DNA of 64,000 nt, from positions 3,546,395 through 3,610,394 of the forward strand of contig NZ_KQ236688.1 of the NCBI RefSeq assembly GCF_001183545.1, read 5' to 3'. The position numbers and the translations under genes were made by a program. Positions 1 through 64,000 of this stretch are shown here, in pieces (position 1 is the stretch's first letter; the number at the start of each line of letters is the position of its first letter). Below the pieces are notes generated by a model, which was not told where the DNA came from, made no database searches, and was given only the letters and a program-made list of their open reading frames with translations. This stretch comes from Cellvibrio sp. pealriver (lineage in GTDB: Bacteria > Pseudomonadota > Gammaproteobacteria > Pseudomonadales > Cellvibrionaceae).

Positions 1-22
1 TTTTTTTCGACAAGTATCGATA

Positions 23-1168
23 TTAAAACATCTTGCCGCGATTATTCTGCTCGTCACTTTGAATCGACAAGCTGTCTGCAGCGTGCGATAAATAATTGGC
101 ATCGGTCTCGGAACCGAGTTTGATCATCAAGCGCAAATCGTTGGGTGAGTCAGCGTGTAGCAGCGCATCTTCATAAGTAATTTCGCCATTGTCATAGAGT
201 GCATAAAGCGCTTGGTCAAACGTCTGCATGCCCAATTCTGTTGAGCGTTTCATCAATTCTTTCAAATCAGATACCTCGCCTTTGCGAATTAAATCTTGTG
301 CAAGTGGGGTGTTGATCATAATTTCCAAACACGCGCGGCGACCATTGCCATCCGGTGTTGGAATCAATTGTTGCGCAACAATCGCTTTTAAATTTAATGA
401 CAAGTCCATCCACAATTGGCGATGGCGATCCGCCGGGAAGAAGTGAATGATACGATCGAGTGCCTGGTTAGCGTTGTTGGCGTGCAGGGTGCACAAACAC
501 AAGTGACCAGTTTCCGCAAACGCGATGGCGTGATCCATGGTTTCGCGCGAGCGCACCTCACCGATCAAAATCACATCGGGTGCCTGACGCAAGGTATTTT
601 TCAGCGCAATTTCAAACGATTCGGTATCAATGCCCACTTCGCGCTGGGTGATAATACAGCCTTGGTGTTGATGGATAAATTCAATCGGGTCTTCGATGGA
701 AATAATATGGCCTTTGGAATTTTGATTGCGATGGCCAATCATGGAGGCAAGTGATGTAGATTTACCGGTACCGGTCGCGCCCACAAAAATAATCAGGCCG
801 CGTTTGGTCATCGCCAATTCTTTTACAATTTCGGGCAAGCCCAGCTCATCAATTTGCGGGATTTTGGTTTCAATGCGGCGCAACACCATGCCCGCGAGGT
901 TGCGTTGATAAAATGCGCTGGCGCGGAAGCGGCCAATACCGCGCGCACTCACCGCAAAGTTAAGTTCCTTTTTATCCAGAAATTCAGTGCGCTGTTTTTC
1001 ATTCATCACACTTAACACCAGCTCGCGCGCTTTTTCCGGTGCGAGCGGTGTTGCTGTGACAGGAACAATTTTGCCATGGACTTTGATCGAAGGCGGCACG
1101 CCGGCGGTGATAAACAAGTCAGACGCGCCTTTTTCTACCATCAGGGACAATAACCGATCAAAATCCAT
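23..1168 (-). CDS. pilU: Type IV pilus ATPase PilU
   Basis: PilT-like secretion ATPase that assists pilus retraction in twitching motility, acting at the cytoplasmic face of the pilus machine. The 381-residue product opens with the family N-terminus (MDFDRLLSLMVEKGASDLF), has a Walker A loop GATGTGKST at residues 130-138, an Asp box with EDPIEF, a Walker B region VILIGEVR and the His box GHLCLCTLHAN. The C-terminal tail beyond the ATPase core is longer than in PilT, as expected for PilU. It lies downstream of pilT on the same strand with a gap of about 77 bases, the usual pilT-pilU order. Confidence is high; the paralogue call rests on length, position and N-terminus. Confidence 0.95.
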   Translation of the reverse strand: MDFDRLLSLMVEKGASDLFITAGVPPSIKVHGKIVPVTATPLAPEKARELVLSVMNEKQRTEFLDKKELNFAVSARGIGRFRASAFYQRNLAGMVLRRIETKIPQIDELGLPEIVKELAMTKRGLIIFVGATGTGKSTSLASMIGHRNQNSKGHIISIEDPIEFIHQHQGCIITQREVGIDTESFEIALKNTLRQAPDVILIGEVRSRETMDHAIAFAETGHLCLCTLHANNANQALDRIIHFFPADRHRQLWMDLSLNLKAIVAQQLIPTPDGNGRRACLEIMINTPLAQDLIRKGEVSDLKELMKRSTELGMQTFDQALYALYDNGEITYEDALLHADSPNDLRLMIKLGSETDANYLSHAADSLSIQSDEQNNRGKMF

Positions 1169-1245
1169 AACAATGCACCTTAAATATTATTGAAACGTTG
1201 TGCGAAAAATAATTAAAAATAACGGAGTCTGGCAGACCGCCGCCG

Positions 1246-2280
1246 TCAGAAATTCTCCGGGAACTTGGCTTTCGATTTGGCCGCTTCACGGCTAATAATA
1301 CGGCGCGAGACCAAATCGGCCAGACACTGGTCCATGGTCTGCATGCCGAGTGATGCACCGGTCTGGATTGCCGAATACATTTGCGCCACTTTATCTTCGC
1401 GGATCAGGTTACGGATTGCCGAGGTGCCGCGCATAATTTCGTGCGCTGCCACACGACCACCGCCGTTTTTCTTCATCAGCGTTTGCGAAATTACCGCTTG
1501 CAGCGATTCCGACAACATTGAACGCACCATGGATTTTTCATTCGCGGGGAATACGTCCACAATACGGTCGATGGTTTTTGCAGCGGAGGTGGTGTGCAAG
1601 GTACCGAATACCAGGTGGCCGGTTTCGGCGGCGGTGAGCGCCAAACGGATGGTTTCGAGATCGCGCATCTCACCGACCAGAATAATATCCGGGTCTTCAC
1701 GCAGTGCGGAGCGGAGCGCTTCGTTGAAGCCGTGGGTATCGCGGTGAACTTCGCGCTGGTTGACCAGACATTTTTTGGATTCGTGTACGAATTCGATCGG
1801 GTCTTCAATCGTCAAAACGTGTTCGTATTTGTTGTCATTGATATAGTCGATCATGGCTGCGAGCGTAGTGGACTTACCCGAACCGGTTGGCCCGGTCACT
1901 AACACCAATCCGCGCGGTACGGCGCAGATATCGCGGAACACATTGCCCATGCCCAGTTCTTCCATCGTCAATACTTTGGAAGGAATGGTACGGAATACCG
2001 CACCGGCACCGCGGTTCTGGTTAAAGGCGTTAACACGAAAGCGCGCTACACCGGGCACTTCAAACGAGAAGTCGGTTTCCAGGAATTCTTCGTAGTCCTT
2101 GCGCTGCTTGTCATTCATAATGTCGTAAATCAGGCCGTGTACCTGCTTGTGCTCCATGGGCGGCAGGTTGATACGGCGCACATCGCCATCCACACGGATC
2201 ATCGGCGGCAATCCCGCCGAGAGGTGCAAGTCAGATGCGCCTTGTTTGGCGCTAAAAGCCAGGAGTTCGGTGATATCCAT
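1246..2280 (-). CDS. pilT: Type IV pilus retraction ATPase PilT
   Basis: Hexameric ATPase that drives depolymerisation of type IV pili. The reading frame extends to 2334, but the ATG at 2280 gives MDITELLAFSAKQGASDLHL, the conserved PilT start, and a 344-residue protein of family length. Walker A GPTGSGKST lies at residues 130-138, followed by EDPIEFVHE, the AIRNLIRE motif near the C-terminus that is typical of PilT, and the His box GHLVFGTLHT. It is transcribed away from the yggS gene, with only 74 bases between the two starts, so promoters for both must sit in or close to that gap. Confidence 0.97.
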   Translation of the reverse strand: MDITELLAFSAKQGASDLHLSAGLPPMIRVDGDVRRINLPPMEHKQVHGLIYDIMNDKQRKDYEEFLETDFSFEVPGVARFRVNAFNQNRGAGAVFRTIPSKVLTMEELGMGNVFRDICAVPRGLVLVTGPTGSGKSTTLAAMIDYINDNKYEHVLTIEDPIEFVHESKKCLVNQREVHRDTHGFNEALRSALREDPDIILVGEMRDLETIRLALTAAETGHLVFGTLHTTSAAKTIDRIVDVFPANEKSMVRSMLSESLQAVISQTLMKKNGGGRVAAHEIMRGTSAIRNLIREDKVAQMYSAIQTGASLGMQTMDQCLADLVSRRIISREAAKSKAKFPENF

Positions 2281-2354
2281 CAGGGCAACCTTTTTTATTG
2301 GAGTCGGTACTGCAGCAGGCGGTACGGAGGACATGGGTAAACATTCATAACACT

Positions 2355-3056
2355 ATGCACAAGATAGACGACAAGCTCGCGAAAGTCACCGCACGAATTC
2401 ACCAAGCCGCTGCCGCTGCCGGACGAAATCCGCAAACTGTGCAGTTGATCGCCGTCAGCAAAACCCAACCCGCAGAGGCGGTGGCGCAGGCTTACGGGGC
2501 GGGGCAGCGGGCGTTTGGTGAAAATTACTTGCAAGAGGCGCTGGATAAGCAAAGCGCCTTGTCGCATCTGGATGATCTGGAGTGGCACTTTATCGGCCCC
2601 ATCCAATCCAACAAGACCCGGCCGATTGCCGAGCATTTTAGCTGGGTGCATTCGGTAGACCGGTTGAAAATCGCCCAGCGCTTGAATGACCAGCGCCCGC
2701 CACACTTGCCGCCGTTGAATATCTGTGTGCAGGTGAATATTGACGATGAATCCACCAAGTCGGGAGTGAGTCTGGCAGAATTGCCGGCGCTGGTGGCAGC
2801 GATTGCACCTTTGGCGCGATTGCGATTGCGCGGGTTGATGGCGATCCCTGCCGCTACCAATGACCCTGCCCAACAGTGCGCTGCCTTCGCGAAATTGCGC
2901 GAGGCATTACAGGCGTTGAATAACAGCGGTGCTTGTCTGCCGATGGACTGTTTATCTATGGGGATGTCCGGCGATTTGGAAGCGGCCATCGCTGAAGGTG
3001 CAACCTTTGTCCGTGTGGGAACGGATATTTTTGGCGCGCGTCCTAAACTGAATTGA
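2355..3056 (+). CDS. yggS: YggS family pyridoxal phosphate homeostasis protein
   Basis: PLP-binding protein with an alanine racemase-like TIM barrel but no known catalysis; the family buffers free PLP and affects amino acid and keto acid pools. The ATG at 2355 (MHKIDDKLAKV) gives 233 residues, the normal length; a TTG at 2298 would add 19 unlikely residues and run closer to the pilT start. The PLP lysine is in LIAVSKTQP (Lys36). FGENYLQEA, WHFIGPIQSNK, and the C-terminal LSMGMSGDLEAAI phosphate-binding stretch are all present. It heads the yggS-proC-yggT cluster, also conserved in Pseudomonas next to pilT. Confidence 0.95.
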   Translation: MHKIDDKLAKVTARIHQAAAAAGRNPQTVQLIAVSKTQPAEAVAQAYGAGQRAFGENYLQEALDKQSALSHLDDLEWHFIGPIQSNKTRPIAEHFSWVHSVDRLKIAQRLNDQRPPHLPPLNICVQVNIDDESTKSGVSLAELPALVAAIAPLARLRLRGLMAIPAATNDPAQQCAAFAKLREALQALNNSGACLPMDCLSMGMSGDLEAAIAEGATFVRVGTDIFGARPKLN

Positions 3057-3122
3057 ATTTTTTAGCTCCCGGCTATTTTTTACAGACCGGCTTTTCACAA
3101 ATCGACCATTTAAGGAACTATT

Positions 3123-3944
3123 GTGAGTACAACCAAAATTGCCTTTATCGGTGCCGGTAACATGGCTAAAGCGATTATCGGGGGGTTGCTGGCGGAGGGT
3201 TACAGCCGCACGCAAATCATTGCCGCGGGCCCGCGTATGGAAACACTCGACAAAGTGAAGCAGGAATTCCATATCGATATCACAATGGATAACGCTGCCG
3301 CTGCCGCACAGGCGGATGTGGTTGTGCTTGGGGTGAAACCGCAAATGCTCAAAGACGTTGCGCTTGGTTTGCGCGCATCCCTTGCTCATAAGCCGCTGAT
3401 TATTTCGGTCGCGGCGGGCATCACCACGGCGAGTATCGCAAGCTGGTTGGGTGACGATCAGGCGATAGTGCGCTGCATGCCCAATACGCCATCGCAATTG
3501 CGCGCGGGCGCGAGTGGTTTATACGCGAACGCACATGTCAGCGCGGCGCAAAAATCCCAGGCGAATGCGATCCTCGGCGCAGTGGGAATTGTGCAGTGGT
3601 TGGAGGATGAAAGCCTGTTGAATCCGGTTACTGCCGTTTCCGGTTCCGGCCCCGCTTATTTCTTCTTATTTATGGAGGCGATGATCGATGCGGGTGAAAA
3701 ATTGGGGCTGAGCCGCGAGTGCGCAACCGAGCTGACATTGCAAACGGCATTGGGTGCCGCCATGTTAGCCAAGGAAAGCACAGTTGATGTAGCGGAGTTG
3801 CGCCGCCGCGTGACATCGCCCAAAGGTACGACCGAGCAGGCGATCAATAGCTTTGAGCAGGATCAGTTGCGCGCAAGCGTATTGAACGCCATGACCGCCT
3901 GTTCCAATCGCGCAGTGGAATTGTCAGAGTTGTTGGGCAAGTAA
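3123..3944 (+). CDS. proC: Pyrroline-5-carboxylate reductase
   Basis: Catalyses the last step of proline synthesis, NAD(P)H-dependent reduction of 1-pyrroline-5-carboxylate. The 273-residue protein starts with GTG at 3123 behind an AAGGAA ribosome binding site. The Rossmann motif FIGAGNMAKAI is at residues 8-18. The C-terminal dimer domain carries AVSGSGPAYFF and the signature RRRVTSPKGTT. Length and both domains are normal. It lies 66 bases downstream of yggS and 57 bases upstream of yggT, consistent with one operon. Confidence 0.97.
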   Translation: MSTTKIAFIGAGNMAKAIIGGLLAEGYSRTQIIAAGPRMETLDKVKQEFHIDITMDNAAAAAQADVVVLGVKPQMLKDVALGLRASLAHKPLIISVAAGITTASIASWLGDDQAIVRCMPNTPSQLRAGASGLYANAHVSAAQKSQANAILGAVGIVQWLEDESLLNPVTAVSGSGPAYFFLFMEAMIDAGEKLGLSRECATELTLQTALGAAMLAKESTVDVAELRRRVTSPKGTTEQAINSFEQDQLRASVLNAMTACSNRAVELSELLGK

Positions 3945-4001
3945 TCGTTAATTGTTTTTCAATTTATGTTGTTATTTTTCGTCGGATGAGTGGAGCCCTT
4001 C

Positions 4002-4595
4002 ATGTTTGTCAGCATTTTGCATTTGATTGCCTACAGTCTTTTATCGCTATTTTTGTTGATTGTGATTTTGCGTTTCCTGCTGCAATTGGTGCGCGCTGAT
4101 TTTTATAATCCGGTATCGCAAGCGATTGTCAAAGTGACCGCACCGTTTTTGAAACCGCTGCGCAAAGTCATCCCCGGTTTTTTGGGAATTGATATGGCAT
4201 CTGTGGTGCTCATTTTATTGGTGCAGTTATTGGCGACATTTATTTTGGCAACCATCCTGGGTGCTCCCGGAATTATCGCTAATCCGCTGCCATTAATTGC
4301 CTGGGGATTCGTCGGTGCGTTGACCATTATTTCCGGCATTTTTTTCTGGTGCATGATCATCAGCATTATTGGCAGTTTTGTTGCGCCTATGAGCCATCAC
4401 CCGCTGCTGGTATTGGCGAACCAGATTATCAACCCGCTTGCAGCGCCAATCCGCAAAGTGTTGCCGCCATTAGGCGGTGTGATTGATATATCGCCAATTA
4501 TTATTTTGTTGGGTTTGCAAGTGGTGAACATGTTGCTTGAACGGTTTGCATTTTTCCTGAAAGTGAGCCCGCAGATAGTGTTGGGATATTGGTAA
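4002..4595 (+). CDS. yggT: YggT family integral membrane protein
   Basis: Small inner membrane protein with two YGGT repeats. The first repeat has FLLQLVRADFYNP followed by PLRKVIPG, and the second has PIRKVLPPLGGVIDISPI. Four to five hydrophobic segments are visible. The family has been linked to osmotic and ion homeostasis in E. coli, but the molecular role is not settled. The ATG at 4002 is preferred over GTG at 3990, because a GGAG at 3992-3995 is placed six bases before it. This gives 197 residues. It closes the yggS-proC-yggT cluster. Confidence 0.92.
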   Translation: MFVSILHLIAYSLLSLFLLIVILRFLLQLVRADFYNPVSQAIVKVTAPFLKPLRKVIPGFLGIDMASVVLILLVQLLATFILATILGAPGIIANPLPLIAWGFVGALTIISGIFFWCMIISIIGSFVAPMSHHPLLVLANQIINPLAAPIRKVLPPLGGVIDISPIIILLGLQVVNMLLERFAFFLKVSPQIVLGYW

Positions 4596-4788
4596 GCGCT
4601 TATCTATTGGCCAGCGATTATCGGGAGCCGTCAAGGTTCTGGTTTTGGTAGTGGCCGTGAATCAATAAAGCTTAATTAACCTTCAGCCTTTCTTCAGGCT
4701 TTTTAAAACCCCTCACCTCTATTGTGATTGTGTGCGAGCCGTTATGGCGTTGTACCAAACCAACAATAGATGTGATGGGAGAAGAGAG

Positions 4789-6078
4789 ATGGGTTTTTGC
4801 AATAAATCAGTGTGTTTGTCCTTAACCGGTTTGAGAGTTGCCGGTTTGTTTGCGATGTGTTTATTGACGGCGTGTGGTGGAGGCGGTGGCAACAGCAGTA
4901 AAGCGCCTTCCCCTACATTGCCTTCGTCGACAGCAGTTTCTTCAGTAACACCTTCTTCAGTTGTTTCTTCAACTGCGCTTTCATTTACGGCGCTGTCGTC
5001 AACAGTCCCCTCATCAACAGCAGCTTCGTTAGTTTCATCCGCAGCGTCCAGCCAGTCGTCGGCATTACCTGGCAATCGCAAACTTGAACATGTGAGTTGG
5101 TCGTTCAACACCAAATCCAAAGTGCGCTCGACCGCCGTAACTACCGATAACAACGTTATTTTTGGTGTTGAGGGCGGAATGCTTTATGCGCTGGATCTGG
5201 AAACCGGCAGCGAGCGTTGGCGGTTGGATACTGGCGGCGCGGTCAGCAGTCATTTGTTGCTGGCAGACGGCAAGGTCATCTTCTTGAATCACAGCGGCAA
5301 AATCATGGCTGTCGATGCTGCGGTCGGTACTCAGGTGTGGGTCAAAACCACTACCGGCGAACATTTCCGCCCCTGGGGACATCACCTTGCATCTGCTCTG
5401 CTGGCGGATGACCGTGTCTATATTGGCTCCAGTAGCGGCAAGGTCTATGGCCTGATGCTGGATACAGGCGAGGAGGTATGGAGTGTTGATGTTCAAAGCG
5501 CCATCCACACCAAGCCCGCGCTGGTTGATGGCACCTTGTATGTGAGTTCGGATACTGCCGTACACGCTATCAATATCGCCACCAAAAGCCAGCGCTGGAG
5601 TGTGTCGTTGAATAATCCAACATCGCCAGCGGTTGAGGGCAACACCCTGGTAGTGGGTGGGCGCGATGCCAATGTGCATGGTTTGGATGCCACCACCGGT
5701 GCCGAACTCTGGCGTGTGCCCCACGGTATGGATTGGGTGTCGGGGGATGCGGTAATCCTCGATGGTATCGCCTACATCGGCAGCTCGGATGACGAGACTT
5801 TCCAGGCCATTGATCGGGTGACAGGCTCGCTAAAATGGCAAATCTCCACTGGCGGTAACGTGTTTGCCCGCGCGGCATTCGAGGGCGATATCGCTTATAT
5901 CAGCTCCGGTGATTCCTACGCGACACCCGGTTCGGGCATGGTGCAGGCGGTCAATAAAAGCGGCCGCGTGCAATGGACCATGAGTGGCAAGAATTTCTTT
6001 GCCAGTCCAGTCGTCAAAAACAGCAAGGTGTATATCGGCAGCGATGACGGTTATTTCTACGCGATGCCAGCCCTGTAA
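4789..6078 (+). CDS. Lipoprotein with Ser-rich linker and PQQ-type beta-propeller
   Basis: Predicted envelope lipoprotein: signal peptide ending in the lipobox LTAC, then a glycine run and about 55 residues rich in Ser, Thr, Ala and Val, then a BamB-like propeller built of PQQ repeats (for example GGMLYALDLETGSERW, GKIMAVDAAVGTQVW, GLDATTGAELWRV). The start at 4789 is chosen over 4732 because it follows GGAGAAGAGAG and puts a Lys-containing n-region directly before the hydrophobic core. BamB itself lacks such a linker and is encoded beside der/engA, so this is a relative and not BamB. Serine-rich linkers are common in Cellvibrio secreted carbohydrate-active proteins. Substrate or partner is unknown. 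In Pseudomonas the yggT-metX junction has no such gene, so it looks like a lineage insertion. Confidence 0.85.
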   Translation: MGFCNKSVCLSLTGLRVAGLFAMCLLTACGGGGGNSSKAPSPTLPSSTAVSSVTPSSVVSSTALSFTALSSTVPSSTAASLVSSAASSQSSALPGNRKLEHVSWSFNTKSKVRSTAVTTDNNVIFGVEGGMLYALDLETGSERWRLDTGGAVSSHLLLADGKVIFLNHSGKIMAVDAAVGTQVWVKTTTGEHFRPWGHHLASALLADDRVYIGSSSGKVYGLMLDTGEEVWSVDVQSAIHTKPALVDGTLYVSSDTAVHAINIATKSQRWSVSLNNPTSPAVEGNTLVVGGRDANVHGLDATTGAELWRVPHGMDWVSGDAVILDGIAYIGSSDDETFQAIDRVTGSLKWQISTGGNVFARAAFEGDIAYISSGDSYATPGSGMVQAVNKSGRVQWTMSGKNFFASPVVKNSKVYIGSDDGYFYAMPAL

Positions 6079-6088
6079 GGTTTTACCC

Positions 6089-6114
6089 AAGCCGATACGC
6101 GTGTATCGGCTTTA
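6089..6114 (+). terminator. Intrinsic terminator after the PQQ lipoprotein gene
   Basis: A 10-base-pair stem, AAGCCGATAC with GTATCGGCTT, and a four-base loop, beginning ten bases after the stop codon. The T tract after the stem is short, so termination may be only partial. Confidence 0.7.
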
Positions 6115-6281
6115 TGATGTTCAACGCCTGGCACGAACAAATGCCCGCCTGGTTGTTGATTGGCGGTACGGTGGTATTGATGTTGGCCGTGGCATGGCTG
6201 ATTCATCGCTGGGTCGAAAAACCGATACAGGTTTGGTTGAAACGGCAGCTATTGCCCAAGCCTGTCCAACCAGCAAGTTAG
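6114..6281 (+). pseudogene. Possible 3' remnant of an acyltransferase-3 membrane protein
   Basis: A 55-codon frame starting with two ATG codons encodes one hydrophobic segment (WLLIGGTVVLMLAVAWLIHR) followed by WVEKPIQVWLK and a basic tail. A final membrane helix ending in an (R/H)xVEKP-like motif is the usual C-terminus of acyltransferase family 3 (OafA-like) proteins. No upstream part of such a gene remains: the lipoprotein gene and its terminator lie directly before it. It lacks a convincing ribosome binding site. It could instead be an unrelated single-pass peptide. The 217 bases from its end to 6498 show no further gene. Confidence 0.4.
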
Positions 6282-6498
6282 GGCTCAAATCTGTGCAGTT
6301 TGGCGCGAAATGTTGCTAAAAGTAGCGCCTCCTCTCCTTTTGGTTCCCACAAATAACCGCTCATTGCTCACGAACTGGTCACTGGCGTGGATTTCCGCTT
6401 TAATGCCATTCTTGGGGAAAAGAATGTAATTACTGCTGGTTATTTCGGTTAGCTATTAAACAACGCTAATAATTCCAATACAGACTGAGAGCACCCTT

Positions 6499-8520
6499 AT
6501 GGACGTCAGATCCTTGCACCGCCAGATGACGCACTACAACCGTTGGAAGCGCCAGTTGGACGAGCGTTTGCAGCAGTTTGAGCGCTGGGGCAAGAATCAC
6601 AGCATGCTGGGTGCAGACATGGGCAAAACCCTGCAGCGCGCACGTCAGCTATTGCGCGGCGAAAGTTTTACCATCGCCTGTGTGGGTGAGTTCTCGCGCG
6701 GCAAAACCGAATTGATTAATGCCCTGTTGTACACCGCCGGTGGCCGCCGCCTGCTGCCATCGCAACCGGGGCGTACCACTATGTGCCCCACCGAAATTTT
6801 TTGGGATGCGCAACAGCCCACCAATTGCGTGCGCCTCCTGCCTATCGAAACCCGCTACACCAACACCAGCCTGCAAAGCTTCAAGCGTATCCCGCAAAAT
6901 TGGGTCACTATCCATTTTGATGCAAAAGACCATGAGCAAACCCGCGCGGCCATCAATCAGGTGTCTGCCAGCAAGCAAGTCAGCGTTGCTGATGCGATCA
7001 AGTTGGGTTTTGCACAGGACGAATGGGGCGAGCGCGATGAAAATGGAATGGTCAGCGTACCTGCCTGGCGTCATGCGCTTATCAGCCTTGACCATCCACT
7101 GCTGCGCCAGGGCTTGCGGATTGTCGATACTCCCGGCCTTAACGCCTTGGGCAATGAGCCGGAACTGACCCTCAAAACCCTGCCCGATGCCGATGCGATC
7201 CTGTTCCTGTTGTCGGCAGATGCCGGTGTTACCGCGAGTGATATGGACATCTGGCGCGAGCACATTCAGGGCTTGCGCGATAATCACTGCACCGCCGTTA
7301 TTACCCTGCTCAATAAAATCGATAGCCTGTGGGATGACCTCACGTCCGAGCAGGAAGTCCAGGCCAATATTGAGCGCTTGTGCCAGCTAACGGCGCGCCA
7401 GCTCAACATGTCGCCAGATCATGTGGTCGCACTCTCTGCCAAGCAGGGGTTATTGGGCAAAGTAGGGCGCAATCAGGCGCAATTGGCGCGCAGCAATTTT
7501 GCGCAGCTGGAACATATGCTGGCGGAGTGCATATTGCGCAACCAGCAGCAAATCATCAGCCATCGTTTGGTAGGCGATAGCTACGCGATGATGATTACCG
7601 TGCGCAATAGTTTGGTGCGCCGCATCGCTGAATGCGAACAAGAGCTGGAAAGCTTGCGTGCAACAGCACCGGCAGAGGCATCCGAAAAACTGCATGAATT
7701 GCGCGATACCATCAAGCGCACCCACCATGAATACCACAAACAGGCGCTGTCACTGCGCACCAGCCAGCGCCTGCTGGAATCACAAAAATTATCCTTGCTG
7801 GCTCCGGTGAGCACCGCACAGCTGGAGCAGCAAATCGCCGAGGCGCATCAAAGTCTGGCGCAGAGCTGGACTACGCTGGGGCTAGGCCGCGCCATCGCCA
7901 AGTTTTTTGATGATGTGGATAGCAATATCCTGCATCTGGAGCGCGAAATCGAACGCTGCAACCGGGTGCTGACATCAATTTATGAGCGCCCGGAGCAGGC
8001 GATCGGGGGCGATGACCTGATCATGAGCCATTTATTGAAAATCCAGAAACAGCGCCGCCAATTGCGCCAGTTACATGGCCGCGCCGATGATTTCCGCAAA
8101 TCGCTCAGCACTGTGCTCACCCACAAAGGCGCATTGATCAGCCGCTTTATCAACACGCTGGTGCAGGAAGTGCGCGCGGTCTATGCAGACTTGAACCAGC
8201 ATATCCAGCACTGGATGCAAGAAGCACTGGCTCCGCTCTTTCACCAAAACCAATACCAGAAACAATTGCTGGAGCATCACATGCTGCGCCTCACGCAATT
8301 GCAAACCCAGCGCAATAGTCACGCCGAACAATTGGAAGTTTTGAAAACCAACCTGTACCAATTACAGACGGCGCTGGTGAATATCGAACCTTTGTATAAC
8401 GAAATTCTCACCGCACCTCTGGAGCCGGAATCCATGGCCGATCCTGCGGTTGAATCCCAGCCGTTAGGTGCGCAAATCGTGTCGATCAAACAAGGGCGGC
8501 AATCGGCCCGCTCAAGCTGA
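6499..8520 (+). CDS. Dynamin-like GTPase
   Basis: Large 673-residue GTPase of the bacterial dynamin-like class. The P-loop is GEFSRGKT at residues 63-70. A switch/G3 region DTPGLNALGNEPE and a G4 motif NKID follow, and the C-terminal half is a long, charged helical region predicted to form the stalk (for example residues 385-440 and 480-640). Family members act in membrane remodelling or cell envelope stress, but no role can be assigned here. It stands alone between the lipoprotein gene and metX, an interruption of the yggT-metX order seen in Pseudomonas. Expression signals are not obvious; only a weak GAGAG precedes the ATG. Confidence 0.85.
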   Translation: MDVRSLHRQMTHYNRWKRQLDERLQQFERWGKNHSMLGADMGKTLQRARQLLRGESFTIACVGEFSRGKTELINALLYTAGGRRLLPSQPGRTTMCPTEIFWDAQQPTNCVRLLPIETRYTNTSLQSFKRIPQNWVTIHFDAKDHEQTRAAINQVSASKQVSVADAIKLGFAQDEWGERDENGMVSVPAWRHALISLDHPLLRQGLRIVDTPGLNALGNEPELTLKTLPDADAILFLLSADAGVTASDMDIWREHIQGLRDNHCTAVITLLNKIDSLWDDLTSEQEVQANIERLCQLTARQLNMSPDHVVALSAKQGLLGKVGRNQAQLARSNFAQLEHMLAECILRNQQQIISHRLVGDSYAMMITVRNSLVRRIAECEQELESLRATAPAEASEKLHELRDTIKRTHHEYHKQALSLRTSQRLLESQKLSLLAPVSTAQLEQQIAEAHQSLAQSWTTLGLGRAIAKFFDDVDSNILHLEREIERCNRVLTSIYERPEQAIGGDDLIMSHLLKIQKQRRQLRQLHGRADDFRKSLSTVLTHKGALISRFINTLVQEVRAVYADLNQHIQHWMQEALAPLFHQNQYQKQLLEHHMLRLTQLQTQRNSHAEQLEVLKTNLYQLQTALVNIEPLYNEILTAPLEPESMADPAVESQPLGAQIVSIKQGRQSARSS

Positions 8521-8654
8521 TGTTATCGCTCGCAGGCGGATAACTTGCAGCACTGATTGGCTCTCTTTAGACTGTCGCATCATTTAACTCTGCCGGATTT
8601 GCGCTGCGCCCAAACACGCCGCGCCAAACCGCTGTTGCGGTAAAAGAGACAGCT

Positions 8655-9797
8655 ATGCCCAATCAACTACCTGCCGATTCGGTGGGTTTAGTCACTCCCC
8701 AGACCCATCGCTTCACCGCGCCGCTGCTGCTGGCCTGCGGGCGCACGCTTGATGAATACGAATTGGTCTACGAAACCTATGGCCAATTGAATGCCGCTAA
8801 ATCCAATGCGGTGCTGATTTGCCATGCGCTTTCCGGCCATCATCACGCCGCTGGCTACCACAGCATGGACGACAAACGCCCCGGCTGGTGGGATGCCTAC
8901 ATCGGCCCCGGCAAACCGATTGATACCAACAAGTTCTTTGTGGTTGCACTCAATAATCTCGGCGGTTGCCACGGCTCTACCGGCCCGCGTTCGATCAACC
9001 CAGCTACCGGCAAAGCTTGGGGCGCAGATTTCCCGATGATCCGCGTGCGAGACTGGGTCGCCAGTCAGGCGCGTTTGGCCGATGTATTGGGCATTGATGT
9101 GTGGGCGGCGGTGATCGGCGGCAGTTTGGGTGGCATGCAGGTCATGCGCTGGGCGCTCGATTATCCGCAGCGTATCCGTCACGCGGTTGTCATTGCATCG
9201 GCGATGAAACTCTCTGCGCAAAATATCGCGTTCAACGAAGCTGCGCGCAAAGCAATTATCAGCGACCCTAATTTTTTTGATGGCAATTACATCGAGCACA
9301 ACACCTTGCCGAAAAACGGTTTGGCTGTAGCGCGCATGATTGGCCACATCACCTATCTTTCCGATTTTGCGATGGGCGAAAAATTCGGCCGCGATTTACG
9401 CAGCGGTAGTTTTGAGCTGGGTACTGATACGCCGGTTGAATTCCAGATTGAAAGTTATCTGCGTTATCAAGGCGACAGTTTTGCTAATACCTTTGATGCG
9501 AATTCTTATATCCGCATTACCAAAGCGCTCGATTATTTTGATCTCGCGCGTGAATATAACGATGATCCGGTGCTGGCATTCAAACAAACCAATGCAAAAT
9601 TTTTAGTCATTTCATTCAGTACCGATTGGCGTTTTGCACCGGAGCGTTCTCACGAAATTGTCAACGCGCTGGTCGGAGCCAACCGTGCGGTCACTTATGC
9701 CGAGATTGAATCCAAACACGGCCACGATGCCTTTTTATTGCCCGATGCGCGCTACCAGCAAGTGTTTGGCCGCTATCTTGCCGGAGTGGAAATCTGA
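8655..9797 (+). CDS. metX: Homoserine O-acyltransferase MetX
   Basis: Acylates homoserine in the first dedicated step of methionine synthesis. The 380-residue alpha/beta hydrolase has [13 protein letters not shown], the nucleophile elbow GGSLGGMQ, and the C-terminal Asp and His regions STDWRFAPE and ESKHGHDAF. Sequence alone from memory does not fix acetyl- versus succinyl-CoA use; MetX proteins encoded beside metW in proteobacteria often use succinyl-CoA. The stop codon overlaps the metW start by one base (TGATG), so translation is probably coupled. Confidence 0.95.
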
Positions 9798-10384
9798 TGC
9801 GTATTGATCTCAACGAAATCCAGCATTGGATCAAACAAGGCAGCCGCATTCTGGATTTGGGCTGCGGTGACGGCACACTATTAAAATTTTTGATCGATAC
9901 CAAACAAGTACAAGGTTACGGTTTGGAAATCGATGCGATGCATATCAATACCTGCATCGACAAAGGCCTCAATGTCATCGAGCAAAACCTTGATCGCGGA
10001 TTGGGAAATTTTGCCGATAAAAGTTTTGATACCGTGCTCATGACCCAAGCGCTGCAAACCTTGCACTTCCCCCATTTGGTGCTGGATGAAATGTTGCGCG
10101 TGGGCAAAGAATGTATTGTTACCTTTCCCAATTTCGGCCACTGGAAAGCGCGGTTTCACTTAGCCACACGCGGCCGCATGCCAGTATCGGATTTGCTGCC
10201 TTATGAATGGTACAACACACCCAATATTCACTTTTGTACGTTTAAAGATTTTGAGGTGCTGTGCCACGAGCGCAATATCAAAGTGATCCATCGCCAGGTT
10301 GTTAACGAACAGTCCGGACAAACCTTAAAAGATTTTATGCCCAATTTGTTTGGTGAAACGGCGATTTATCATTTGAGTAAGTAA
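9797..10384 (+). CDS. metW: Methionine biosynthesis protein MetW
   Basis: SAM-dependent methyltransferase-fold protein of 195 residues, always found with metX in this group. The glycine-rich SAM site reads ILDLGCGDGTLLKFL near residues 19-31; EQNLDRGLGNF and the MTQALQTLHFP stretch are typical of MetW. It is thought to support MetX activity and not to methylate a known substrate. The ATG at 9797 shares one base with the metX stop. Confidence 0.95.
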   Translation: MRIDLNEIQHWIKQGSRILDLGCGDGTLLKFLIDTKQVQGYGLEIDAMHINTCIDKGLNVIEQNLDRGLGNFADKSFDTVLMTQALQTLHFPHLVLDEMLRVGKECIVTFPNFGHWKARFHLATRGRMPVSDLLPYEWYNTPNIHFCTFKDFEVLCHERNIKVIHRQVVNEQSGQTLKDFMPNLFGETAIYHLSK

Positions 10385-10424
10385 TGTTGCTTCCATCTTA
10401 ATTGCGTAACCGCTGGAGAATTGT

Positions 10425-10883
10425 ATGAAGACATTATTGGCCAGTATTTTTTTTGCTGTTTGTGCTGTGGGCGCACAAGCCCAGATTGACCAGCCAAAAG
10501 AAATCAGCACAACAGAAACTTTTGGCGAGTACACCGTGCATTACACGGTATTTAACAGTACCGATATTCCGGCGAAAGTTGCTGAGGCTTACAAATTAGT
10601 GCGCGGTAAAGACCGTGCACTAGTGAATATCAGTCTCACTAAAACTGAAAATGGTGTGACCAGTTTAGGTTTGCCCGCACAGATCAGTGGCAAAACCAGA
10701 AATTTGATGCAGCAGCAACAAACATTGAAATTCATTGAAATTAATGAAGGTGAAGCGGTTTATTATTTGGCTCCTTTTGTTTTTAACAATGAAGAAGTGT
10801 TGCACTTTGATATTCAGGCCATCCCTGCTGCTAGTGCAAAACCATTCAAGGTGACGTTTAATCGAACCCTGTACGCACAGTAA
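10425..10883 (+). CDS. DUF4426 secreted protein
   Basis: A 152-residue protein with a clear Sec signal peptide (MKTLLASIFFAVCAVGAQAQ) and one DUF4426 domain, with FGEYTVHYTVFNSTDI near the mature N-terminus. Function is unknown. Its position between metW and rdgB is the same as in Pseudomonas, which supports the family call. It lies 40 bases after metW and ends at a strong terminator, so it may be the last gene of the metXW transcript. Confidence 0.85.
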   Translation: MKTLLASIFFAVCAVGAQAQIDQPKEISTTETFGEYTVHYTVFNSTDIPAKVAEAYKLVRGKDRALVNISLTKTENGVTSLGLPAQISGKTRNLMQQQQTLKFIEINEGEAVYYLAPFVFNNEEVLHFDIQAIPAASAKPFKVTFNRTLYAQ

Positions 10884-10914
10884 TAAGCGGTAACGACGAG
10901 TAAATTCCACATGG

Positions 10915-10943
10915 AAAAGGCGCCGATGGGCGCCTTTTCTTTC
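10915..10943 (+). terminator. Intrinsic terminator after the DUF4426 gene
   Basis: Perfect stem AAAAGGCGCC / GGCGCCTTTT around a four-base loop, followed by CTTTC. It separates the metX-metW-DUF4426 unit from rdgB-hemW. Confidence 0.85.
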
Positions 10944-10970
10944 AGTCACTTTTATTAACGTTAAATCACT

Positions 10971-11576
10971 ATGAAAAAAATTGTGTTGGCAAGCGGTAAT
11001 GCTGGCAAGTTGCGCGAGTTCCAACAACTGCTCAGCGGTTGCGGTTTTGAGGTGCTTCCGCAATCCGATTTTTTCAGCGAGAACGCTGAAGAAACCGGAT
11101 TGACCTTTGTCGAAAATGCGATCATCAAAGCGCGTTTCGCCTGTGAAAAAACCGGCTTGCCCGCGATTGCTGATGACTCCGGTATTGAAGTCGATGCACT
11201 CAATGGTCGCCCGGGAATTTATTCCGCGCGTTACGCCGGTGAAGGTGCCAAAGATGCAGACAATAACGCAAAACTGTTGCAGGAATTAAACGGTATCCCT
11301 ACAGAAAAACGCACCGCACGCTACCACGCGGTGCTCGCGTTTATGCGTCATGCACAAGATCCAACACCGATTCTATGCCACGGTGTATGGGAGGGGGTGA
11401 TTCTCACAGAGCCGCGCGGTGAAGGCGGTTTTGGATACGATCCATTATTTTTTGTACCCACGCATCAATGCGCTTCGGCAGAGCTGGATAAGGCAGAAAA
11501 AAATCGCATCAGCCATCGAGGCAAAGCCATGCAGGAATTGCTGCAAAAATTATCATCACTGACCGGCAATCAATAA
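10971..11576 (+). CDS. rdgB: dITP/XTP pyrophosphatase RdgB
   Basis: Hydrolyses non-canonical purine triphosphates (dITP, XTP) to keep them out of DNA. The 201-residue protein has the N-terminal substrate motif LASGNAGKLREF, the metal-binding ENA in FVENAIIKARFACEKTG, LPAIADDSGIEVDAL, and GEGGFGYDPLFFVP with ISHRGKAM at the end. Length is normal. Its stop codon is one base from the hemW start, so the two are co-transcribed. Confidence 0.96.
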   Translation: MKKIVLASGNAGKLREFQQLLSGCGFEVLPQSDFFSENAEETGLTFVENAIIKARFACEKTGLPAIADDSGIEVDALNGRPGIYSARYAGEGAKDADNNAKLLQELNGIPTEKRTARYHAVLAFMRHAQDPTPILCHGVWEGVILTEPRGEGGFGYDPLFFVPTHQCASAELDKAEKNRISHRGKAMQELLQKLSSLTGNQ

Positions 11577-11577
11577 T

Positions 11578-12801
11578 ATGTCTCTGCAATTGCCACCGTT
11601 AGTGCTACAGCTTCCGCCATTATCACTTTATATTCATGTGCCTTGGTGTATTCGCAAATGCCCCTATTGCGATTTTAATTCCCATCAAGCGAATAACGAT
11701 ATTCCGGAAGCAGATTATGTAGCTGCTCTGCGTTTTGATCTTGAGCAAGATAAATCCCTTGCGCAAGGTCGCAAACTCACGAGCATTTTTTTTGGTGGTG
11801 GCACACCGAGCATGTTGTCCGCGCAGGCAATAGGGCAGATATTAAACGACGCAGAAACCATTATTGGTTTTGAGCCGGATATTGAAATCACCCTTGAGGC
11901 AAATCCGGGGACATTTGAGCAGGAAAAATTTTCCGGTTTTCGCGCGGCAGGTGTTAATCGTTTATCGATTGGTATCCAAAGTTTTAATGACCAACAATTA
12001 AAATTGCTCGGCCGCGTGCATGGGCGCGATGAAGCTTTGCGTGCAGTAGGTGTTGCGCGCAAAGCAGGCTTCGACAACATCAATCTGGATTTAATGCACG
12101 GTTTGCCCGAGCAATCAGTCGCTGCCGCAAAAGCAGATTTGCAACAAGCCATTGATCTCGCGCCGGAGCATCTCTCCTGGTACCAACTGACGATCGAACA
12201 AAATACGGCGTTTTATTCTGCGCCGCCGGTGTTGCCGGAGGAAGAAATTCTCGCAGACATCCAGGATGCAGGTGTTGAGCTGTTAGTGGCTGCAGGTTAT
12301 GAGCAATATGAAATTTCTGCGTATGCGCGCAATAAAAAGCGCGCACGCCACAATCTCAATTATTGGCAATTTGGCGATTACCTTGGCATAGGCGCGGGCG
12401 CACACGGGAAAATTACGTTCCCAACGGACGATAAAATTGTGCGATTGTGGAAAACCCGCTTACCCAAACATTATTTGGATGCAATGCACAGCCAAAAAAT
12501 TTCTACCAACTTGCAAGGCCATCAAAATGTGTTTGGCGGCGGCAGCGATTTGTTATTGCCAGATGCATTGCCGTTGGAATTTATGATGAACGCACTGCGT
12601 TTACATGAAGGTGTGGCGCGGCATTATTTTAGTGAACGAACGGGGTTGGCTTGGCAATCCATAAGCGAACCATGGGCGTTGCTTACAAAGCAGGGTTTGG
12701 TGGAAATTGAACAGGATCATCTGCGCCCCACAGCATTGGGGCGCAGGTTTTTAAATCGTGTTTTGCAAACCTTTATGAAGGACGAAACAGTTAATCAATA
12801 A
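11578..12801 (+). CDS. hemW: Haem chaperone HemW (radical SAM)
   Basis: Radical SAM protein that carries haem to respiratory targets, formerly annotated as coproporphyrinogen oxidase-like. The 407-residue product has the cluster motif CIRKCPYC (Cys24, Cys28, Cys31), FFGGGTPS, EANPGTFE and NRLSIGIQSF, followed by the HemW C-terminal domain. Residue after the third cysteine is Asp-Phe, the HemW form, and not the extended site of HemN. It follows rdgB by one base and is convergent with a small gene on the other strand 19 bases away. Confidence 0.95.
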   Translation: MSLQLPPLVLQLPPLSLYIHVPWCIRKCPYCDFNSHQANNDIPEADYVAALRFDLEQDKSLAQGRKLTSIFFGGGTPSMLSAQAIGQILNDAETIIGFEPDIEITLEANPGTFEQEKFSGFRAAGVNRLSIGIQSFNDQQLKLLGRVHGRDEALRAVGVARKAGFDNINLDLMHGLPEQSVAAAKADLQQAIDLAPEHLSWYQLTIEQNTAFYSAPPVLPEEEILADIQDAGVELLVAAGYEQYEISAYARNKKRARHNLNYWQFGDYLGIGAGAHGKITFPTDDKIVRLWKTRLPKHYLDAMHSQKISTNLQGHQNVFGGGSDLLLPDALPLEFMMNALRLHEGVARHYFSERTGLAWQSISEPWALLTKQGLVEIEQDHLRPTALGRRFLNRVLQTFMKDETVNQ

Positions 12802-12820
12802 TATAAGTGCGCAATAATGT

Positions 12821-13111
12821 TTACGGCACAGTCACCAGCGCTTTATCTTTTATCATCACTTCTACCCAAACCAGCTCGGTTTGGGGCTTCAGGTTTTGGC
12901 CATAGGCTTTTACGCAGCGATACATTTTTCCCTCTTTTTCAATAATGGCACCTTCTGAATTTCCCTGGTTATTCAGAATACAAAGCTTGCCTTCCTTAAC
13001 TTGTTTTGCAGTTTCCGCTTTACTTAATCCTTCATGCTCATGCCCTTCATGGGCAAAACTGATGTGGCTGCATAGCAGGCCGAGGCTGGCGATCAAGGTT
13101 ATTATTTTCAT
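12821..13111 (-). CDS. Small secreted protein, DUF1496-like
   Basis: A 96-residue protein with a signal peptide (MKIITLIASLGLLCSHISFA) followed by a His/Glu-rich stretch HEGHEHEG that could bind metal. The mature part, KLCILNNQGNSEGAIIEKEG and MYRCV, resembles the DUF1496 family with its two cysteines and SEGAxI core. The family match is from memory and moderate. No function is known. It is convergent with hemW. Confidence 0.6.
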   Translation of the reverse strand: MKIITLIASLGLLCSHISFAHEGHEHEGLSKAETAKQVKEGKLCILNNQGNSEGAIIEKEGKMYRCVKAYGQNLKPQTELVWVEVMIKDKALVTVP

Positions 13112-13256
13112 GATGTGCGCTCACTTAATAGGCTTGGGGTTGCAGAAGCTTATCAGAGCAGAGCAGGGAAGTGGGTGTGGGTAATCTTGAGTAAAACTAT
13201 TTGCCTGCCAGCGTTGTTCGTAGTTTTATCTGATTTTTTCATTCAGGAGCTGATTC

Positions 13257-13676
13257 ATGACTGATACCAATCGCCGTCATTTCATAACCACCAGCGCTAT
13301 CGCCGGTGCCGCTTTGGTTGCAGGTGATGCTCTGGCAAAATCTGCCAAGGAGAATCCCACTATGCCTGCATTGTTACACCATGTTTTTTTCTGGTTAAAA
13401 AATCCGGATTCAAAAGAAGATCTGGAGAAATTGATTGCCGGGGTTAAATCCCTTGCAGCAATCGAAACTGTGCGTTCTATCCACGTCGGTGTTCCTGCCT
13501 CTACCGAAAAACGCGAGGTGGTGGATAATTCCTATCATGTTTCCGAGCTGCTTGGGTTCGATGATGTGGCGGGTCAGGATGCTTATCAGGTTCATCCGTT
13601 GCACAAAAAATTTGTCGATGAACATCAGCACTTGTGGAGCAAAGTTGTCGTGTATGACGCGCTTGCCGTGAAATAA
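13257..13676 (+). CDS. Dabb (stress-response A/B barrel) protein with Tat-like signal
   Basis: A 139-residue protein with a twin-arginine-like leader: [19 protein letters not shown], residues 5-23. The mature part is a ferredoxin-like Dabb barrel: [32 protein letters not shown] and a C-terminal [16 protein letters not shown]. Dabb domains occur in small dimeric enzymes and stress proteins; this secreted form has no assigned reaction. An internal ATG at 13362 would give the barrel alone in the cytoplasm, so localisation depends on the true start; the upstream AGGAGCTG favours 13257. Confidence 0.8.
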
Positions 13677-13711
13677 CACGCTTCTGTCAATCCAATAAAA
13701 ATGGATGCAAT

Positions 13712-13747
13712 AAAAACCCCGCGGTGTAATCACAGCGGGTTTTTTAT
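13712..13747. terminator. Terminator between the Dabb gene and crc
   Basis: Stem AAAACCCCGC / GCGGGTTTTTT with one bulged base and a loop of about 12 bases. It has A residues on the left and T residues on the right and lies between convergent genes, so it can serve both. Confidence 0.75.
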
Positions 13748-13775
13748 GTAACAGAATGTGGTGGTGCTGTGCGTT

Positions 13776-14546
13776 TTACAGCTCGATGTCGTAATCAATA
13801 ATTACCGGCATATGGCTGGAAAATTGCTGGGTTTTGTAAATAGCAGCATATTCCACTTTTGGTCCCAAGCTATTGGAGACCACTTGGAAATCGGTACGCC
13901 AGCCATCGCCGTCATCTTTCTGGCCATTTGGCCACCAGCTGTATTCATCGCCGTCTTTATTTACTTTACGGAACGCATCGACATAACCAATCTGATTGAA
14001 TAATTGGCTTAACCATTGACGTTCGTGTGGTAAAAAACCGGAATTGTGTTGGTTAGCGGCGCTATTGCTCACATCTTTTGGGGTGTGGGCCATTTGCCAG
14101 TTGCCACAAAAAATATACTCGCGGCGCTTGCGGGTAATTTTGTCCAGATGTGCCTGAAAATCATCAAAAAATTTAATTTTGACTTCTTGCGATTCCAGTT
14201 CGGAGCTGGCGCTGGGCGCAAGCAATGAGCCAATGCTCAGCTGTTCAAAATCGACTTGCAGATAGCGGCCTTCCATATCAACGCCGGACGCAAAACCCAA
14301 CCCATAAATGAGCGCTTTGGGTTGCAAGCGGGTATAAATGGCGACGCCATTGTAATGTTTGGTGCCTGAATCGAAAAAATAGGCGTGATAGCCCTTGAGT
14401 TCGAATTCGGGTTTTTCCAGTTCGCGCTCCAACGCACGTAAATCCTGCAGACAAATGAAGTCTGCATCCTGATTGGCGAGCCACGTATAAAGGCCGCGTT
14501 GCGCCGCCTGAAAAATACCATCGACGCTAAGACTGATAACTCTCAT
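13776..14546 (-). CDS. crc: Catabolite repression control protein Crc
   Basis: Exonuclease III-fold protein that works with Hfq to repress translation of catabolic mRNAs in Pseudomonas. The 256-residue product carries Crc-like stretches: CLQDLRALERELEKPEFEL, YTRLQPKALIYGLGF, RKRREYIFCG, DEYSWWPNG and PVIIDYD at the end. Compared with E. coli ExoIII as I recall it, key nuclease residues are replaced: Asn7 by Ser, Glu34 by Asp, Asp151 and Asn153 by Asn and Gln, and Asp258 by Ser. This fits the non-catalytic Crc and argues against a repair nuclease. Its head-to-head position with pyrE matches Pseudomonas. Confidence 0.88.
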   Translation of the reverse strand: MRVISLSVDGIFQAAQRGLYTWLANQDADFICLQDLRALERELEKPEFELKGYHAYFFDSGTKHYNGVAIYTRLQPKALIYGLGFASGVDMEGRYLQVDFEQLSIGSLLAPSASSELESQEVKIKFFDDFQAHLDKITRKRREYIFCGNWQMAHTPKDVSNSAANQHNSGFLPHERQWLSQLFNQIGYVDAFRKVNKDGDEYSWWPNGQKDDGDGWRTDFQVVSNSLGPKVEYAAIYKTQQFSSHMPVIIDYDIEL

Positions 14547-14756
14547 GTTAGCCCCTTGATTACGGACTGTGTATCATACCCGAGCTTTGTGTGATTGTGT
14601 TACCGTCAAAACTGGGTTTTTTGTGGTAGGCGTTACGATTTTTCACATCCTTACATTTGGAAAGCTGCTATAGCCCAAATGCGGGTCTGGCTCCTGGGCG
14701 AGACCTCATTGTCATTATTTGTCATCTCAAACTTAGTTCATTGTTGGATACTTTGC

Positions 14757-15407
14757 ATGGAAAAATACCAATTTGATTTCATTCAGCTGGCTATCAGGCA
14801 CCAAGCGTTATGTTTTGGCGAGTATGTCCTCAAGTCTGGCCGGACCAGCCCCTATTTCTTCAATGCAGGCAAATTTCAGACCGGTCAGGCACTGGCAGAG
14901 CTGGGGCGTTATTATGCGGCTGCTATCACTGCATCGGGCGTGGAGTTCGATATAGTGTTTGGCCCCGCCTACAAAGGGATTCCACTGGCGGCCACTACGG
15001 CAATTGCATTGGCCGACCACCATCAGCGCGACCTGCCTTATTGCTATAACCGCAAAGAAGCCAAGGACCATGGCGAGGGCGGCACCCTTGTGGGTGCACC
15101 ACTGCAGGGCAAAGTATTGATTGTGGATGATGTTATTACCGCAGGTACTGCGGTGCGTGAAGTGATGAGCATTATCGATGCGGCAGGTGCAAAACCGGCG
15201 GCAGTATTGATTGGACTAAATCGTCAGGAAAAAGGCCAGGGCGAGTTATCGGCTATTCAGGAAGTGGAGCAAACCTTCGGGATCCCGGTGATCAGTATTA
15301 TTAACCTGAACCATATTATTGACTATCTTGAAAGCCAAAGCGGTCAGGAAGCGATGGTGGAGAAAATCAAAACCTATCGCGCCACCTATGGTGTAGAACT
15401 GGCTTGA
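14757..15407 (+). CDS. pyrE: Orotate phosphoribosyltransferase
   Basis: Converts orotate and PRPP to orotidine 5'-phosphate in pyrimidine synthesis. The frame is open from 14595, but the ATG at 14757 gives [13 protein letters not shown] and 216 residues, the family length. [35 protein letters not shown] (the flexible catalytic loop) and the PRPP motif [13 protein letters not shown] are all seen. Between it and the crc start lie about 210 bases that must hold both promoters. Confidence 0.96.
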
Positions 15408-15441
15408 TCGGATGGCGAACGTCAACGAGGTGAGAAATTCG

Positions 15442-16050
15442 ATGCGTAATCTGTTGTTGGTAGCAATAACCTGTAGTGCGTTGCTGGTGACTGGATGGGC
15501 CGGTGCCGTCCAGCAGACAGAGGGCAAGGTGATTTATCGCTACAAAAACAAAGATGGTGTTACCGTGTTGAATAGCCAGGTTCCACCGGAATATGTGAAT
15601 AAGGGTTACGAAGTGATGTCGCTCAGTGGACGAGTGCTCAAGGTGGTGCCTCCGGCTGTGCAAGGCGAGGAGGGCGAACGCCTTTATCGCGAGCGACTGG
15701 AACGTGAAGCACAAGAGCGCGAAGATATACAGCTGCGCCGTAGCTACAGTAATGTTGCCGATATTGATGCTGCGAAAAAGCGCAACCTTGAAAGCCTGCG
15801 CGGCAATATCGGGATTCTCACGACCAATTTGGCATCAGCCAGATCGCGTTTGCAAACCTATCAAACACAAGCGGCAGCCATCGAGCGCAGTGGCCGACCA
15901 TTACCAGATGAATTATTGAAAAATATCAGTAATTTGGAACAGGAAGAAAAAGATATCCAATTGCAAATTCAGCAGCGCGAAGCGGAGCTGGAATCGGTAG
16001 AAAAGAAATTTGATGAAGACCGTGCGCGCTTTATTGAAATATCGCAGTAA
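15442..16050 (+). CDS. DUF4124 domain envelope protein with coiled coil
   Basis: A 202-residue predicted periplasmic protein. The start at 15442 follows GAGGTGAG and gives a signal peptide MRNLLLVAITCSALLVTGWAGA. Residues about 25-60 form a DUF4124 domain (VIYRYKNKDGVTVLNSQVPP), a small beta domain common in Pseudomonas-type envelope proteins. The rest, from about residue 95, is a charged helical coiled coil with many Glu, Arg and Gln. Function unknown. It lies 34 bases after pyrE, likely in the same transcript, and ends at a terminator shared with slmA. Confidence 0.8.
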   Translation: MRNLLLVAITCSALLVTGWAGAVQQTEGKVIYRYKNKDGVTVLNSQVPPEYVNKGYEVMSLSGRVLKVVPPAVQGEEGERLYRERLEREAQEREDIQLRRSYSNVADIDAAKKRNLESLRGNIGILTTNLASARSRLQTYQTQAAAIERSGRPLPDELLKNISNLEQEEKDIQLQIQQREAELESVEKKFDEDRARFIEISQ

Positions 16051-16081
16051 TGACTGCACGTAGTGACCGTGTAAATAACAC

Positions 16082-16107
16082 AAAGCCGGCGAATGCCGGC
16101 TTTTTTA
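16082..16107. terminator. Terminator between the DUF4124 gene and slmA
   Basis: Stem AAAGCCGGC / GCCGGCTTT with loop GAAT and a T6 tract; the A tract on the left makes it usable from both convergent genes. Confidence 0.85.
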
Positions 16108-16118
16108 TGGGCATTGTT

Positions 16119-16730
16119 TTATTGCGGAACTACCGAGGGAACAAGGAACCCCTGTGCAATCAACTGCCACTGCTCCTGCCAGTGCTCAGTCGGGTGGCGG
16201 CGAAATTCGGTGCGCACAAATTCGGTAATGCGCCCATCCACCAGCGCGATTAACAGATTAGCCGCTGCACTGATAGGCAATTGCGGGTGAAGACCTTCAC
16301 GCAGTTCTGCTTCGCGCAAAATTTGTTTTAATTGTGTTTCGATACGATCAAAAAACTGCGCGATGCGTACGCGCAAACGCTCAGTCTCGCCGGTCAATGC
16401 ATCACCTGTCAGCAAGCGGGTTAATCCGGGGTTGCGCTCGGCAAACGTCAGCAGCAGCACAAGCATTTTTTCACAGCGCTTAAGCGCAGATTTTTCTTCC
16501 GCCAAAATTAAGGTGACACGTGAAAAAATGGTCTCTTCAATAAACTCAATTAAGCCCTCAAACATTTTGGATTTGCTGGGAAAGTGGCGATACAACGCCG
16601 CCTCCGACACGCCCACCTCTTTGGCGAGCGCAGCCGTAGTGATTCGCTCACCGGGGCTGGCCTCCAGCATGCGCGCCAGACACTCAAGTATTTGCTGGCG
16701 GCGTGGGGTTTTGCTTGGGGTTTTAATCAT
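16119..16730 (-). CDS. slmA: Nucleoid occlusion factor SlmA (TetR family)
   Basis: DNA-bound inhibitor of FtsZ ring assembly over the nucleoid. The 203-residue protein has a TetR helix-turn-helix ([20 protein letters not shown], residues about 32-51) followed by [16 protein letters not shown] and the long SlmA ligand-domain motif [17 protein letters not shown]. The C-terminus [14 protein letters not shown] is also typical. It sits downstream of argB on the same strand, with a 73-base gap, as in other gammaproteobacteria. Confidence is high because general TetR repressors lack the [14 protein letters not shown] element. Confidence 0.93.
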
Positions 16731-16803
16731 AGCGACTCCATTCGTGACGCTGCATCAAAACATGTCAGTGACGAGGATGCACAGGTTGCATCCTCATCTA
16801 GGA

Positions 16804-17756
<953 letters not shown>

Positions 17757-17765
<9 letters not shown>

Positions 17766-20327
17766 AATCGCTAAAGTTTTATCCACTTTTAACAATTCGC
17801 GTTTGAATATTTGCTGGATTTTTTCCAATGCTTCTGCTGATTCCGCTTCAAAGCGAAGCGTGAGTGCAGGTGATGTATTGGATGCGCGTACCAACCCCCA
17901 ACCTTTGGTGTAGTCTATGCGCAGCCCATCAATGGTGGTCGCTGTGCCGTTAGCAAAATCGCCACCGTCACTGAGTTTGGCAATAAGTGCAAATTTATCT
18001 TGCTCCGCAACCGGGATTTTGATTTCCGGTGTTATCAGCAGTTGTGGAAAAGCAGCAAAGATATCGTCAATTTTCTGGTCGCGTAGGGTGATAATTTCCA
18101 GCAGGCGCGCCATGGCGTAAATGCCATCATCAAAACCATACCAGCGGTCTTTGATAAAAATGTGGCCGGAATATTCGCCGCCAATTAATGCCTGGGTCTC
18201 TTCCATTTTTGCTTTCATGGGCGAGTGACCAGTCTTCCACATAATAGGCCGCCCGCCATAGCTGCTAATGACCTGATTCAATTGGCGTGAACATTTCACA
18301 TCAAATAACACGTCGGCACCTGGGTTGCGTGCAAGAATATCTTTTGCAAATAGCATCAATAAGCGGTCTGGCCAAATGATATCGCCTTTGGGTGTGACAA
18401 CCACCAGACGATCACCATCGCCATCAAATGCAACGCCGATGTCGGCATTGGTTTCTTGAACTTTAGCAATCAGGTGCTGCAGATTTTTTTCAATCGTTGG
18501 ATCGGGATCGTGGTTGGGGAATTCGCCATCAAGATCGCAGAATAATGGAATTACCTCGCAACCAAGTTCTTCAAACAATGCGGGTGCGACTATACCTGTG
18601 ACAGCATTGCCCGCGTCGATCACAACAGAAACATTCCCCGCAAGTGCAACATCGGAAAAAATACGATCGATATAGTCGGGGATAATCGTGCGCGGAGTTT
18701 CTTCTCCAAGCCCTTGATGAAAACGCTGGCCAATAATGCGGGCGCGCAAATCAGTCACTGCATCATCAGCGAGTGCGCGATTATTCATCACCACCTTAAA
18801 GCCGTTATATTCTTTGGGATTGTGGCTGGCCGTTACCATTACGCCACTGCTGGTATCGTCAAAATGAAATGTTGAAAAATACATTAGTGGTGTAGGTACC
18901 ACACCAATGTTGATGACATTGCAGCCGGTGCGCAAAATGCCGCGCACCAAGGCTTGTGTTAATGATTCGCTGTGAGTGCGTGCATCGCGTGCGACAACAA
19001 TATTTTGTTCGCCTTGATCAATGGCTTCACTGCCAATGGCCTGACCAAGTAGCTGTGCAAACTCAGGTGTAATTTGGCTGCCGACTAAACCACGGATGTC
19101 GTAAGAGCGGAAAATTTCAGCCGGTATAGAATCTTCATTAATTTTCGTGCGCGAGCCCGTGTTGGATTTTTTACCGGATGCGGATTGTAAACCGAGAATA
19201 TTTTCATCTTCATCGATTACTGCAATATCGAGGATATCCTGCTTTTGGAATAGCGGATCGGTCATTGCATCGCTTGCATCGACAGATTCTTTACGGGTCT
19301 TGGTGACGTCAGCCAATAGTGGGGCAGCAGTGGATTTGTCGTCCCCCAATTCAGCGCGTACCAATATTTTGCTGAGGAACCACACCAGCGCCAGACTGCC
19401 TGCCACAATCACACTGATTACTGTCAGCCAAAGTGCGGGCAATTCTTCTGCGCGTTGTAATAAATGTTCAGAGGGTGTGAATTTAACCACGAGATAACTT
19501 CCTGCAACATTATTTTGCATGCTGCTGCCTGCGGTACCTGATCCAATTTTTGCGACCAGTTGTGCGGGGCTTCCTGCAAATTGTTGCAGCAGAATAAATT
19601 CGCCCAGTGCTTGTTCCGATGTGTTGAGTATATTTAGCAATTCAGTTGCATCGGTCGTCACCATTAAACTGCCCAAGGGAGTCTCTTTCCCGGTGGCAGG
19701 TAATGGACGCGTCCAATTGAACATCCAGCGATTATTAATCTGTACCAATTCAGGCAGTGTTGCTTCGCGTTTTTCGGTGCGTTGGATCAAATCCAGTTCT
19801 GCATAGCGAATGGGAAATTCAGCTTCGCGATCAAGTTCTGCACTGCCTATTGGAATTAAACGAAGCTTGAGTATGCCAGCCGTGGCTTGCTGCCATTTTT
19901 GTTCCAGCTGTTCGCGTGCTTCCGGTGTATTTTCGGGATTGGTGAAATCCAATATTGCAGACAACTCCGGCTCTGCTGCCAATTGATCAATAGCGGCAGT
20001 TTGTTGTTGTAGATAACGCGATAAGGCTTTGCTTCTTTCGGCGGCTACCTCTTGCGTCAGGTTACTCAAATTCAGTTGCTGCTGTTTGACGACCATTTTC
20101 TGGTAAAGCACAAACCCGATGATGGCATTAATGACCAATGCAATACCCAACAAAATTAATAACACTTTTTGTTGGATGGCGGCTTTGCGTTTGGCTGCTT
20201 CCAGTGCGCGTTGGGCGCTGCGTGAAAGATGCGGTGCAGTGTCAGCTTTACTTTTTAATGGATCCTGTGGATTCACTTGCGTACCTTTTCGTTTAACTAA
20301 ACCCTGAATGGTTTGCCATAAACACAA
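17757..20327 (-). CDS. algC: Membrane-anchored phosphomannomutase/phosphoglucomutase AlgC
   Basis: Interconverts mannose or glucose 6- and 1-phosphates to supply sugar nucleotides for exopolysaccharide and LPS. The C-terminal half (about residues 400-856) is a complete alpha-phosphohexomutase: phosphoserine Ser501 in TASHNPKEYNG, metal loop DGDGDR at 635-640, sugar loop GGEYSGH at 716-722 and phosphate site RASNTSPALTLRF. The N-terminal half has two membrane segments (about 54-76 and 299-321) flanking an extracytoplasmic domain, then a linker of about 80 residues. Long AlgC forms are also annotated in Pseudomonas. GTG at 20276 is a possible alternative start. In Pseudomonas dut lies between algC and coaBC; here it is missing. 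Confidence 0.92.
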
Positions 20328-20338
20328 ATGACGGGTGT

Positions 20339-21556
20339 TTATGACGTCGTTATTGTTTGTGCAAAATGGGCGATCAATTCGCGCGCCAGCTGTTGTTTAC
20401 TGCGCTGGCTAATCTCTGTAGTGGAATTGGCATCCACCAAGGTCACGGCATTGTCGTCACTATTAAAACCAATCCGGCTATCACTGATATTGTTTGCGAC
20501 AATCAGATCCACATTTTTGCGCGTTAATTTTGCGCGCGCATGCTCAAGCAGATTTTCGCTTTCCGCAGCAAAGCCGACTACAAAAGGTTTGGGATTAAGG
20601 CTCGCGATGCTGGCGACTATGTCGGGGTTTTTCACCAATTCCAGCATCATGGTATCGCTCGCGCCTTTTTTAATTTTTTGCGATGCCTGCTGTGCCGGGC
20701 GGTAATCGGCAACGGCGGCGGCGGCGATAAACAAATCGCAACCCTCGGCGGCTTTCAGGCTTTCATCCAGCATCTCATTTGCACTCACAACATCGATGCG
20801 TGTTACCCGCGCCGGTGTTGCGAGCTGGGTTGGGCCGCTGATGAGGATGGTCCGGGCACCGGCTTCAGCGGCAGCCTGTGCAATTGCGTAACCCATTTTG
20901 CCGGAGCTGTGGTTGCTCAGGTAGCGCACCGGATCGAGAGCTTCGCGGGTGGGCCCTGCGGTGATGACTACTTTTTTGCCCGCGAGACTGCCCGTCGTGA
21001 ACAGGCTTGCTGCTGCATCGACCAGTTGCAGCGGCTCAAGCATCCGCCCCGGGCCTATATCGCCACAGGCTTGTCCGCCATCGGCGGGGCCGAACAAATG
21101 GATTTTTCGCGTGCGCAGCAGTTCCAGATTGGCTTGGGTTGCTGCGTTATGCCACATACCCTGGTTCATCGCCGGTGCCAGCGCAATGGGTGCTGCGGTG
21201 GCAAGGCAAATGCTGGTGAGCAGGTCGTTGCCCATGCCTTGGCTAAGGCGCGCGATAAAATCAGCCGTCGCCGGTGCGATCAGCACTAAATCCGCCCAGC
21301 GCGCCAACTGGATATGGCCCATGCCTGCTTCAGCTTCCGGATCAAGCAGCTGCGTATGCACCGGATTACCCGACAGCGCCTGCATCGTCAGCGGAGTGAT
21401 AAATTCCTGCGCAGCAGGGGTCATCACAACTTGCACGCGAGCGCCTGCGTCTTGCAGGCGACGTACCAGATCGGCACTTTTATAGGCGGCGATACCACCG
21501 GTCACACCGAGCAGTATCTGTTTGTTGGCAAGCGACAGCGTTGCAGTTGATGTCAT
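20339..21556 (-). CDS. coaBC: Bifunctional PPC decarboxylase / PPC synthetase CoaBC
   Basis: Makes 4'-phosphopantetheine from phosphopantothenate and cysteine in two steps of CoA synthesis. The 405-residue protein has the flavin-binding CoaC domain first (LLGVTGGIAAYKSADLVRRL, MNQGMW and ACGDIGPGRM around residues 165-172), then the CoaB domain from about residue 190 (KVVITAGPTREALDPVRYL, NHSSGKMGYAIA, AAVADYRP, KIKKG, NPDIVASI). It is immediately upstream of algC on the same strand, 11 bases apart. A 249-codon frame on the opposite strand inside it is a shadow. Confidence 0.95.
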   Translation of the reverse strand: MTSTATLSLANKQILLGVTGGIAAYKSADLVRRLQDAGARVQVVMTPAAQEFITPLTMQALSGNPVHTQLLDPEAEAGMGHIQLARWADLVLIAPATADFIARLSQGMGNDLLTSICLATAAPIALAPAMNQGMWHNAATQANLELLRTRKIHLFGPADGGQACGDIGPGRMLEPLQLVDAAASLFTTGSLAGKKVVITAGPTREALDPVRYLSNHSSGKMGYAIAQAAAEAGARTILISGPTQLATPARVTRIDVVSANEMLDESLKAAEGCDLFIAAAAVADYRPAQQASQKIKKGASDTMMLELVKNPDIVASIASLNPKPFVVGFAAESENLLEHARAKLTRKNVDLIVANNISDSRIGFNSDDNAVTLVDANSTTEISQRSKQQLARELIAHFAQTITTS

Positions 21557-21799
21557 GGTGTGGTGCAGCCCCGGCTGGCAGTAAATCGGTGAGGGTCGAT
21601 GAATAATAGTACACGCAGCGATCTTGTCTGGTATGAGCCTGACAGTAATTGGTCGCTAACGGCGATAGCCATGCAGGGCTTGACGCAAGCTGGTTAAGAT
21701 AACATTCTTGGCTGCATTTTCGTATTGCCGGGAGCGGGTGCTGCCGGCAATAAATACCTGTCCTGAAGGAATATCCACATCGCATACAAGGAGCTGTCT

Positions 21800-22474
21800 A
21801 TGTCGATTGCCAATTGGCCTGCCGCCGAACGTCCCCGTGAAAAATTATTGTCCCTTGGTCCCCGTGCATTGTCAGACGCTGAATTGCTGGCCATTTTCCT
21901 TCGGGTCGGCTGTGTCGGTAAATCAGCGGTAGATCTTGCCCGCGAGTTGCTGCAGCAATACGGCGGCTTGCGCCAGCTGCTGGAGGCATCGCAAACCGAC
22001 TTCTGCAAGGGGCTTGGGCTGGGTAACGCCAAATATGCCCAATTGCAGGCTGTGTTGGAGATGGGGCGACGGCACTTGTCGGCGGCGATGAAAGCGGGTG
22101 ATTTACTCACTAGCCCGGATTTGGTTCGCCAGTATTTGAGTGCCCAGCTGCGCCATCAACAGCGTGAGGTATTTGCGGTGCTGTTTCTGGATAATCAAAA
22201 CCGCTTGATTGCCTACGAAGAATTATTTTTCGGGACGATAGACGGTGCCGCGGTATATCCGCGCGAACTGGTCAAACGATCCCTGGCGCACAATGCGGCG
22301 AGTGTTATTCTCAGCCACAATCATCCTAGCGGTGTGGCTGAACCTAGCCAGGCTGACCAACGGATTACCCAGCGGATTATCGCCGCCCTGGATTTGGTCG
22401 ATGTGCGTGTGTTGGATCATATGGTGGTGGGCAATGAAGAAGTTGTTTCGTTTGCGGAGCGCGGACTACTGTGA
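21800..22474 (+). CDS. radC: RadC family JAB-domain protein
   Basis: A 224-residue protein with the N-terminal helix-hairpin-helix region ([41 protein letters not shown]) and a C-terminal JAB/MPN metalloprotease-like domain with [14 protein letters not shown] as metal site. The family was once thought to act in repair; its true role is unresolved. It is divergent from coaBC, as in Pseudomonas. Directly at the stop codon lies a near-perfect 15-base tandem duplication (22473-22502). Confidence 0.92.
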
Positions 22475-22618
22475 TTGTGCGTATGAAGATTGCGCGTATG
22501 AACTGCTGGTGCCTATCACCCGTATGATGTTAATTTGAGTGCCAGATTCTGCAGTGCTTTGCCGCGCTGCTATGCCTGCATCGACTACGAAAGTCTTATC
22601 ACTCCACATTGATATTGG

Positions 22619-23542
22619 ATGATTGTTGTGACTAACCATTTGGACATTCTTCTGGACATGCTGTCTGCCTTACCCGATCCGGTTTTTGTACTGACGGAAT
22701 CCGGGCGTTATGCGGCATTAATTGGTGGCAAGGATCGCCAGCATTATCACGATGGTGCGCACCTGGTGGATTTCAGCCTCTACGACGTCCTGCCAAAAGC
22801 CAAAGCCGATTGGTTTTTGGAACAAATCAAGATCACGTTGGAGCAGAACCAACTGCGGATCGTTGAATATGGTTTGGCGGGGGCCGATGTGGACGGTTTG
22901 GATACTCAACAAGGGCCGGAGGGTGAGATCTGGTTTGAGGGGCGAGTCCAACCCTTGGCTACACCGGTTAATAATGAGCGCGCCGTGGTATGGGTCGCCT
23001 GTAATATCACTCGTCGTCACCAGCTTGAAGCAAAACTGCAACTGCTGAGCGAGACGGATGAGCTCACTGGTGCTTACAATCGCCGCAAGTTACTGGATGC
23101 TCTAACCCTGTCATTAGCGAGTTTCAGGGAGCGACAAACACCTGTTGCGGTAGTGCTGATGGATGTTGATCATTTTAAAACTATCAATGACCGTTTTGGC
23201 CATATCGCGGGCGATGAGGTGTTGCGCGGCATTGCTCATCACGCCATGGCGCATTTGCGTGAAGGTGATCTGTTTGCCCGTTTTGGCGGGGAAGAGTTCG
23301 CATTGTTACTGCCGAATACGGCATTGGATGTCGCTAATGTCATCGCCGAGCGTTTGCGCCAGGCCATTGCAAGCGGTAATTTCCTGCCCGAAAGCCACCC
23401 ACCATTGGTCGTCACTGCCAGTATGGGTTTGAGTTTGATCCAACCGCAGGATCAGGCAATAGAAACTATTTTACGTCGTGTCGATAATGCACTTTACCGA
23501 GCCAAAAATAGCGGGCGCAATTGCCTTGTGGTGGATGGTTAG
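22619..23542 (+). CDS. PAS-GGDEF diguanylate cyclase
   Basis: Cytoplasmic 307-residue protein. Residues about 8-135 resemble a PAS sensor (LPDPVFVLTESGRYAAL through VVWVACNITRRHQLE). Residues about 140-307 form a GGDEF domain with an intact active site GGEEF at 223-227, the DxD-type metal site in MDVDHFKTIND, and an RxxD inhibitory site (REGD, 214-217) five residues before it, so a feedback-inhibited cyclase is expected. No membrane segment is visible. GTG at 22628 is an alternative start; neither has a strong ribosome binding site. It lies 144 bases after radC. Confidence 0.88.
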   Translation: MIVVTNHLDILLDMLSALPDPVFVLTESGRYAALIGGKDRQHYHDGAHLVDFSLYDVLPKAKADWFLEQIKITLEQNQLRIVEYGLAGADVDGLDTQQGPEGEIWFEGRVQPLATPVNNERAVVWVACNITRRHQLEAKLQLLSETDELTGAYNRRKLLDALTLSLASFRERQTPVAVVLMDVDHFKTINDRFGHIAGDEVLRGIAHHAMAHLREGDLFARFGGEEFALLLPNTALDVANVIAERLRQAIASGNFLPESHPPLVVTASMGLSLIQPQDQAIETILRRVDNALYRAKNSGRNCLVVDG

Positions 23543-23911
23543 CAAATGGTTTATGAGGCAGCCCGGATTTGGTAACTGCAAACCCGCCGTTTTTCCAGCC
23601 AAAATCTTCTGAATCCTATCTTCCTAAGGAAAACAGCAGTTTTTTGGCTAAAAAATCAGCTTCTCGTTGCTATTGCGGGGCTGTTTTGGTATAAAACGCG
23701 GCTCTTTGCGGCAGGGTTGTGACGACGTATTAAAAGAGCGTCATTTCAGCGCGAATTTCCCTCTGGAATTTGCTGCTCCGATCCTGATTTAACCCGCGTT
23801 TAGGAAAGAATAGGCTGCTTACAACAATGCTCTAGGCTGGTTGTTAGTCTGTTTGACGGTTCTAACACAGCGCTTCCAGCTTAGCGCGCTGATTTTTAAT
23901 GAGGCAATAAA
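23543..23911. other. Non-coding stretch before rpmB
   Basis: The 369 bases contain no credible coding frame. They hold the predicted rpmB promoter at 23667-23695 and a leader of about 210 bases. Several short complementary segments occur in the leader, but I cannot define a known ribosomal protein leader fold by eye. Confidence 0.6.
23667..23695 (+). promoter_or_regulatory. Predicted sigma-70 promoter for rpmB-rpmG
   Basis: TTGCTA at 23667-23672, a 17-base spacer, and TATAAA at 23690-23695. Start of transcription would be near 23702, giving a leader of about 210 bases before rpmB. The -10 match is five of six. Confidence 0.6.
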
Positions 23912-24148
23912 ATGTCCAAGGTATGTCAAGTTACTGGTAAACGTCCAATTACCGGCAACAATGTTTCCCACGCAAAAAACCACACCAAGCGTCGTTTTTT
24001 GCCAAACCTGCAATCTCACCGTTTTTGGGTAGAAGCTGAGAAGCGTTTCGTGACTCTGCGTCTGACTCCAAAAGGTATGCGTATCATCGACAAGCGCGGC
24101 ATTGACGCTGTGTTGGCTGATGTTCGTGCCAACGGCCACAAAGTGTAA
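23912..24148 (+). CDS. rpmB: 50S ribosomal protein L28 (bL28)
   Basis: Large-subunit ribosomal protein, 78 residues, with the canonical start [20 protein letters not shown] and [15 protein letters not shown]. The ATG follows ATGAGGCAATAAA, which holds a GAGG site. rpmG follows after 14 bases. Length and sequence are typical for gammaproteobacteria. Confidence 0.98.
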
Positions 24149-24162
24149 TTAGGAGCTTAGTC

Positions 24163-24318
24163 ATGCGCGAAAAAATTCGTCTGAACTCTTCTGCTGGTAC
24201 TGGTCACTTCTACACCACTGACAAGAACAAGCGTACCATGCCAGAAAAGATGGAAATCAAAAAGTACGATCCAGTTGTGCGTAAGCACGTGGTCTACAAA
24301 GAAGGCAAAATCAAGTAA
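24163..24318 (+). CDS. rpmG: 50S ribosomal protein L33 (bL33)
   Basis: Translation of this frame gives a 51-residue protein, [20 protein letters not shown] and ending VYKEGKIK, the zinc-free form of L33 without paired cysteines. An AGGAG site precedes the ATG. It follows rpmB by 14 bases and ends before a strong terminator. Confidence 0.97.
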
Positions 24319-24334
24319 TTACTTGATCTGCTTT

Positions 24335-24371
24335 AAAAACCCGGCCTTGGTTAACCAGCGCCGGGTTTTTT
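24335..24371 (+). terminator. Intrinsic terminator of rpmB-rpmG
   Basis: Stem ACCCGGC (24339-24345) with GCCGGGT (24360-24366), loop of 14 bases, preceded by an A tract and followed by TTTTTA. Confidence 0.85.
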
Positions 24372-24470
24372 ATTGCAAAGAAATTACCATCCAGGGCAAC
24401 GCCATGACGGCGCTGAACTACACTCAACACAGAATAATTACTTTGGTTGAGAGAGTGCACCGGTGCCAGT

Positions 24471-25874
24471 ATGACGAACCCACGTGGTTTACAAGAGTGG
24501 ATGGATACCCTTGCTGAACAGGAGTTGCCCACCTTAAATGCGGTGGTACGGGAAATTTGCGAGCTAAGTGAAAATGAGAAATGTCGCGCTGAAGATCTGA
24601 CCAAAATCATTCTGCGCGATGCTGATCTCACTTCAAAAGTGCTAAAAATTGCTAATTCTGTGCATTACAATCCGTCATTTGCGTCGATCAAGACGGTATC
24701 ACGCGCGATTGTCCATCTGGGTTTTGTCAATCTCCGCAACATCACCCTTGCCACGACGCTGATCGAAAATTTCCTGCAAGGTAAACCCAAGCTGCAGTTG
24801 ATTAAAAGTCTGGCGCGCTCTTTTCACGCCGCAGTGCAGGCCAAGGCGATGGTGCCGTTTTTGGATGGCGACAAAAAAGAGCAGGTGTTTATTGCGGCGC
24901 TGTTGCGCAACATCAGCGAATTAGCATTGATCTCAACCGGGCGCAAAATAGTCGAAGACTTTATCGAGGCGCGCGATCAAGAACCCCAGTCGGAACACAG
25001 CCTGGCGATTGAATATCTGGGGGTGGATACCAGTTTGCTGTCGCGCCAACTGATTAAAGATTGGACGCTGGGCGATTTGCTGAGCGAGGCTTGCGAGAAT
25101 CACGTTCATTCCAGTCCGGCCGCGCGGGCTGTCAATCTGGGCAGCCAGATCAGTATTTACATCGAGCGCGGCATGAAAAGTACAGAGATGCAAAAGCTCG
25201 CCCAACAGACCGCCAGCCTGTGCAAAATTTCACAAGATGCCGCTAAAAAACAAATCCTGATGATGGCGGATGAGGCATCGGTAATTGCCAAAATTTACGG
25301 TGTGGATGTGCTGATCAGCGCACTGCCAGATCCGGCAGTGATCGAAGAAAAAGAAGTGTCGGCAGAAAAACCCGATTACTTCTTCCAGCAACAACTCAAC
25401 CAGATCCACAAGGCTATGTTGGCGGGCGAAAATCTTCCCCAGATAACCCAGTTGTCGCTTGCCGCTCTGCACGAAGGCGCAAGTATTGCGCGCATAGCGA
25501 TTTTAGTGGTGGATCATAAAAGCAAAACCCTGGATGTCCGTTATGTGGCAGGTAAAGGAACGCATTTGTGGCGACAGAAAGTCAAAATTAATGTTGAGCA
25601 ATTGCGCAAAGGTGAGTTGTTGCATGAGTTTTTACGCAGCCAACAAGCTCTCTGGTATCGCCCTGAAGTGGCGCTAAAAGATGTGGGTGCTTTACAAGCC
25701 ATGGGCGCGAGCGGTGCAATTTTTCTTGCGCCACTGCTATTAAATAAACGCCTGATGGCACTGGCTTATGCCGATGCTGAAACAGGAGCGTTCAGTGCCC
25801 GCCAGTTTGAAGAATTCCAATTGATTGTGAACCAGCTGAATCTGATGATGCGCTTTAGCGCAACCAGTCATTAG
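24471..25874 (+). CDS. HDOD-GAF signalling protein
   Basis: Cytoplasmic protein of 467 residues from the ATG at 24471; a TTG at 24447 would add eight residues and has a GAGAG only downstream of it. Residues about 15-220 form an HDOD domain (LPTLNAVVREICEL, IILRDADLTSKVLKIANSV, ASIKTVSRAIVHLGFVNLRN), a relative of HD phosphohydrolases without the HD metal pair. From about residue 300 to the end there is a GAF-like sensor (AALHEGASIARIAILVVD, AIFLAPLLLNKRLMALAYADA). Such proteins link environmental signals to regulation, often in c-di-GMP networks, but no partner can be named. It is separated from rpmG by a terminator. Confidence 0.85.
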   Translation: MTNPRGLQEWMDTLAEQELPTLNAVVREICELSENEKCRAEDLTKIILRDADLTSKVLKIANSVHYNPSFASIKTVSRAIVHLGFVNLRNITLATTLIENFLQGKPKLQLIKSLARSFHAAVQAKAMVPFLDGDKKEQVFIAALLRNISELALISTGRKIVEDFIEARDQEPQSEHSLAIEYLGVDTSLLSRQLIKDWTLGDLLSEACENHVHSSPAARAVNLGSQISIYIERGMKSTEMQKLAQQTASLCKISQDAAKKQILMMADEASVIAKIYGVDVLISALPDPAVIEEKEVSAEKPDYFFQQQLNQIHKAMLAGENLPQITQLSLAALHEGASIARIAILVVDHKSKTLDVRYVAGKGTHLWRQKVKINVEQLRKGELLHEFLRSQQALWYRPEVALKDVGALQAMGASGAIFLAPLLLNKRLMALAYADAETGAFSARQFEEFQLIVNQLNLMMRFSATSH

Positions 25875-25901
25875 TCATTCAGGGCGATTGATCATGCCAA
25901 T

Positions 25902-25943
25902 AAAAAACCGCCGGGGAGAGTTGGTCTGCCCGGCGGTTTTTTA
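25902..25943. terminator. Bidirectional terminator between the HDOD-GAF and PEP-CTERM genes
   Basis: Stem AAAAAACCGCCGGG / CCCGGCGGTTTTTT around a 13-base loop; symmetric A and T tracts and convergent neighbours show use from both sides. Confidence 0.9.
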
Positions 25944-25953
25944 TGCAACATAC

Positions 25954-26592
25954 TTAATAACGGCAGCTGCTGCGCACCTGACGACGCGCGAAAAACAATC
26001 CGGTCAAACCCATCAACAGTAACAAAACCGTGCTGGGTTCAGTCACAGACACCAGCGTTTTGAACGCGTGGTTATCGCTTTCAAAGGCAAAACCATTGCT
26101 CACTAAATCTACGCGGTCAAAACTCTCGCCCGAAAAAGTGAAATTGATGTAGCGGTTTGAGTTAAGGCTCAACTGGTTGCCATCGGCGAACTTGCCAACA
26201 ATATCACTGCCTGAATAGCTGGCGACAAGATCGTTGCCCAAATAAAAGCGGATGAAGTTGTAGCTATCAATTGAACCCCAAAAGAGCCCGAAGTAATCCG
26301 CGGTCGTGCCCAGGGTAAAACTGGCGCGCTGGGTGGTGGGCGATGGGTTAGGTACGCTCAGGTATTGAGAGTTGACACCAAAAGGCTGGGCATAAAGACC
26401 GCTTTGGCTGCCATTGACCAAGGCAAAATCGCCGCTGCAGGTCGCGTAGCCGCAACCACTGTTAAAATCGATCGTCGTTGCGCCAGTGACTGACGTGGTT
26501 ACATCACCTGCGTTGGACAGTGAAACAATCGGTAGCGCTTGCACAGCGTTGGCTGCGACAAGTAAAGAAAACAGCAAAAACAGTTTTTTCAT
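25954..26592 (-). CDS. PEP-CTERM sorting domain protein
   Basis: Exported 212-residue protein starting at the ATG at 26592. It has a Sec signal peptide (MKKLFLLFSLLVAANAVQA), a Ser/Asn/Gly-rich beta domain (about 20-180) with two closely spaced cysteines (GCGYATC), and a C-terminal tripartite sorting signal: TEPST, a hydrophobic helix VLLLLMGLTGLFFA, and a basic tail RRQVRSS. This is the PEP-CTERM signal recognised by exosortase/archaeosortase-type enzymes. No exosortase gene is in the window. The beta domain resembles the generic choice-of-anchor type found before such signals; function probably in surface or matrix material. Confidence 0.85.
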   Translation of the reverse strand: MKKLFLLFSLLVAANAVQALPIVSLSNAGDVTTSVTGATTIDFNSGCGYATCSGDFALVNGSQSGLYAQPFGVNSQYLSVPNPSPTTQRASFTLGTTADYFGLFWGSIDSYNFIRFYLGNDLVASYSGSDIVGKFADGNQLSLNSNRYINFTFSGESFDRVDLVSNGFAFESDNHAFKTLVSVTEPSTVLLLLMGLTGLFFARRQVRSSCRY

Positions 26593-26922
26593 CAAATGAA
26601 TGCTCCAGAAGATAATTGAACCCCGGCAGATTGGACTGCCGTCGGTCTCGATACACCGGTTGTGGCTTGCACCCGCTACCTCTGGGTTTTGCCAGCATCT
26701 CCACTCAGCAACTTGCGCGCCAAATCTGCTCGATTTTGCGAGCTAGTTCTCAATAAAGTGTGATGCGACTCACGTATGAGATTCTAGGCGACACTGTGTA
26801 GTTTTCCACGCCAAGCTAATAACATTTACGCTGTGTTTAATGAAAATTGCGCCACGCCAGCATGATTTTGTTCTATCCAACCTATAGCATGGCGCTTTTG
26901 GCCATGAAAATCAGGAATTGAG
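26593..26922. other. Non-coding stretch between the PEP-CTERM gene and mutM
   Basis: About 330 bases between divergent genes. No coding frame of normal composition, RNA gene or terminator is evident; it must hold the promoters of both neighbours, but I cannot place a convincing -35/-10 pair. Confidence 0.5.
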
Positions 26923-27735
26923 ATGCCCGAGTTACCCGAAGTCGAAACTACCCTGCGCGGCATAGCGCCCCACCTTGTCGGGCACAAAGTGACAGAGATT
27001 GTCATTCGCCAGCCGCGCCTGCGCTGGCCAATTCCGGATAATGTGGCAGAGTTGCTCCGCAATCGGCGGCTGCTTTCTGCGCACAGGCGCGGCAAGTATT
27101 TATTGCTGGATTTTGGCAATGGCCATGCGCTGGTTCATTTGGGGATGTCGGGCAGTTTGCGTATCGTCAACGCAGATGAGCCGCCCCTGTTCCATGACCA
27201 CTTTGATATGGTGTTTGGAAAAATCGCCCTGCGCTACGCCGATCCGCGTCGTTTTGGCTGCTTATTGTGGGTAGAAGGTGATCCTTCAACCCATAAATTA
27301 CTGACAGATCTGGGGCCGGAGCCATTAACGGATACTTTCTCAGCGGACTACCTGTACCTGCGTAGCCGCAAGCGAACCCAGGCGATCAAGCAATTCATCA
27401 TGGATAGCAAAATCGTGGTGGGTGTGGGGAATATCTACGCCAATGAATCGCTGTTTATGGCGGGTATCAAACCTATCCGTAAAGCAGGCTCGCTGACGCG
27501 TAAAAATTGCGAAGATCTGGTGCGGGACATCAAATTTGTCTTACAGCGGTCGATCGATCAGGGTGGGACAACATTGCGCGATTTTGTCGGAGGCGACGGC
27601 AAGCCCGGTTATTTTCAGCAACAGTTATTGGTATATGGCCGTGGTGGTGAGCCTTGTACACGCTGCAAAAAAGCCTTGAAAGAGGTGCGGATGAATGACC
27701 GCACCACTGTCTATTGCGTGGATTGCCAGAAATAA
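26923..27735 (+). CDS. mutM: Formamidopyrimidine-DNA glycosylase
   Basis: Base excision repair enzyme that removes 8-oxoguanine and ring-opened purines. The 270-residue protein begins MPELPEVETTLRG (Pro1 nucleophile after Met removal, Glu2), has the beta-elimination lysine in RRGKYL, the H2TH region VVGVGNIYANESLF, and a C-terminal zinc finger C-x2-C-x16-C-x2-C (CTRC and CVDC). All catalytic elements are present. It is convergent with coaD, six bases apart. Confidence 0.97.
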   Translation: MPELPEVETTLRGIAPHLVGHKVTEIVIRQPRLRWPIPDNVAELLRNRRLLSAHRRGKYLLLDFGNGHALVHLGMSGSLRIVNADEPPLFHDHFDMVFGKIALRYADPRRFGCLLWVEGDPSTHKLLTDLGPEPLTDTFSADYLYLRSRKRTQAIKQFIMDSKIVVGVGNIYANESLFMAGIKPIRKAGSLTRKNCEDLVRDIKFVLQRSIDQGGTTLRDFVGGDGKPGYFQQQLLVYGRGGEPCTRCKKALKEVRMNDRTTVYCVDCQK

Positions 27736-27741
27736 GAGCGG

Positions 27742-28311
<570 letters not shown>

Positions 28312-28332
28312 TTAGTGTAGTTGGTATTTGGC

Positions 28333-28947
28333 TTAGCCGTTATCGGATGTTGTATGGCGATGATACAGGCGATAGCTGACCTGACCGGCGTGCTTGTCGC
28401 GGTACAATTGCCAACTGACAGGTAGTTGGAGTCGCGCGTCGCGCGGTGCTTCAAGGTAGATAATTGCCTCATCTGCCAGCCATCCACCGCTTTCCAGGGT
28501 ATTAGCCACCGCTTCCCATAAACTAAGGCTAAAGGGAGGGTCGATGAAAATAATGTCGAATGGGTGGGGGGCTTGTTGTTGCGTGAGCCATTGAAGACTG
28601 TCTGTATGCTCGACCTGTCCGTTGCTGGCATTTAGCAACTGTAGGTGGTTTCTGAGATGCTGCGCGGCGAGTGCATTTTTCTCCAGCATCAGACTGGATT
28701 CTGCCCCGCGTGATAGCGCTTCCAACCCCAACGCTCCTGAGCCGGCAAACAAATCCAGGCAGCGTGCACCCTGAATATCCGGTGCCAGCCAGTTAAACAG
28801 GGTTTCGCGGATGCGGTCTCCGGTGGGGCGCAGCCCGTCAACATCGGGAAAGCTGAGCTTGCGCCCACGCCATAAGCCGCCAATGATGCGCAGTTGGTTG
28901 CTGCCAGCAGGCTTGCGGTTGGTTGTTTTTGCGACAGGTTTGGACAA
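28333..28947 (-). CDS. rsmD: 16S rRNA (guanine(966)-N(2))-methyltransferase RsmD
   Basis: Methylates G966 of 16S rRNA. The 204-residue protein has the family start RIIGGLWRGRKLSFPDVDGL, the substrate region RPTGDRIRETLFNWL, the SAM site CLDLFAGSGALGLEALSRGA and the catalytic DPPF motif (IIFIDPPF). A Lys/Arg-rich N-terminus of 20 residues is usual. It is divergent from ftsY, as in many gammaproteobacteria. Confidence 0.95.
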   Translation of the reverse strand: MSKPVAKTTNRKPAGSNQLRIIGGLWRGRKLSFPDVDGLRPTGDRIRETLFNWLAPDIQGARCLDLFAGSGALGLEALSRGAESSLMLEKNALAAQHLRNHLQLLNASNGQVEHTDSLQWLTQQQAPHPFDIIFIDPPFSLSLWEAVANTLESGGWLADEAIIYLEAPRDARLQLPVSWQLYRDKHAGQVSYRLYHRHTTSDNG

Positions 28948-29064
28948 GGCATTTCTCTATCAGCAGATCAGAAGTGGTAGGATAGCGGCTTTATTGCGTT
29001 TGCAGAATCACAATCCTGTCTGCGCCCCTCATTTCAGTCTTCAGTTCATATCCAAGACACGACT

Positions 29065-30174
29065 ATGTTTTTCAATCTGTTTAAAAAATCCGATAAACCC
29101 GATACCACTACGGAAACTCCTGCTGAGCCGCTAGCGCCAGTTGCAGAAGAGGCACCTGCGACGATTGTTGAGGCTGCGCCAGCATCTGCTCCTGCACAGG
29201 CGGAACCGGAGCCTGCACCGGTTCCGGCTGAAAAGCCTGCCAAATTGGGTTTTTTTGCCCGCATCAAGCAGGGGCTTAGCCGCACCAGCAGCCATTTTGC
29301 CGAGGGTTTGGGCAATCTCTTTCTGGGCCGCAAAACCATCGATGAAGACCTGTTTGAGGAACTGGAAACCCAGTTGCTCGTCGCCGATGTGGGAATGGAA
29401 GCGACCAGTGAAATTATCGATAGTCTCACCGCCCGCGTAGCGCGCAAGCAACTCAATGATGTCGATGCACTTTATAAGGCGCTGCGCGACCAACTGACGG
29501 ACGTGTTGCGTCCGGTTGAACAGCCGCTGGTGATCGATAGCACTAAGCAGCCTTATGTCATTTTGGTGGTGGGGGTGAATGGCGTGGGCAAGACCACCAC
29601 TATCGGTAAATTGGCCAAGCGCCTGCAAAACGAAGGCAAAAAAGTCATGTTGGCGGCGGGGGATACTTTCCGTGCGGCAGCGGTCGAACAGTTGCAAGTC
29701 TGGGGTGAGCGCAACAATGTGCCGGTCATCGCCCAGCACACAGGTGCAGATTCTGCCTCGGTTATTTATGACGCATTGAATGCCGCTAAAGCGCGTGGAA
29801 TTGATGTGATCATCGCCGATACTGCAGGCAGATTGCACAATAAAAACCATTTGATGGATGAGTTGTCGAAGGTCAAGCGCGTGATGGCCAAAATCGACGG
29901 TTCAGCGCCGCATGAGGTGTTGCTGATGTTGGATGCCGGTACTGGCCAGAATGCGGTCAACCAAGCTGAACAGTTCCGCGATGCAGCAGGCGTTACCGGT
30001 TTGGTGCTAACCAAGCTCGATGGTACGGCCAAGGGCGGGGTGATTTTTGCGCTGAGTAAAAAGTTTGCGCTGCCGGTGAGGTTTATCGGTGTAGGAGAGG
30101 CGATTGATGATCTGCAACCGTTTGCAGCCGAGCCTTTTATCAAAGCACTTTTTAATCAGACTGACGCATCTTAA
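29065..30174 (+). CDS. ftsY: Signal recognition particle receptor FtsY
   Basis: SRP receptor GTPase that delivers ribosomes to the Sec translocon at the inner membrane. The 369-residue protein starts with a short amphipathic MFFNLFKKSDK, then an acidic, Pro/Ala-rich A domain (about 12-70), then the NG domains: GVNGVGKTTTIGKLA (P-loop, about residue 170), DTFRAAAVEQL, DTAGRLHNK, TKLDGTAKGG and GVGEAIDDLQPF. It begins the ftsY-ftsE-ftsX-rpoH cluster; ftsE follows by 23 bases. Confidence 0.97.
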   Translation: MFFNLFKKSDKPDTTTETPAEPLAPVAEEAPATIVEAAPASAPAQAEPEPAPVPAEKPAKLGFFARIKQGLSRTSSHFAEGLGNLFLGRKTIDEDLFEELETQLLVADVGMEATSEIIDSLTARVARKQLNDVDALYKALRDQLTDVLRPVEQPLVIDSTKQPYVILVVGVNGVGKTTTIGKLAKRLQNEGKKVMLAAGDTFRAAAVEQLQVWGERNNVPVIAQHTGADSASVIYDALNAAKARGIDVIIADTAGRLHNKNHLMDELSKVKRVMAKIDGSAPHEVLLMLDAGTGQNAVNQAEQFRDAAGVTGLVLTKLDGTAKGGVIFALSKKFALPVRFIGVGEAIDDLQPFAAEPFIKALFNQTDAS

Positions 30175-30197
30175 TCTTTTAAAGAACAGGGTTTGTT

Positions 30198-30866
30198 GTG
30201 ATTCGATTTGAAACCGTAAGCAAGCGTTACGACACCGGCTACGAAGCGCTGGCGCGCGTGGATTTTGAAGTGCAGGCGGGGGAAATGCTCTTTCTTACCG
30301 GGCACTCGGGGGCGGGTAAAAGCACCCTGATGAAGCTGATTATGCTCATGGAGCAACCTTCCAACGGCAATGTGTATGTCGATGGGCATCATTTGGCGCG
30401 TTTGCCCAAAAGCCAGTTGCCTTATTTTCGCCGCAACATCGGCGTGGTTTTCCAAAATCACCAGTTGTTATTCGATCGCACTGTGTACGATAACGTCGCA
30501 TTGCCACTGCAAGTTGCGGGTTATCCGCATCAGGAGATCGGTAAGCGCGTGCGCGCGGCCTTGGATAAGGTTGACCTGCTCGATAAAGAGCGCTCAAACC
30601 CGGTGGTGTTATCCGGTGGCGAACAGCAGCGGGTCGGTATTGCCCGTGCGGTAGTAAACAAGCCGACCCTGTTATTGGCGGATGAGCCTACAGGTAATCT
30701 GGATCCGGAGTTATCCAACGAAATCATGACGCTGTTCCGCCAATTTAATGAGGTGGGCACGACAGTGATGATCGCCACCCACGATGTGGAATTGCTCAGG
30801 CGCATGAACAAACGCGTACTGGGTTTGGTGCAGGGCAAATTGGTACATGACGGGGTGCTGTGGTGA
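30198..30866 (+). CDS. ftsE: Cell division ATP-binding protein FtsE
   Basis: ABC ATPase that with FtsX controls septal peptidoglycan hydrolases at the division site. The 222-residue protein uses a GTG start. Walker A is GHSGAGKST, the Q-loop region is GVVFQNHQLLFDRTVYDNV, the signature is LSGGEQQRVGIARA, and Walker B is LLLADEPTGNLD. The stop codon overlaps the ftsX start (GTGA), which implies coupled translation. Confidence 0.97.
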   Translation: MIRFETVSKRYDTGYEALARVDFEVQAGEMLFLTGHSGAGKSTLMKLIMLMEQPSNGNVYVDGHHLARLPKSQLPYFRRNIGVVFQNHQLLFDRTVYDNVALPLQVAGYPHQEIGKRVRAALDKVDLLDKERSNPVVLSGGEQQRVGIARAVVNKPTLLLADEPTGNLDPELSNEIMTLFRQFNEVGTTVMIATHDVELLRRMNKRVLGLVQGKLVHDGVLW

Positions 30867-31936
30867 GTGGTCCGAATCGTTCAAGGCCCGAGCGCCGTCC
30901 TAACCGTATGGGGAGCAATGGTGCTACGGCGCGCCCTGACCGTGTGCGCCGTGAAGTGCCACGTGCAGAGCCTGCGCGCCCACAGGGTGCAGTGCAGAGC
31001 CAGATGTCGTGGCGCGACAAGTTTGATGCCTGGTATGCACACCACAGCAGCTCGGCGATTGAAAGTCTGTTGCGTATGCTTGAAACGCCCCTGCAAAGCG
31101 CAATGACCTGGCTCGTGATTGCAATTGCGATCGCCCTGCCGGCGGCATTATTTGTGGTGTTTAACAATGTGCAGCAAATTGGCCATACATGGCAGGACTC
31201 CAGCCAAATATCGGTGTTTCTGAAGAAAGAAGCGACCGCCGTTCAGGCGCAGGATTTGCGCACGCGCTGGGCGCAGCGGCCGGATGTTGCACTCGCGACC
31301 TATGTATCGCCCGAGCAGGCTCTGGAAGAATTCAAGCAGGGCTCGGGGTTGGGCGAGCTTGCCAGCCACCTTGATGAAAATCCTTTGCCCGCGGTGATCC
31401 TGATCAAACCCAAAATTGGTGGCAATGCACCGGATGCCCTGACTTCACTGCAACAGGCGTTGATTGCTGAGTCTCTGGTGGCCGATGTCCGTCTGGATAT
31501 GCTGTGGGTCAAGCGCCTTCACCAGTTCATCGCAGTAGCTGAACGTTTTGTAGTGGCGTTGGCGGGATTGTTGGTGTTGGGGGTCTTGTTGGTGATTGGC
31601 AATACCATCCGCATGGCAATCGAAGCGCGCCGCGATGAAATTTTGGTCGTGAAGTTGGTAGGTGGAACCGATGCCTATGTCCGTCGCCCCTTCTTATATA
31701 CCGGCCTGTGGTTTGGGGTGGGCGGAGGCATAGTGGCGTCGCTCTTGTTGGCCGCTGGTTTTTGGTGGTTATCTGCGCCTGTTGCGCAGCTTGCTGATCT
31801 GTATCAAAGCAGCTTTCGTTTACACGGCCTAGGCTTAATAGAGAGTTTGCAATTGGTGCTGTTGGCGGGATTAACGGGGTTGCTAGGAGCATGGATTGCA
31901 GTGGCGCGCCATCTGTACCAAATACAACCGCGGTGA
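30863..31936 (+). CDS. ftsX: Cell division protein FtsX
   Basis: Membrane partner of FtsE; four membrane helices and a large periplasmic loop that activates amidases via EnvC-type partners. GTG at 30863 forms a GTGA overlap with the ftsE stop; GTG at 30860 is equally in frame. The first 60 residues form a basic, Arg/Pro-rich cytoplasmic tail, long for the family but typical of Pseudomonas-type FtsX. First membrane segment WLVIAIAIALPAALFVVF; periplasmic domain with SVFLKKEATAVQAQDL; C-terminal three helices with IGNTIRMAIEARRDEI and KLVGGTDAYVRRPFLYTG. Confidence 0.95.
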   Translation: MSGPNRSRPERRPNRMGSNGATARPDRVRREVPRAEPARPQGAVQSQMSWRDKFDAWYAHHSSSAIESLLRMLETPLQSAMTWLVIAIAIALPAALFVVFNNVQQIGHTWQDSSQISVFLKKEATAVQAQDLRTRWAQRPDVALATYVSPEQALEEFKQGSGLGELASHLDENPLPAVILIKPKIGGNAPDALTSLQQALIAESLVADVRLDMLWVKRLHQFIAVAERFVVALAGLLVLGVLLVIGNTIRMAIEARRDEILVVKLVGGTDAYVRRPFLYTGLWFGVGGGIVASLLLAAGFWWLSAPVAQLADLYQSSFRLHGLGLIESLQLVLLAGLTGLLGAWIAVARHLYQIQPR

Positions 31937-31990
31937 TTGATTATTTTTATAGCGCTGATTAGAGGCGCAATATCCACGTAAAGTGAACTT

Positions 31991-32027
31991 TTGCGCTATT
32001 GGCGCAACCAATACTCGATGATAGACT
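31991..32027 (+). promoter_or_regulatory. Predicted rpoH promoter with overlapping inverted repeat
   Basis: TTGGCG (31999-32004), a 17-base spacer and TAGACT (32022-32027) match the sigma-70 consensus in four of six positions each. The -35 lies inside an inverted repeat TTGCGC-TATTG-GCGCAA (31991-32007) that could be an operator. Both are by-eye assignments. Confidence 0.4.
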
Positions 32028-32054
32028 CGGGTCATATCGAATGTGGAGGTAAAC

Positions 32055-32915
32055 ATGAGCACAAGCACAAGTCTGCAGCCTATCGGCATTCTCGCCCCCG
32101 GCGCAAACCTGAATGCCTATGTTCAGGCGGTCAGTAGTTTTTCTGTCCTCAGTGTCGAAGAAGAGCAAGAACTGGCACGCGATCTGGTCAACAACGGTAA
32201 CCTTGATGCCGCCCGCAAGTTAGTTATGGCGCATTTGCGCTTTGTGGTGCATATCGCACGTTCTTACAATGGCTACGGTTTGCCATTGGGCGATCTGGTA
32301 CAGGAAGGTAACGTTGGTTTGATGAAAGCGGTCAAACGTTTTGATCCCGATAAAGGCGTCCGTCTGGTGTCTTTCGCGGTGCACTGGATCAAAGCTGAAA
32401 TTCATGAGTTCATCCTGAAAAACTGGCGTATCGTCAAAATCGCCACTACCAAAGCCCAGCGCAAATTGTTTTTCAACCTGCGCGGTGCCAAGAAGCGTCT
32501 GGCATGGTTGAGCAACGATGAAGCCCAGGCCGTTGCGGCGGATTTGGGGGTAGACGTCAAACAAGTGCGTGAAATGGAAGGCCGTTTGGCCTCTTACGAC
32601 GCTGGTTTTGATGCCGGTGAAGATGACGAAGATGATGGCTATGTAGCACCCGCACATTACCTTGAAGATAACCGTTATGATCCTGCTGTGCGCCTGGAAG
32701 AGTCCAACTGGGAGGAGTCCAACGTCAACAGTTTGGAAAAAGCGCTGGAAAAACTGGATGACCGCAGCCGTGTTATTCTGCAGCGCCGCTGGTTAAATGA
32801 TGACAAAGCGACTCTGCACGATTTGGCTGCTGAATATGGTGTTTCTGCTGAGCGTATTCGCCAGCTGGAAAAAAATGCCATGAACAAGGTCAAAACTATG
32901 ATGTTGGAAGCCTGA
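32055..32915 (+). CDS. rpoH: Heat-shock sigma factor RpoH (sigma-32)
   Basis: Sigma factor for heat-shock genes. The ATG at 32055 has a GGAGG site 6 bases upstream and gives 286 residues; the upstream frame start at 32043 lies before that site. Region 2 reads [35 protein letters not shown], the RpoH box QRKLFFNLR is at 135-143, and region 4 ends in [19 protein letters not shown]. An Asp/Glu-rich insert ([11 protein letters not shown]) lies between regions 3 and 4, somewhat more acidic than I expect in E. coli. It follows ftsX by 118 bases. Confidence 0.97.
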
Positions 32916-32936
32916 TCCTAACGGCTATGCATCCCG

Positions 32937-32964
32937 AAAAGCCGCGCTTAGCGCGGCTTTTTTA
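32937..32964 (+). terminator. Intrinsic terminator of rpoH
   Basis: Stem AAAAGCCGCGC / GCGCGGCTTTT with loop TTA and a T6 tract, 21 bases after the rpoH stop. Confidence 0.9.
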
Positions 32965-33002
32965 TTTCTATCGATTTATAAAACGTCATTTTAAGGTGTC
33001 AT

Positions 33003-33386
33003 ATGGCGCGATTTTTTCTGATGATCGCCGCTATTAGCGGTTTTTTCGCAGTGGTTATAGGTGCTTTTGCTGCCCATGGGCTCCAGCAAGTCCTATCACC
33101 CAGAGCGATAGATGTGGTGAAAACCGGTGTGCAATATCAGATGTACCACACCTTGGCGTTGTTGTTGGTTGCTCTTTGGCTACACCACAAACCTGCAACA
33201 CCAGGGTTAAAAGCAGCGGGCCTAGCCTTTATACTGGGCAACCTTTTATTTAGTGGCAGCCTCTACGCACTGGCGTTGGGTGCTCCAGGCTGGTTGGGGC
33301 CAATTACACCCTTAGGTGGTCTTTGTTTTTTGTTCGGTTGGTTATCGCTGATGTTCGCCGCATGGCGTGTTCGTCCGGCCGACTAA
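33003..33386 (+). CDS. DUF423 family membrane protein (YgdD-like)
   Basis: Inner membrane protein of 127 residues with four hydrophobic helices and the DUF423 signatures [24 protein letters not shown] and [11 protein letters not shown] with [15 protein letters not shown]. Function unknown. ATG at 33003 follows AAGGTGTC. The trmB start lies 28 bases after its stop, so they may be co-transcribed. Confidence 0.9.
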
Positions 33387-33414
33387 TTCCTTTTACTCCA
33401 TAACTGTAGCTTTT

Positions 33415-34161
33415 ATGTCTGAATTACCTGAGTTAACGCCTGATCTGGAATCGGGCGAAGAAGGGTTTTTAATCAAACCTGAATTTAAACCCAAGTCGAT
33501 CCGTAGCTTTGTGATCCGCGCAGGCCGTATAACCGTTGGCCAGAAAAACGCGTTCGATACCTGGTGGCCAACATTGGGGCTGAGTTTGTTCAAAGGCCCT
33601 ATTGATCCCGAGCAAGTCTTTGGCCGTAAAGCGCCCCTGGTGCTTGAAATTGGCTTTGGTATGGGTGATTCGCTGTTAGAGATGGCGCGCAATGAGCTGG
33701 ATAAAAACTTCATCGGGATTGAGGTGCATCCACCCGGTGTTGGGCGATTGATTAATGTCGCCGGTCAGGAAGGGTTAAGCAATCTTCGGGTATACATGGC
33801 GGATGCTATGGATGTGCTGGAAGATTGTATCCCCGATGGCAGTATTGATCGGCTACAGCTGTATTTTCCCGATCCATGGCATAAAAAGAAGCATCACAAG
33901 CGCCGTATCCTCCAGCCTGCGTTTGTGCAAAAGCTGCGCCCCAAACTGGCGACCGGTGGTGTATTCCATATGGCGACAGATTGGCAGGCCTATGCCGAGC
34001 ATATGCTGGAGGTGATGAATGCTGCGCCAGGTTTTGCTACGGATTTCAGCGAAACCGGCTACGCACCTCGCCCGGATTACCGCCCCATTACCAAATTTGA
34101 AAAACGGGGGGAGCGTTTGGGTCACGGAGTTTGGGACTTATTGTTCAAAAAAACATCGTAA
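33415..34161 (+). CDS. trmB: tRNA (guanine-N7)-methyltransferase TrmB
   Basis: Forms m7G46 in the variable loop of tRNA. The ATG at 33415 ([13 protein letters not shown]) gives 248 residues; the frame is open further upstream inside the DUF423 gene end. The SAM motif is [15 protein letters not shown], followed by [14 protein letters not shown] and the catalytic [13 protein letters not shown]. The C-terminal [19 protein letters not shown] is standard. Unusual only for the N-terminal 60 residues, which contain the [14 protein letters not shown] stretch seen in Pseudomonas-type proteins. Confidence 0.96.
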
Positions 34162-34350
34162 ATTGGCATAAAGGGCTTTAATTTGCTAATGTAACCAGCT
34201 GAAAATAATCATGAAACGGATTTTTAGAGACAATCAGCTTGCGCATCCTCTGCGAGGGGCGGCAAGTTTTAAAGCGCTTTATGTTTAACCAATCGAGGGA
34301 ATCAGATTGTCTTTGGGGACCTCGCTATATTCTACGGAGATCGAATAGCT

Positions 34351-35388
34351 ATGAAACACACACACGTATTAGCACTGTCCGCAGCAATCGCTGCTGTATC
34401 TGCCGGCGCTTATGCCGACACCCATAAATTTGAAATCCATGCTGATCTGGGTCGTACTTTCTTTGAAGACCCTATCAACGATGCCACCACCTGGGGCTTG
34501 GGTTTTGGTTATGTATTGAATGAAAACTGGACCTTGGATGCCGTTGCCAGCCAGTACGACACCGAAACTGAAGCAGGTGGTTTTAGCGTAGATGGCACCC
34601 AATACCGTTTGGATGCGCTGTATCACATCAACACTGAAAGCCTGTGGCGTCCTTATGTTGCCTTTGGTGTAGGTGACCAAAAGCGCGAGCTGAGTGTGGC
34701 GGGCGTAGCAGAAGATGCACGCGATACCCTGTTGAACCTGGGTGCTGGTGTAAAACGCGATCTGGGCGGTAACTGGGAATTCCGCACTGACGTGCGCGCA
34801 TTCAACAGTCTGGATAACGAATACACTGACTTGGCGTTGAACGCGGGTATCAGTTATCTGTTCGGTAAAACTGCTGCCCCAGTAAAAGCGGCTCCTGTTG
34901 TGGCTGAACCAGAAAAAGACAGCGATGGCGACGGTGTATTGGATTCAAAAGACCAGTGTCCAGACACTCCAAAAACGCACAAAGTAGACGAAGTAGGCTG
35001 TTCACTGAAGTTGACTGAAACCGTATCGATTGAGTTGAACATCACTTTCGATACCGCTAAAGCGATTATCAAGCCTGAGTTTGAAGGCGAAGTTGCTAAT
35101 CTGGCGCGCTTCATGGATCAATACGCTGACACCATCGTGACTGTAGAAGGCCACACCGACAGCCAGGGTTCAGACGCGTACAACCAGAAGTTGTCACAAA
35201 GCCGTGCTGACTCTGTTAAAGCGGCGTTGATCACCAAGTACGGCATCACTGCTGATCGCGTGAATGCGATTGGTTACGGTGAAGCCAAACCTGCTGCAGA
35301 TAACGCTACTGCAGAAGGCCGCGAGAAGAACCGTCGCGTGGTTGGCAATGTATCGACCAAAGTGACTACTACCGAAACCCGCAACTAA
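34351..35388 (+). CDS. OmpA/OprF-type outer membrane porin
   Basis: Outer membrane protein of 345 residues. Signal peptide MKHTHVLALSAAIAAVSAGAYA, then an eight-stranded beta-barrel domain (about 23-170, with WGLGFGYVLNENWTLDAV), a linker with a thrombospondin type 3-like calcium repeat (DSDGDGVLDSKDQCPDTP), and the peptidoglycan-binding OmpA domain (about 225-345) with TVEGHTDSQGSDAYNQKLSQ and the conserved Asp/Arg pair. This is the layout of OprF. A GGAG site precedes the ATG. Likely an abundant, stand-alone structural porin. No gene symbol is given because OprF and other OmpA relatives are hard to separate by eye. Confidence 0.92.
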   Translation: MKHTHVLALSAAIAAVSAGAYADTHKFEIHADLGRTFFEDPINDATTWGLGFGYVLNENWTLDAVASQYDTETEAGGFSVDGTQYRLDALYHINTESLWRPYVAFGVGDQKRELSVAGVAEDARDTLLNLGAGVKRDLGGNWEFRTDVRAFNSLDNEYTDLALNAGISYLFGKTAAPVKAAPVVAEPEKDSDGDGVLDSKDQCPDTPKTHKVDEVGCSLKLTETVSIELNITFDTAKAIIKPEFEGEVANLARFMDQYADTIVTVEGHTDSQGSDAYNQKLSQSRADSVKAALITKYGITADRVNAIGYGEAKPAADNATAEGREKNRRVVGNVSTKVTTTETRN

Positions 35389-35407
35389 TCCAGCGGAGTT
35401 TGGAAGT

Positions 35408-35437
35408 AAAAAACCCGGCTTTATGCCGGGTTTTTTA
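35408..35437. terminator. Bidirectional terminator between the porin and SDR genes
   Basis: Stem AAAAAACCCGGC / GCCGGGTTTTTT with a five-base loop TTTAT. The stop codon of the opposite-strand SDR gene (35421-35423) falls in the loop, so the hairpin serves both convergent genes. Confidence 0.88.
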
Positions 35438-36308
35438 TTGCCTTGAATCCCTCCAGCATTTCGCCGTAACCCTGCCGGAAGTCCTCGTAAACAAGCCTGT
35501 AACCCGTTGCCAGCATCAACCGGTTACTGAGCCGTTTGTTACCGCGCTCGTTCACCGCATCGGCAGACAAAAAATCTGTAACGCCCAATTCGTCTGCAAT
35601 CCAGCTCACTACCTCAACCATCGGTGTAGGGTAAGAGTCGGTGGCGATGTAAATCGGTTCGATGCTCTTGTGCTTGGCTTGCTCGATAAGGTGCACCATG
35701 AATCCGGCGCAATCCTCGGCATGGATGCGGTTGGTGAAGTGTGGGCTGGCTGATGCGCGCTTGCGCAGTACTTGTTCGATCAGCCGGTTGCGTCCTGGCC
35801 CGTAAATGCCGCTACAGCGGACAATCGTGTGTGCAAAGCCGCTATGGGCAATCACTACTTCTGCTTCCAGTAAGCGTTTTCCGCTGAAACTGTCTGGCTC
35901 ACAAGTTGATGATTCATCGACCCAATTGCCGTCTTGTTGCGCATATACCGCGCTGCTGGAGACGAACAAAATCAGGCGCGGTTTCTGTTGTAATGTTGGT
36001 TGTTGCAGTCCATTCACAAGGTTTTGGCAGGTATTTACATACGCGCGTTGATAACTGGCATCGCTGCGTTCGTCCGGTGTCATGCTGATGACGATCACAT
36101 CAAACCCTTCCGCTAACAGAGGGTGGAGTTGTTCAGGGTTGCCGACATCGCCCCGCCGGTAGTGCAGATAGGGTAGGTCAGTGGTGAGCGAGCGGCGCAG
36201 GCCGGTTATTTGGTAGCCCAAGGGTGCTAATTGCCGGGCGATGCGCTGACCAATATCGCCACAACCGATAATCAGGCATTTTTCCGGTGAAGATGGGTTA
36301 ATTGTCAT
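35421..36308 (-). CDS. NAD(P)-binding SDR/epimerase (YeeZ-like)
   Basis: Extended SDR-fold protein of 295 residues. The Rossmann motif CLIIGCGDIGQRIARQL is at residues 12-28, followed by GFDVIVISMTPDE, LFVSSSAVYAQQDG (SSSxVY replaces the usual active Ser/Tyr spacing), and IVRCSGIYGPGRNRLI. This is the YeeZ-type family seen beside oxyR-like or his genes; the substrate is not known. It is divergent from oxyR with 66 bases between starts. Confidence 0.88.
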   Translation of the reverse strand: MTINPSSPEKCLIIGCGDIGQRIARQLAPLGYQITGLRRSLTTDLPYLHYRRGDVGNPEQLHPLLAEGFDVIVISMTPDERSDASYQRAYVNTCQNLVNGLQQPTLQQKPRLILFVSSSAVYAQQDGNWVDESSTCEPDSFSGKRLLEAEVVIAHSGFAHTIVRCSGIYGPGRNRLIEQVLRKRASASPHFTNRIHAEDCAGFMVHLIEQAKHKSIEPIYIATDSYPTPMVEVVSWIADELGVTDFLSADAVNERGNKRLSNRLMLATGYRLVYEDFRQGYGEMLEGFKAIKNPA

Positions 36309-36374
36309 TTGATAAATGTCGTTAATCTGATAGTTTTAGGCTATTCATACGTATCCAGCGAGTGGAGCTGCATT

Positions 36375-37304
36375 ATGACCCTGACCGAACTGCGTTACAT
36401 AGTCACCCTTGCGCAAGAACAGCATTTTGGACGCGCGGCAGACCGTTGCTACGTGAGCCAGCCAACCTTGAGTATCGCCGTTAAAAAACTGGAGGACGAA
36501 TTGGGTGTGGCGCTGTTTGAGCGCACCAAATCCCGCGTGCAGCCTACACCGCTGGGTGAGCAGATTGTCGCACAGGCGAATTTGGTGCTGGAGCAAACCG
36601 CAGCGATCAAAGACTTGGCCGATGCCGGGAAAGACCAGCTGAGCAGCCCGTTATCGGTGGGCGCGATTTTTACCATCGGCCCCTACCTGTTGCCCAAATT
36701 TATCCCGCATTTGCAACAACTGGCGAGCAAAATGCCGCTGTATGTAGAAGAAGGCTACACACATAACCTGCGTAAAAAACTGCGCAATGGCGAACTGGAT
36801 GTGATTATTGTCGCGCTGCCATTTGTAGAGCCGGATGTGGTAACCCAGGCACTTTATGACGAGCCCTTTGTTGTGTTGATGCCCAAGGAGCACCCCTTGG
36901 CGAGCAAAGAGGCGATAGACCCGGCCGATCTCAACACTCAGCAATTGTTACTGCTGGGCGAGGGGCATTGCTTCCGCGATCAGGTGCTGACCACCTGCCC
37001 GAACCTGCAGCATCACGGCGAAGAAACAGCGAACAACGTGCGTACCGCTGCGGAGGGCAGCTCATTGGAGACTTTGCGCCATATGGTGGCCTCGGGCTTG
37101 GGGCTGACCATATTGCCTGCATCGGCTGCCGAGAGTTCGCTATACAGCTCCGATGTGTTGGTCACCCGCCCGTTCACAGAACCATCACCTAGCCGTACAG
37201 TTGCGCTTGCCTGGCGCGCCAGTTTCCCGCGGCACAAGGCGATCGATGCATTGCGCGCGGCGATTAAAGCCTGCCGCGTAGCCCCGGCAGACCAGAGTAA
37301 CTGA
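36375..37304 (+). CDS. oxyR: Peroxide-sensing LysR regulator OxyR
   Basis: Redox-activated regulator of catalase and alkyl hydroperoxide genes. The ATG at 36375 gives 309 residues starting MTLTELRYIVTLAQEQHFGR. The N-terminal helix-turn-helix is AADRCYVSQPTLSIAVKKLE. The redox pair falls exactly at Cys199 and Cys208 (GHCFRDQVLTTC), as in E. coli OxyR, which makes the call strong. recG follows closely (10 bases after the stop), the same order as in Pseudomonas. Confidence 0.96.
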   Translation: MTLTELRYIVTLAQEQHFGRAADRCYVSQPTLSIAVKKLEDELGVALFERTKSRVQPTPLGEQIVAQANLVLEQTAAIKDLADAGKDQLSSPLSVGAIFTIGPYLLPKFIPHLQQLASKMPLYVEEGYTHNLRKKLRNGELDVIIVALPFVEPDVVTQALYDEPFVVLMPKEHPLASKEAIDPADLNTQQLLLLGEGHCFRDQVLTTCPNLQHHGEETANNVRTAAEGSSLETLRHMVASGLGLTILPASAAESSLYSSDVLVTRPFTEPSPSRTVALAWRASFPRHKAIDALRAAIKACRVAPADQSN

Positions 37305-37314
37305 CATTTCCGTT

Positions 37315-39432
37315 GTGAAAGCACCTGTTAGCAAGGTTACGCTCGACCAGCTGCCCGTAACCGCGATCAAGGGCGTTGGTGCCAGTTTATCGGCAAAATT
37401 GGCGAAGATAGGGCTTTTCAGTGTGCAGGATGTACTACTGCACTTGCCCTTGCGCTATATGGATCGCACCCGCATTACGCCAATCGGGGCTCTGCAGCCC
37501 AATGTGAATGCAGTGATTGAAGCGGAAGTACGCGCTTGCGACATAGTGTTCGGCAAGCGCCGCAGTCTGGTGTGTAAGGTTCAGGATGGCACTGGCACGA
37601 TAACCCTGCGCTTTTATCACTTTAACAATGCGCAAAAACAGCGTTTGGTTAATGGTACGCGTTTGCGGATTTTTGGCGAGACCCGCCGCGGAGCCTCGGG
37701 GTTGGAAATGTATCACCCCGAATACGACGAGCTGGACACTGCCGCTCCCTTGCCGTTGGCACAATCGCTCCCCCCTGTTTCCCCTGCCACTGAAGGTCTG
37801 ACCCAGCCGCGCCTGCGTTCGCTGGCGGCGCAGGCGCTCAAGCTGCTTGATCAATACGTACTGAATGAATTGCTGCCAGCTGCGGTACGGCACCAGTTGA
37901 ATCAGGTGAGTCTGGCGGAGGCGTTGCGTTACCTGCACCAGCCTCCTACTAACGCAAATATCCAACAGCTGATGGATGGCGAGCATCCTTTTCAGCAGCG
38001 ATTGGTATTTGAAGAGCTGCTTGCCCATCACCTCAGCTTGCTGCTGTTGCGCCGTGAGACCCAGGCCGATGGGGCGCAGCGCCTCACTATCAATGCTGCA
38101 TTACAAGCGCAATTTATGGCGCGGGTGGGGTTCGAGCTGACACGCGCCCAGCGCCGGGTGGTGGATGAGATTGCCGCGGATCTGGCCAAACCTATCCCGA
38201 TGCTGCGCCTGGTGCAGGGCGATGTGGGCTCCGGCAAAACAGTGGTGGCGGCACTTGCGGCGCTCGCGGCTGTATCAAGCGGGGTGCAGGCAGCGATCAT
38301 GGCGCCGACCGAGATTCTGGCCGAGCAGCATCGGCTGAATTTTGGCAAATGGCTGGAGCCGCTGGGTATCCGTATTGGTTGGTTGACCGGCAAATTGAAA
38401 GCAGCCGAGCGGCGTAACCAGCTCGCCGCCATTGCCAGTGGTGAAGCGCAGGTAATTGTAGGTACTCATGCCCTGTTTCAGGAGGCGGTAGATTTTGCCC
38501 GTTTGGGTTTGATCGTGATTGATGAACAGCATCGATTTGGCGTGCATCAGCGGCTAACGCTCTCGGAAAAAGGCACAATTGGCGGCGATATTGCGCAGTC
38601 CGGTATCTGCCGCCCGCATCAGTTGATTATGACTGCCACACCAATTCCGCGCACGCTCGCGATGAGCGCTTATGCGGATCTGGATTACTCCGTGATCGAT
38701 GAATTACCCCCCGGCCGCACGCCCGTCACCACCGTTGTTATCAGCGATAACCGGCGCGAAGAGGTGGTGGAGCGAGTGCGCCTTGCATGTGCGCAAGGGC
38801 GGCAGGCCTACTGGGTGTGCACCCTTATTGAGGAGTCCGAAGCGCTGGAAGCGCAGGCTGCCGAAGTGACCGCAGCGCAGCTTGCTGAAAGCCTTCCGCA
38901 ACTGCGCATCGGCCTTATTCACGGGCGCTTGAAACCCGCTGACAAAGAAGAGGTAATGGCCGCATTCAAAGCCCATGAGCTGGATCTGCTGGTCGCTACC
39001 ACGGTTATTGAGGTGGGGGTGGATGTGCCAAACGCCAGCTTGATGATTATCGAAAACCCCGAACGTTTGGGGCTTGCGCAGTTGCACCAATTGCGCGGCC
39101 GTGTCGGGCGCGGTTCTGCCGCAAGTCATTGTGTGCTGTTGTATGGCTCGCCGCTATCGCAAAACGGGCGCGAGCGTTTGCGGGTGATGCGTGAAAGTAG
39201 CGATGGTTTTTATATCGCCGAACAGGATCTGCTGCTGCGCGGCCCGGGCGAAGTGCTGGGTACACGCCAGACCGGCGAAATGCAGTTCCGCATTGCCGAT
39301 TTACAGCGCGACAGCCATTTGCTCCCTGCTGTGAAAGACGCCGCCTTGCTGCTAATGAGCGATTACCCACGCGAATGCGAATATATAGTGCAGCGCTGGC
39401 TTGGCCAGAATCATCGTTATTTGCAAGTCTGA
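37315..39432 (+). CDS. recG: ATP-dependent DNA helicase RecG
   Basis: Helicase that remodels stalled forks and branched DNA. GTG start at 37315, 705 residues. N-terminal wedge domain with QDVLLHLPLRYMDRT and an OB-fold (IEAEVRACDIVFGKRRSL); helicase motifs GDVGSGKTVVAALAAL (I), APTEILAEQH (Ia), IDEQHRFGV (II), TATPIPRTLAM (III), ATTVIEVGVDVPNAS (V) and QLRGRVGRG (VI). A complete protein somewhat longer than in E. coli. It lies 10 bases after oxyR and is probably co-transcribed. Confidence 0.97.
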   Translation: MKAPVSKVTLDQLPVTAIKGVGASLSAKLAKIGLFSVQDVLLHLPLRYMDRTRITPIGALQPNVNAVIEAEVRACDIVFGKRRSLVCKVQDGTGTITLRFYHFNNAQKQRLVNGTRLRIFGETRRGASGLEMYHPEYDELDTAAPLPLAQSLPPVSPATEGLTQPRLRSLAAQALKLLDQYVLNELLPAAVRHQLNQVSLAEALRYLHQPPTNANIQQLMDGEHPFQQRLVFEELLAHHLSLLLLRRETQADGAQRLTINAALQAQFMARVGFELTRAQRRVVDEIAADLAKPIPMLRLVQGDVGSGKTVVAALAALAAVSSGVQAAIMAPTEILAEQHRLNFGKWLEPLGIRIGWLTGKLKAAERRNQLAAIASGEAQVIVGTHALFQEAVDFARLGLIVIDEQHRFGVHQRLTLSEKGTIGGDIAQSGICRPHQLIMTATPIPRTLAMSAYADLDYSVIDELPPGRTPVTTVVISDNRREEVVERVRLACAQGRQAYWVCTLIEESEALEAQAAEVTAAQLAESLPQLRIGLIHGRLKPADKEEVMAAFKAHELDLLVATTVIEVGVDVPNASLMIIENPERLGLAQLHQLRGRVGRGSAASHCVLLYGSPLSQNGRERLRVMRESSDGFYIAEQDLLLRGPGEVLGTRQTGEMQFRIADLQRDSHLLPAVKDAALLLMSDYPRECEYIVQRWLGQNHRYLQV

Positions 39433-39700
39433 CCCCGGATTTGGCGGCTGTTTCATCCCAATATGCGAACTGTTCGATTTTTTGCGTAGCGAGATGCTAT
39501 CTTCCCGATGATTGCCCCGTGCAGCGGTAAATTTGGACTATGCTTGGACAGATACCCTAGACAAAACGGCAACTTTTGGTAATTGTTTGAAATGACTATA
39601 TGAGAAGTGCCAATGCCCTTGCACACATTGGTCGTAATCACCCAAAAGCTATGTAACACTATGTACATCAACCACTTGGATTCATTAAGAGGAGTAGGCC

Positions 39701-41104
39701 GTGCCAGTCCCTACCAGCGTTCAATCATTACTCAACAAACAAAATGTGCACTATCAGGTGTCTGAAGTGCCTGCGTCTGAGAATGAAAGGGCCCGTTGGC
39801 ATGACCAGCATCTACGTACTATGAGCGCAGCCAAATCGGTTATTTTGCAAGACGGAAAAGGGCGTGTGCAGGTGATTTATGCCGCTGACCGCCTGCTGGA
39901 TCTCAAGGCAGTCAACCGCCAGTTAGGGCGCGAACTGCATGCAGCGAAACCGGAAGATATCCATAAGTTTTGTGTATCCCATAATTTGCAGTCTATTCCG
40001 GCGCTACCCAAACTGGCCGGTTTGCTGACATTGATTGACCGCAGTCTGATCGAGCGCCCCGAATTGCTGGCGGATTCAGGCGATGAGCAGCAGTTGCTGC
40101 GTTTCAGCCGCGAAGAATTCCAGCAAATAATGGATGACGCCACCATTTGCGATATCGCTGTGCCACTTGAGCCGCTGGAAGTGGACGATACCAGCACCAG
40201 CGATACCGAACAGATCCTCGGCGCGGTGCGCAACTTTACCCAATTGCGCGTGAAGCAGCGCCTTGAAGAAACCCTTGAATTACCACCGTTATCGGATACC
40301 GCGCAGCGCATTATCAAGCTGCGGGTAAACCCCAATGCGGATATCAGCGATCTTGCGCAGATCGTCGAAACCGATCCAAGCCTTGCTGCACAAGTCGTGA
40401 GCTGGGCGGCATCGCCTTACTACTCTGCGCCGGGCAAAATCAAATCCATTCACGATGCGATTGTCCGCGTACTTGGTTTTGATATGGTGCTCAACCTCGC
40501 ACTGGGTTTGTCACTTGGCAAAGCCATGACCATTCCCAAAGAGGGGCCGCACGGGGCTTTGCCTTACTGGCAGCAAGCGGTCTACATGGCGGCGACCATT
40601 GAAGGATTGGTAACCGCGATTCCACGCGACCATCGCCCCAGCTTTGGTATGGCTTATTTGTGCGGCCTGCTGCACAACTTTGGCTATTTGATCCTGGCTG
40701 AAGTATTTCCTCCGTATTTCCGCAATTATTGCGAATTGGCTGACACCAATCCGCATGTTGACCATCAGGCCGTTGAACGCCATTTATTGGGCGTGACCCG
40801 TGAGCAATTGGGCGCTTCGCTGATGTCGCTCTGGTCGATGCCGGAAGAGGTGGTGGTCGGATTGCGCCACCAAAACAATCCGCATTATCAAGGTGAATAT
40901 GCGGCTTACGCCAAGTTGATTTATGTCGCCCAGCGCTTGCTGTACCAGCACAACATTGGCCGTGGCCCCAAGCAGGCTATTCCACCGCAGGTGTTTGAAG
41001 ACCTGCATCTGGATCCGGAAAAGGCCTACACCACGGTGGCTAACATCATTGAATCGGGCGATGACCTCAAGCATATCGCTCACGAGCTTTCGCCTCATCA
41101 CTGA
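39701..41104 (+). CDS. YbaK-like deacylase domain fused to HDOD
   Basis: Cytoplasmic protein of 467 residues, GTG start with AAGAGGAG upstream. Residues about 1-150 resemble the YbaK/ProX aminoacyl-tRNA deacylase fold (VQSLLNKQNVHYQVSEV, SAAKSVILQDGKGRVQVIYAADRLLD, SIPALPKLAGLLTLIDRSL). After an acidic linker, residues about 185-400 form an HDOD domain (LPPLSDTAQRIIKLRVNP, IVETDPSLAAQVVSWA, SIHDAIVRVLGFDMVLNLA). Similar fused proteins are annotated in Pseudomonas relatives. Whether the YbaK part still hydrolyses mischarged tRNA is unknown; the key Lys of YbaK appears as Lys48 in SAAKSV. Confidence 0.85.
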   Translation: MPVPTSVQSLLNKQNVHYQVSEVPASENERARWHDQHLRTMSAAKSVILQDGKGRVQVIYAADRLLDLKAVNRQLGRELHAAKPEDIHKFCVSHNLQSIPALPKLAGLLTLIDRSLIERPELLADSGDEQQLLRFSREEFQQIMDDATICDIAVPLEPLEVDDTSTSDTEQILGAVRNFTQLRVKQRLEETLELPPLSDTAQRIIKLRVNPNADISDLAQIVETDPSLAAQVVSWAASPYYSAPGKIKSIHDAIVRVLGFDMVLNLALGLSLGKAMTIPKEGPHGALPYWQQAVYMAATIEGLVTAIPRDHRPSFGMAYLCGLLHNFGYLILAEVFPPYFRNYCELADTNPHVDHQAVERHLLGVTREQLGASLMSLWSMPEEVVVGLRHQNNPHYQGEYAAYAKLIYVAQRLLYQHNIGRGPKQAIPPQVFEDLHLDPEKAYTTVANIIESGDDLKHIAHELSPHH

Positions 41105-41137
41105 TAGGCTCGGTTGCTACCGGGATCGATCCAAGGC

Positions 41138-41167
41138 AAAACCCCTTCCAAGGGGTTTTGTGTTTTT
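41138..41167 (+). terminator. Intrinsic terminator after the YbaK-HDOD gene
   Basis: Perfect 10-base stem AAAACCCCTT / AAGGGGTTTT with a two-base loop, then GTGTTTTT. Confidence 0.85.
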
Positions 41168-41238
41168 AGCGGAACCGATTTTTAATCGATTATTAAAACA
41201 ATAGCTTTTCCACCACTTCACCAGCAGACAGGTTTGTT

Positions 41239-42042
41239 ATGACCATTGATTTTCCCGCTGCAGAAGCAGCAGCCATTCTTGTAGAGCGCCGTATTAAGGG
41301 TATACAGGCAGAGCGATTACCCGAAAGTTGCCGCCCACAAACTATTGAACAGGCGCTGGCCGTCCAGAACGCTGTTGCCGAGCGCTGGTGTGATGTGATG
41401 GATGACAGTATCGGCGGCTGGAAATGCCTGCAGCCACCGGCTGATGACAAGGTGATTGTCGGCTCGATTTTTACCCGCACCATCGATTCTGTGCCTCCGG
41501 TATCCCTCTGGGCAAAAACCACGGCAGAGGGCGAACGCGCGCGTATCGAACCGGAATTGGCATTTTTCTTTGGGCAGGATTTACCGCCGCGCGCCGAACC
41601 TTACACGCCGGATGAAGTCGATGCAGCGATTGCCAGAACCCATATGGCACTGGAGTTGATCAATAGCCGCTACGCTGATCCCGCCAGTTGTGAGTTCCCT
41701 GAAATGCTGGCCGATGGCCTGGTCAATCAGGGGCTGTTCATCGGCCCGCAAGTGGATTCAGCGCAAGCGCGCGCGGCGAGCAGTTTTACTATCACCATGA
41801 CCTGTGCCAATGGCGAGGTGATCGAGCGTCAGGGGCAGCACCCGAATACCCATCCGCGTGCGCCACTTTACTGGCTGGCGGAATTTTTGCGCAGCCGGGG
41901 GCAGGGCATAGTCGCGGGGCAGGCCGTCATCACCGGCTCTTATGCTGGCGTAATAGAGGTGCCGCTCAACACGGATATACAGATCGACTATGCTGGATTG
42001 GGCAGTATGCACGTCAGTTTCAGTGCCAAACAGGCCGTTTGA
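41239..42042 (+). CDS. 2-keto-4-pentenoate hydratase-like protein (FAH fold)
   Basis: Probable member of the 2-oxopent-4-enoate hydratase/4-oxalocrotonate decarboxylase group, 267 residues. The metal-binding ExE of the fold is in ERARIEPELAFFFGQDL; ALELINSRYADP and QGQHPNTHPRAPLYWLAEFL, with IVAGQAVITGSYAG, agree with the MhpD-type fold. These enzymes act in meta-cleavage routes for aromatic compounds, but no other such pathway gene is here, so the physiological substrate is open. It begins a short cluster with a thioesterase (28 bases) and a ZIP transporter. Confidence 0.8.
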   Translation: MTIDFPAAEAAAILVERRIKGIQAERLPESCRPQTIEQALAVQNAVAERWCDVMDDSIGGWKCLQPPADDKVIVGSIFTRTIDSVPPVSLWAKTTAEGERARIEPELAFFFGQDLPPRAEPYTPDEVDAAIARTHMALELINSRYADPASCEFPEMLADGLVNQGLFIGPQVDSAQARAASSFTITMTCANGEVIERQGQHPNTHPRAPLYWLAEFLRSRGQGIVAGQAVITGSYAGVIEVPLNTDIQIDYAGLGSMHVSFSAKQAV

Positions 42043-42070
42043 TAAAAAGGTCGATGAAACAGGAGTTTTT

Positions 42071-42484
42071 ATGAGCGATACATCCCCATCCCAACCCTTC
42101 TTCAGTTGCGAAATTCCCGTGCGCTGGGGCGATATGGATGCCTACGGGCATGTGAACAATACCCTTTATTTTCGCTATTTTGAGGAGGCGCGCTTCCAGT
42201 GGATGCTGGCAAAGGGGCTGCCTCTCAAAAGTGATACCCACCCCGTCGTCGTCACCATTGGGTGTACGTTTATGCGGCCGATTTTCCATCCGGAAACCCT
42301 GCGTATTGATGTGTATATCTCCGAGCCTGGCCGCTCCAGTTTTATGGTGACTTACAAGGTTTATACCGCCTCGCAGCCGGATGTACCGGCGGCTGAAGGC
42401 TATTCCAAAGTGGTCTGGGTCAGTTCGGTTGACGGTAAATCGGTACCTCTACCCGACCCGGTACGCGCTTGGTTTGCGGGCTAA
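42071..42484 (+). CDS. Hotdog-fold acyl-CoA thioesterase (YbgC/FadM type)
   Basis: A 137-residue protein from the ATG at 42071, with GGAG-type signal upstream (CAGGAG). The active-site loop VRWGDMDAYGHVNNTLYFRYFEEAR matches 4-hydroxybenzoyl-CoA thioesterase-like proteins (Asp as catalytic base, followed by GHVNN). Substrate cannot be stated; such enzymes cleave aryl- or acyl-CoA esters. It lies 28 bases after the hydratase gene and 3 bases before the ZIP gene. Confidence 0.88.
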   Translation: MSDTSPSQPFFSCEIPVRWGDMDAYGHVNNTLYFRYFEEARFQWMLAKGLPLKSDTHPVVVTIGCTFMRPIFHPETLRIDVYISEPGRSSFMVTYKVYTASQPDVPAAEGYSKVVWVSSVDGKSVPLPDPVRAWFAG

Positions 42485-42487
42485 GCC

Positions 42488-43255
42488 ATGCCGGTGTGGC
42501 TGGAGGCTGGTTTTTGGGGATTCGCGGCCGCCAGTGCCCTGATGCTGGGGGCGTTGCTTGGTTGGTTTATCCGGTTTTCTGCTAAAACGGTCGCTTACGT
42601 GATGGCGTTTGGCAGTGGAATCTTGCTGTCGGCGTTGAGCTTTGAGCTGGTGGCAGATGCAGTGGAGCAGGCTAGCACAGTGTGGGTAATCGCCGGTTTT
42701 ATGGGGGGCGCATTGGTATTTTCCCTGATTAACCGCGCACTCAATCACCCGGCAAAACACCGCAAACGCTCGCGTGGGCAGCACCCGCACTCCCATGCCG
42801 AAGCATCCTCGCCGGTATCGAACGGCGGTGTGGCGATTGCCGCGGGCACTTTGCTCGATGGCATTCCCGAATCCATCGCCATAGGTTTATTGGTCGCCAG
42901 CGGTGGCAAGCTCAGCATTGTCACCATTACTGCTATTTTTATCTCGAACATTCCAGAGGCGCTTTCCAGTACGGCGGGCATGCGTCAGGCCGGGCGTAGC
43001 GGCGGGTTTATTTTGCGGCTCTGGGGTGGGATTGCGTTGCTATCGGGGTGTTTTGCCGTTATCGGTGCATTGTTTTTCGGATCGGCACCGGAGCATGTCA
43101 AAGCCCTGATTAGTTGCATCGCTGCCGGCGGGATTTTTGCGATGGTAGTGGAGACGATGATCCCCGAAGCCTTCGCCGAAACTCATGAAATGTCGGGTTT
43201 GGTGGCCGCGCTGGGGTTTGTTGTTGCTATAGCATTACAAACATTGGAAATGTAA
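42488..43255 (+). CDS. ZIP family metal transporter
   Basis: Inner membrane protein of 255 residues with about eight hydrophobic helices. Helix IV/V metal motifs are present: GTLLDGIPESIAIGLL and SNIPEALSSTAGM. A His-rich loop (GQHPHSHAEAS) lies between helices III and IV. Zinc or iron uptake is the usual role of ZIP proteins; direction and metal are not shown by sequence. It is not close to the Zur box and no Zur-like site was seen before it. Confidence 0.88.
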   Translation: MPVWLEAGFWGFAAASALMLGALLGWFIRFSAKTVAYVMAFGSGILLSALSFELVADAVEQASTVWVIAGFMGGALVFSLINRALNHPAKHRKRSRGQHPHSHAEASSPVSNGGVAIAAGTLLDGIPESIAIGLLVASGGKLSIVTITAIFISNIPEALSSTAGMRQAGRSGGFILRLWGGIALLSGCFAVIGALFFGSAPEHVKALISCIAAGGIFAMVVETMIPEAFAETHEMSGLVAALGFVVAIALQTLEM

Positions 43256-43374
43256 TGCGTATAAGGCAAATCAGCTCAGGGGTTCTGCGGTGGTGTCATC
43301 AAACCGTAACCTGCAGGGCGCAAAAAGGTGCCCGCTAATTGTGTTTACTGTTGTTGTGAATCCAAGGATTTTTT

Positions 43375-44868
43375 ATGCCTGTTAACGCTGGACAATTGAG
43401 TCGTCGTCATTTCCTTAAAAATGCATCCGCCGTTGCGCTGGCGTTGGGAGGTCTGCGCAGTTTGCAGCTGCAGGCGCAGGTCTATGCGCAGGACCCGGTA
43501 TACGGGATCGACAAGGTTGGCCAGTTATTGCTGGACCCTGCAGGCATTCTCAATTTGCCGCGCCATTTCAGTTATCGCGTTATTTCCCGCACCGGCGACC
43601 GCATGAGCGATGGGTTGATCACGCCCAGCGCACCTGATGGTATGGCGGCCTTTCCGGTGCCGGGTAACCCCAGCCAGTGCATTTTGGTGCGCAACCATGA
43701 GTTGGCATCCAGTCTTGATGAAATCGACCCCTTCGGTGGTGATCGCAAATTGGCGCGCAAGCATGTGGGTGACAAAGCCTACGACAATCACTTGTTGACC
43801 ATGCGCCCCGTAAACGGCGGCACCAGCACCTTGTTGTTTGACCATCGCAGTGGCCGCGTAGAACGCAGTCATCTCAGCCTGATTGGAACCGCGCGTAACT
43901 GTGCGGGCGGCGCAACACCCTGGGGTAGCTGGCTCACCTGCGAAGAATCACTGGTGGGTAAACTGCAAGGCTATGGCCGTGAACATGGCTACGTATTCGA
44001 AGTGCCATCGCTCAGCAAAGGGCTGGTCGATGCCGTACCGCTTAAAGACATGGGGCGATTTATGCACGAGGCGGCGGCGGTGGATAGCACCAGCGGCATT
44101 GTTTATTTATCAGAGGATTATGAGCGCGGTTTGTTCTATCGCTTCCTGCCCAAAGTACCTGGCAAGCTGGCGCAGGGCGGTCGCTTGCAAGCCCTGGCGA
44201 TTCGCGGCTGGCCAAAAGCCAACACGCGCAACTGGCCGGAAGACTCCACCGATAAACATGCGCAATCGGTGGCCATCAACCAGCGTTTTGAGTGCGAGTG
44301 GATCGACCTTGAGGAAGTGACATCGCCCGATGGCGATCTCAGCAAACGGGGTGAAGCCAAAGGTGCGGCGATTTTTGCCCGGGGTGAAGGATTGGCGTTT
44401 GCGCTGCGCGACGATAACACCCGCGAAGTCCTGTTTGCGGCAACCGGCGGCGGCCCCAACCGTATCGGTCAGGTCTGGCGCTACCAGCCCAGCCCCTACG
44501 AAGGCACCGCGCGCGAAGCGGAGCAGCCGGGCACTATGGAGCTGTTGTATGAGAGCCATAACCGCGCGGTGTTGGAGTCTTGCGACAATATTGCCGTCGC
44601 CCCCTGGGGTGATTTGATTATTTGCGAAGACAGCTATTCGGATAATCCCGATACCGTGAACTATCTGCGCGGGCTTACGCCTGAGGGGAAAATCTACACG
44701 CTGGCGATGAATGCGCATCCGGAGAAAGGTGAGTTTTGCGGTGCCTGTTTTTCGCCCGATGGCACAACCTTGTTTGTGAATATCCAGCGCCCCGGAATGA
44801 CCTTGGCGATCACCGGCCCATGGGGGCATTTGCGCAACCAGGCCAAGGGTATGGATAAAGTAAGTTAG
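43375..44868 (+). CDS. PhoX-like DUF839 phosphatase, Tat-exported
   Basis: Secreted 497-residue protein with a twin-arginine leader (SRRHFLKNASAVALALGG, residues 9-26). The rest is a beta-propeller of the PhoX/DUF839 family, with RNCAGGATPWGSWLTCEE, GRFMHEAAAVD, YLSEDYERGLFYRFLP, FAATGGGPNRIGQVW, DNIAVAPWGDLIICED and CFSPDGTTLFVNIQRPG. PhoX enzymes are calcium/iron alkaline phosphatases that release phosphate from esters. I cannot confirm every metal ligand by eye, so phosphatase activity is probable and not proven. No Pho box was recognised upstream. The stop codon overlaps a terminator stem. Confidence 0.85.
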   Translation: MPVNAGQLSRRHFLKNASAVALALGGLRSLQLQAQVYAQDPVYGIDKVGQLLLDPAGILNLPRHFSYRVISRTGDRMSDGLITPSAPDGMAAFPVPGNPSQCILVRNHELASSLDEIDPFGGDRKLARKHVGDKAYDNHLLTMRPVNGGTSTLLFDHRSGRVERSHLSLIGTARNCAGGATPWGSWLTCEESLVGKLQGYGREHGYVFEVPSLSKGLVDAVPLKDMGRFMHEAAAVDSTSGIVYLSEDYERGLFYRFLPKVPGKLAQGGRLQALAIRGWPKANTRNWPEDSTDKHAQSVAINQRFECEWIDLEEVTSPDGDLSKRGEAKGAAIFARGEGLAFALRDDNTREVLFAATGGGPNRIGQVWRYQPSPYEGTAREAEQPGTMELLYESHNRAVLESCDNIAVAPWGDLIICEDSYSDNPDTVNYLRGLTPEGKIYTLAMNAHPEKGEFCGACFSPDGTTLFVNIQRPGMTLAITGPWGHLRNQAKGMDKVS

Positions 44869-44893
44869 CGCTTGTTTACTCCAAGCGCTTTTA
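44867..44893 (+). terminator. Intrinsic terminator at the end of the PhoX-like gene
   Basis: Stem AGCGCTTG / CAAGCGCT with a seven-base loop, followed by TTTTA. The last two bases of the stop codon lie in the stem. Confidence 0.65.
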
Positions 44894-44948
44894 TGTTCGG
44901 GTAGTTTCTGTTTTTAATGGTTTTTTCTCTGGGTTTTCTTGCTCAATC

Positions 44949-45800
44949 TCAGGCTGCTTCCAGTGCAGCCTGCGCGTCCAGCTCATGCCAGCGGGTGGTG
45001 TCGCTGTGGTGCAAGAGGCGCATGTTGCCCTGATGGTCTTCAACCAGCGCAGTGCAGTTCTCAATCCAGTCGCCGCAATTGGCGTAGCGTAAACCGCCTT
45101 CTTCGCGCAGTGCAGGATAGTGAATATGGCCGCAGACAACGCCGTCGTAACCGCGTCGTTTGGCCTCGGCAATGGCCTCCCGCTCATAGGTTTCAATCGC
45201 CGCCTTGGCACCTTTGATATTGCTCTTGATTAATCCGGCCAGTGAAAAATAGGGGCGACCCATAAGCTTGCGGATGCGATCAGACCAGCGATTGATAAAC
45301 AACAAGAGTTCATAACCGTGGTCGCCAATAACCCGCGTCAACCAGCTGTGGTTGATGTAGGCATCCATCGCATCGCCGTGCATGATCAGCAAACGTTTGC
45401 CATCGGCAGTCACATATTCATGTTCCTGCGCAATTTCAATTGGGCCGAATAACTGGCCAGAGAAGTGGCGGATAGGATCATCGTGGTTGCCGGGCACATA
45501 GACTACACGCACGCCTCTGGCTGCCAGCTCATAGAACTTCAGCATCACCTGATAGTGTTTGGGTGGCCAGCAGAAGCGGCGCTTGAGCGACCACAAATCC
45601 ACAATATCGCCCACCAAATACAAGGTGTCGCAATGGATGTGGTTGAGGAAATCCAGCAGGTAATCGGCTTTGCAATCGCGAAAGCCTAAATGGATATCCG
45701 AGATCCATATGGTGCGGGCATTGATCAGCGCGCTGGTCGGCTTGGGTGGGGTTTTATCGGCAACTAAAAAGTCGGCAGCGAGGGGATTGGCATGGGTCAT
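44949..45800 (-). CDS. LpxH-type metallophosphoesterase (UDP-2,3-diacylglucosamine diphosphatase family)
   Basis: Calcineurin-like phosphoesterase, 283 residues from the ATG at 45800. Metal-binding motifs in order: ISDIHLGFRD, GDIVDLW, VPGNHDDPI, IMHGDAMD and VCGHIHYP. The extended lid and the RFCWPPKHY segment point to the long LpxH-like family (sometimes called LpxH2/YbbF-type), which is distinct from the 240-residue canonical LpxH. It may act on a lipid A precursor or another phospholipid diphosphate; not certain. It is separate from other lipid A genes in this window. Confidence 0.8.
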   Translation of the reverse strand: MTHANPLAADFLVADKTPPKPTSALINARTIWISDIHLGFRDCKADYLLDFLNHIHCDTLYLVGDIVDLWSLKRRFCWPPKHYQVMLKFYELAARGVRVVYVPGNHDDPIRHFSGQLFGPIEIAQEHEYVTADGKRLLIMHGDAMDAYINHSWLTRVIGDHGYELLLFINRWSDRIRKLMGRPYFSLAGLIKSNIKGAKAAIETYEREAIAEAKRRGYDGVVCGHIHYPALREEGGLRYANCGDWIENCTALVEDHQGNMRLLHHSDTTRWHELDAQAALEAA

Positions 45801-45883
45801 GGTGCATTTCCGTAGCTGTTTCATCCCAGTCTGGGATCAACAGATGACGGAAAGGCAACATTTTGATGAATTTTGGGTGACAG

Positions 45884-46108
45884 TTAACCCGCGCGGCTAA
45901 CGGAGGTGGGTTGTTCTTGAATTAACCAGTGAAGCACCGCCTGACGGCTTTCCAGCATCTCGCAGTAGGTTTGCAGGACAATCGGGTTGGGGCTGGGTTG
46001 TTGTTGCAGGTGCTTGATGCGCGCCAGTAAAAAGTCGATGTCATGCTGTACTTTTTCGGCCACTTCCGTGCTGTTGAATGCTTCGTTACCAATATTGAGA
46101 ATCGTCAT
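45884..46108 (-). CDS. Small hypothetical protein
   Basis: A 74-residue acidic, Gln/Leu-rich protein, mostly helical (EVAEKVQHDIDFLLARIKHL). No signal peptide or family recognised. AAGGATA is placed 7 bases upstream of the ATG, which supports translation. It lies 83 bases upstream of the phosphoesterase gene on the same strand and may share its transcript. Confidence 0.6.
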   Translation of the reverse strand: MTILNIGNEAFNSTEVAEKVQHDIDFLLARIKHLQQQPSPNPIVLQTYCEMLESRQAVLHWLIQEQPTSVSRAG

Positions 46109-46262
46109 TAGGGCGTTATCCTTGCTGATTTAGCCGCCAAACTGTGACTGGGTGTCAAGGCGGGATGCTGCTCAGTATCGCGGAATCCCAAATGTGAAAA
46201 CAGTCGCAATTCTCCGCAAATCTTGTGAGATATTGCCTACAAGATTGTGCAGGGAGGGCAGT

Positions 46263-47048
46263 TTAGGCCTGTTGTTTTTTGAGTAGTGTCAGGCAAAACA
46301 GGCTGGTGGCAGAGAGCACTATGGCGGGGCCAGCCGGGCTATCCCACCAGTAAGACGCGGCAAGACCGGCACAAACCGCCGCAATTCCCAGCAAACTGGA
46401 CACTATCGCCATCTGCTCCGGGGTGTGTGTCAGGCGGCGGCTCGCCGCTGCGGGGATAATCAGCAGCGCGGTAATCAATAAAACCCCCACCACTTTCATC
46501 GCAATAGCGATGACCAGCGCCATCAGTAGCATCAGTGCCGTGCGCACACGGGTCACAGGTACACCTTCAACTTGCGCCAGCTCTTCATGCACGGTGATCG
46601 CAAGCAGCGGCCGCCAGAGCCACATCAGCGCGCCAATCACCGCGAGGGAAATAATCCAAATGCTCACCACGTCGCTTTGGCTGACCGAGAGAATATCCCC
46701 AAACAAGTAAGCCATCAGGTCGATCCGGCTGTCGCTGAAGACACTGACACACACCAGCCCCAGCGCGAGGGTGGAGTGGGAGAGTATTCCGAGCAGGGTG
46801 TCGGTGGCGAGGAAGCGGTTGTGCTGAAGAGCGACCAGTATCAACGCCAGTAGTAAGCAGCCAAGGGCGATGGCGACATTCAGGTTGATGTCCAGCAGTA
46901 AGCCAAATGTAACGCCGAGTAGGGCTGAATGCGCGAGGGTATCGCCAAAATACGCCATGCGACGCCAGACCGCAAAAGCGCCCAAAGGGCCTGCAACCAG
47001 GGCAACCGCGATTCCGGCAAGCAGCGCAAGTACTAGAAAATCAGGCAT
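46263..47048 (-). CDS. znuB: Zinc ABC transporter permease ZnuB
   Basis: Membrane component of high-affinity zinc uptake. The ATG at 47048 ([20 protein letters not shown]) gives 261 residues and the normal start; the frame is open upstream but only through znu[26 protein letters not shown], typical of ZnuB, and about seven membrane helices are visible. Its start overlaps the znuC stop by eight bases; the zur-znuC overlap is the same, so the three form one coupled operon. Confidence 0.95.
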
Positions 47049-47844
47049 GGTCATGTCCGCAATGGCTGCCATGGCGATGCACCAAAGACGCAGGTTTGCT
47101 CTTGATAACATCGCCATGGGCATCGTGCTGGTGATCGTGATGATGAGTGTAAATTGCCACCTGTGGGGCATTTGCCAACCCGGGAGTATCGCCAAAGAGT
47201 GCGAGGTAGGCGGGGTCGTTAGTGACTTGCTCCGGATGGCCCTCGCAGCAGATGTGCTGGTTGAGGCAAATAACGGTGTCGGTAGTGGCCATCACCAGAT
47301 GCAAATCGTGGGAGACCAGCAGCACTCCGCATTGGCGGCGGTTGCGGATTTCATTAATGAGTGCGTAAAGCGCCGACTGGCCGGTCACATCTACGCCCTG
47401 TACAGGTTCGTCCAACACCAGCAGTTGTGGATCGCGCAGCAGCGCTCGCGCCAGCAAAACACGCTGGGTTTCACCGCCCGAGAGCGACTGCATGGGCATA
47501 TTGATCAGCTTGTCGATGCCGGTCAGTGCCAGTGTTTCAGGTAAATCCGCGCGTGCTTTGCCTCCCAGTGCAAGGAAGCGCGCGACCGTTAAGGGCAGGC
47601 TGGCATCAATGTGGAGTTTTTGTGGCATGTAGCCAATGCGCAAGTCCTGTGCTTTCTCGATCTTCCCCTCATCGATCTTGAGTAACCCAAGTACTGCGCG
47701 TACAAGCGTGGTTTTACCTGCGCCGTTGGGGCCTATAAGGGTCACAATTTTACCGGCTTCCAGTGTCAGATCGGCGCGTTGGAGAATCTGGCGGCCGTTG
47801 CGCGTAACACATAACCCGCGCGCTTTGATCAGATACTCACTCAT
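47041..47844 (-). CDS. znuC: Zinc ABC transporter ATPase ZnuC
   Basis: ATPase of the zinc importer, 267 residues from the ATG at 47844 ([20 protein letters not shown]); upstream extension would read through zur. Walker [18 protein letters not shown], signature [15 protein letters not shown], Walker [13 protein letters not shown], and the ZnuC hallmark [16 protein letters not shown]. The C-terminus ends in a His-rich tail ([12 protein letters not shown] and [12 protein letters not shown]), which may hold or sense zinc. It overlaps zur by eight bases upstream and znuB by eight downstream. Confidence 0.95.
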
Positions 47845-48343
47845 GATGGCATTCTGCTCCATGGCCGGTTGCGCAGTTGGAGCACAGGCCGGATACCTCC
47901 AGCGACTGGGCTTCCACAGTGAAACCGGCATCCTGGGCGACATCCAGTATTTGCTTGCTCAGTGCGGGCTGGTCGAGTTCGATCGCAATGCCGCAGGCAC
48001 GACAAATCAAAAAATGGCTCTGGTGTTTGGTGCCGGGCGACGGGCAGCCAATAAAGGCATTGAGTACGTTAATTCGGTGGATCAGCCCCTGTTCCAGTAA
48101 GAAGTCCAAGGCGCGATAGACCGTCGGTGGTGCCACGCGGCGGGTGTTGGCTTTGGCCAGCATTTCCATCAGCGTATAAGCGCCAAGGGGCTTGTGGTTT
48201 TGCCAAATCAGCTCCAGCACCTGCAGGCGCAAATCGGTCAGGCGCACACCGCGGCCTATGCACAGCTGTCGGGCAGATTCCAGCGCATCGCTAATGCAAT
48301 GGCTGTGGTCATGGTGGCTACAGGCGATGGGGGTGTGTTCCAT
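47837..48343 (-). CDS. zur: Zinc uptake regulator Zur (Fur family)
   Basis: Zinc-responsive repressor, 168 residues. Residues 1-20 are His- and Cys-rich (CSHHDHSHC). The winged helix has [25 protein letters not shown] and [19 protein letters not shown]; metal sites are CRACG with a second cysteine pair CSNC near the end, and the H-x-H type sites in the C-terminal half. It heads the zur-znuC-znuB operon and is divergent from znuA; a Zur-type operator lies between the two (48436-48458), so it probably regulates itself and both transport units. Confidence 0.95.
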
Positions 48344-48435
48344 AAATGTCCCGGTATGTTTCCCCGTAAGGAATAGGCTGGATGCAGTACTTAAGTGCAG
48401 TACGCAAGACAGTTAAAGAGGAAAGTCAGCAGCTG

Positions 48436-48458
48436 GCTATGTTACTCTATAACCTTTC
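48436..48458. promoter_or_regulatory. Zur operator between zur and znuA
   Basis: The 23 bases starting GCTATGTTACTCTATAACC match the gammaproteobacterial Zur palindrome GAAATGTTATANTATAACA in both half sites (ATGTTA and TATAAC), 17 of 22 defined positions by my alignment, including the 3' TTTC. It lies 35 bases before the znuA ATG and 92 bases before the zur start, so it can repress both directions. Confidence 0.8.
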
Positions 48459-48493
48459 GTCTGGCATATAGTTCACGGGGTCGGGATAGAGTT

Positions 48494-49411
48494 ATGCGGT
48501 ATTGCGGTGTTTTGTTGCGGGATGCCTTGTTCTCTGCTGCCCTGCTATTGGTTGTTGCTATACCTGCCCAGGCAAAAATCCAGCTGTTGGCGAGTCTTAA
48601 GCCATTGGCACTTATCGCACAGGAAGTGGCCGGTGATCAGGCGGATGTCGGCACGCTCCTGCCTGTCAGTGCATCGCCTCACGACTATCCCCTCAAAATG
48701 TCCGACCACAAGCGCTTGCGCAGCGCCGACCTTGTATTGTGGATCGGGCCGGAAATGGAAAGCTTCCTTGCCCGCCCATTGGCGAATCTGAAACCGCAGC
48801 AGGTAATGACAGCCTATCAATTGGAAGGGCTTTATTGGCCTGAGGCGGATGAAGCGGATCATCACCATCACCACCAAAACCACTCAGCGCATGAAGGAAA
48901 AGATCCGCATATCTGGCTTGATCCGCGCAATGCGGCACTGATTGCGCAGGCATTGGCTGAGCGTCTGGCGCAGCTACAGCCGGATTCTGCGCAACAATTT
49001 CGTGCAAATGCACAGCGATTCAGCACATTGCTCCAACAGTTGGATGAGCAATTAATGCAGCAGCTGACACCGGTAAAAAATCGGGGGTTTGCGGTTTACC
49101 ACGAAGGCTACGGGCATTTTGTTGGGCGTTATGGGCTGCATCAGGTCGCCTATGTGACTTACATTCCAGAGCGTCGCCCCGGAGCAAAACATCTGCAGGA
49201 ATTGCGCGGTGTGCTGGCGAAAGAGGGTGAATGCCTGTTTATGGAGCCTTATTACAAGATGGATGCCATGGAAGAGATGGCCGCGTCACTGGATTTGCGT
49301 GTTGGCTTGCTGGATCCTATTGGCGGCCAACAAGTATCCAGCTATCAGCAATTATTGGAACAACTTGGGCAGGGTTTCTTAACCTGCCTTGCGGATGGGC
49401 GTAACGGTTGA
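48494..49411 (+). CDS. znuA: Zinc-binding periplasmic protein ZnuA
   Basis: Substrate-binding protein of the zinc importer, 305 residues from the ATG at 48494. Signal peptide MRYCGVLLRDALFSAALLLV and cleavage near AQA. Cluster A-I fold: LASLKPLALIAQEVAGD, first His in ASPHDYPLKMS, the His-rich loop DEADHHHHHQNHSAHEGKD typical of ZnuA, KDPHIWLDPRNA, and later FAVYHEGYGHFVGRYG. Divergent from zur. Its last 33 bases overlap a small convergent gene. Confidence 0.95.
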   Translation: MRYCGVLLRDALFSAALLLVVAIPAQAKIQLLASLKPLALIAQEVAGDQADVGTLLPVSASPHDYPLKMSDHKRLRSADLVLWIGPEMESFLARPLANLKPQQVMTAYQLEGLYWPEADEADHHHHHQNHSAHEGKDPHIWLDPRNAALIAQALAERLAQLQPDSAQQFRANAQRFSTLLQQLDEQLMQQLTPVKNRGFAVYHEGYGHFVGRYGLHQVAYVTYIPERRPGAKHLQELRGVLAKEGECLFMEPYYKMDAMEEMAASLDLRVGLLDPIGGQQVSSYQQLLEQLGQGFLTCLADGRNG

Positions 49412-49687
49412 TGGGCTGACGGATGTCAACGCTGCCGTGCTAAACGGCTTGCGCATTTTTACCCCGCGCGCTTCCAGCATCTCTAATTGACGTTTGTTTA
49501 ATTCCATCAAGAACGCATCAAAGTAATGGCGAATGTCTTTATTGATAGACGATGCCGCTTCTTGCAGTAATCCCAGCATACCTTCCTGTGTCGCCATGCG
49601 GTGACGGATCCCCGTTGTGTGGTACACGCAACTCGCCAACTGTTGCATGCGAAAAATTGCAGTCTGGGAAAAGATCAGTGTATCCAT
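49379..49687 (-). CDS. Small helical protein, convergent with znuA
   Basis: A 102-residue protein starting MDTLIFSQTAIFRMQQLASC, with a strong GGAGG site five bases before the ATG at 49687; that site is why this start is chosen. Two helical stretches (RMATQEGMLGLLQEAASS, HYFDAFLMELNKRQLEML), no membrane segment. Family not recognised. Its 3' end overlaps znuA by 33 bases on the other strand. Confidence 0.65.
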   Translation of the reverse strand: MDTLIFSQTAIFRMQQLASCVYHTTGIRHRMATQEGMLGLLQEAASSINKDIRHYFDAFLMELNKRQLEMLEARGVKMRKPFSTAALTSVSPSTVTPIRKAG

Positions 49688-49834
49688 AGCATCCTCCAAT
49701 GCGGTTTAAAGCAAGTATTAGCGGCGTAAGATCATGCTAATAGTGGGCTTACTCTTCGAGTCTAGGCCAGAAAATAAGCAGCGCGAGGGAGTCATGCGCC
49801 AAGCTAAACGCAAATTACAAATTTGTGATCGGCA

Positions 49835-49890
49835 CAAAAAAAGAGCCCTGCGGCAACCAAACAAAAAGTTATAAGGTCGGGCGCAGGGCT
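49835..49890 (-). terminator. Intrinsic terminator for the gene at 49984-50241
   Basis: On the minus strand: AGCCCTGCG, a 29-base loop, CGCAGGGCT, then CTTTTTTT. Position is about 95 bases after the small exported protein gene that reads in this direction. Confidence 0.75.
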
Positions 49891-49983
49891 AATACACGAG
49901 GAGAAAATAAGGGAGATAGTCCAATCAAAACAACAGCTTAAAGAAAGCTCACTGCATCGGTGACTAACCGATGCAGCTACAAC

Positions 49984-50241
49984 TTAAAGGGCAAATTGTT
50001 GGGCAAGCTTGGCTTCCAGTTTCTCTTCCAGATTGGCATTTGCCTCTTCGGTCAGAGAATCAGTTTTTGCAGCCAGTTCATCAGCAATACGCGCTTCTGC
50101 GTCTTCCTGAGTTTCAACCCAAACTGTCTTAACGCCGATATCGGCAGCAGCCAAGGTCAGGTCTTTGTTCGTTGCCTCGTCGGCAAAAGCGCCGGTGGCA
50201 GTCAAAATCAATGTTACAAATACGAGAGCGGTTTTTTTCAT
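49984..50241 (-). CDS. Small exported protein
   Basis: An 85-residue protein with a clear signal peptide (MKKTALVFVTLILTATGAFA) and a mature acidic, Ala/Glu-rich helix of about 60 residues ending EEKLEAKLAQQFAL. A GGAGGA site precedes the ATG. Family not recognised; probably periplasmic. It has its own terminator and a long upstream region with GTAACA repeats, which suggests a separately controlled gene. Confidence 0.75.
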   Translation of the reverse strand: MKKTALVFVTLILTATGAFADEATNKDLTLAAADIGVKTVWVETQEDAEARIADELAAKTDSLTEEANANLEEKLEAKLAQQFAL

Positions 50242-50652
50242 CGTGGGTTCCTCCGATGGTTTGTAAATCCAGTTGCCTTGTGAGCAACCTTTCTGTTGTG
50301 TTACTTGGGGTTAGGTTCACCAGTAACGAGCGGGTTTTGCTTTGTTACTGTATGTTACGCATGGTAACACATATATTTTTGTTGACTAGAGGAGTGTTAG
50401 GCTTTTTTGTTATGTGAAGTAATTTTTTGTGAATAAATACCGAAACTTAGCAATAAAACTTAAAAAAACTAACAACTTTGGCGCGCGGTAACACATTTTT
50501 GTTTAAGTAACACTTTTTAACACTCGCGCAAAGATTCTGTTATCGGTGCTGTGTGCGCTGTATCGCTTGGGCTTGGTTTGCAGGTGTTTGGTGTATCCTT
50601 CTCCCCTTAAATCACCCATCCAATTGCCGTATTGACAGGCTGTTTTCTTATT
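50242..50652. other. AT-rich divergent regulatory region with GTAACA/TGTTAC repeats
   Basis: About 410 bases between the small exported protein gene and polA, without a credible frame. It contains three TGTTAC (50299-50304, 50343-50348, 50353-50358) and three GTAACA (50364-50369, 50488-50493, 50507-50512). One pair forms TGTTAC-GCATG-GTAACA (50353-50369). Three copies of a GTAACACxTTTTT-like stretch also appear. No known regulator is assigned. Confidence 0.6.
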
Positions 50653-53436
50653 ATGACGACTACCGAAATTCAAAATCCCGCTGCCCCCCTGGTTCTGGTC
50701 GATGGTTCTTCGTATCTGTACCGCGCGTATCACGCTCTGCCACCTTTAACCAATTCCAAAGGTCAGCCGACAGGTGCGGTAAAGGGGGTGATCAACATGA
50801 TGCGCCGCCTGCGCAAGGACTATCCGGATAGCCAAATAGCGGTGGTGTTTGATGCGAAAGGAAAAACCTTCCGCGATGACATCTTTGCTGAGTACAAAGC
50901 CAATCGCCCGCCAATGCCGGACGATTTGCGCCCGCAAGTGCAACCTATTCACGAGATAGTGCAGGCAATGGGGTTGCCTTTGTTTGTGATTGAGGGTGTA
51001 GAGGCCGATGATGTGATAGGCACGCTTGCGCATCAGGCAACAGCGCAAAAAATGCCGGTTGTTATCTCGACGGGTGATAAAGATATGGCGCAATTGGTGA
51101 ATGAGCACGTCACGCTCGTTAACACCATGACCGAAACAATTCTGGATATTCCTGGTGTTCATGCGAAGTACGGATTTGGTCCGGAATTGATGGTTGATTA
51201 CCTCGCGCTCATGGGAGACAAGGTGGACAACATTCCCGGTGTGCCCGGTGTTGGTGAAAAAACTGCGCAGGGATTAATTCAAGGCGCGGGCGGTCTTGAT
51301 GCTATCTATGCGGATTTGGAAAAAGTGCGCACCTTATCGTTTCGCGGCGCGAAAACCATGCCGGAAAAATTAATCGAACATCGCGACATGGCGTATTTAT
51401 CCTATCGCCTCGCCACGATCAAAACCGATGTTGAATTACCGTTTGCGCCTCATGAAATTATTTGCCAGCCGGAAAATAAACAGCGCCTGCGCGAATTGTT
51501 TGAAGACTTGGAATTTAAAAGTTGGGTGAATGATTTGGGTGGTGCATCGTCATCTGCCCCAGCGGCCACATCAGAAGCAAGCGCGCCTATCGTTGAAGAG
51601 GTTGCAGTGCCGCAAGTAGTTGCAGTTGAAAAGCGTTACGACATCATCACCGATAAAAATACGTTTGCCGATTGGTTGGCGCGTTTGCAAAAAGCCGATA
51701 TGTTTTCGTTTGATACGGAAACGACTGCACTGGAAATTATGGATGCAAAAATCGTCGGGCTTAATTTTGCGACGCAAGCGGGTGTTGCCGCTTATGTGCC
51801 TTGTGGCCACGATTATATGGGCGCACCGGAACAATTGCCGCTTGAGTGGGTGCTGGAGCAATTAAAGCCTATTTTGGAGGATGCATCCAAAATTAAAATT
51901 GGCCAAAATTTAAAATACGATCGCAGCGTGTTATTAAATTACGATATCGAATTGCGCGGAATTGTATTCGATACCATGTTGGAATCTTATGTGTGGAATT
52001 CCATTGGCAGTCGCCACAATATGGATGATCTTGCGCAAAATTATCTGGACTATAAAACGGTTACCTTCGAAGAAATTGCAGGTAAGGGTGTAAAACAACT
52101 GAGCTTTAATCAAATTAAAGTTGAAGATGCAGGGCACTACGCTGCAGAAGATGCGGATATTACGCTGCGCTTGCATCAGTTTTTTTGGCCGCAGTTGTCG
52201 CAAATACCAAGTCTTAAATCGGTGTTTGAAAATATCGAAATTCCGTTAGTGCCGGTGCTATCGCGTATTGAGCGCAATGGTGCGTTGGTGGATGCAAAAT
52301 TGTTGGGTCAACACAGCATTGAATTGGGTGAGCGTTTAACGCAGTTGGAGCGCAAAGCTTACGATATTGCCGGACAAGAATTTAATTTGAGTTCACCTAA
52401 ACAATTGGGCGTGATTTTATTTGAGCAACAAAAATTACCCATCATTAAAAAAACGCCAACAGGAACACCTTCAACTGCCGAAGAAGTGTTGCAAGAGTTA
52501 GCGCTTGATTATCCTTTGCCAAAAGTGCTGATGGAATATCGTGGGCTTGCGAAATTAAAATCGACTTACACCGATAAATTACCGCTGGAAATTAACAAGC
52601 GCACCGGTCGCATTCATACAAGCTATCACCAAGCGGTAGCAGCGACTGGCCGTTTGTCGTCACAAGATCCCAACTTGCAAAATATCCCTATCAAAACCGA
52701 AGAGGGGCGACGCATTCGCCAGGCATTTATTGCGCCTGCCGGATATAAATTGGTTGCAGCAGACTATTCGCAAATCGAACTGCGCATCATGGCGCATTTG
52801 TCGGATGATGCGGGTTTATTGAGTGCGTTTGAAAAAGGTCTGGATGTACACCGGGCAACCGCAGCGGAAGTATTTGGTGTGGGTTTGGATGCGGTAACCC
52901 CGGAAATGCGCCGCAGTGCCAAAGCAATCAATTTCGGTTTGATCTACGGTATGTCGGCGTTTGGACTTGCCAAGCAATTGCATGTTGGCCGTAATGAGGC
53001 GCAGCAATATATCGACCGTTATTTTGAGCGCTACCCCGGTGTGCAGCGCTATATGAATAACATTCGTGCGCTGGCGCATGAGCAGGGTTTTGTGGAAACC
53101 ATTTTTGGTCGTCGTTTATATCTGCCCGATATCAACGCCAAAAATAAGAACCTGCAAATGGCAGCAGAACGCACCGCGATTAACGCACCTATGCAAGGCA
53201 CAGCGGCGGACATCATTAAAACGGCGATGATTAAAGTGCAGTCTTGGCTGGATGAAACAGGGCTGGATGCCAGGATTATCATGCAAGTACATGATGAATT
53301 GGTGCTTGAAGTGGCTGAAGCGCAATTGGAGCCTGTGCGCCAGGGGCTTATCGAGCGTATGTCGGCAGCGGCAGCACTCAAGGTGCCGCTATTGGTAGAA
53401 GCCGGGGTGGGCAGTAATTGGGATGAGGCGCACTAA
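50653..53436 (+). CDS. polA: DNA polymerase I
   Basis: Repair and Okazaki-fragment polymerase, 927 residues from the ATG at 50653. The 5'-3' exonuclease domain (1-300) has VDGSSYLYRAYHALPPL, GDKDMAQLV and GVPGVGEKTAQGLI. The 3'-5' exonuclease keeps its metal residues (FDTETTALEIMDAKIVG and the YAAEDADITLRL motif), so proofreading should be active. The polymerase domain has TGRLSSQDPNLQNIPI, motif A VAADYSQIELRIMAHL, motif B RRSAKAINFGLIYGMSAFG and motif C MQVHDELVLEV. Followed by a 650-base non-coding gap before engB. Confidence 0.98.
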   Translation: MTTTEIQNPAAPLVLVDGSSYLYRAYHALPPLTNSKGQPTGAVKGVINMMRRLRKDYPDSQIAVVFDAKGKTFRDDIFAEYKANRPPMPDDLRPQVQPIHEIVQAMGLPLFVIEGVEADDVIGTLAHQATAQKMPVVISTGDKDMAQLVNEHVTLVNTMTETILDIPGVHAKYGFGPELMVDYLALMGDKVDNIPGVPGVGEKTAQGLIQGAGGLDAIYADLEKVRTLSFRGAKTMPEKLIEHRDMAYLSYRLATIKTDVELPFAPHEIICQPENKQRLRELFEDLEFKSWVNDLGGASSSAPAATSEASAPIVEEVAVPQVVAVEKRYDIITDKNTFADWLARLQKADMFSFDTETTALEIMDAKIVGLNFATQAGVAAYVPCGHDYMGAPEQLPLEWVLEQLKPILEDASKIKIGQNLKYDRSVLLNYDIELRGIVFDTMLESYVWNSIGSRHNMDDLAQNYLDYKTVTFEEIAGKGVKQLSFNQIKVEDAGHYAAEDADITLRLHQFFWPQLSQIPSLKSVFENIEIPLVPVLSRIERNGALVDAKLLGQHSIELGERLTQLERKAYDIAGQEFNLSSPKQLGVILFEQQKLPIIKKTPTGTPSTAEEVLQELALDYPLPKVLMEYRGLAKLKSTYTDKLPLEINKRTGRIHTSYHQAVAATGRLSSQDPNLQNIPIKTEEGRRIRQAFIAPAGYKLVAADYSQIELRIMAHLSDDAGLLSAFEKGLDVHRATAAEVFGVGLDAVTPEMRRSAKAINFGLIYGMSAFGLAKQLHVGRNEAQQYIDRYFERYPGVQRYMNNIRALAHEQGFVETIFGRRLYLPDINAKNKNLQMAAERTAINAPMQGTAADIIKTAMIKVQSWLDETGLDARIIMQVHDELVLEVAEAQLEPVRQGLIERMSAAAALKVPLLVEAGVGSNWDEAH

Positions 53437-53646
53437 GCGCTGCCAGACACAGTCAATCTGAATGGAATCTGAATTATGGTGACCGGGCTCGTGCCGGTTA
53501 CGCTAAAACGAGAAAAATGTGCATATTTTTTGATTTTTAACTATTTGATTTTTAATGATATTTTCAAATTAACAAAAGATTGTGCAAATTTTTTAAAAAT
53601 AGTTTGAACTTATTGGTAAATGGCTGGGTCTCAGTAATGTGTGTTT

Positions 53647-53742
53647 TACGATCATGAGCTAACTCCTCCCCTAATGGCGTTTAAGCCAGCTGAGCAAAGT
53701 TACTAGCTAAGCCAACCCCGATAATATCGGGGTTTTTTTTTG
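53647..53742 (+). ncRNA. Candidate small RNA 1 downstream of polA
   Basis: Predicted transcript of about 96 bases. A possible promoter lies just upstream: TTGGTA (53613-53618), 16 bases, TAATGT (53635-53640). The transcript has a C-rich unpaired stretch ACTCCTCCCCT (53662-53672) that could pair with ribosome binding sites, a small TGGC/GCCA hairpin, and the terminator. The terminator might instead end polA mRNA. Genomic place agrees with Spot 42/ErsA, but sequence identity was not tested. Confidence 0.5.
53714..53742 (+). terminator. Intrinsic terminator of small RNA 1 or polA
   Basis: Stem CCCCGAT / ATCGGGG with a three-base loop and a T tract of nine or more. Confidence 0.85.
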
Positions 53743-53879
53743 CCTGTTATTTGACAGTTTCGCTGGCTGTCTCTTCCCCTATCCTTGCCTTGCTATTGTC
53801 ATTGAATGAGCAATTGTGCAAAAAGTGTTGCAGTTACAAAGCTTTACGTTTGTTGCTGAACTTTCGTTTAACCGACCCT

Positions 53880-54040
53880 GTCATACCGGTAACTCGATGG
53901 TGAGCCGGCCCAATTGGTTTGGCACCCTGTGGAATGTTTTCTTAGTTGATTTGCTTGTGTCCGTTTACTAGCCCATCTGGCATCACCCCAAGGGTGCCAG
54001 TCCTTTGTCCGGTGATTCGTTGAATCACCGGATTTTTTTT
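53880..54040 (+). ncRNA. Candidate small RNA 2 upstream of engB
   Basis: A second forward transcript is implied by the terminator at 54008-54040, since no protein gene precedes it after the first terminator. Within it, CTGGCATCACCCCAAGGGTG and its continuation fold to a stable hairpin (about 53970-53993). The 5' end is unknown and set here roughly; no clear promoter was found. Confidence 0.4.
54008..54040 (+). terminator. Intrinsic terminator of small RNA 2
   Basis: Perfect 11-base stem TCCGGTGATTC / GAATCACCGGA with a three-base loop and a T8 tract. The opposite strand lacks a T tract after the stem, so it does not serve engB. Confidence 0.9.
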
Positions 54041-54085
54041 GCTTACTCGCCGGTACTACTCAGTATTGCTTGGTACTACTTGGTA

Positions 54086-54727
54086 CTACTCGGCAGTAGA
54101 GTCTTCTGCCGGTTGTTCGCTTTGTTCAGGTGCAAGCCATGACTGGAGCTTATGTTTCAGGTCATCGATTCCGGTATTTTTGAGTGCGGAAAAGCACTGC
54201 ACACTGACTTCATTGCCCAATTTCATCAATTTGAGCTGCTTCTGTACCGCGAAAAGCGAATTGTTGGCTTGCATGCGGCTGAGTTTATCGGCTTTGGTCA
54301 GCAATATATGGACAGGCATGTGGCCGCGCACCGCCCAGTTGAGCATGGTGGTATCAAATTCCTGCAGTGGATGGCGGATATCCATCAATAAAATCAGCCC
54401 CTGAAGCGACTGACGTTTTTGCAGGTACTCCGATAAATCCCTCTGCCACTTTTCCTTTTGCTCGCGCGAGACCTTGGCATAGCCATAACCGGGTAAATCA
54501 ACCAGGCGCTGTGTATCGCTCAGGTTAAAGAAGTTGATGAGCTGGGTACGGCCAGGTGTTTTACTGGTGCGCGCCAGTTTTTGATTGGTTAACGCATTGA
54601 TGGCGCTGGACTTCCCGGCATTGGAGCGGCCGGCAAATGCGACTTCATAGCCGTTTTCCGGCGGGCATTCGCGGATGCTGGGAGCGCTCTTGGTAAAATA
54701 AGCCTTGGTAAATACGATCTCGGTCAA
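54086..54727 (-). CDS. engB: Ribosome biogenesis GTPase EngB (YihA/YsxC)
   Basis: Essential GTPase in 50S assembly. The 213-residue protein has the P-loop [16 protein letters not shown]2 [13 protein letters not shown]3 [12 protein letters not shown]4 LTKADKL and SALKNTGI. Stop codon lies within direct repeats GGTACTACT (54052, 54072, 54082), the last one covering it. An Asp/Glu-rich short tail ends the protein. It is separated from cytochrome c4 by 225 bases, divergent. Confidence 0.95.
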
Positions 54728-54952
54728 GATAATAACCCTTCAAAATAGTGTGTTATTAGCGCGTTGGTAATATAATGCCGCCGCTTTTACCGGCCGCCGT
54801 GCGCGCCAAAAGCGGGATTCATGCGGGATTTGAGGTGCGATTGTAGCCTGTTGGCTTGTCATTAAGCGAACCGGCAGCGGCTTCCCGGCTATTTTCCCTG
54901 TTTAAAGACGTACGCATAACAATCAGATTCATCGATCAAATCGGATTAGCCA

Positions 54953-55636
54953 ATGAAACTTATCGTAAGAAATGTCCTTTTATCACTAGGTTTGGTTGCT
55001 GTTGCCCAAGGTGCGATGGCGGCAGGAGATGCTGCAGCCGGTGCCACCAAAGCTGCGGTATGCGGTGCGTGCCACGGCGCAGATGGTAATAGCATGGTCG
55101 GGACTTTCCCGAAATTGGCAGGTCTGGGCGAGCGCTATTTGCTGAAACAGCTGCACGATATCCAGGATTGGGATCTGGAAAAAGATGCCGCCAAAAAAGC
55201 AGTGACTGGCCGTGAAGTCCTTGAGATGACAGGCATTTTGGCAAACCTGACCGATCAGGATCTGGCTGATATCGCCGCGCATTATGCGGCCCAGACGACC
55301 CAGTTATCCGGTTCCAAAAAAATTGAAGTCCAAATCAACTCTGGCATTAAAGTGGATGGTTTGGAATTGGGCGAGCGCACCTATCGCGCAGGTAACCCAA
55401 CCACTGGCGTACCCGCCTGTACTGGTTGTCACGCGCCAGATGGTAAGGGTAATGCTCCTGCGGGCTTCCCCCGTTTGAGTGGCCAGCATCCTGAGTATAT
55501 CGAGAAGCAATTGCGTGCATTCCGTGCAGGTGATCGCACCAATGACGGCGACCAAATGATCATGCGCTCAATTGCAGATAAATTGAGTGATGCAGAGATC
55601 ATCGCATTGGCAAACTATATTGCCGGTCTGAATTGA
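54953..55636 (+). CDS. Dihaem cytochrome c4
   Basis: Periplasmic electron carrier of 227 residues. Signal peptide MKLIVRNVLLSLGLVAVAQG with cleavage near AMAA, then two similar cytochrome c domains with haem sites CGACH (Cys37, Cys40, His41) and CTGCH (Cys156, Cys159, His160). The second domain ends MIMRSIADKLSDAEIIALAN with a candidate Met ligand. In Pseudomonas this gene also lies between engB and dsbA and feeds cbb3-type oxidases. Confidence 0.95.
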   Translation: MKLIVRNVLLSLGLVAVAQGAMAAGDAAAGATKAAVCGACHGADGNSMVGTFPKLAGLGERYLLKQLHDIQDWDLEKDAAKKAVTGREVLEMTGILANLTDQDLADIAAHYAAQTTQLSGSKKIEVQINSGIKVDGLELGERTYRAGNPTTGVPACTGCHAPDGKGNAPAGFPRLSGQHPEYIEKQLRAFRAGDRTNDGDQMIMRSIADKLSDAEIIALANYIAGLN

Positions 55637-55710
55637 TTTGGGTGCGCTGATCGGATGATATCTGCCCCCGTGTGCAGGTCGTTGCACTCAGGCAGGTAAA
55701 TAAGAAATGT

Positions 55711-55738
55711 AAAAAGGCGGCTTCGGTCGCCTTTTTCG
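55711..55738 (+). terminator. Intrinsic terminator after cytochrome c4
   Basis: Stem AAAAAGGCG / CGCCTTTTT with a loop containing CTTCGG, about 75 bases after the stop. Confidence 0.8.
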
Positions 55739-55876
55739 TATCGCCGCACTTTACATCAGCTGCACTGCGCTGGAGAATCCGGCACCCCCTATGGGAACTT
55801 GAGCCAGTTTTGCAAGACTAATCGGCATCTATACAACCCCGTAGATACTGATCAATAAATAATTGAGGAGCGATTT

Positions 55877-56527
55877 ATGCGTATTTTGGCCGCCCTGATG
55901 GGCTTGGTTTTCTCGTTGACCGCTTGTGCCCAAGAGGCGTCGAGCGAGTATCTTGAAGGTAAGCACTTCGTACTGTTGGAACAGCCAGTGCGCACAGCAG
56001 ATCCAAGTAAAATTGAAGTGGCAGAAGTGTTCGCTTATTCATGCCCGCATTGCTTCGATTTTGAACCCATGTTGCATGCCTGGGAGAAAAAACAATCCAG
56101 CGATGTTTATCTGGCGCAAACCCATGCTATGTGGAATCCGCAAATGGAGCCATTGGTGCGTGGTTACTACACATCAGTTGCTTTGAAAATAAAAGATAAA
56201 ACCCATATGGACGTGTTCAAAGCCCTGCATCTGGAGCATAAGCAAATTGTCTCTGCAGAGCAGTGGGCCGATTTTTTTGCCAGCTACGGTGTCGATAAAG
56301 CCAAAGCATTAAGTACTTACAACTCCTTTGGTGTAACCAGCCAGATCAAACAAGCGGAAGCGCGTGCGCGCAGTTACAAAGTGACTGGTACTCCGGAGAT
56401 GGTGGTTGATGGTAAATACCGTGTCAGTTCCCGTTTGGCCGGTGGCCATGCGGAAATGCTGAAAGTGGTGGATTTTTTGGTAGCCAAAGTGCGCGCCGAG
56501 CGCGGACTCAAAGCGCCAGCGCCCTGA
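55877..56527 (+). CDS. dsbA: Thiol:disulfide interchange protein DsbA
   Basis: Periplasmic disulfide oxidase, 216 residues. Export signal MRILAALMGLVFSLTACA; its LTAC also resembles a lipobox, so lipid attachment at Cys17 is possible and unusual for DsbA. The catalytic site is CPHC (Cys56-Cys59) in a thioredoxin fold with a helical insert, and the cis-Pro loop GTPEMVVDGKY. GGAG precedes the ATG. Followed by a strong terminator. Confidence 0.93.
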   Translation: MRILAALMGLVFSLTACAQEASSEYLEGKHFVLLEQPVRTADPSKIEVAEVFAYSCPHCFDFEPMLHAWEKKQSSDVYLAQTHAMWNPQMEPLVRGYYTSVALKIKDKTHMDVFKALHLEHKQIVSAEQWADFFASYGVDKAKALSTYNSFGVTSQIKQAEARARSYKVTGTPEMVVDGKYRVSSRLAGGHAEMLKVVDFLVAKVRAERGLKAPAP

Positions 56528-56554
56528 TCCGTCGAGCCGAACAACAAATTAACG

Positions 56555-56590
56555 AAAACCCGCACCGGGTGACTGGTGCGGGTTTTTTTA
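56555..56590 (+). terminator. Intrinsic terminator of dsbA
   Basis: Stem AAAACCCGCACC / GGTGCGGGTTTT with an eight-base loop and a T7 tract. Confidence 0.9.
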
Positions 56591-56645
56591 TGGCTATACT
56601 CATTCGTACCCCTCACTTAGCCCCATACAGGTCCGCAACGTTGTT

Positions 56646-58331
56646 ATGACAGTCAATTCCGGCGATAAAAATAACTGGCGAGAGAAATACCTTAATGCCC
56701 TTGATGAACAAGAACAGCTAGAGAAAAAGTTTGCTGCCCAGCAGGCCTTGCTGCGCAGTGCTTTGGTTCGGGTCAGCGTCGCTGCCGATGGGCAGGATGA
56801 AACCCTCGACCAGATCATGGCCAAGTTGCGCGAGCAACTGCGCAGTGACATCAGCGCAGTTGATATGACCAGTATCCTATCCAAGCTGGAATCTGCCGCC
56901 CTGGAATTTGAGCAGCACCGCGATCAGGGCTCGCAAGATATTCGTCAGGCGCTGATGGATATCACCAAACCCCTGCAGCAATTCAAGTTGTCGCGCGCGG
57001 TCAAAAAAGAACTGGGTGAATATCTGGCGCTGTTGCCGCAGCGCAGCAAAAAAGTACGCCTTTATCCTGCTTTGCTGCAAGAGTTGGCGAGGATACAACA
57101 GCAGGCACTGGCGGACATTGAGCAGCCAAAAAGCGGTTTGTTTGGAAAGATACTGGGCGGTAAACCTGCCGCTAAAAATACCGATCCTGACAACACAGAT
57201 ACCGAAGCCAGTGTGATTGAAAATTTACCGGCTCCGTTTCCTGATGTGTTAACGCCGGAAACATCAACTGTCCCGCAAGACACCTATCTCACCGCTGCTT
57301 ACGCAGAGCAAATCCATCAGGTGCTCAACCAGTTTTTCACGAGCCTTGAGAGCGAATCTGCCATCAAAGCCAAAGTGGAATCACTGCGCAAAAATATGGT
57401 GCAAGGCATCAATGCCCAAAATTTGGTACCGCTGCTAGGGAATCTGCGCGATCTGGTGATGGAGGCTTATCTTGCCGCCAATAATGCCTTTGCAACCTAT
57501 CTGAAAAACGTCAATCAGGAATTGGCAGAAATTTATATGTTGCTGGGCGGCGCAGTCAAAAATACTGAAAGTGAGCGCGCTGCATCGCGCAAATTACAAG
57601 ATGATGTGATGCGCGGCATGAGCGATCTGGAAAGTAGTGCCGACAGCGCCACTGACATCAATCAACTAAAAGACCATGTGAAATCCCAGCTTGGCAATAT
57701 CCGTCAAGTGATTGATCACTACCAGCAAACCGATCACGCACAACAAGCGCTGGCTGAGCAATTGCAAACGCTCGGAGCCAAAATCAAAACCATGGAAGTG
57801 GAGGCAGAAAAAAATCGCACCACGCTGGAAAACCATCGCCAAAAAGCATTGCGTGATCCGCTCACCGAATTGCCCAACCGTGAGGCTTACAACGAGCGTG
57901 CGCAAGCGGAAATACAACGCTGGCAACGTTATGGCCGGCCACTCACCATTGCCATTTTTGATATCGATCATTTCAAAAGAATTAACGATACCTATGGCCA
58001 CCAGGCAGGTGACCGGGTGATTAAAGTGATTGGGCGATCAATCGCCTCGCGTTTGCGTGAAGTGGATTTCTTTTGCCGTTACGGTGGTGAAGAGTTTGTT
58101 GCGCTCATGCCTGAAACAGACAGCCAAACTGCATTGGTCGTGCTTGAAAAAATACGTGAAGCCATTGCCAGTGCAGCATTCAATTATAAAGACCAGCCTA
58201 TGTCGATTACCTTGTCTGTAGGTGTAACTGAATTTAAAACCGGCGATATGTTGGATGTTGCATTTGATCGCGCTGACCAAGCGCTTTACACCGCAAAATC
58301 CTCGGGTCGCAATCGCTGTCACTTGGCTTGA
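56646..58331 (+). CDS. Diguanylate cyclase with long helical N-terminus (DgcH-like)
   Basis: Cytoplasmic 561-residue protein. The first 390 residues are mostly helical with coiled-coil segments and no membrane helix; they resemble the conserved N-terminal part of the Pseudomonas cyclase encoded beside dsbA. The last 165 form a GGDEF domain: DPLTELPNREAYNE, IFDIDHFKRINDTYGHQAGD, active site GGEEF, and an RxxD inhibitory site (REVD) five residues before it. Active, feedback-controlled synthesis of c-di-GMP is expected. In Pseudomonas the corresponding protein was named DgcH; position supports that, sequence comparison not done. Confidence 0.85.
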   Translation: MTVNSGDKNNWREKYLNALDEQEQLEKKFAAQQALLRSALVRVSVAADGQDETLDQIMAKLREQLRSDISAVDMTSILSKLESAALEFEQHRDQGSQDIRQALMDITKPLQQFKLSRAVKKELGEYLALLPQRSKKVRLYPALLQELARIQQQALADIEQPKSGLFGKILGGKPAAKNTDPDNTDTEASVIENLPAPFPDVLTPETSTVPQDTYLTAAYAEQIHQVLNQFFTSLESESAIKAKVESLRKNMVQGINAQNLVPLLGNLRDLVMEAYLAANNAFATYLKNVNQELAEIYMLLGGAVKNTESERAASRKLQDDVMRGMSDLESSADSATDINQLKDHVKSQLGNIRQVIDHYQQTDHAQQALAEQLQTLGAKIKTMEVEAEKNRTTLENHRQKALRDPLTELPNREAYNERAQAEIQRWQRYGRPLTIAIFDIDHFKRINDTYGHQAGDRVIKVIGRSIASRLREVDFFCRYGGEEFVALMPETDSQTALVVLEKIREAIASAAFNYKDQPMSITLSVGVTEFKTGDMLDVAFDRADQALYTAKSSGRNRCHLA

Positions 58332-58381
58332 TCAAAAAAGTGCGGGTGTATAAAAGTAGCGAATAAATACAGGATGATGTG

Positions 58382-59026
58382 ATGAAGAGTAAATGTATCA
58401 GTCAGTTGATTTTTGTAGCTGCGTTGTTCATAGCGCAATACAGCGTGGCTGCCCAATTGGAATTGCAGGTGCTCGATGATAAAGGCAATCCGCTGAAAGA
58501 CGCGGTAGTCGCATTGGTACCTGAGAAAAAAATTGATTTTACCAGTGTACCTACAGCGATTATGGATCAGCGCCAGAATATGTTTGTGCCGGGTGTATTG
58601 GCAATTCGTGTGAATACCCAAGTGCGCTTTCCCAACAGTGATGATGTGCGCCATCACGTTTATTCTTTTTCCCCTGCCAAAAAATTTGAATTGCGTTTGT
58701 ATCACGGCATGACAGCGGAGCCAGTGCTGTTTGATAAACCGGGCACAGTTGTGTTGGGTTGTAATATCCACGATTCAATGGTGGCATATATTTATGTGGT
58801 AGAGACTGACTATTTTGCGGTTACCGATAACGCAGGCAAAATCAGCCTTGCCGCTCCTGCTGGAATGTACCAGCTGCAAATCTATCATCCACAGATGGGT
58901 AGCGAGTTTCCTGAGTCAACCATCAAATTGGATGAGTCACAGCCGCTGAACAACAGTATCAGTGTGAACAATCTTGTTGCTCCCAAGGCCAGCGATGCCA
59001 GCGACGAATTTTCCGATTTATTTTAA
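58382..59026 (+). CDS. Periplasmic cupredoxin-like protein (methylamine utilization protein-like)
   Basis: Exported protein of 214 residues, start chosen at ATG 58382 (GTG 58379 is adjacent). Signal peptide MKSKCISQLIFVAALFIAQY, cleavage near VAA. Residues 26-140 are a cupredoxin fold: FPNSDDVRHHVYSFS supplies His91/His92 and VLGCNIHDSMVAYIYV supplies Cys127, His130 and Met133, the type 1 copper set. The C-terminal part (DYFAVTDNAGKISLAAPAG) looks like a carboxypeptidase regulatory-like beta domain. First gene of a four-gene cluster with a c-di-GMP protein, a DUF3034 protein and a truncated haemoglobin. Confidence 0.8.
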   Translation: MKSKCISQLIFVAALFIAQYSVAAQLELQVLDDKGNPLKDAVVALVPEKKIDFTSVPTAIMDQRQNMFVPGVLAIRVNTQVRFPNSDDVRHHVYSFSPAKKFELRLYHGMTAEPVLFDKPGTVVLGCNIHDSMVAYIYVVETDYFAVTDNAGKISLAAPAGMYQLQIYHPQMGSEFPESTIKLDESQPLNNSISVNNLVAPKASDASDEFSDLF

Positions 59027-59038
59027 GCAGGTTCTTGC

Positions 59039-61375
59039 ATGCCAAAGTTTAGTTACCTGCTCAAATTACTGACGTTTTTAATTGGTCTGGTTGTCATTCT
59101 GGAGGCTATCTCCTATCTAACCACTCGCTTGGTCATTAACAAAGCGGTTACCCAAAACGCGCGAGCTGAGTTGCTTTCGGGCGGTGAATTATTTTCCCGA
59201 ATCATGCAAAAAAATATTGAACAGTTGGCGTTGTCGGTAAAAGTTTTGACGGAAGATTTTGGTTTTAAAGATGCCGTTGCTACCAGTGATGAAAAAACAA
59301 TCGCGTCAGCATTAATCAATCACTCTGCACGTGTTAAAGCGGATATCGGCGTACTTATCACCCGTGATGGAAAATTTATTGCCAGTGATGAAATGTTTGG
59401 TCTGCAAATTACCGATGAATTTAATAGCTTGAAAACGCAGGCGCAAAATCGTGGGCAGGCGTATGACATTATTATTGTCGATGGCCGCGCCTATCAGTTC
59501 GTTATGTTTGCAGTAAAAGCGCCAGTGATTATTGGTCTTGCCGGTATGGGCTTTGAAATAAAGCAGGAATTCAGTAACGACTTGCAGCGCTTGACCGGCT
59601 TGGAAGTATCGTTTGTGATGCATGATGGGCAAGAGTTCCGTTATTTAAATGGAACACAAGAGGGGCTATCACGCGATGATTTGGTCAAACAACTTAATCG
59701 TGATGCGCAACAAGGCGAAGTGTTTGTTTATGATGATTTGATTACCTTAGTGGCACCTGCTTCGCGTCAAAACAACCATTTACTTGCGGTACTGCAAGTA
59801 CCTCTTAGTCAGGTGATGGCTCCGTTTTCGCGTTTGAATGTCCAGTTGTTTATATTGGCATTGGTATTTGCGCTACTTGCGGGTATTGCTGCATTGTTTT
59901 TAGCGCGCAGCGTGACGCGGCCAGTGCTTTTGTTGGCGGATATCGCACGTAAAATTGCCAGTGGTTTTTATACAACACCCATCGCGGTGACATCCAAAGA
60001 TGAATTGGGTGATCTGGCGCGCGCATTCATTTCCATGCAGCAAGCAATTGGTGAACGTGAACAGCAAGTCCTTTATCAATCCGAGCACGATCCACTCACT
60101 GGCTTGCCTAACCGGCTGCGTGTTTTCCCTGAATTGGAAGATGCGATTTCACGTTCGCACCCACTCAAAAAATCCGTCTACTTATTAGTGATCGATATTA
60201 AAAACTTCACCCAGATCAACGATGAGCTCAGCCAGGAAATTGGGGATGTGGTATTGCGTGAGGTGGGGCAGAAGATTGCGCGCATACTTACGCATGGCGA
60301 AGTGTTGCGCTTAGGGAGCGATGAGTTTTTGGCTATCCTGATGGCAGACAATAAAGAATCGGTCAGCGAGCTGGCAGAATTAATCCATTCCGCTTTTAAA
60401 ACGCCGCTGTTGGTAAATGGCTTGCAGGTGAGTATTGAAATCAATATTGGCCTTGCGAGTTACCCGGAAGATGCAAACTCTTCCGATTCATTATTGCGCC
60501 GCGCAAACCTTGCGTTGAATGAAGGCCGTAATAGTGAAAGGCGCACCAGTTGGTACGAGCAGGGGTGGGATGAAAAACATTTGCGCCGTTTGCATTTGTT
60601 CCGCGAATTTGAAAGCTCATTAAACAATGGTCACATCAGTTTGTATTATCAACCCAAAATCAATTTGGAAAAGCCGGGTACCTTGGGTGCTGAGGCATTG
60701 GTGCGCTGGCACCATCCGGAAATGGGTTTTATTAATCCTGAGGAGTTTATCGGTGTCATTGAAAGTTCGGGCCAGATTACACTACTGACTCGTTGGGTAC
60801 TGAAAACCGCTGTTGCCCAATTGCGCATCATACAGTTGGATGAAAAAATAACAATAACCTGTTCAGTTAATTTATCGGCATTGGATTTATTGGTCGATGA
60901 TTTACCTGCTTACGTAGCTGAATTATTACAAACATATAAAGTGCCAGCAGAGAATCTGTATTTGGAAATCACTGAAAGCGCGATTATGCGAGAGGCCGAT
61001 AAATGCCTCAACAACTTGCGACGTTTGCGCGATTTGGGCGTGACATTATCGATAGATGATTTCGGTACTGGTTATTCATCGCTATCGCAATTAAAGAAAT
61101 TACCTGTCTCTGAATTAAAAATTGATAAATCGTTTATTTTGAATTTGGATACCAGCGCAGACGACCAACTGATTGTGCGCTCAACTATCGACTTGGGGCA
61201 TACGTTGGGCTTGAGCGTAACAGCCGAAGGTGTTGAATCCGAGGCGATTAAATTATTGTTAAGGCAATACGGTTGCGATACAGCGCAGGGTTATCTTTAC
61301 AGCAAACCATTGCCCGCAAACGATTTTATCCAATGGGTTCACCGCTATTTAACGCAATTGGAATCATCATCATGA
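59039..61375 (+). CDS. Membrane GGDEF/EAL protein, probable c-di-GMP phosphodiesterase
   Basis: 778 residues. Two membrane segments (about 8-28 and 269-289) flank an extracytoplasmic sensor of about 240 residues, of the CACHE-like type (ADIGVLITRDGKFIAS, AYQFVMFAVKAPV). A HAMP domain (about 290-342) follows, then GGDEF (about 350-505) and EAL (about 520-770). The GGDEF site is GSDEF (426-430) and the metal motif is DIKNF instead of DxD, so cyclase activity is doubtful. The EAL part is intact: AEALVRW (552-554), SVNLS, LEITES, DDFGTGYSS, LKIDKSF, TAEGVE. Stop overlaps the next ATG (ATGA), showing coupling. Confidence 0.9.
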   Translation: MPKFSYLLKLLTFLIGLVVILEAISYLTTRLVINKAVTQNARAELLSGGELFSRIMQKNIEQLALSVKVLTEDFGFKDAVATSDEKTIASALINHSARVKADIGVLITRDGKFIASDEMFGLQITDEFNSLKTQAQNRGQAYDIIIVDGRAYQFVMFAVKAPVIIGLAGMGFEIKQEFSNDLQRLTGLEVSFVMHDGQEFRYLNGTQEGLSRDDLVKQLNRDAQQGEVFVYDDLITLVAPASRQNNHLLAVLQVPLSQVMAPFSRLNVQLFILALVFALLAGIAALFLARSVTRPVLLLADIARKIASGFYTTPIAVTSKDELGDLARAFISMQQAIGEREQQVLYQSEHDPLTGLPNRLRVFPELEDAISRSHPLKKSVYLLVIDIKNFTQINDELSQEIGDVVLREVGQKIARILTHGEVLRLGSDEFLAILMADNKESVSELAELIHSAFKTPLLVNGLQVSIEINIGLASYPEDANSSDSLLRRANLALNEGRNSERRTSWYEQGWDEKHLRRLHLFREFESSLNNGHISLYYQPKINLEKPGTLGAEALVRWHHPEMGFINPEEFIGVIESSGQITLLTRWVLKTAVAQLRIIQLDEKITITCSVNLSALDLLVDDLPAYVAELLQTYKVPAENLYLEITESAIMREADKCLNNLRRLRDLGVTLSIDDFGTGYSSLSQLKKLPVSELKIDKSFILNLDTSADDQLIVRSTIDLGHTLGLSVTAEGVESEAIKLLLRQYGCDTAQGYLYSKPLPANDFIQWVHRYLTQLESSS

Positions 61376-62274
61376 AACGACTATGGTGGCTATTGGTGGC
61401 CTTGGAATTGTCTGCCAGTGTTTATGTCTGTGCGGCTCATGCCGCTACACTGGAGCTGGAAAGTGACAACAAAATTTCGCGCAGCCGGTTATTGGCAACC
61501 GGTGGTGCCAGCACCATTGAAGGCTCGGCCGGTGGTGGCATTGTGCCTATGGCAGTATTGTCGGGTTACGGCGCGCAGGAAGAGCAGGGGGCGGTTGCAT
61601 TTGGTAGTTATGTCGATACTGGCGATTACCAGTTGGAAGTGATCGGTGGCAGTTGGAGCTGGCGCAACCGGATTGAATTATCCATCGCACAACAAAAACT
61701 CACGCATGATTCACTCACTGCAGCATTAAGCCTGCCGACGGATTCCATTAGCCAGCGAATTATCTCGGCCAAAGTGCGTGTAGCGGGCGATTTGATTTAT
61801 ACCCCGATGCCGCAAATCAGTGTGGGTGTGCAGCATAAAAAAAATCTGGATTTTTTAGTGCCCGGTGCGGTAGGTGCAAAAAAAGATTCAGGTACTGATG
61901 TGAATATCACTGCAACCAAATTAATTCTGGGTGGATTTTTTAATCGCAATTTATTACTCAATGGCAATCTGCGTTACACCAATGCCAACCAGACTGGGTT
62001 AGTTGGTTTTGGTGGCGATAAAAATGATGACAAAGAATTATTGCCGGAACTATCGGCGGGCGTGTTGCTCAATCGCCATTGGTTGGTTGGCACAGAGTAC
62101 CGGCAAAAGCCCAACAATTTATCGTTCATAAAAGAAGATGATTGGCAAACCGCCTTTGTCGGTTGGTTTCCTAATAAACGTATTGCTGTGGTGGCAGCTT
62201 ATGTTGATTTGGGGGAGGTGGCCACATTCAAAAACCAGACAGGTTGGTATCTCTCACTTCAGGGGAGTTTTTAA
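61372..62274 (+). CDS. DUF3034 family envelope protein
   Basis: Exported 300-residue protein, ATG at 61372 overlapping the previous stop. Signal peptide MKRLWWLLVALELSASVYVC with cleavage near AHA. The mature part is rich in short beta segments ending in aromatic residues (GSYVDTGDYQLEVIG, YTPMPQISVGVQHKKN, LILGGFFNRNLLLNGNLRYT) with a C-terminal Phe (GWYLSLQGSF), as expected for an outer membrane barrel. Family match to DUF3034 is from memory. It fits an outer membrane partner for the cupredoxin and haemoglobin. Confidence 0.75.
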   Translation: MKRLWWLLVALELSASVYVCAAHAATLELESDNKISRSRLLATGGASTIEGSAGGGIVPMAVLSGYGAQEEQGAVAFGSYVDTGDYQLEVIGGSWSWRNRIELSIAQQKLTHDSLTAALSLPTDSISQRIISAKVRVAGDLIYTPMPQISVGVQHKKNLDFLVPGAVGAKKDSGTDVNITATKLILGGFFNRNLLLNGNLRYTNANQTGLVGFGGDKNDDKELLPELSAGVLLNRHWLVGTEYRQKPNNLSFIKEDDWQTAFVGWFPNKRIAVVAAYVDLGEVATFKNQTGWYLSLQGSF

Positions 62275-62276
62275 TC

Positions 62277-62702
62277 ATGAAAAAAATATTCGCTAGTTTC
62301 CTTTTTACGCTTCTGTTGATGGCTTGTACGAATCAATCTGCGCAACAGCCGTCGCTTTATGATGCTTTGGGGCAATACGAGGGCATTAACAATATTACCC
62401 ATCAACTGATTTTGAACATTGCCAAAGATGAGCGCGTTAAGCATCGTTATAAAGGCGTGAACATGACAAAATTTAAAAAAGGAATGTCGGATTATGTCTG
62501 CGCTGCGGTGGGAGGGCCTTGCAAATACTCGGGCGATAACATGCGTTTGGTTCATGCTGGGCACAATTACACCAACACCGAATTTAATGCGATTGTGGAT
62601 AATTTGATTCTGGCAATGGAACAGCGCGGAGTCCCTGTCGTTACCCAGAACCGTCTACTCGCGATATTGGCGCGCGATTATAAAGATGTGGTTTATCAAT
62701 AA
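62277..62702 (+). CDS. Group 1 truncated haemoglobin lipoprotein
   Basis: 141-residue protein, ATG at 62277 with AGGGGAG upstream. Lipobox LLMAC with Cys17, so it is predicted to be lipid-anchored in the envelope and not cytoplasmic like most truncated haemoglobins. The globin part is LYDALGQYEGINNITHQLI, DERVKHRYKGVN, and MRLVHAGHNYTNTEFNAIVD, where His93 is the candidate proximal haem ligand. Two cysteines (CAAVGGPC) in the middle are an extra feature. It lies 2 bases after the DUF3034 gene and closes the cluster. Gas or redox partner unknown. Confidence 0.85.
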   Translation: MKKIFASFLFTLLLMACTNQSAQQPSLYDALGQYEGINNITHQLILNIAKDERVKHRYKGVNMTKFKKGMSDYVCAAVGGPCKYSGDNMRLVHAGHNYTNTEFNAIVDNLILAMEQRGVPVVTQNRLLAILARDYKDVVYQ

Positions 62703-62846
62703 GTCTTTTTGGGCGGTTAACATTATTTAACCTATATCGACAAATTTATTATCTCTCTCTTGAACACATAGGTTTATGCTTTTGTGCGACCTGACTATAA
62801 CTGGTTTTATCCAGTGCGCACACCAATAACAACAAGGCATACTCCC

Positions 62847-64000
62847 ATGAAAATCTCCACTCAAAAACCAATCGCAACTACAGTGTTTGCGTTGAGCGTG
62901 CTCGCTACGGCTATTGCATTTCCTCTACATAGTGCCGCCAATGGGTTGGCGCTTAACGATAAAGATTATTTTGAAATGCAGGGGCTCAACGTCACTGTGT
63001 TTAGCGATATTTACCCCGATGGGCATCAGACCGGCGTGACTGTGATCCAGCATGGCAGTCGTGTTGCCGCCAATGGTGATTTGCGATTGGAAATCTCCCC
63101 AGGGCAATGGTCACCTGTGCCAGTGGGTGGAAAACAAACCGTCGATAAAAAAACGCAGACGATTACCCAATCGCTTTCTTATCCCGACCCGAGCAAAGAT
63201 CGCAAAGGCTTTAACCCGATTATTTATCCGGATTTGAAATTCACCTACGACGTAAAAGTCACGGCACTTGATGACAACCAATTTAAAATCACGGTGGATT
63301 TGGAAAAACCATTACCGCAAGAGTGGGTAGGAAAAATTGGTTTTAATTTTGAAATTTTCCCCGGTGAGTTTTTTGGTAAGTCCTGGCTGATGGATACACA
63401 GGCTGGAATTTTCCCGCAACAACCTAATGGCCCCTTAGTGAAGCCACATGGTGAATATTTAACAGCGCCACTGGCGAGTGGAAAAAAACTGGTGATAGCG
63501 CCGGATTCCGACAAGCAGCGTATGGTGATAGACAGTAAAACCGGTGTATTGGAGTTGTGGGATGGCCGCGCCAATCACAATAACGGCTGGTACATAGTAC
63601 GCGGTGTTATTCCTGCCGACAAAACCACGGCGGCATTGGAGTGGATCGTTACGCCGCACGTGATTAAGAATTGGGTGTACGAGCCGGTGATTCAGGTGTC
63701 GCAATTAGGCTATGGTACCGTACAACCTAAAAAAGTAGTGATCGAGCAAGACAAACGCGATACCAAAGCCTCCGCAATTGAAATTTATAAATTATCTGAA
63801 AGCGGAAAAACCTTGGTAAAAAAAGCCAAGGTTAAACCTTGGGGGAATTTTCTGCGTTACCAATACATGACCTATGATTTCTCGGACATTACCGAGCCGG
63901 GCATGTATCAAATTCGCTACCGCGATAAAATCTCGCACGCGTTTAAAATTGGCGACGATGTATTGTCACGCCATGCATGGCAACCCACCTTGGAATATTT
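62847..64000 (+). CDS. Glycoside hydrolase family 9, N-terminal part (runs off window)
   Basis: The frame from ATG 62847 is open to the end of the window, 384 codons. Signal peptide MKISTQKPIATTVFALSVLA with cleavage near SAA. Residues about 35-265 form a beta-rich domain that I do not assign with certainty (GWYIVRGVIPADKTTAAL), then an Ig-like domain begins at about 275: PVIQVSQLGYGTVQPKKVVI and DFSDITEPGMYQIRYRDKI, the typical N-terminal fold of family 9 cellulases. The catalytic (alpha/alpha)6 domain would lie outside the window. Probably a secreted cellulase or related beta-glucanase. Confidence 0.75.
   Translation, partial: MKISTQKPIATTVFALSVLATAIAFPLHSAANGLALNDKDYFEMQGLNVTVFSDIYPDGHQTGVTVIQHGSRVAANGDLRLEISPGQWSPVPVGGKQTVDKKTQTITQSLSYPDPSKDRKGFNPIIYPDLKFTYDVKVTALDDNQFKITVDLEKPLPQEWVGKIGFNFEIFPGEFFGKSWLMDTQAGIFPQQPNGPLVKPHGEYLTAPLASGKKLVIAPDSDKQRMVIDSKTGVLELWDGRANHNNGWYIVRGVIPADKTTAALEWIVTPHVIKNWVYEPVIQVSQLGYGTVQPKKVVIEQDKRDTKASAIEIYKLSESGKTLVKKAKVKPWGNFLRYQYMTYDFSDITEPGMYQIRYRDKISHAFKIGDDVLSRHAWQPTLEY

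Follow-up and report, generated by a model that had tools for sequence, protein, structure and literature searches.

A secreted protein with the predicted fold and ligands of a type 1 copper protein (CUP) is paired with one kind of sensor, to which different signalling enzymes are joined in different loci. This points to a CUP-linked type of envelope receptor, of which our literature searches on the system and its parts turned up no description in the titles and abstracts of the matches listed. In the Cellvibrio window (the whole stretch of 64,000 nucleotides analysed) the receptor is a dCache-HAMP-GGDEF-EAL phosphodiesterase (PDE), and CUP and PDE are accompanied by DUF3034 and by GLB, a lipoprotein group 1 truncated haemoglobin. 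The module consists of two sub-modules, DUF3034 with GLB and CUP with the receptor.

The four genes abut on the forward strand at 58382-62702, with 12 bases between CUP and PDE, an ATGA overlap between PDE and DUF3034, and 2 bases between DUF3034 and GLB. Direct reading, Pfam, the structural model and the ligands confirm this arrangement together with the products that a sequence-only reading had assigned to it. A DGCcoil-GGDEF gene lies directly upstream of CUP, following a terminator-like stem, and the transcription unit may therefore hold five genes here. The same gene is found upstream of CUP in 16 of 29 same-family loci; terminator-like stems were not in excess in the scan (12 sites versus 10.9 in shuffles). 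Seven regulator consensus patterns (FNR, NsrR, CopR-like, CueR-like, Fur, FleQ and NorR) were searched upstream of 86 CUPs, and none was found above shuffled controls.

Table 1. Features of the module and its upstream region, in positions of the window.
Feature	Position	Strand	Basis
CUP, secreted predicted type 1 cupredoxin	58382..59026	+	sequence, AlphaFold model, Foldseek, ligand conservation, relatives' names
PDE, inner-membrane c-di-GMP phosphodiesterase	59039..61375	+	Pfam, EAL motif conservation
PDE periplasmic sensor domain, residues 31-265	59129..59833	+	alignment, profile searches
PDE EAL domain, residues 523-757	60605..61309	+	Pfam
DUF3034, predicted 12-stranded outer-membrane beta-barrel	61372..62274	+	
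GLB, lipoprotein group 1 truncated haemoglobin	62277..62702	+	Pfam, PDB alignments, conservation over 77 sequences
DGCcoil-GGDEF protein upstream of CUP, GGEEF motif by reading	56646..58331	+	Pfam
Terminator-like stem of 12 pairs, lying between dsbA and the upstream DGC gene	56555..56586	. (scan lists - strand)	

All four genes stand together in 30 of 30 fetched DUF3034 loci of the same family, in 26 of 35 from the phylum draw and in 8 of 17 from the class draw, as recounted with profiles that include members of the tested loci. Linkage in other genomes makes the four-gene set more than a chance arrangement. It is kept while flanks and gene orders change, and it is also found outside the class, with strand and order differing in some lineages; CUP and PDE themselves occur as CUP-PDE, as PDE-ORF-CUP or divergently, with their linkage constant. 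In Cellvibrio and its close kin the entire neighbourhood is syntenic. The co-occurrence of the four families, proposed earlier as a check, is borne out. As to a gene order kept elsewhere, the linkage stood; order and strand did not in some lineages, and about half of the class-draw loci are incomplete. Similar sets had been suspected in other marine gammaproteobacteria: the set does recur in other bacteria, but Cellvibrio is not evidently marine.

Where loci split, DUF3034 stays with GLB and not with CUP. The two are adjacent in 34 of the 35 phylum loci, occur alone at seven loci (L068, L069, L161, L183, L185, L188 and L190), and are joined by CUP without a receptor at L059, L163 and L179. CUP is found without this kind of receptor at these last three and at L197, L204, L210 and L211, and of the 20 fetched loci that lack DUF3034, 16 have a receptor beside CUP. 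At L177 the slot of CUP is occupied by a protein of 189 aa without a Pfam match. Among the further neighbour families of 86 loci, the one that recurs most often is an outer-membrane-like protein of ~410 aa, present in six CUP loci that lack DUF3034.

By prediction and alignment CUP is a type 1 cupredoxin, having the fold and the His-Cys-His-(Met) ligands. A Pfam cupredoxin match is absent; the AlphaFold model (pLDDT 83.7) matched copper nitrite reductase, amicyanin and pseudoazurin in Foldseek (E about 1e-5). The predicted copper ligands are H91 (58652-58654), C127 (58760-58762), H130 (58769-58771) and M133 (58778-58780), with the ligand loop reading C-x2-H-x2-M, and are kept among 94 relatives in 94, 93, 93 and 90 sequences, respectively. 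In this genome NirK gave only matches below the cut-off. Relatives of CUP are annotated 'methylamine utilization protein'; we found no support for a methylamine function, the methylamine dehydrogenase light chain (PF02975) having no match in the genome, where the control likewise matched nowhere. In mapping the loci, no methylamine dehydrogenase was noticed in passing.

Pfam matches of PDE above the cut-off are dCache_3, HAMP, GGDEF and EAL. The EAL motif residues E, N, E, D, D, K and E, which we take to be the catalytic ones, are kept in all 74 proteins compared, PDE of the window included. Its GGDEF motif is GSDEF, as in 20 of the 74 receptors, and the exact GGDEF is found in 18. Judged from these motifs, a phosphodiesterase-only enzyme is supported, and the intact EAL with a degenerate GGDEF described earlier holds. 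The alignment of the sensor contains no invariant His, Cys or Met. On this ground we rejected the reading that dCache senses a metal directly, and a metal input would therefore need a partner.

The sensor was also found beside CUP with other outputs, assigned by Pfam. A sensor HMM derived from the EAL receptors found at DUF3034 loci gave 119-169 bits on the CUP-linked class III cyclases at L193, L198, L199 and L200 and on the histidine kinase at L195. Similarity to the Ser/Thr kinases was weak: five scored 20-45 bits and the sixth (L209) was missed. Of 369 genomes of the class, 32 contain matches to the sensor profile, at 36 places in all. A CUP place lies within 4 kb of 27 of the 36 (20 of 24 among the strongest), and 8 of the 36 have no CUP in the fetched stretch. 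The genome of the window holds 24 EAL places and, with seven of ten candidates scored, one sensor match. The copper ligands are retained by CUPs of every output type. In a tree of 49 hand-chosen CUPs out of the 94, with strong support for 8 of its 46 inner branches, the output changes five times, the minimum possible being three.

Rank partial correlation of distances was 0.34 (0.18-0.47) for CUP with the sensor versus 0.06 for CUP with EAL, and 0.35 (0.21-0.46) for DUF3034 with GLB. The difference between CUP-sensor and CUP-EAL ranged from 0.01 to 0.50 for partial and from -0.01 to 0.31 for plain correlations. The value for DUF3034 with EAL reaches 0.39, so shared descent contributes.

GLB is assigned by sequence to the group 1 truncated haemoglobins, with a Bac_globin match (E 5.5e-13) and the proximal HisF8 (His93 at 62553-62555), which is present in 77 of 77 sequences. 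It carries two near-invariant cysteines, Cys75 and Cys82, and the lipobox claimed for it was read as LLMAC. Mapped by PDB alignments, the haemoglobin of the window has Ile at B10, Phe at E7, Met at E11 and Tyr at CD1. TyrB10 and GlnE11, which in HbN are hydrogen-bonded with bound O2 according to the part of the source available (PMC3493545), are missing in all 77, with I/L/V/M/N at B10 and L/F/M/I at E11. For clade N globins in which E7, E11 and G8 are Leu, a low affinity for O2 is predicted, again in the available part of the paper (PMC4720485). Oxygen, one of two gases suggested earlier, therefore looks less likely as the haem ligand, and NO or CO fit B10, E7 and E11 better in most members; the CD1 Tyr, shared with six others of the 77, is a possible hydrogen-bond donor and could hold O2 in the protein of the window. 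The idea that GLB is exclusive to DUF3034 was rejected, as its profile matches 118 of 369 genomes, mostly general trHb1s, and secreted relatives are also found as orphans.

DUF3034 (Pfam E 1.6e-108) is by prediction an outer-membrane beta-barrel. The model is a 12-stranded barrel of moderate confidence, the glycine-rich N-terminal segment is conserved, and a C-terminal aromatic residue (F/Y/W) is present in 64 of 80 sequences. A crude count of hydrophobic alternation was not above shuffles (18 versus a mean of 14.4 and a maximum of 18). The parts of papers available offered a retron figure legend seemingly meaning DUF3037, one table line and unrelated mentions.

We propose, at just short of an even chance, an envelope receptor in two parts, the effect of which is to lower c-di-GMP. 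In the inner part, CUP would serve the membrane receptor as a dedicated input subunit in the periplasm. How CUP docks on the dCache domain would depend on its state, copper-loaded or empty, or Cu(I) or Cu(II), and the change would be relayed through HAMP and the degenerate GGDEF to the active EAL. In the outer part, DUF3034 and the secreted two-cysteine haemoglobin would work as a pair at the outer membrane; by binding a small ligand or passing electrons, this pair would set the cupredoxin's state. The docking of CUP, the signal, the direction of control and the route from haemoglobin to cupredoxin are what we infer here. That the sensor reads a state outside the cytoplasm, as suggested earlier, agrees with the recurrence of CUP-sensor pairs across different outputs. 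Kept ligands and motifs also back the predicted copper protein, phosphodiesterase-only enzyme and envelope haemoglobin, and the sequence-only interpretation as a whole is partly supported.

The receptor might instead report copper availability rather than gas or redox state, with CUP as a copper-loaded reporter, DUF3034 as an outer-membrane channel for copper or a metallophore, and the haemoglobin as a side activity. This is unlikely: PcoB ranked under a large number of unrelated barrels, DUF3034 remains beside GLB and not CUP when the sub-modules separate, and the CopR-like and CueR-like patterns were not enriched. Cupredoxins of the amicyanin and pseudoazurin fold are electron carriers, and the matches of CUP to both are consistent with an envelope electron-transfer or detoxification path of haemoglobin, barrel and cupredoxin whose load the receptor only monitors. 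The loci with DUF3034 and GLB, or these and CUP, but no receptor also favour such a path. We regard it as quite unlikely, since no redox enzyme family is among the ten most recurrent neighbour families of the 86 loci (judged on the first 60 residues), no further neighbour family occurs in more than six of these loci, which lie outside the Cellvibrio lineage, and CUP stands beside receptors in most fetched loci without DUF3034.

An operon of unrelated envelope genes held together by shared regulation or descent would agree with the synteny in Cellvibrio and with the general descent visible in the distance correlations. It is very improbable, as the linkage survives changes of flank, order and strand, beyond the class too, and different outputs. 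A periplasmic NO dioxygenase, in which GLB turns NO into nitrate with electrons from CUP, draws on the trHbN family membership of GLB, HbN among its best PDB matches, CUP as a possible electron supplier and the CD1 Tyr that could hold O2. Against it stand the replacement of TyrB10 and GlnE11 in every sequence, for which we rejected it, and the low O2 affinity predicted for the Leu-bearing clade N members; it is very improbable.

Beyond this locus we tentatively propose, at a chance somewhat below even, a receptor class with a blue copper protein as dedicated input subunit of one sensor family. The cytoplasmic output of this family would have been swapped, a c-di-GMP phosphodiesterase in some members and a class III cyclase, a histidine kinase or a Ser/Thr kinase in others. 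Outer-membrane barrels would be additional partners, and the DUF3034 branch would add a secreted haemoglobin as an outer-membrane gas or redox receptor. To our knowledge, most dCache receptors and most c-di-GMP phosphodiesterases lack a known signal; a genetically linked copper-protein partner recurring behind four kinds of output would, if true, be a concrete input for such receptors. It would furthermore suggest functions for DUF3034, for a secreted haemoglobin group and for the proteins named 'methylamine utilization protein', and a route from extracytoplasmic copper, redox or NO to the biofilm state.

Among known proteins, amicyanin has the same C-x2-H-x2-M spacing and cupredoxin fold as predicted for CUP, which differs in its 214 aa and an extra C-terminal beta region in the AlphaFold model. 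GLB resembles Mycobacterium HbN and other trHbN in being a group 1 truncated globin with the proximal His, but is secreted or lipidated, has the two cysteines and lacks TyrB10 and GlnE11. DosP and other gas-sensing haem-PAS phosphodiesterases have a related GGDEF-EAL part, for which a gas or redox input is likewise proposed here; the haem would however be in a separate secreted protein and the sensor is a periplasmic dCache. DUF3034 shares the 12-stranded outer-membrane barrel geometry of FapF, KdgM and autotransporter barrels, a likeness of fold only at 4-14% identity among the matches listed. YfiBNR (TpbB), as far as the available part of the sources goes, also controls c-di-GMP through several envelope proteins, but its output is a diguanylate cyclase. 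We know of no copper or haem protein in YfiBNR, and of no barrel or haemoglobin in NspS-MbaA, the polyamine receptor of Vibrio cholerae. NspS is a polyamine-binding protein and no cupredoxin; predicted fold and ligands make the partner here a cupredoxin, not a periplasmic substrate-binding protein. NspS-MbaA and the present module both combine a periplasmic protein with a membrane GGDEF-EAL receptor acting on c-di-GMP, with MbaA described as bifunctional in the available part of the paper (PMC8967002), whereas the GGDEF of the present receptors is mostly degenerate.

In this Cellvibrio genome all four genes, which encode a predicted secreted type 1 copper protein (CUP), a membrane phosphodiesterase (PDE), a predicted outer-membrane beta-barrel (DUF3034) and a lipoprotein truncated haemoglobin (GLB), lie where the sequence-only reading had placed them, and their spacing was confirmed by direct reading of the sequence. 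The CUP sequence gave no meaningful match in the PDB; its predicted structure (pLDDT 83.7) resembles domains of copper nitrite reductase, amicyanin and pseudoazurin in a structure search, and its relatives are named 'methylamine utilization protein' at NCBI. Directly 5' of the module is a DGCcoil-GGDEF gene (window 56646-58331), possibly forming a synthesis/breakdown pair with the phosphodiesterase in one unit.

Genes of the module in the window, with junctions and Pfam matches
Gene	Position	Junction to next gene	Pfam
CUP	58382-59026	12 bases to PDE	no cupredoxin match
PDE	59039-61375	ATGA overlap with DUF3034 gene	dCache_3-HAMP-GGDEF-EAL
DUF3034	61372-62274	2 bases to GLB	DUF3034
GLB	62277-62702		Bac_globin

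DUF3034 was present in 18 of 369 Gammaproteobacteria genomes (class draw), 31 of 100 same-family genomes and 39 of 398 Pseudomonadota genomes (phylum draw), the window's genome being counted each time. The surroundings of these matches were mapped as loci, each genome being taken once and that of the window excluded. CUP, a receptor bearing the PDE sensor (the periplasmic dCache-like domain) and GLB all lie within 6 kb of DUF3034 in 8/17 class, 30/30 family (L070, with split frames, counted) and 26/35 phylum loci; two of the nine failing class loci (L068, L071) have a contig edge less than 500 bases from DUF3034. GLB stands directly 3' of DUF3034 on the same strand in 10/17, 30/30 and 34/35 loci, respectively. 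The sequence-only reading had proposed a neighbourhood check of the four families: their co-occurrence is borne out by these counts, a fixed order is not, as CUP-PDE and DUF3034-GLB form divergent pairs in six loci outside the class (L171, L176, L184, L186, L187, L189). Cellvibrio and close kin have syntenic flanks, with engB, cytochrome c4, dsbA and the diguanylate cyclase gene upstream, the latter 5' of CUP in 16 of 29 mapped same-family loci; the flanks of other lineages are different.

The module consists of two sub-modules, CUP with the receptor and DUF3034 with GLB. In L169 the CUP and PDE genes come after GLB. DUF3034-GLB occurs without CUP or receptor (L068, L069, L161, L183, L185, L188, L190), together with CUP but without receptor (L059, L163, L179), and with the receptor but without CUP (L177). 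DUF3034 is also found without any other member (L056, L062, L066, L067, L071, L191), in some cases on short contigs.

Several neighbours of these partial sets were recorded. The CUP slot ahead of PDE in L177 (11401-11970) holds a secreted-looking protein of 189 aa without Pfam match, and a gene for a FadL/TodX-type outer-membrane transporter lies 3' of CUP-DUF3034-GLB in the receptor-less L163 (9378-10745). The lone DUF3034 is followed in L056 by a Pyr_redox_2 protein (8774-10084) that, named by reading, resembles sulfide:quinone oxidoreductase, and adjoins DabA in L071. Sigma-54 regulators of one family are near stand-alone DUF3034 in L056, L062, L066 and L067; Pfam identifies those of L056 (6397-7734) and L067 (615-2009) as PAS-sigma54-HTH. 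At another locus, L235, a GLB-type secreted globin adjoins, on the opposite strand, a sigma-54 activator of 602 aa (7357-9165) that ends in a Bac_globin domain, a fusion of globin and transcription activator.

The CUP profile (A2) matched in 78 of 369 class genomes, many weak matches being short cupredoxin proteins. We fetched 20 CUP places without DUF3034, mostly the strongest, leaving out G256, G316, G361 and weaker matches. At 11 of the 20, a CUP neighbour carries the same sensor, with 78 to 208 bits against an HMM from EAL receptors of DUF3034 loci. Five further loci (L205-L209) have a cache-like Ser/Thr kinase beside CUP, in L208 at a distance of 1.8 kb. Most of these kinases contain HAMP; they match the sensor HMM weakly or not at all, some with cache matches below the Pfam cut-off. 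Neither neighbour type was found in L197, L204, L210 and L211 (4/20). The outputs beside CUP differ: GGDEF-EAL (L192 by Pfam; L194, L196, L201-L203 by EAL similarity), class III cyclase (L193, L198, L199, L200, Pfam), histidine kinase (L195, Pfam) and Ser/Thr kinase (L060, L205-L209). A further branch of PAS-GGDEF-EAL receptors stands next to weak CUPs (L219 by Pfam; L217, L218, L220, L225 by similarity). Exchange of outputs is suggested by four cyclases, a single histidine kinase and six Ser/Thr kinases, whose sensor similarity is weak. The CUP tree needs five output changes, the least possible being three, with most forks poorly supported. In L193 a hemerythrin-domain ORF on the opposite strand (2237-3274) adjoins the cyclase receptor.

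The neighbour survey covered 1230 ORFs at 86 loci outside the Cellvibrio lineage. The family seen most often there, at six CUP loci (L195, L197, L200-L203), comprises outer-membrane-like proteins about 410 aa long; another such protein, of 297 aa, recurs in L192, L193 and L196, and L206 has a Porin_5-like protein. Except for Porin_5, outer-membrane character was judged by sequence and C-terminal residues.

Reciprocally, the sensor profile (A3) matched at 36 places, spread over 32 of the 369 class genomes, with a CUP place within 4 kb of 27/36, and of 20/24 with E below 1e-20. Some of the tested loci are themselves represented in the profiles, and scoring was confined to the top 7 or 8 candidates per genome. 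One more sensor place (L220) adjoins a weak CUP match, and for eight (L213-L216, L221-L224) the stretch fetched contains no CUP. Conversely, 23 of 30 CUP places of at least 100 bits lie no more than 4 kb from a sensor place; among the other seven, a Ser/Thr kinase is near in L207, L208 and L209, and G256 is unfetched. In the window's genome there are 24 EAL places, and one sensor match among the 7 of 10 candidates that were scored.

In the alignment of 94 CUPs, the copper ligands are kept as H in 94, C in 93, H in 93 and M in 90; one gap each at C, second H and M comes from a split frame, and M is replaced by S or N in three weak members. The latter, beside GGDEF-EAL receptors in L218-L220, possibly represent other copper-site types. 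EAL residues are kept in 74/74 PDEs, whose GGDEF site reads exactly GGDEF in 18/74 and GSDEF in 20/74. Over the same 74, no His, Cys or Met of the sensor is invariant, and position H95 keeps its His in 57/74.

GLB positions were mapped by alignment to the wild-type chain 3aq5 and to HbN, using the HbN residue numbering. Among 77 GLBs, the proximal His and Cys75 are kept in 77 and Cys82 in 76. B10 is I/L/V/M with one N, E7 is F/L/V/I, E11 is L/F/M/I, and G8 is mostly L/I/V (T in six, G in three, Q in one); CD1 is Phe in 69, Tyr in seven, including the window's GLB, and Met in one. A simple lipobox pattern is present in 53/77; in several of the rest a Cys occupies a comparable position or there is an ordinary signal sequence, and the start is uncertain for some of the ORFs. 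In the excerpts of PMC4720485, Leu at E7, E11 and G8 in clade N goes with low O2 affinity, TyrB10 occurs in 80% of cases, and CD1 Tyr is one of the hydrogen-bond donors. Read with these excerpts, the residues suggest that GLBs with Phe at CD1 may prefer NO or CO over O2; for the window's CD1-Tyr GLB either preference may hold.

Correlated divergence was evaluated as rank partial correlations of distances over 63 complete loci, using pairs with EAL distance above 0.4 and 400 resamples. CUP-sensor gave 0.34 (0.18 to 0.47) against 0.06 for CUP-EAL, the former being larger in 97.5% of resamples (95% by plain correlation). DUF3034-GLB gave 0.35 (0.21 to 0.46), sensor-EAL 0.23 and DUF3034-EAL 0.39; from this last value, general descent contributes to the correlations. 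They lend weak support to contact between CUP and sensor and to the two-part structure.

Our best reading is that CUP, in the periplasm, would dock on the sensor and gate the EAL domain, and that the outer-membrane barrel and the haemoglobin would feed CUP. The linkage, the conserved ligands and the variety of outputs are observed, whereas the docking, the nature of the signal and the direction of control are what we infer. Among the literature matches listed, we found no description of the system or its parts, and one in subscription papers is possible. In the excerpts returned, DUF3034 is named once each in two papers, in the legend to a figure and in one line of a table, and a further paper names cupredoxin and HAMP apart from each other. 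Judged from the abstract of PMC8967002, the nearest mechanism is NspS-MbaA.
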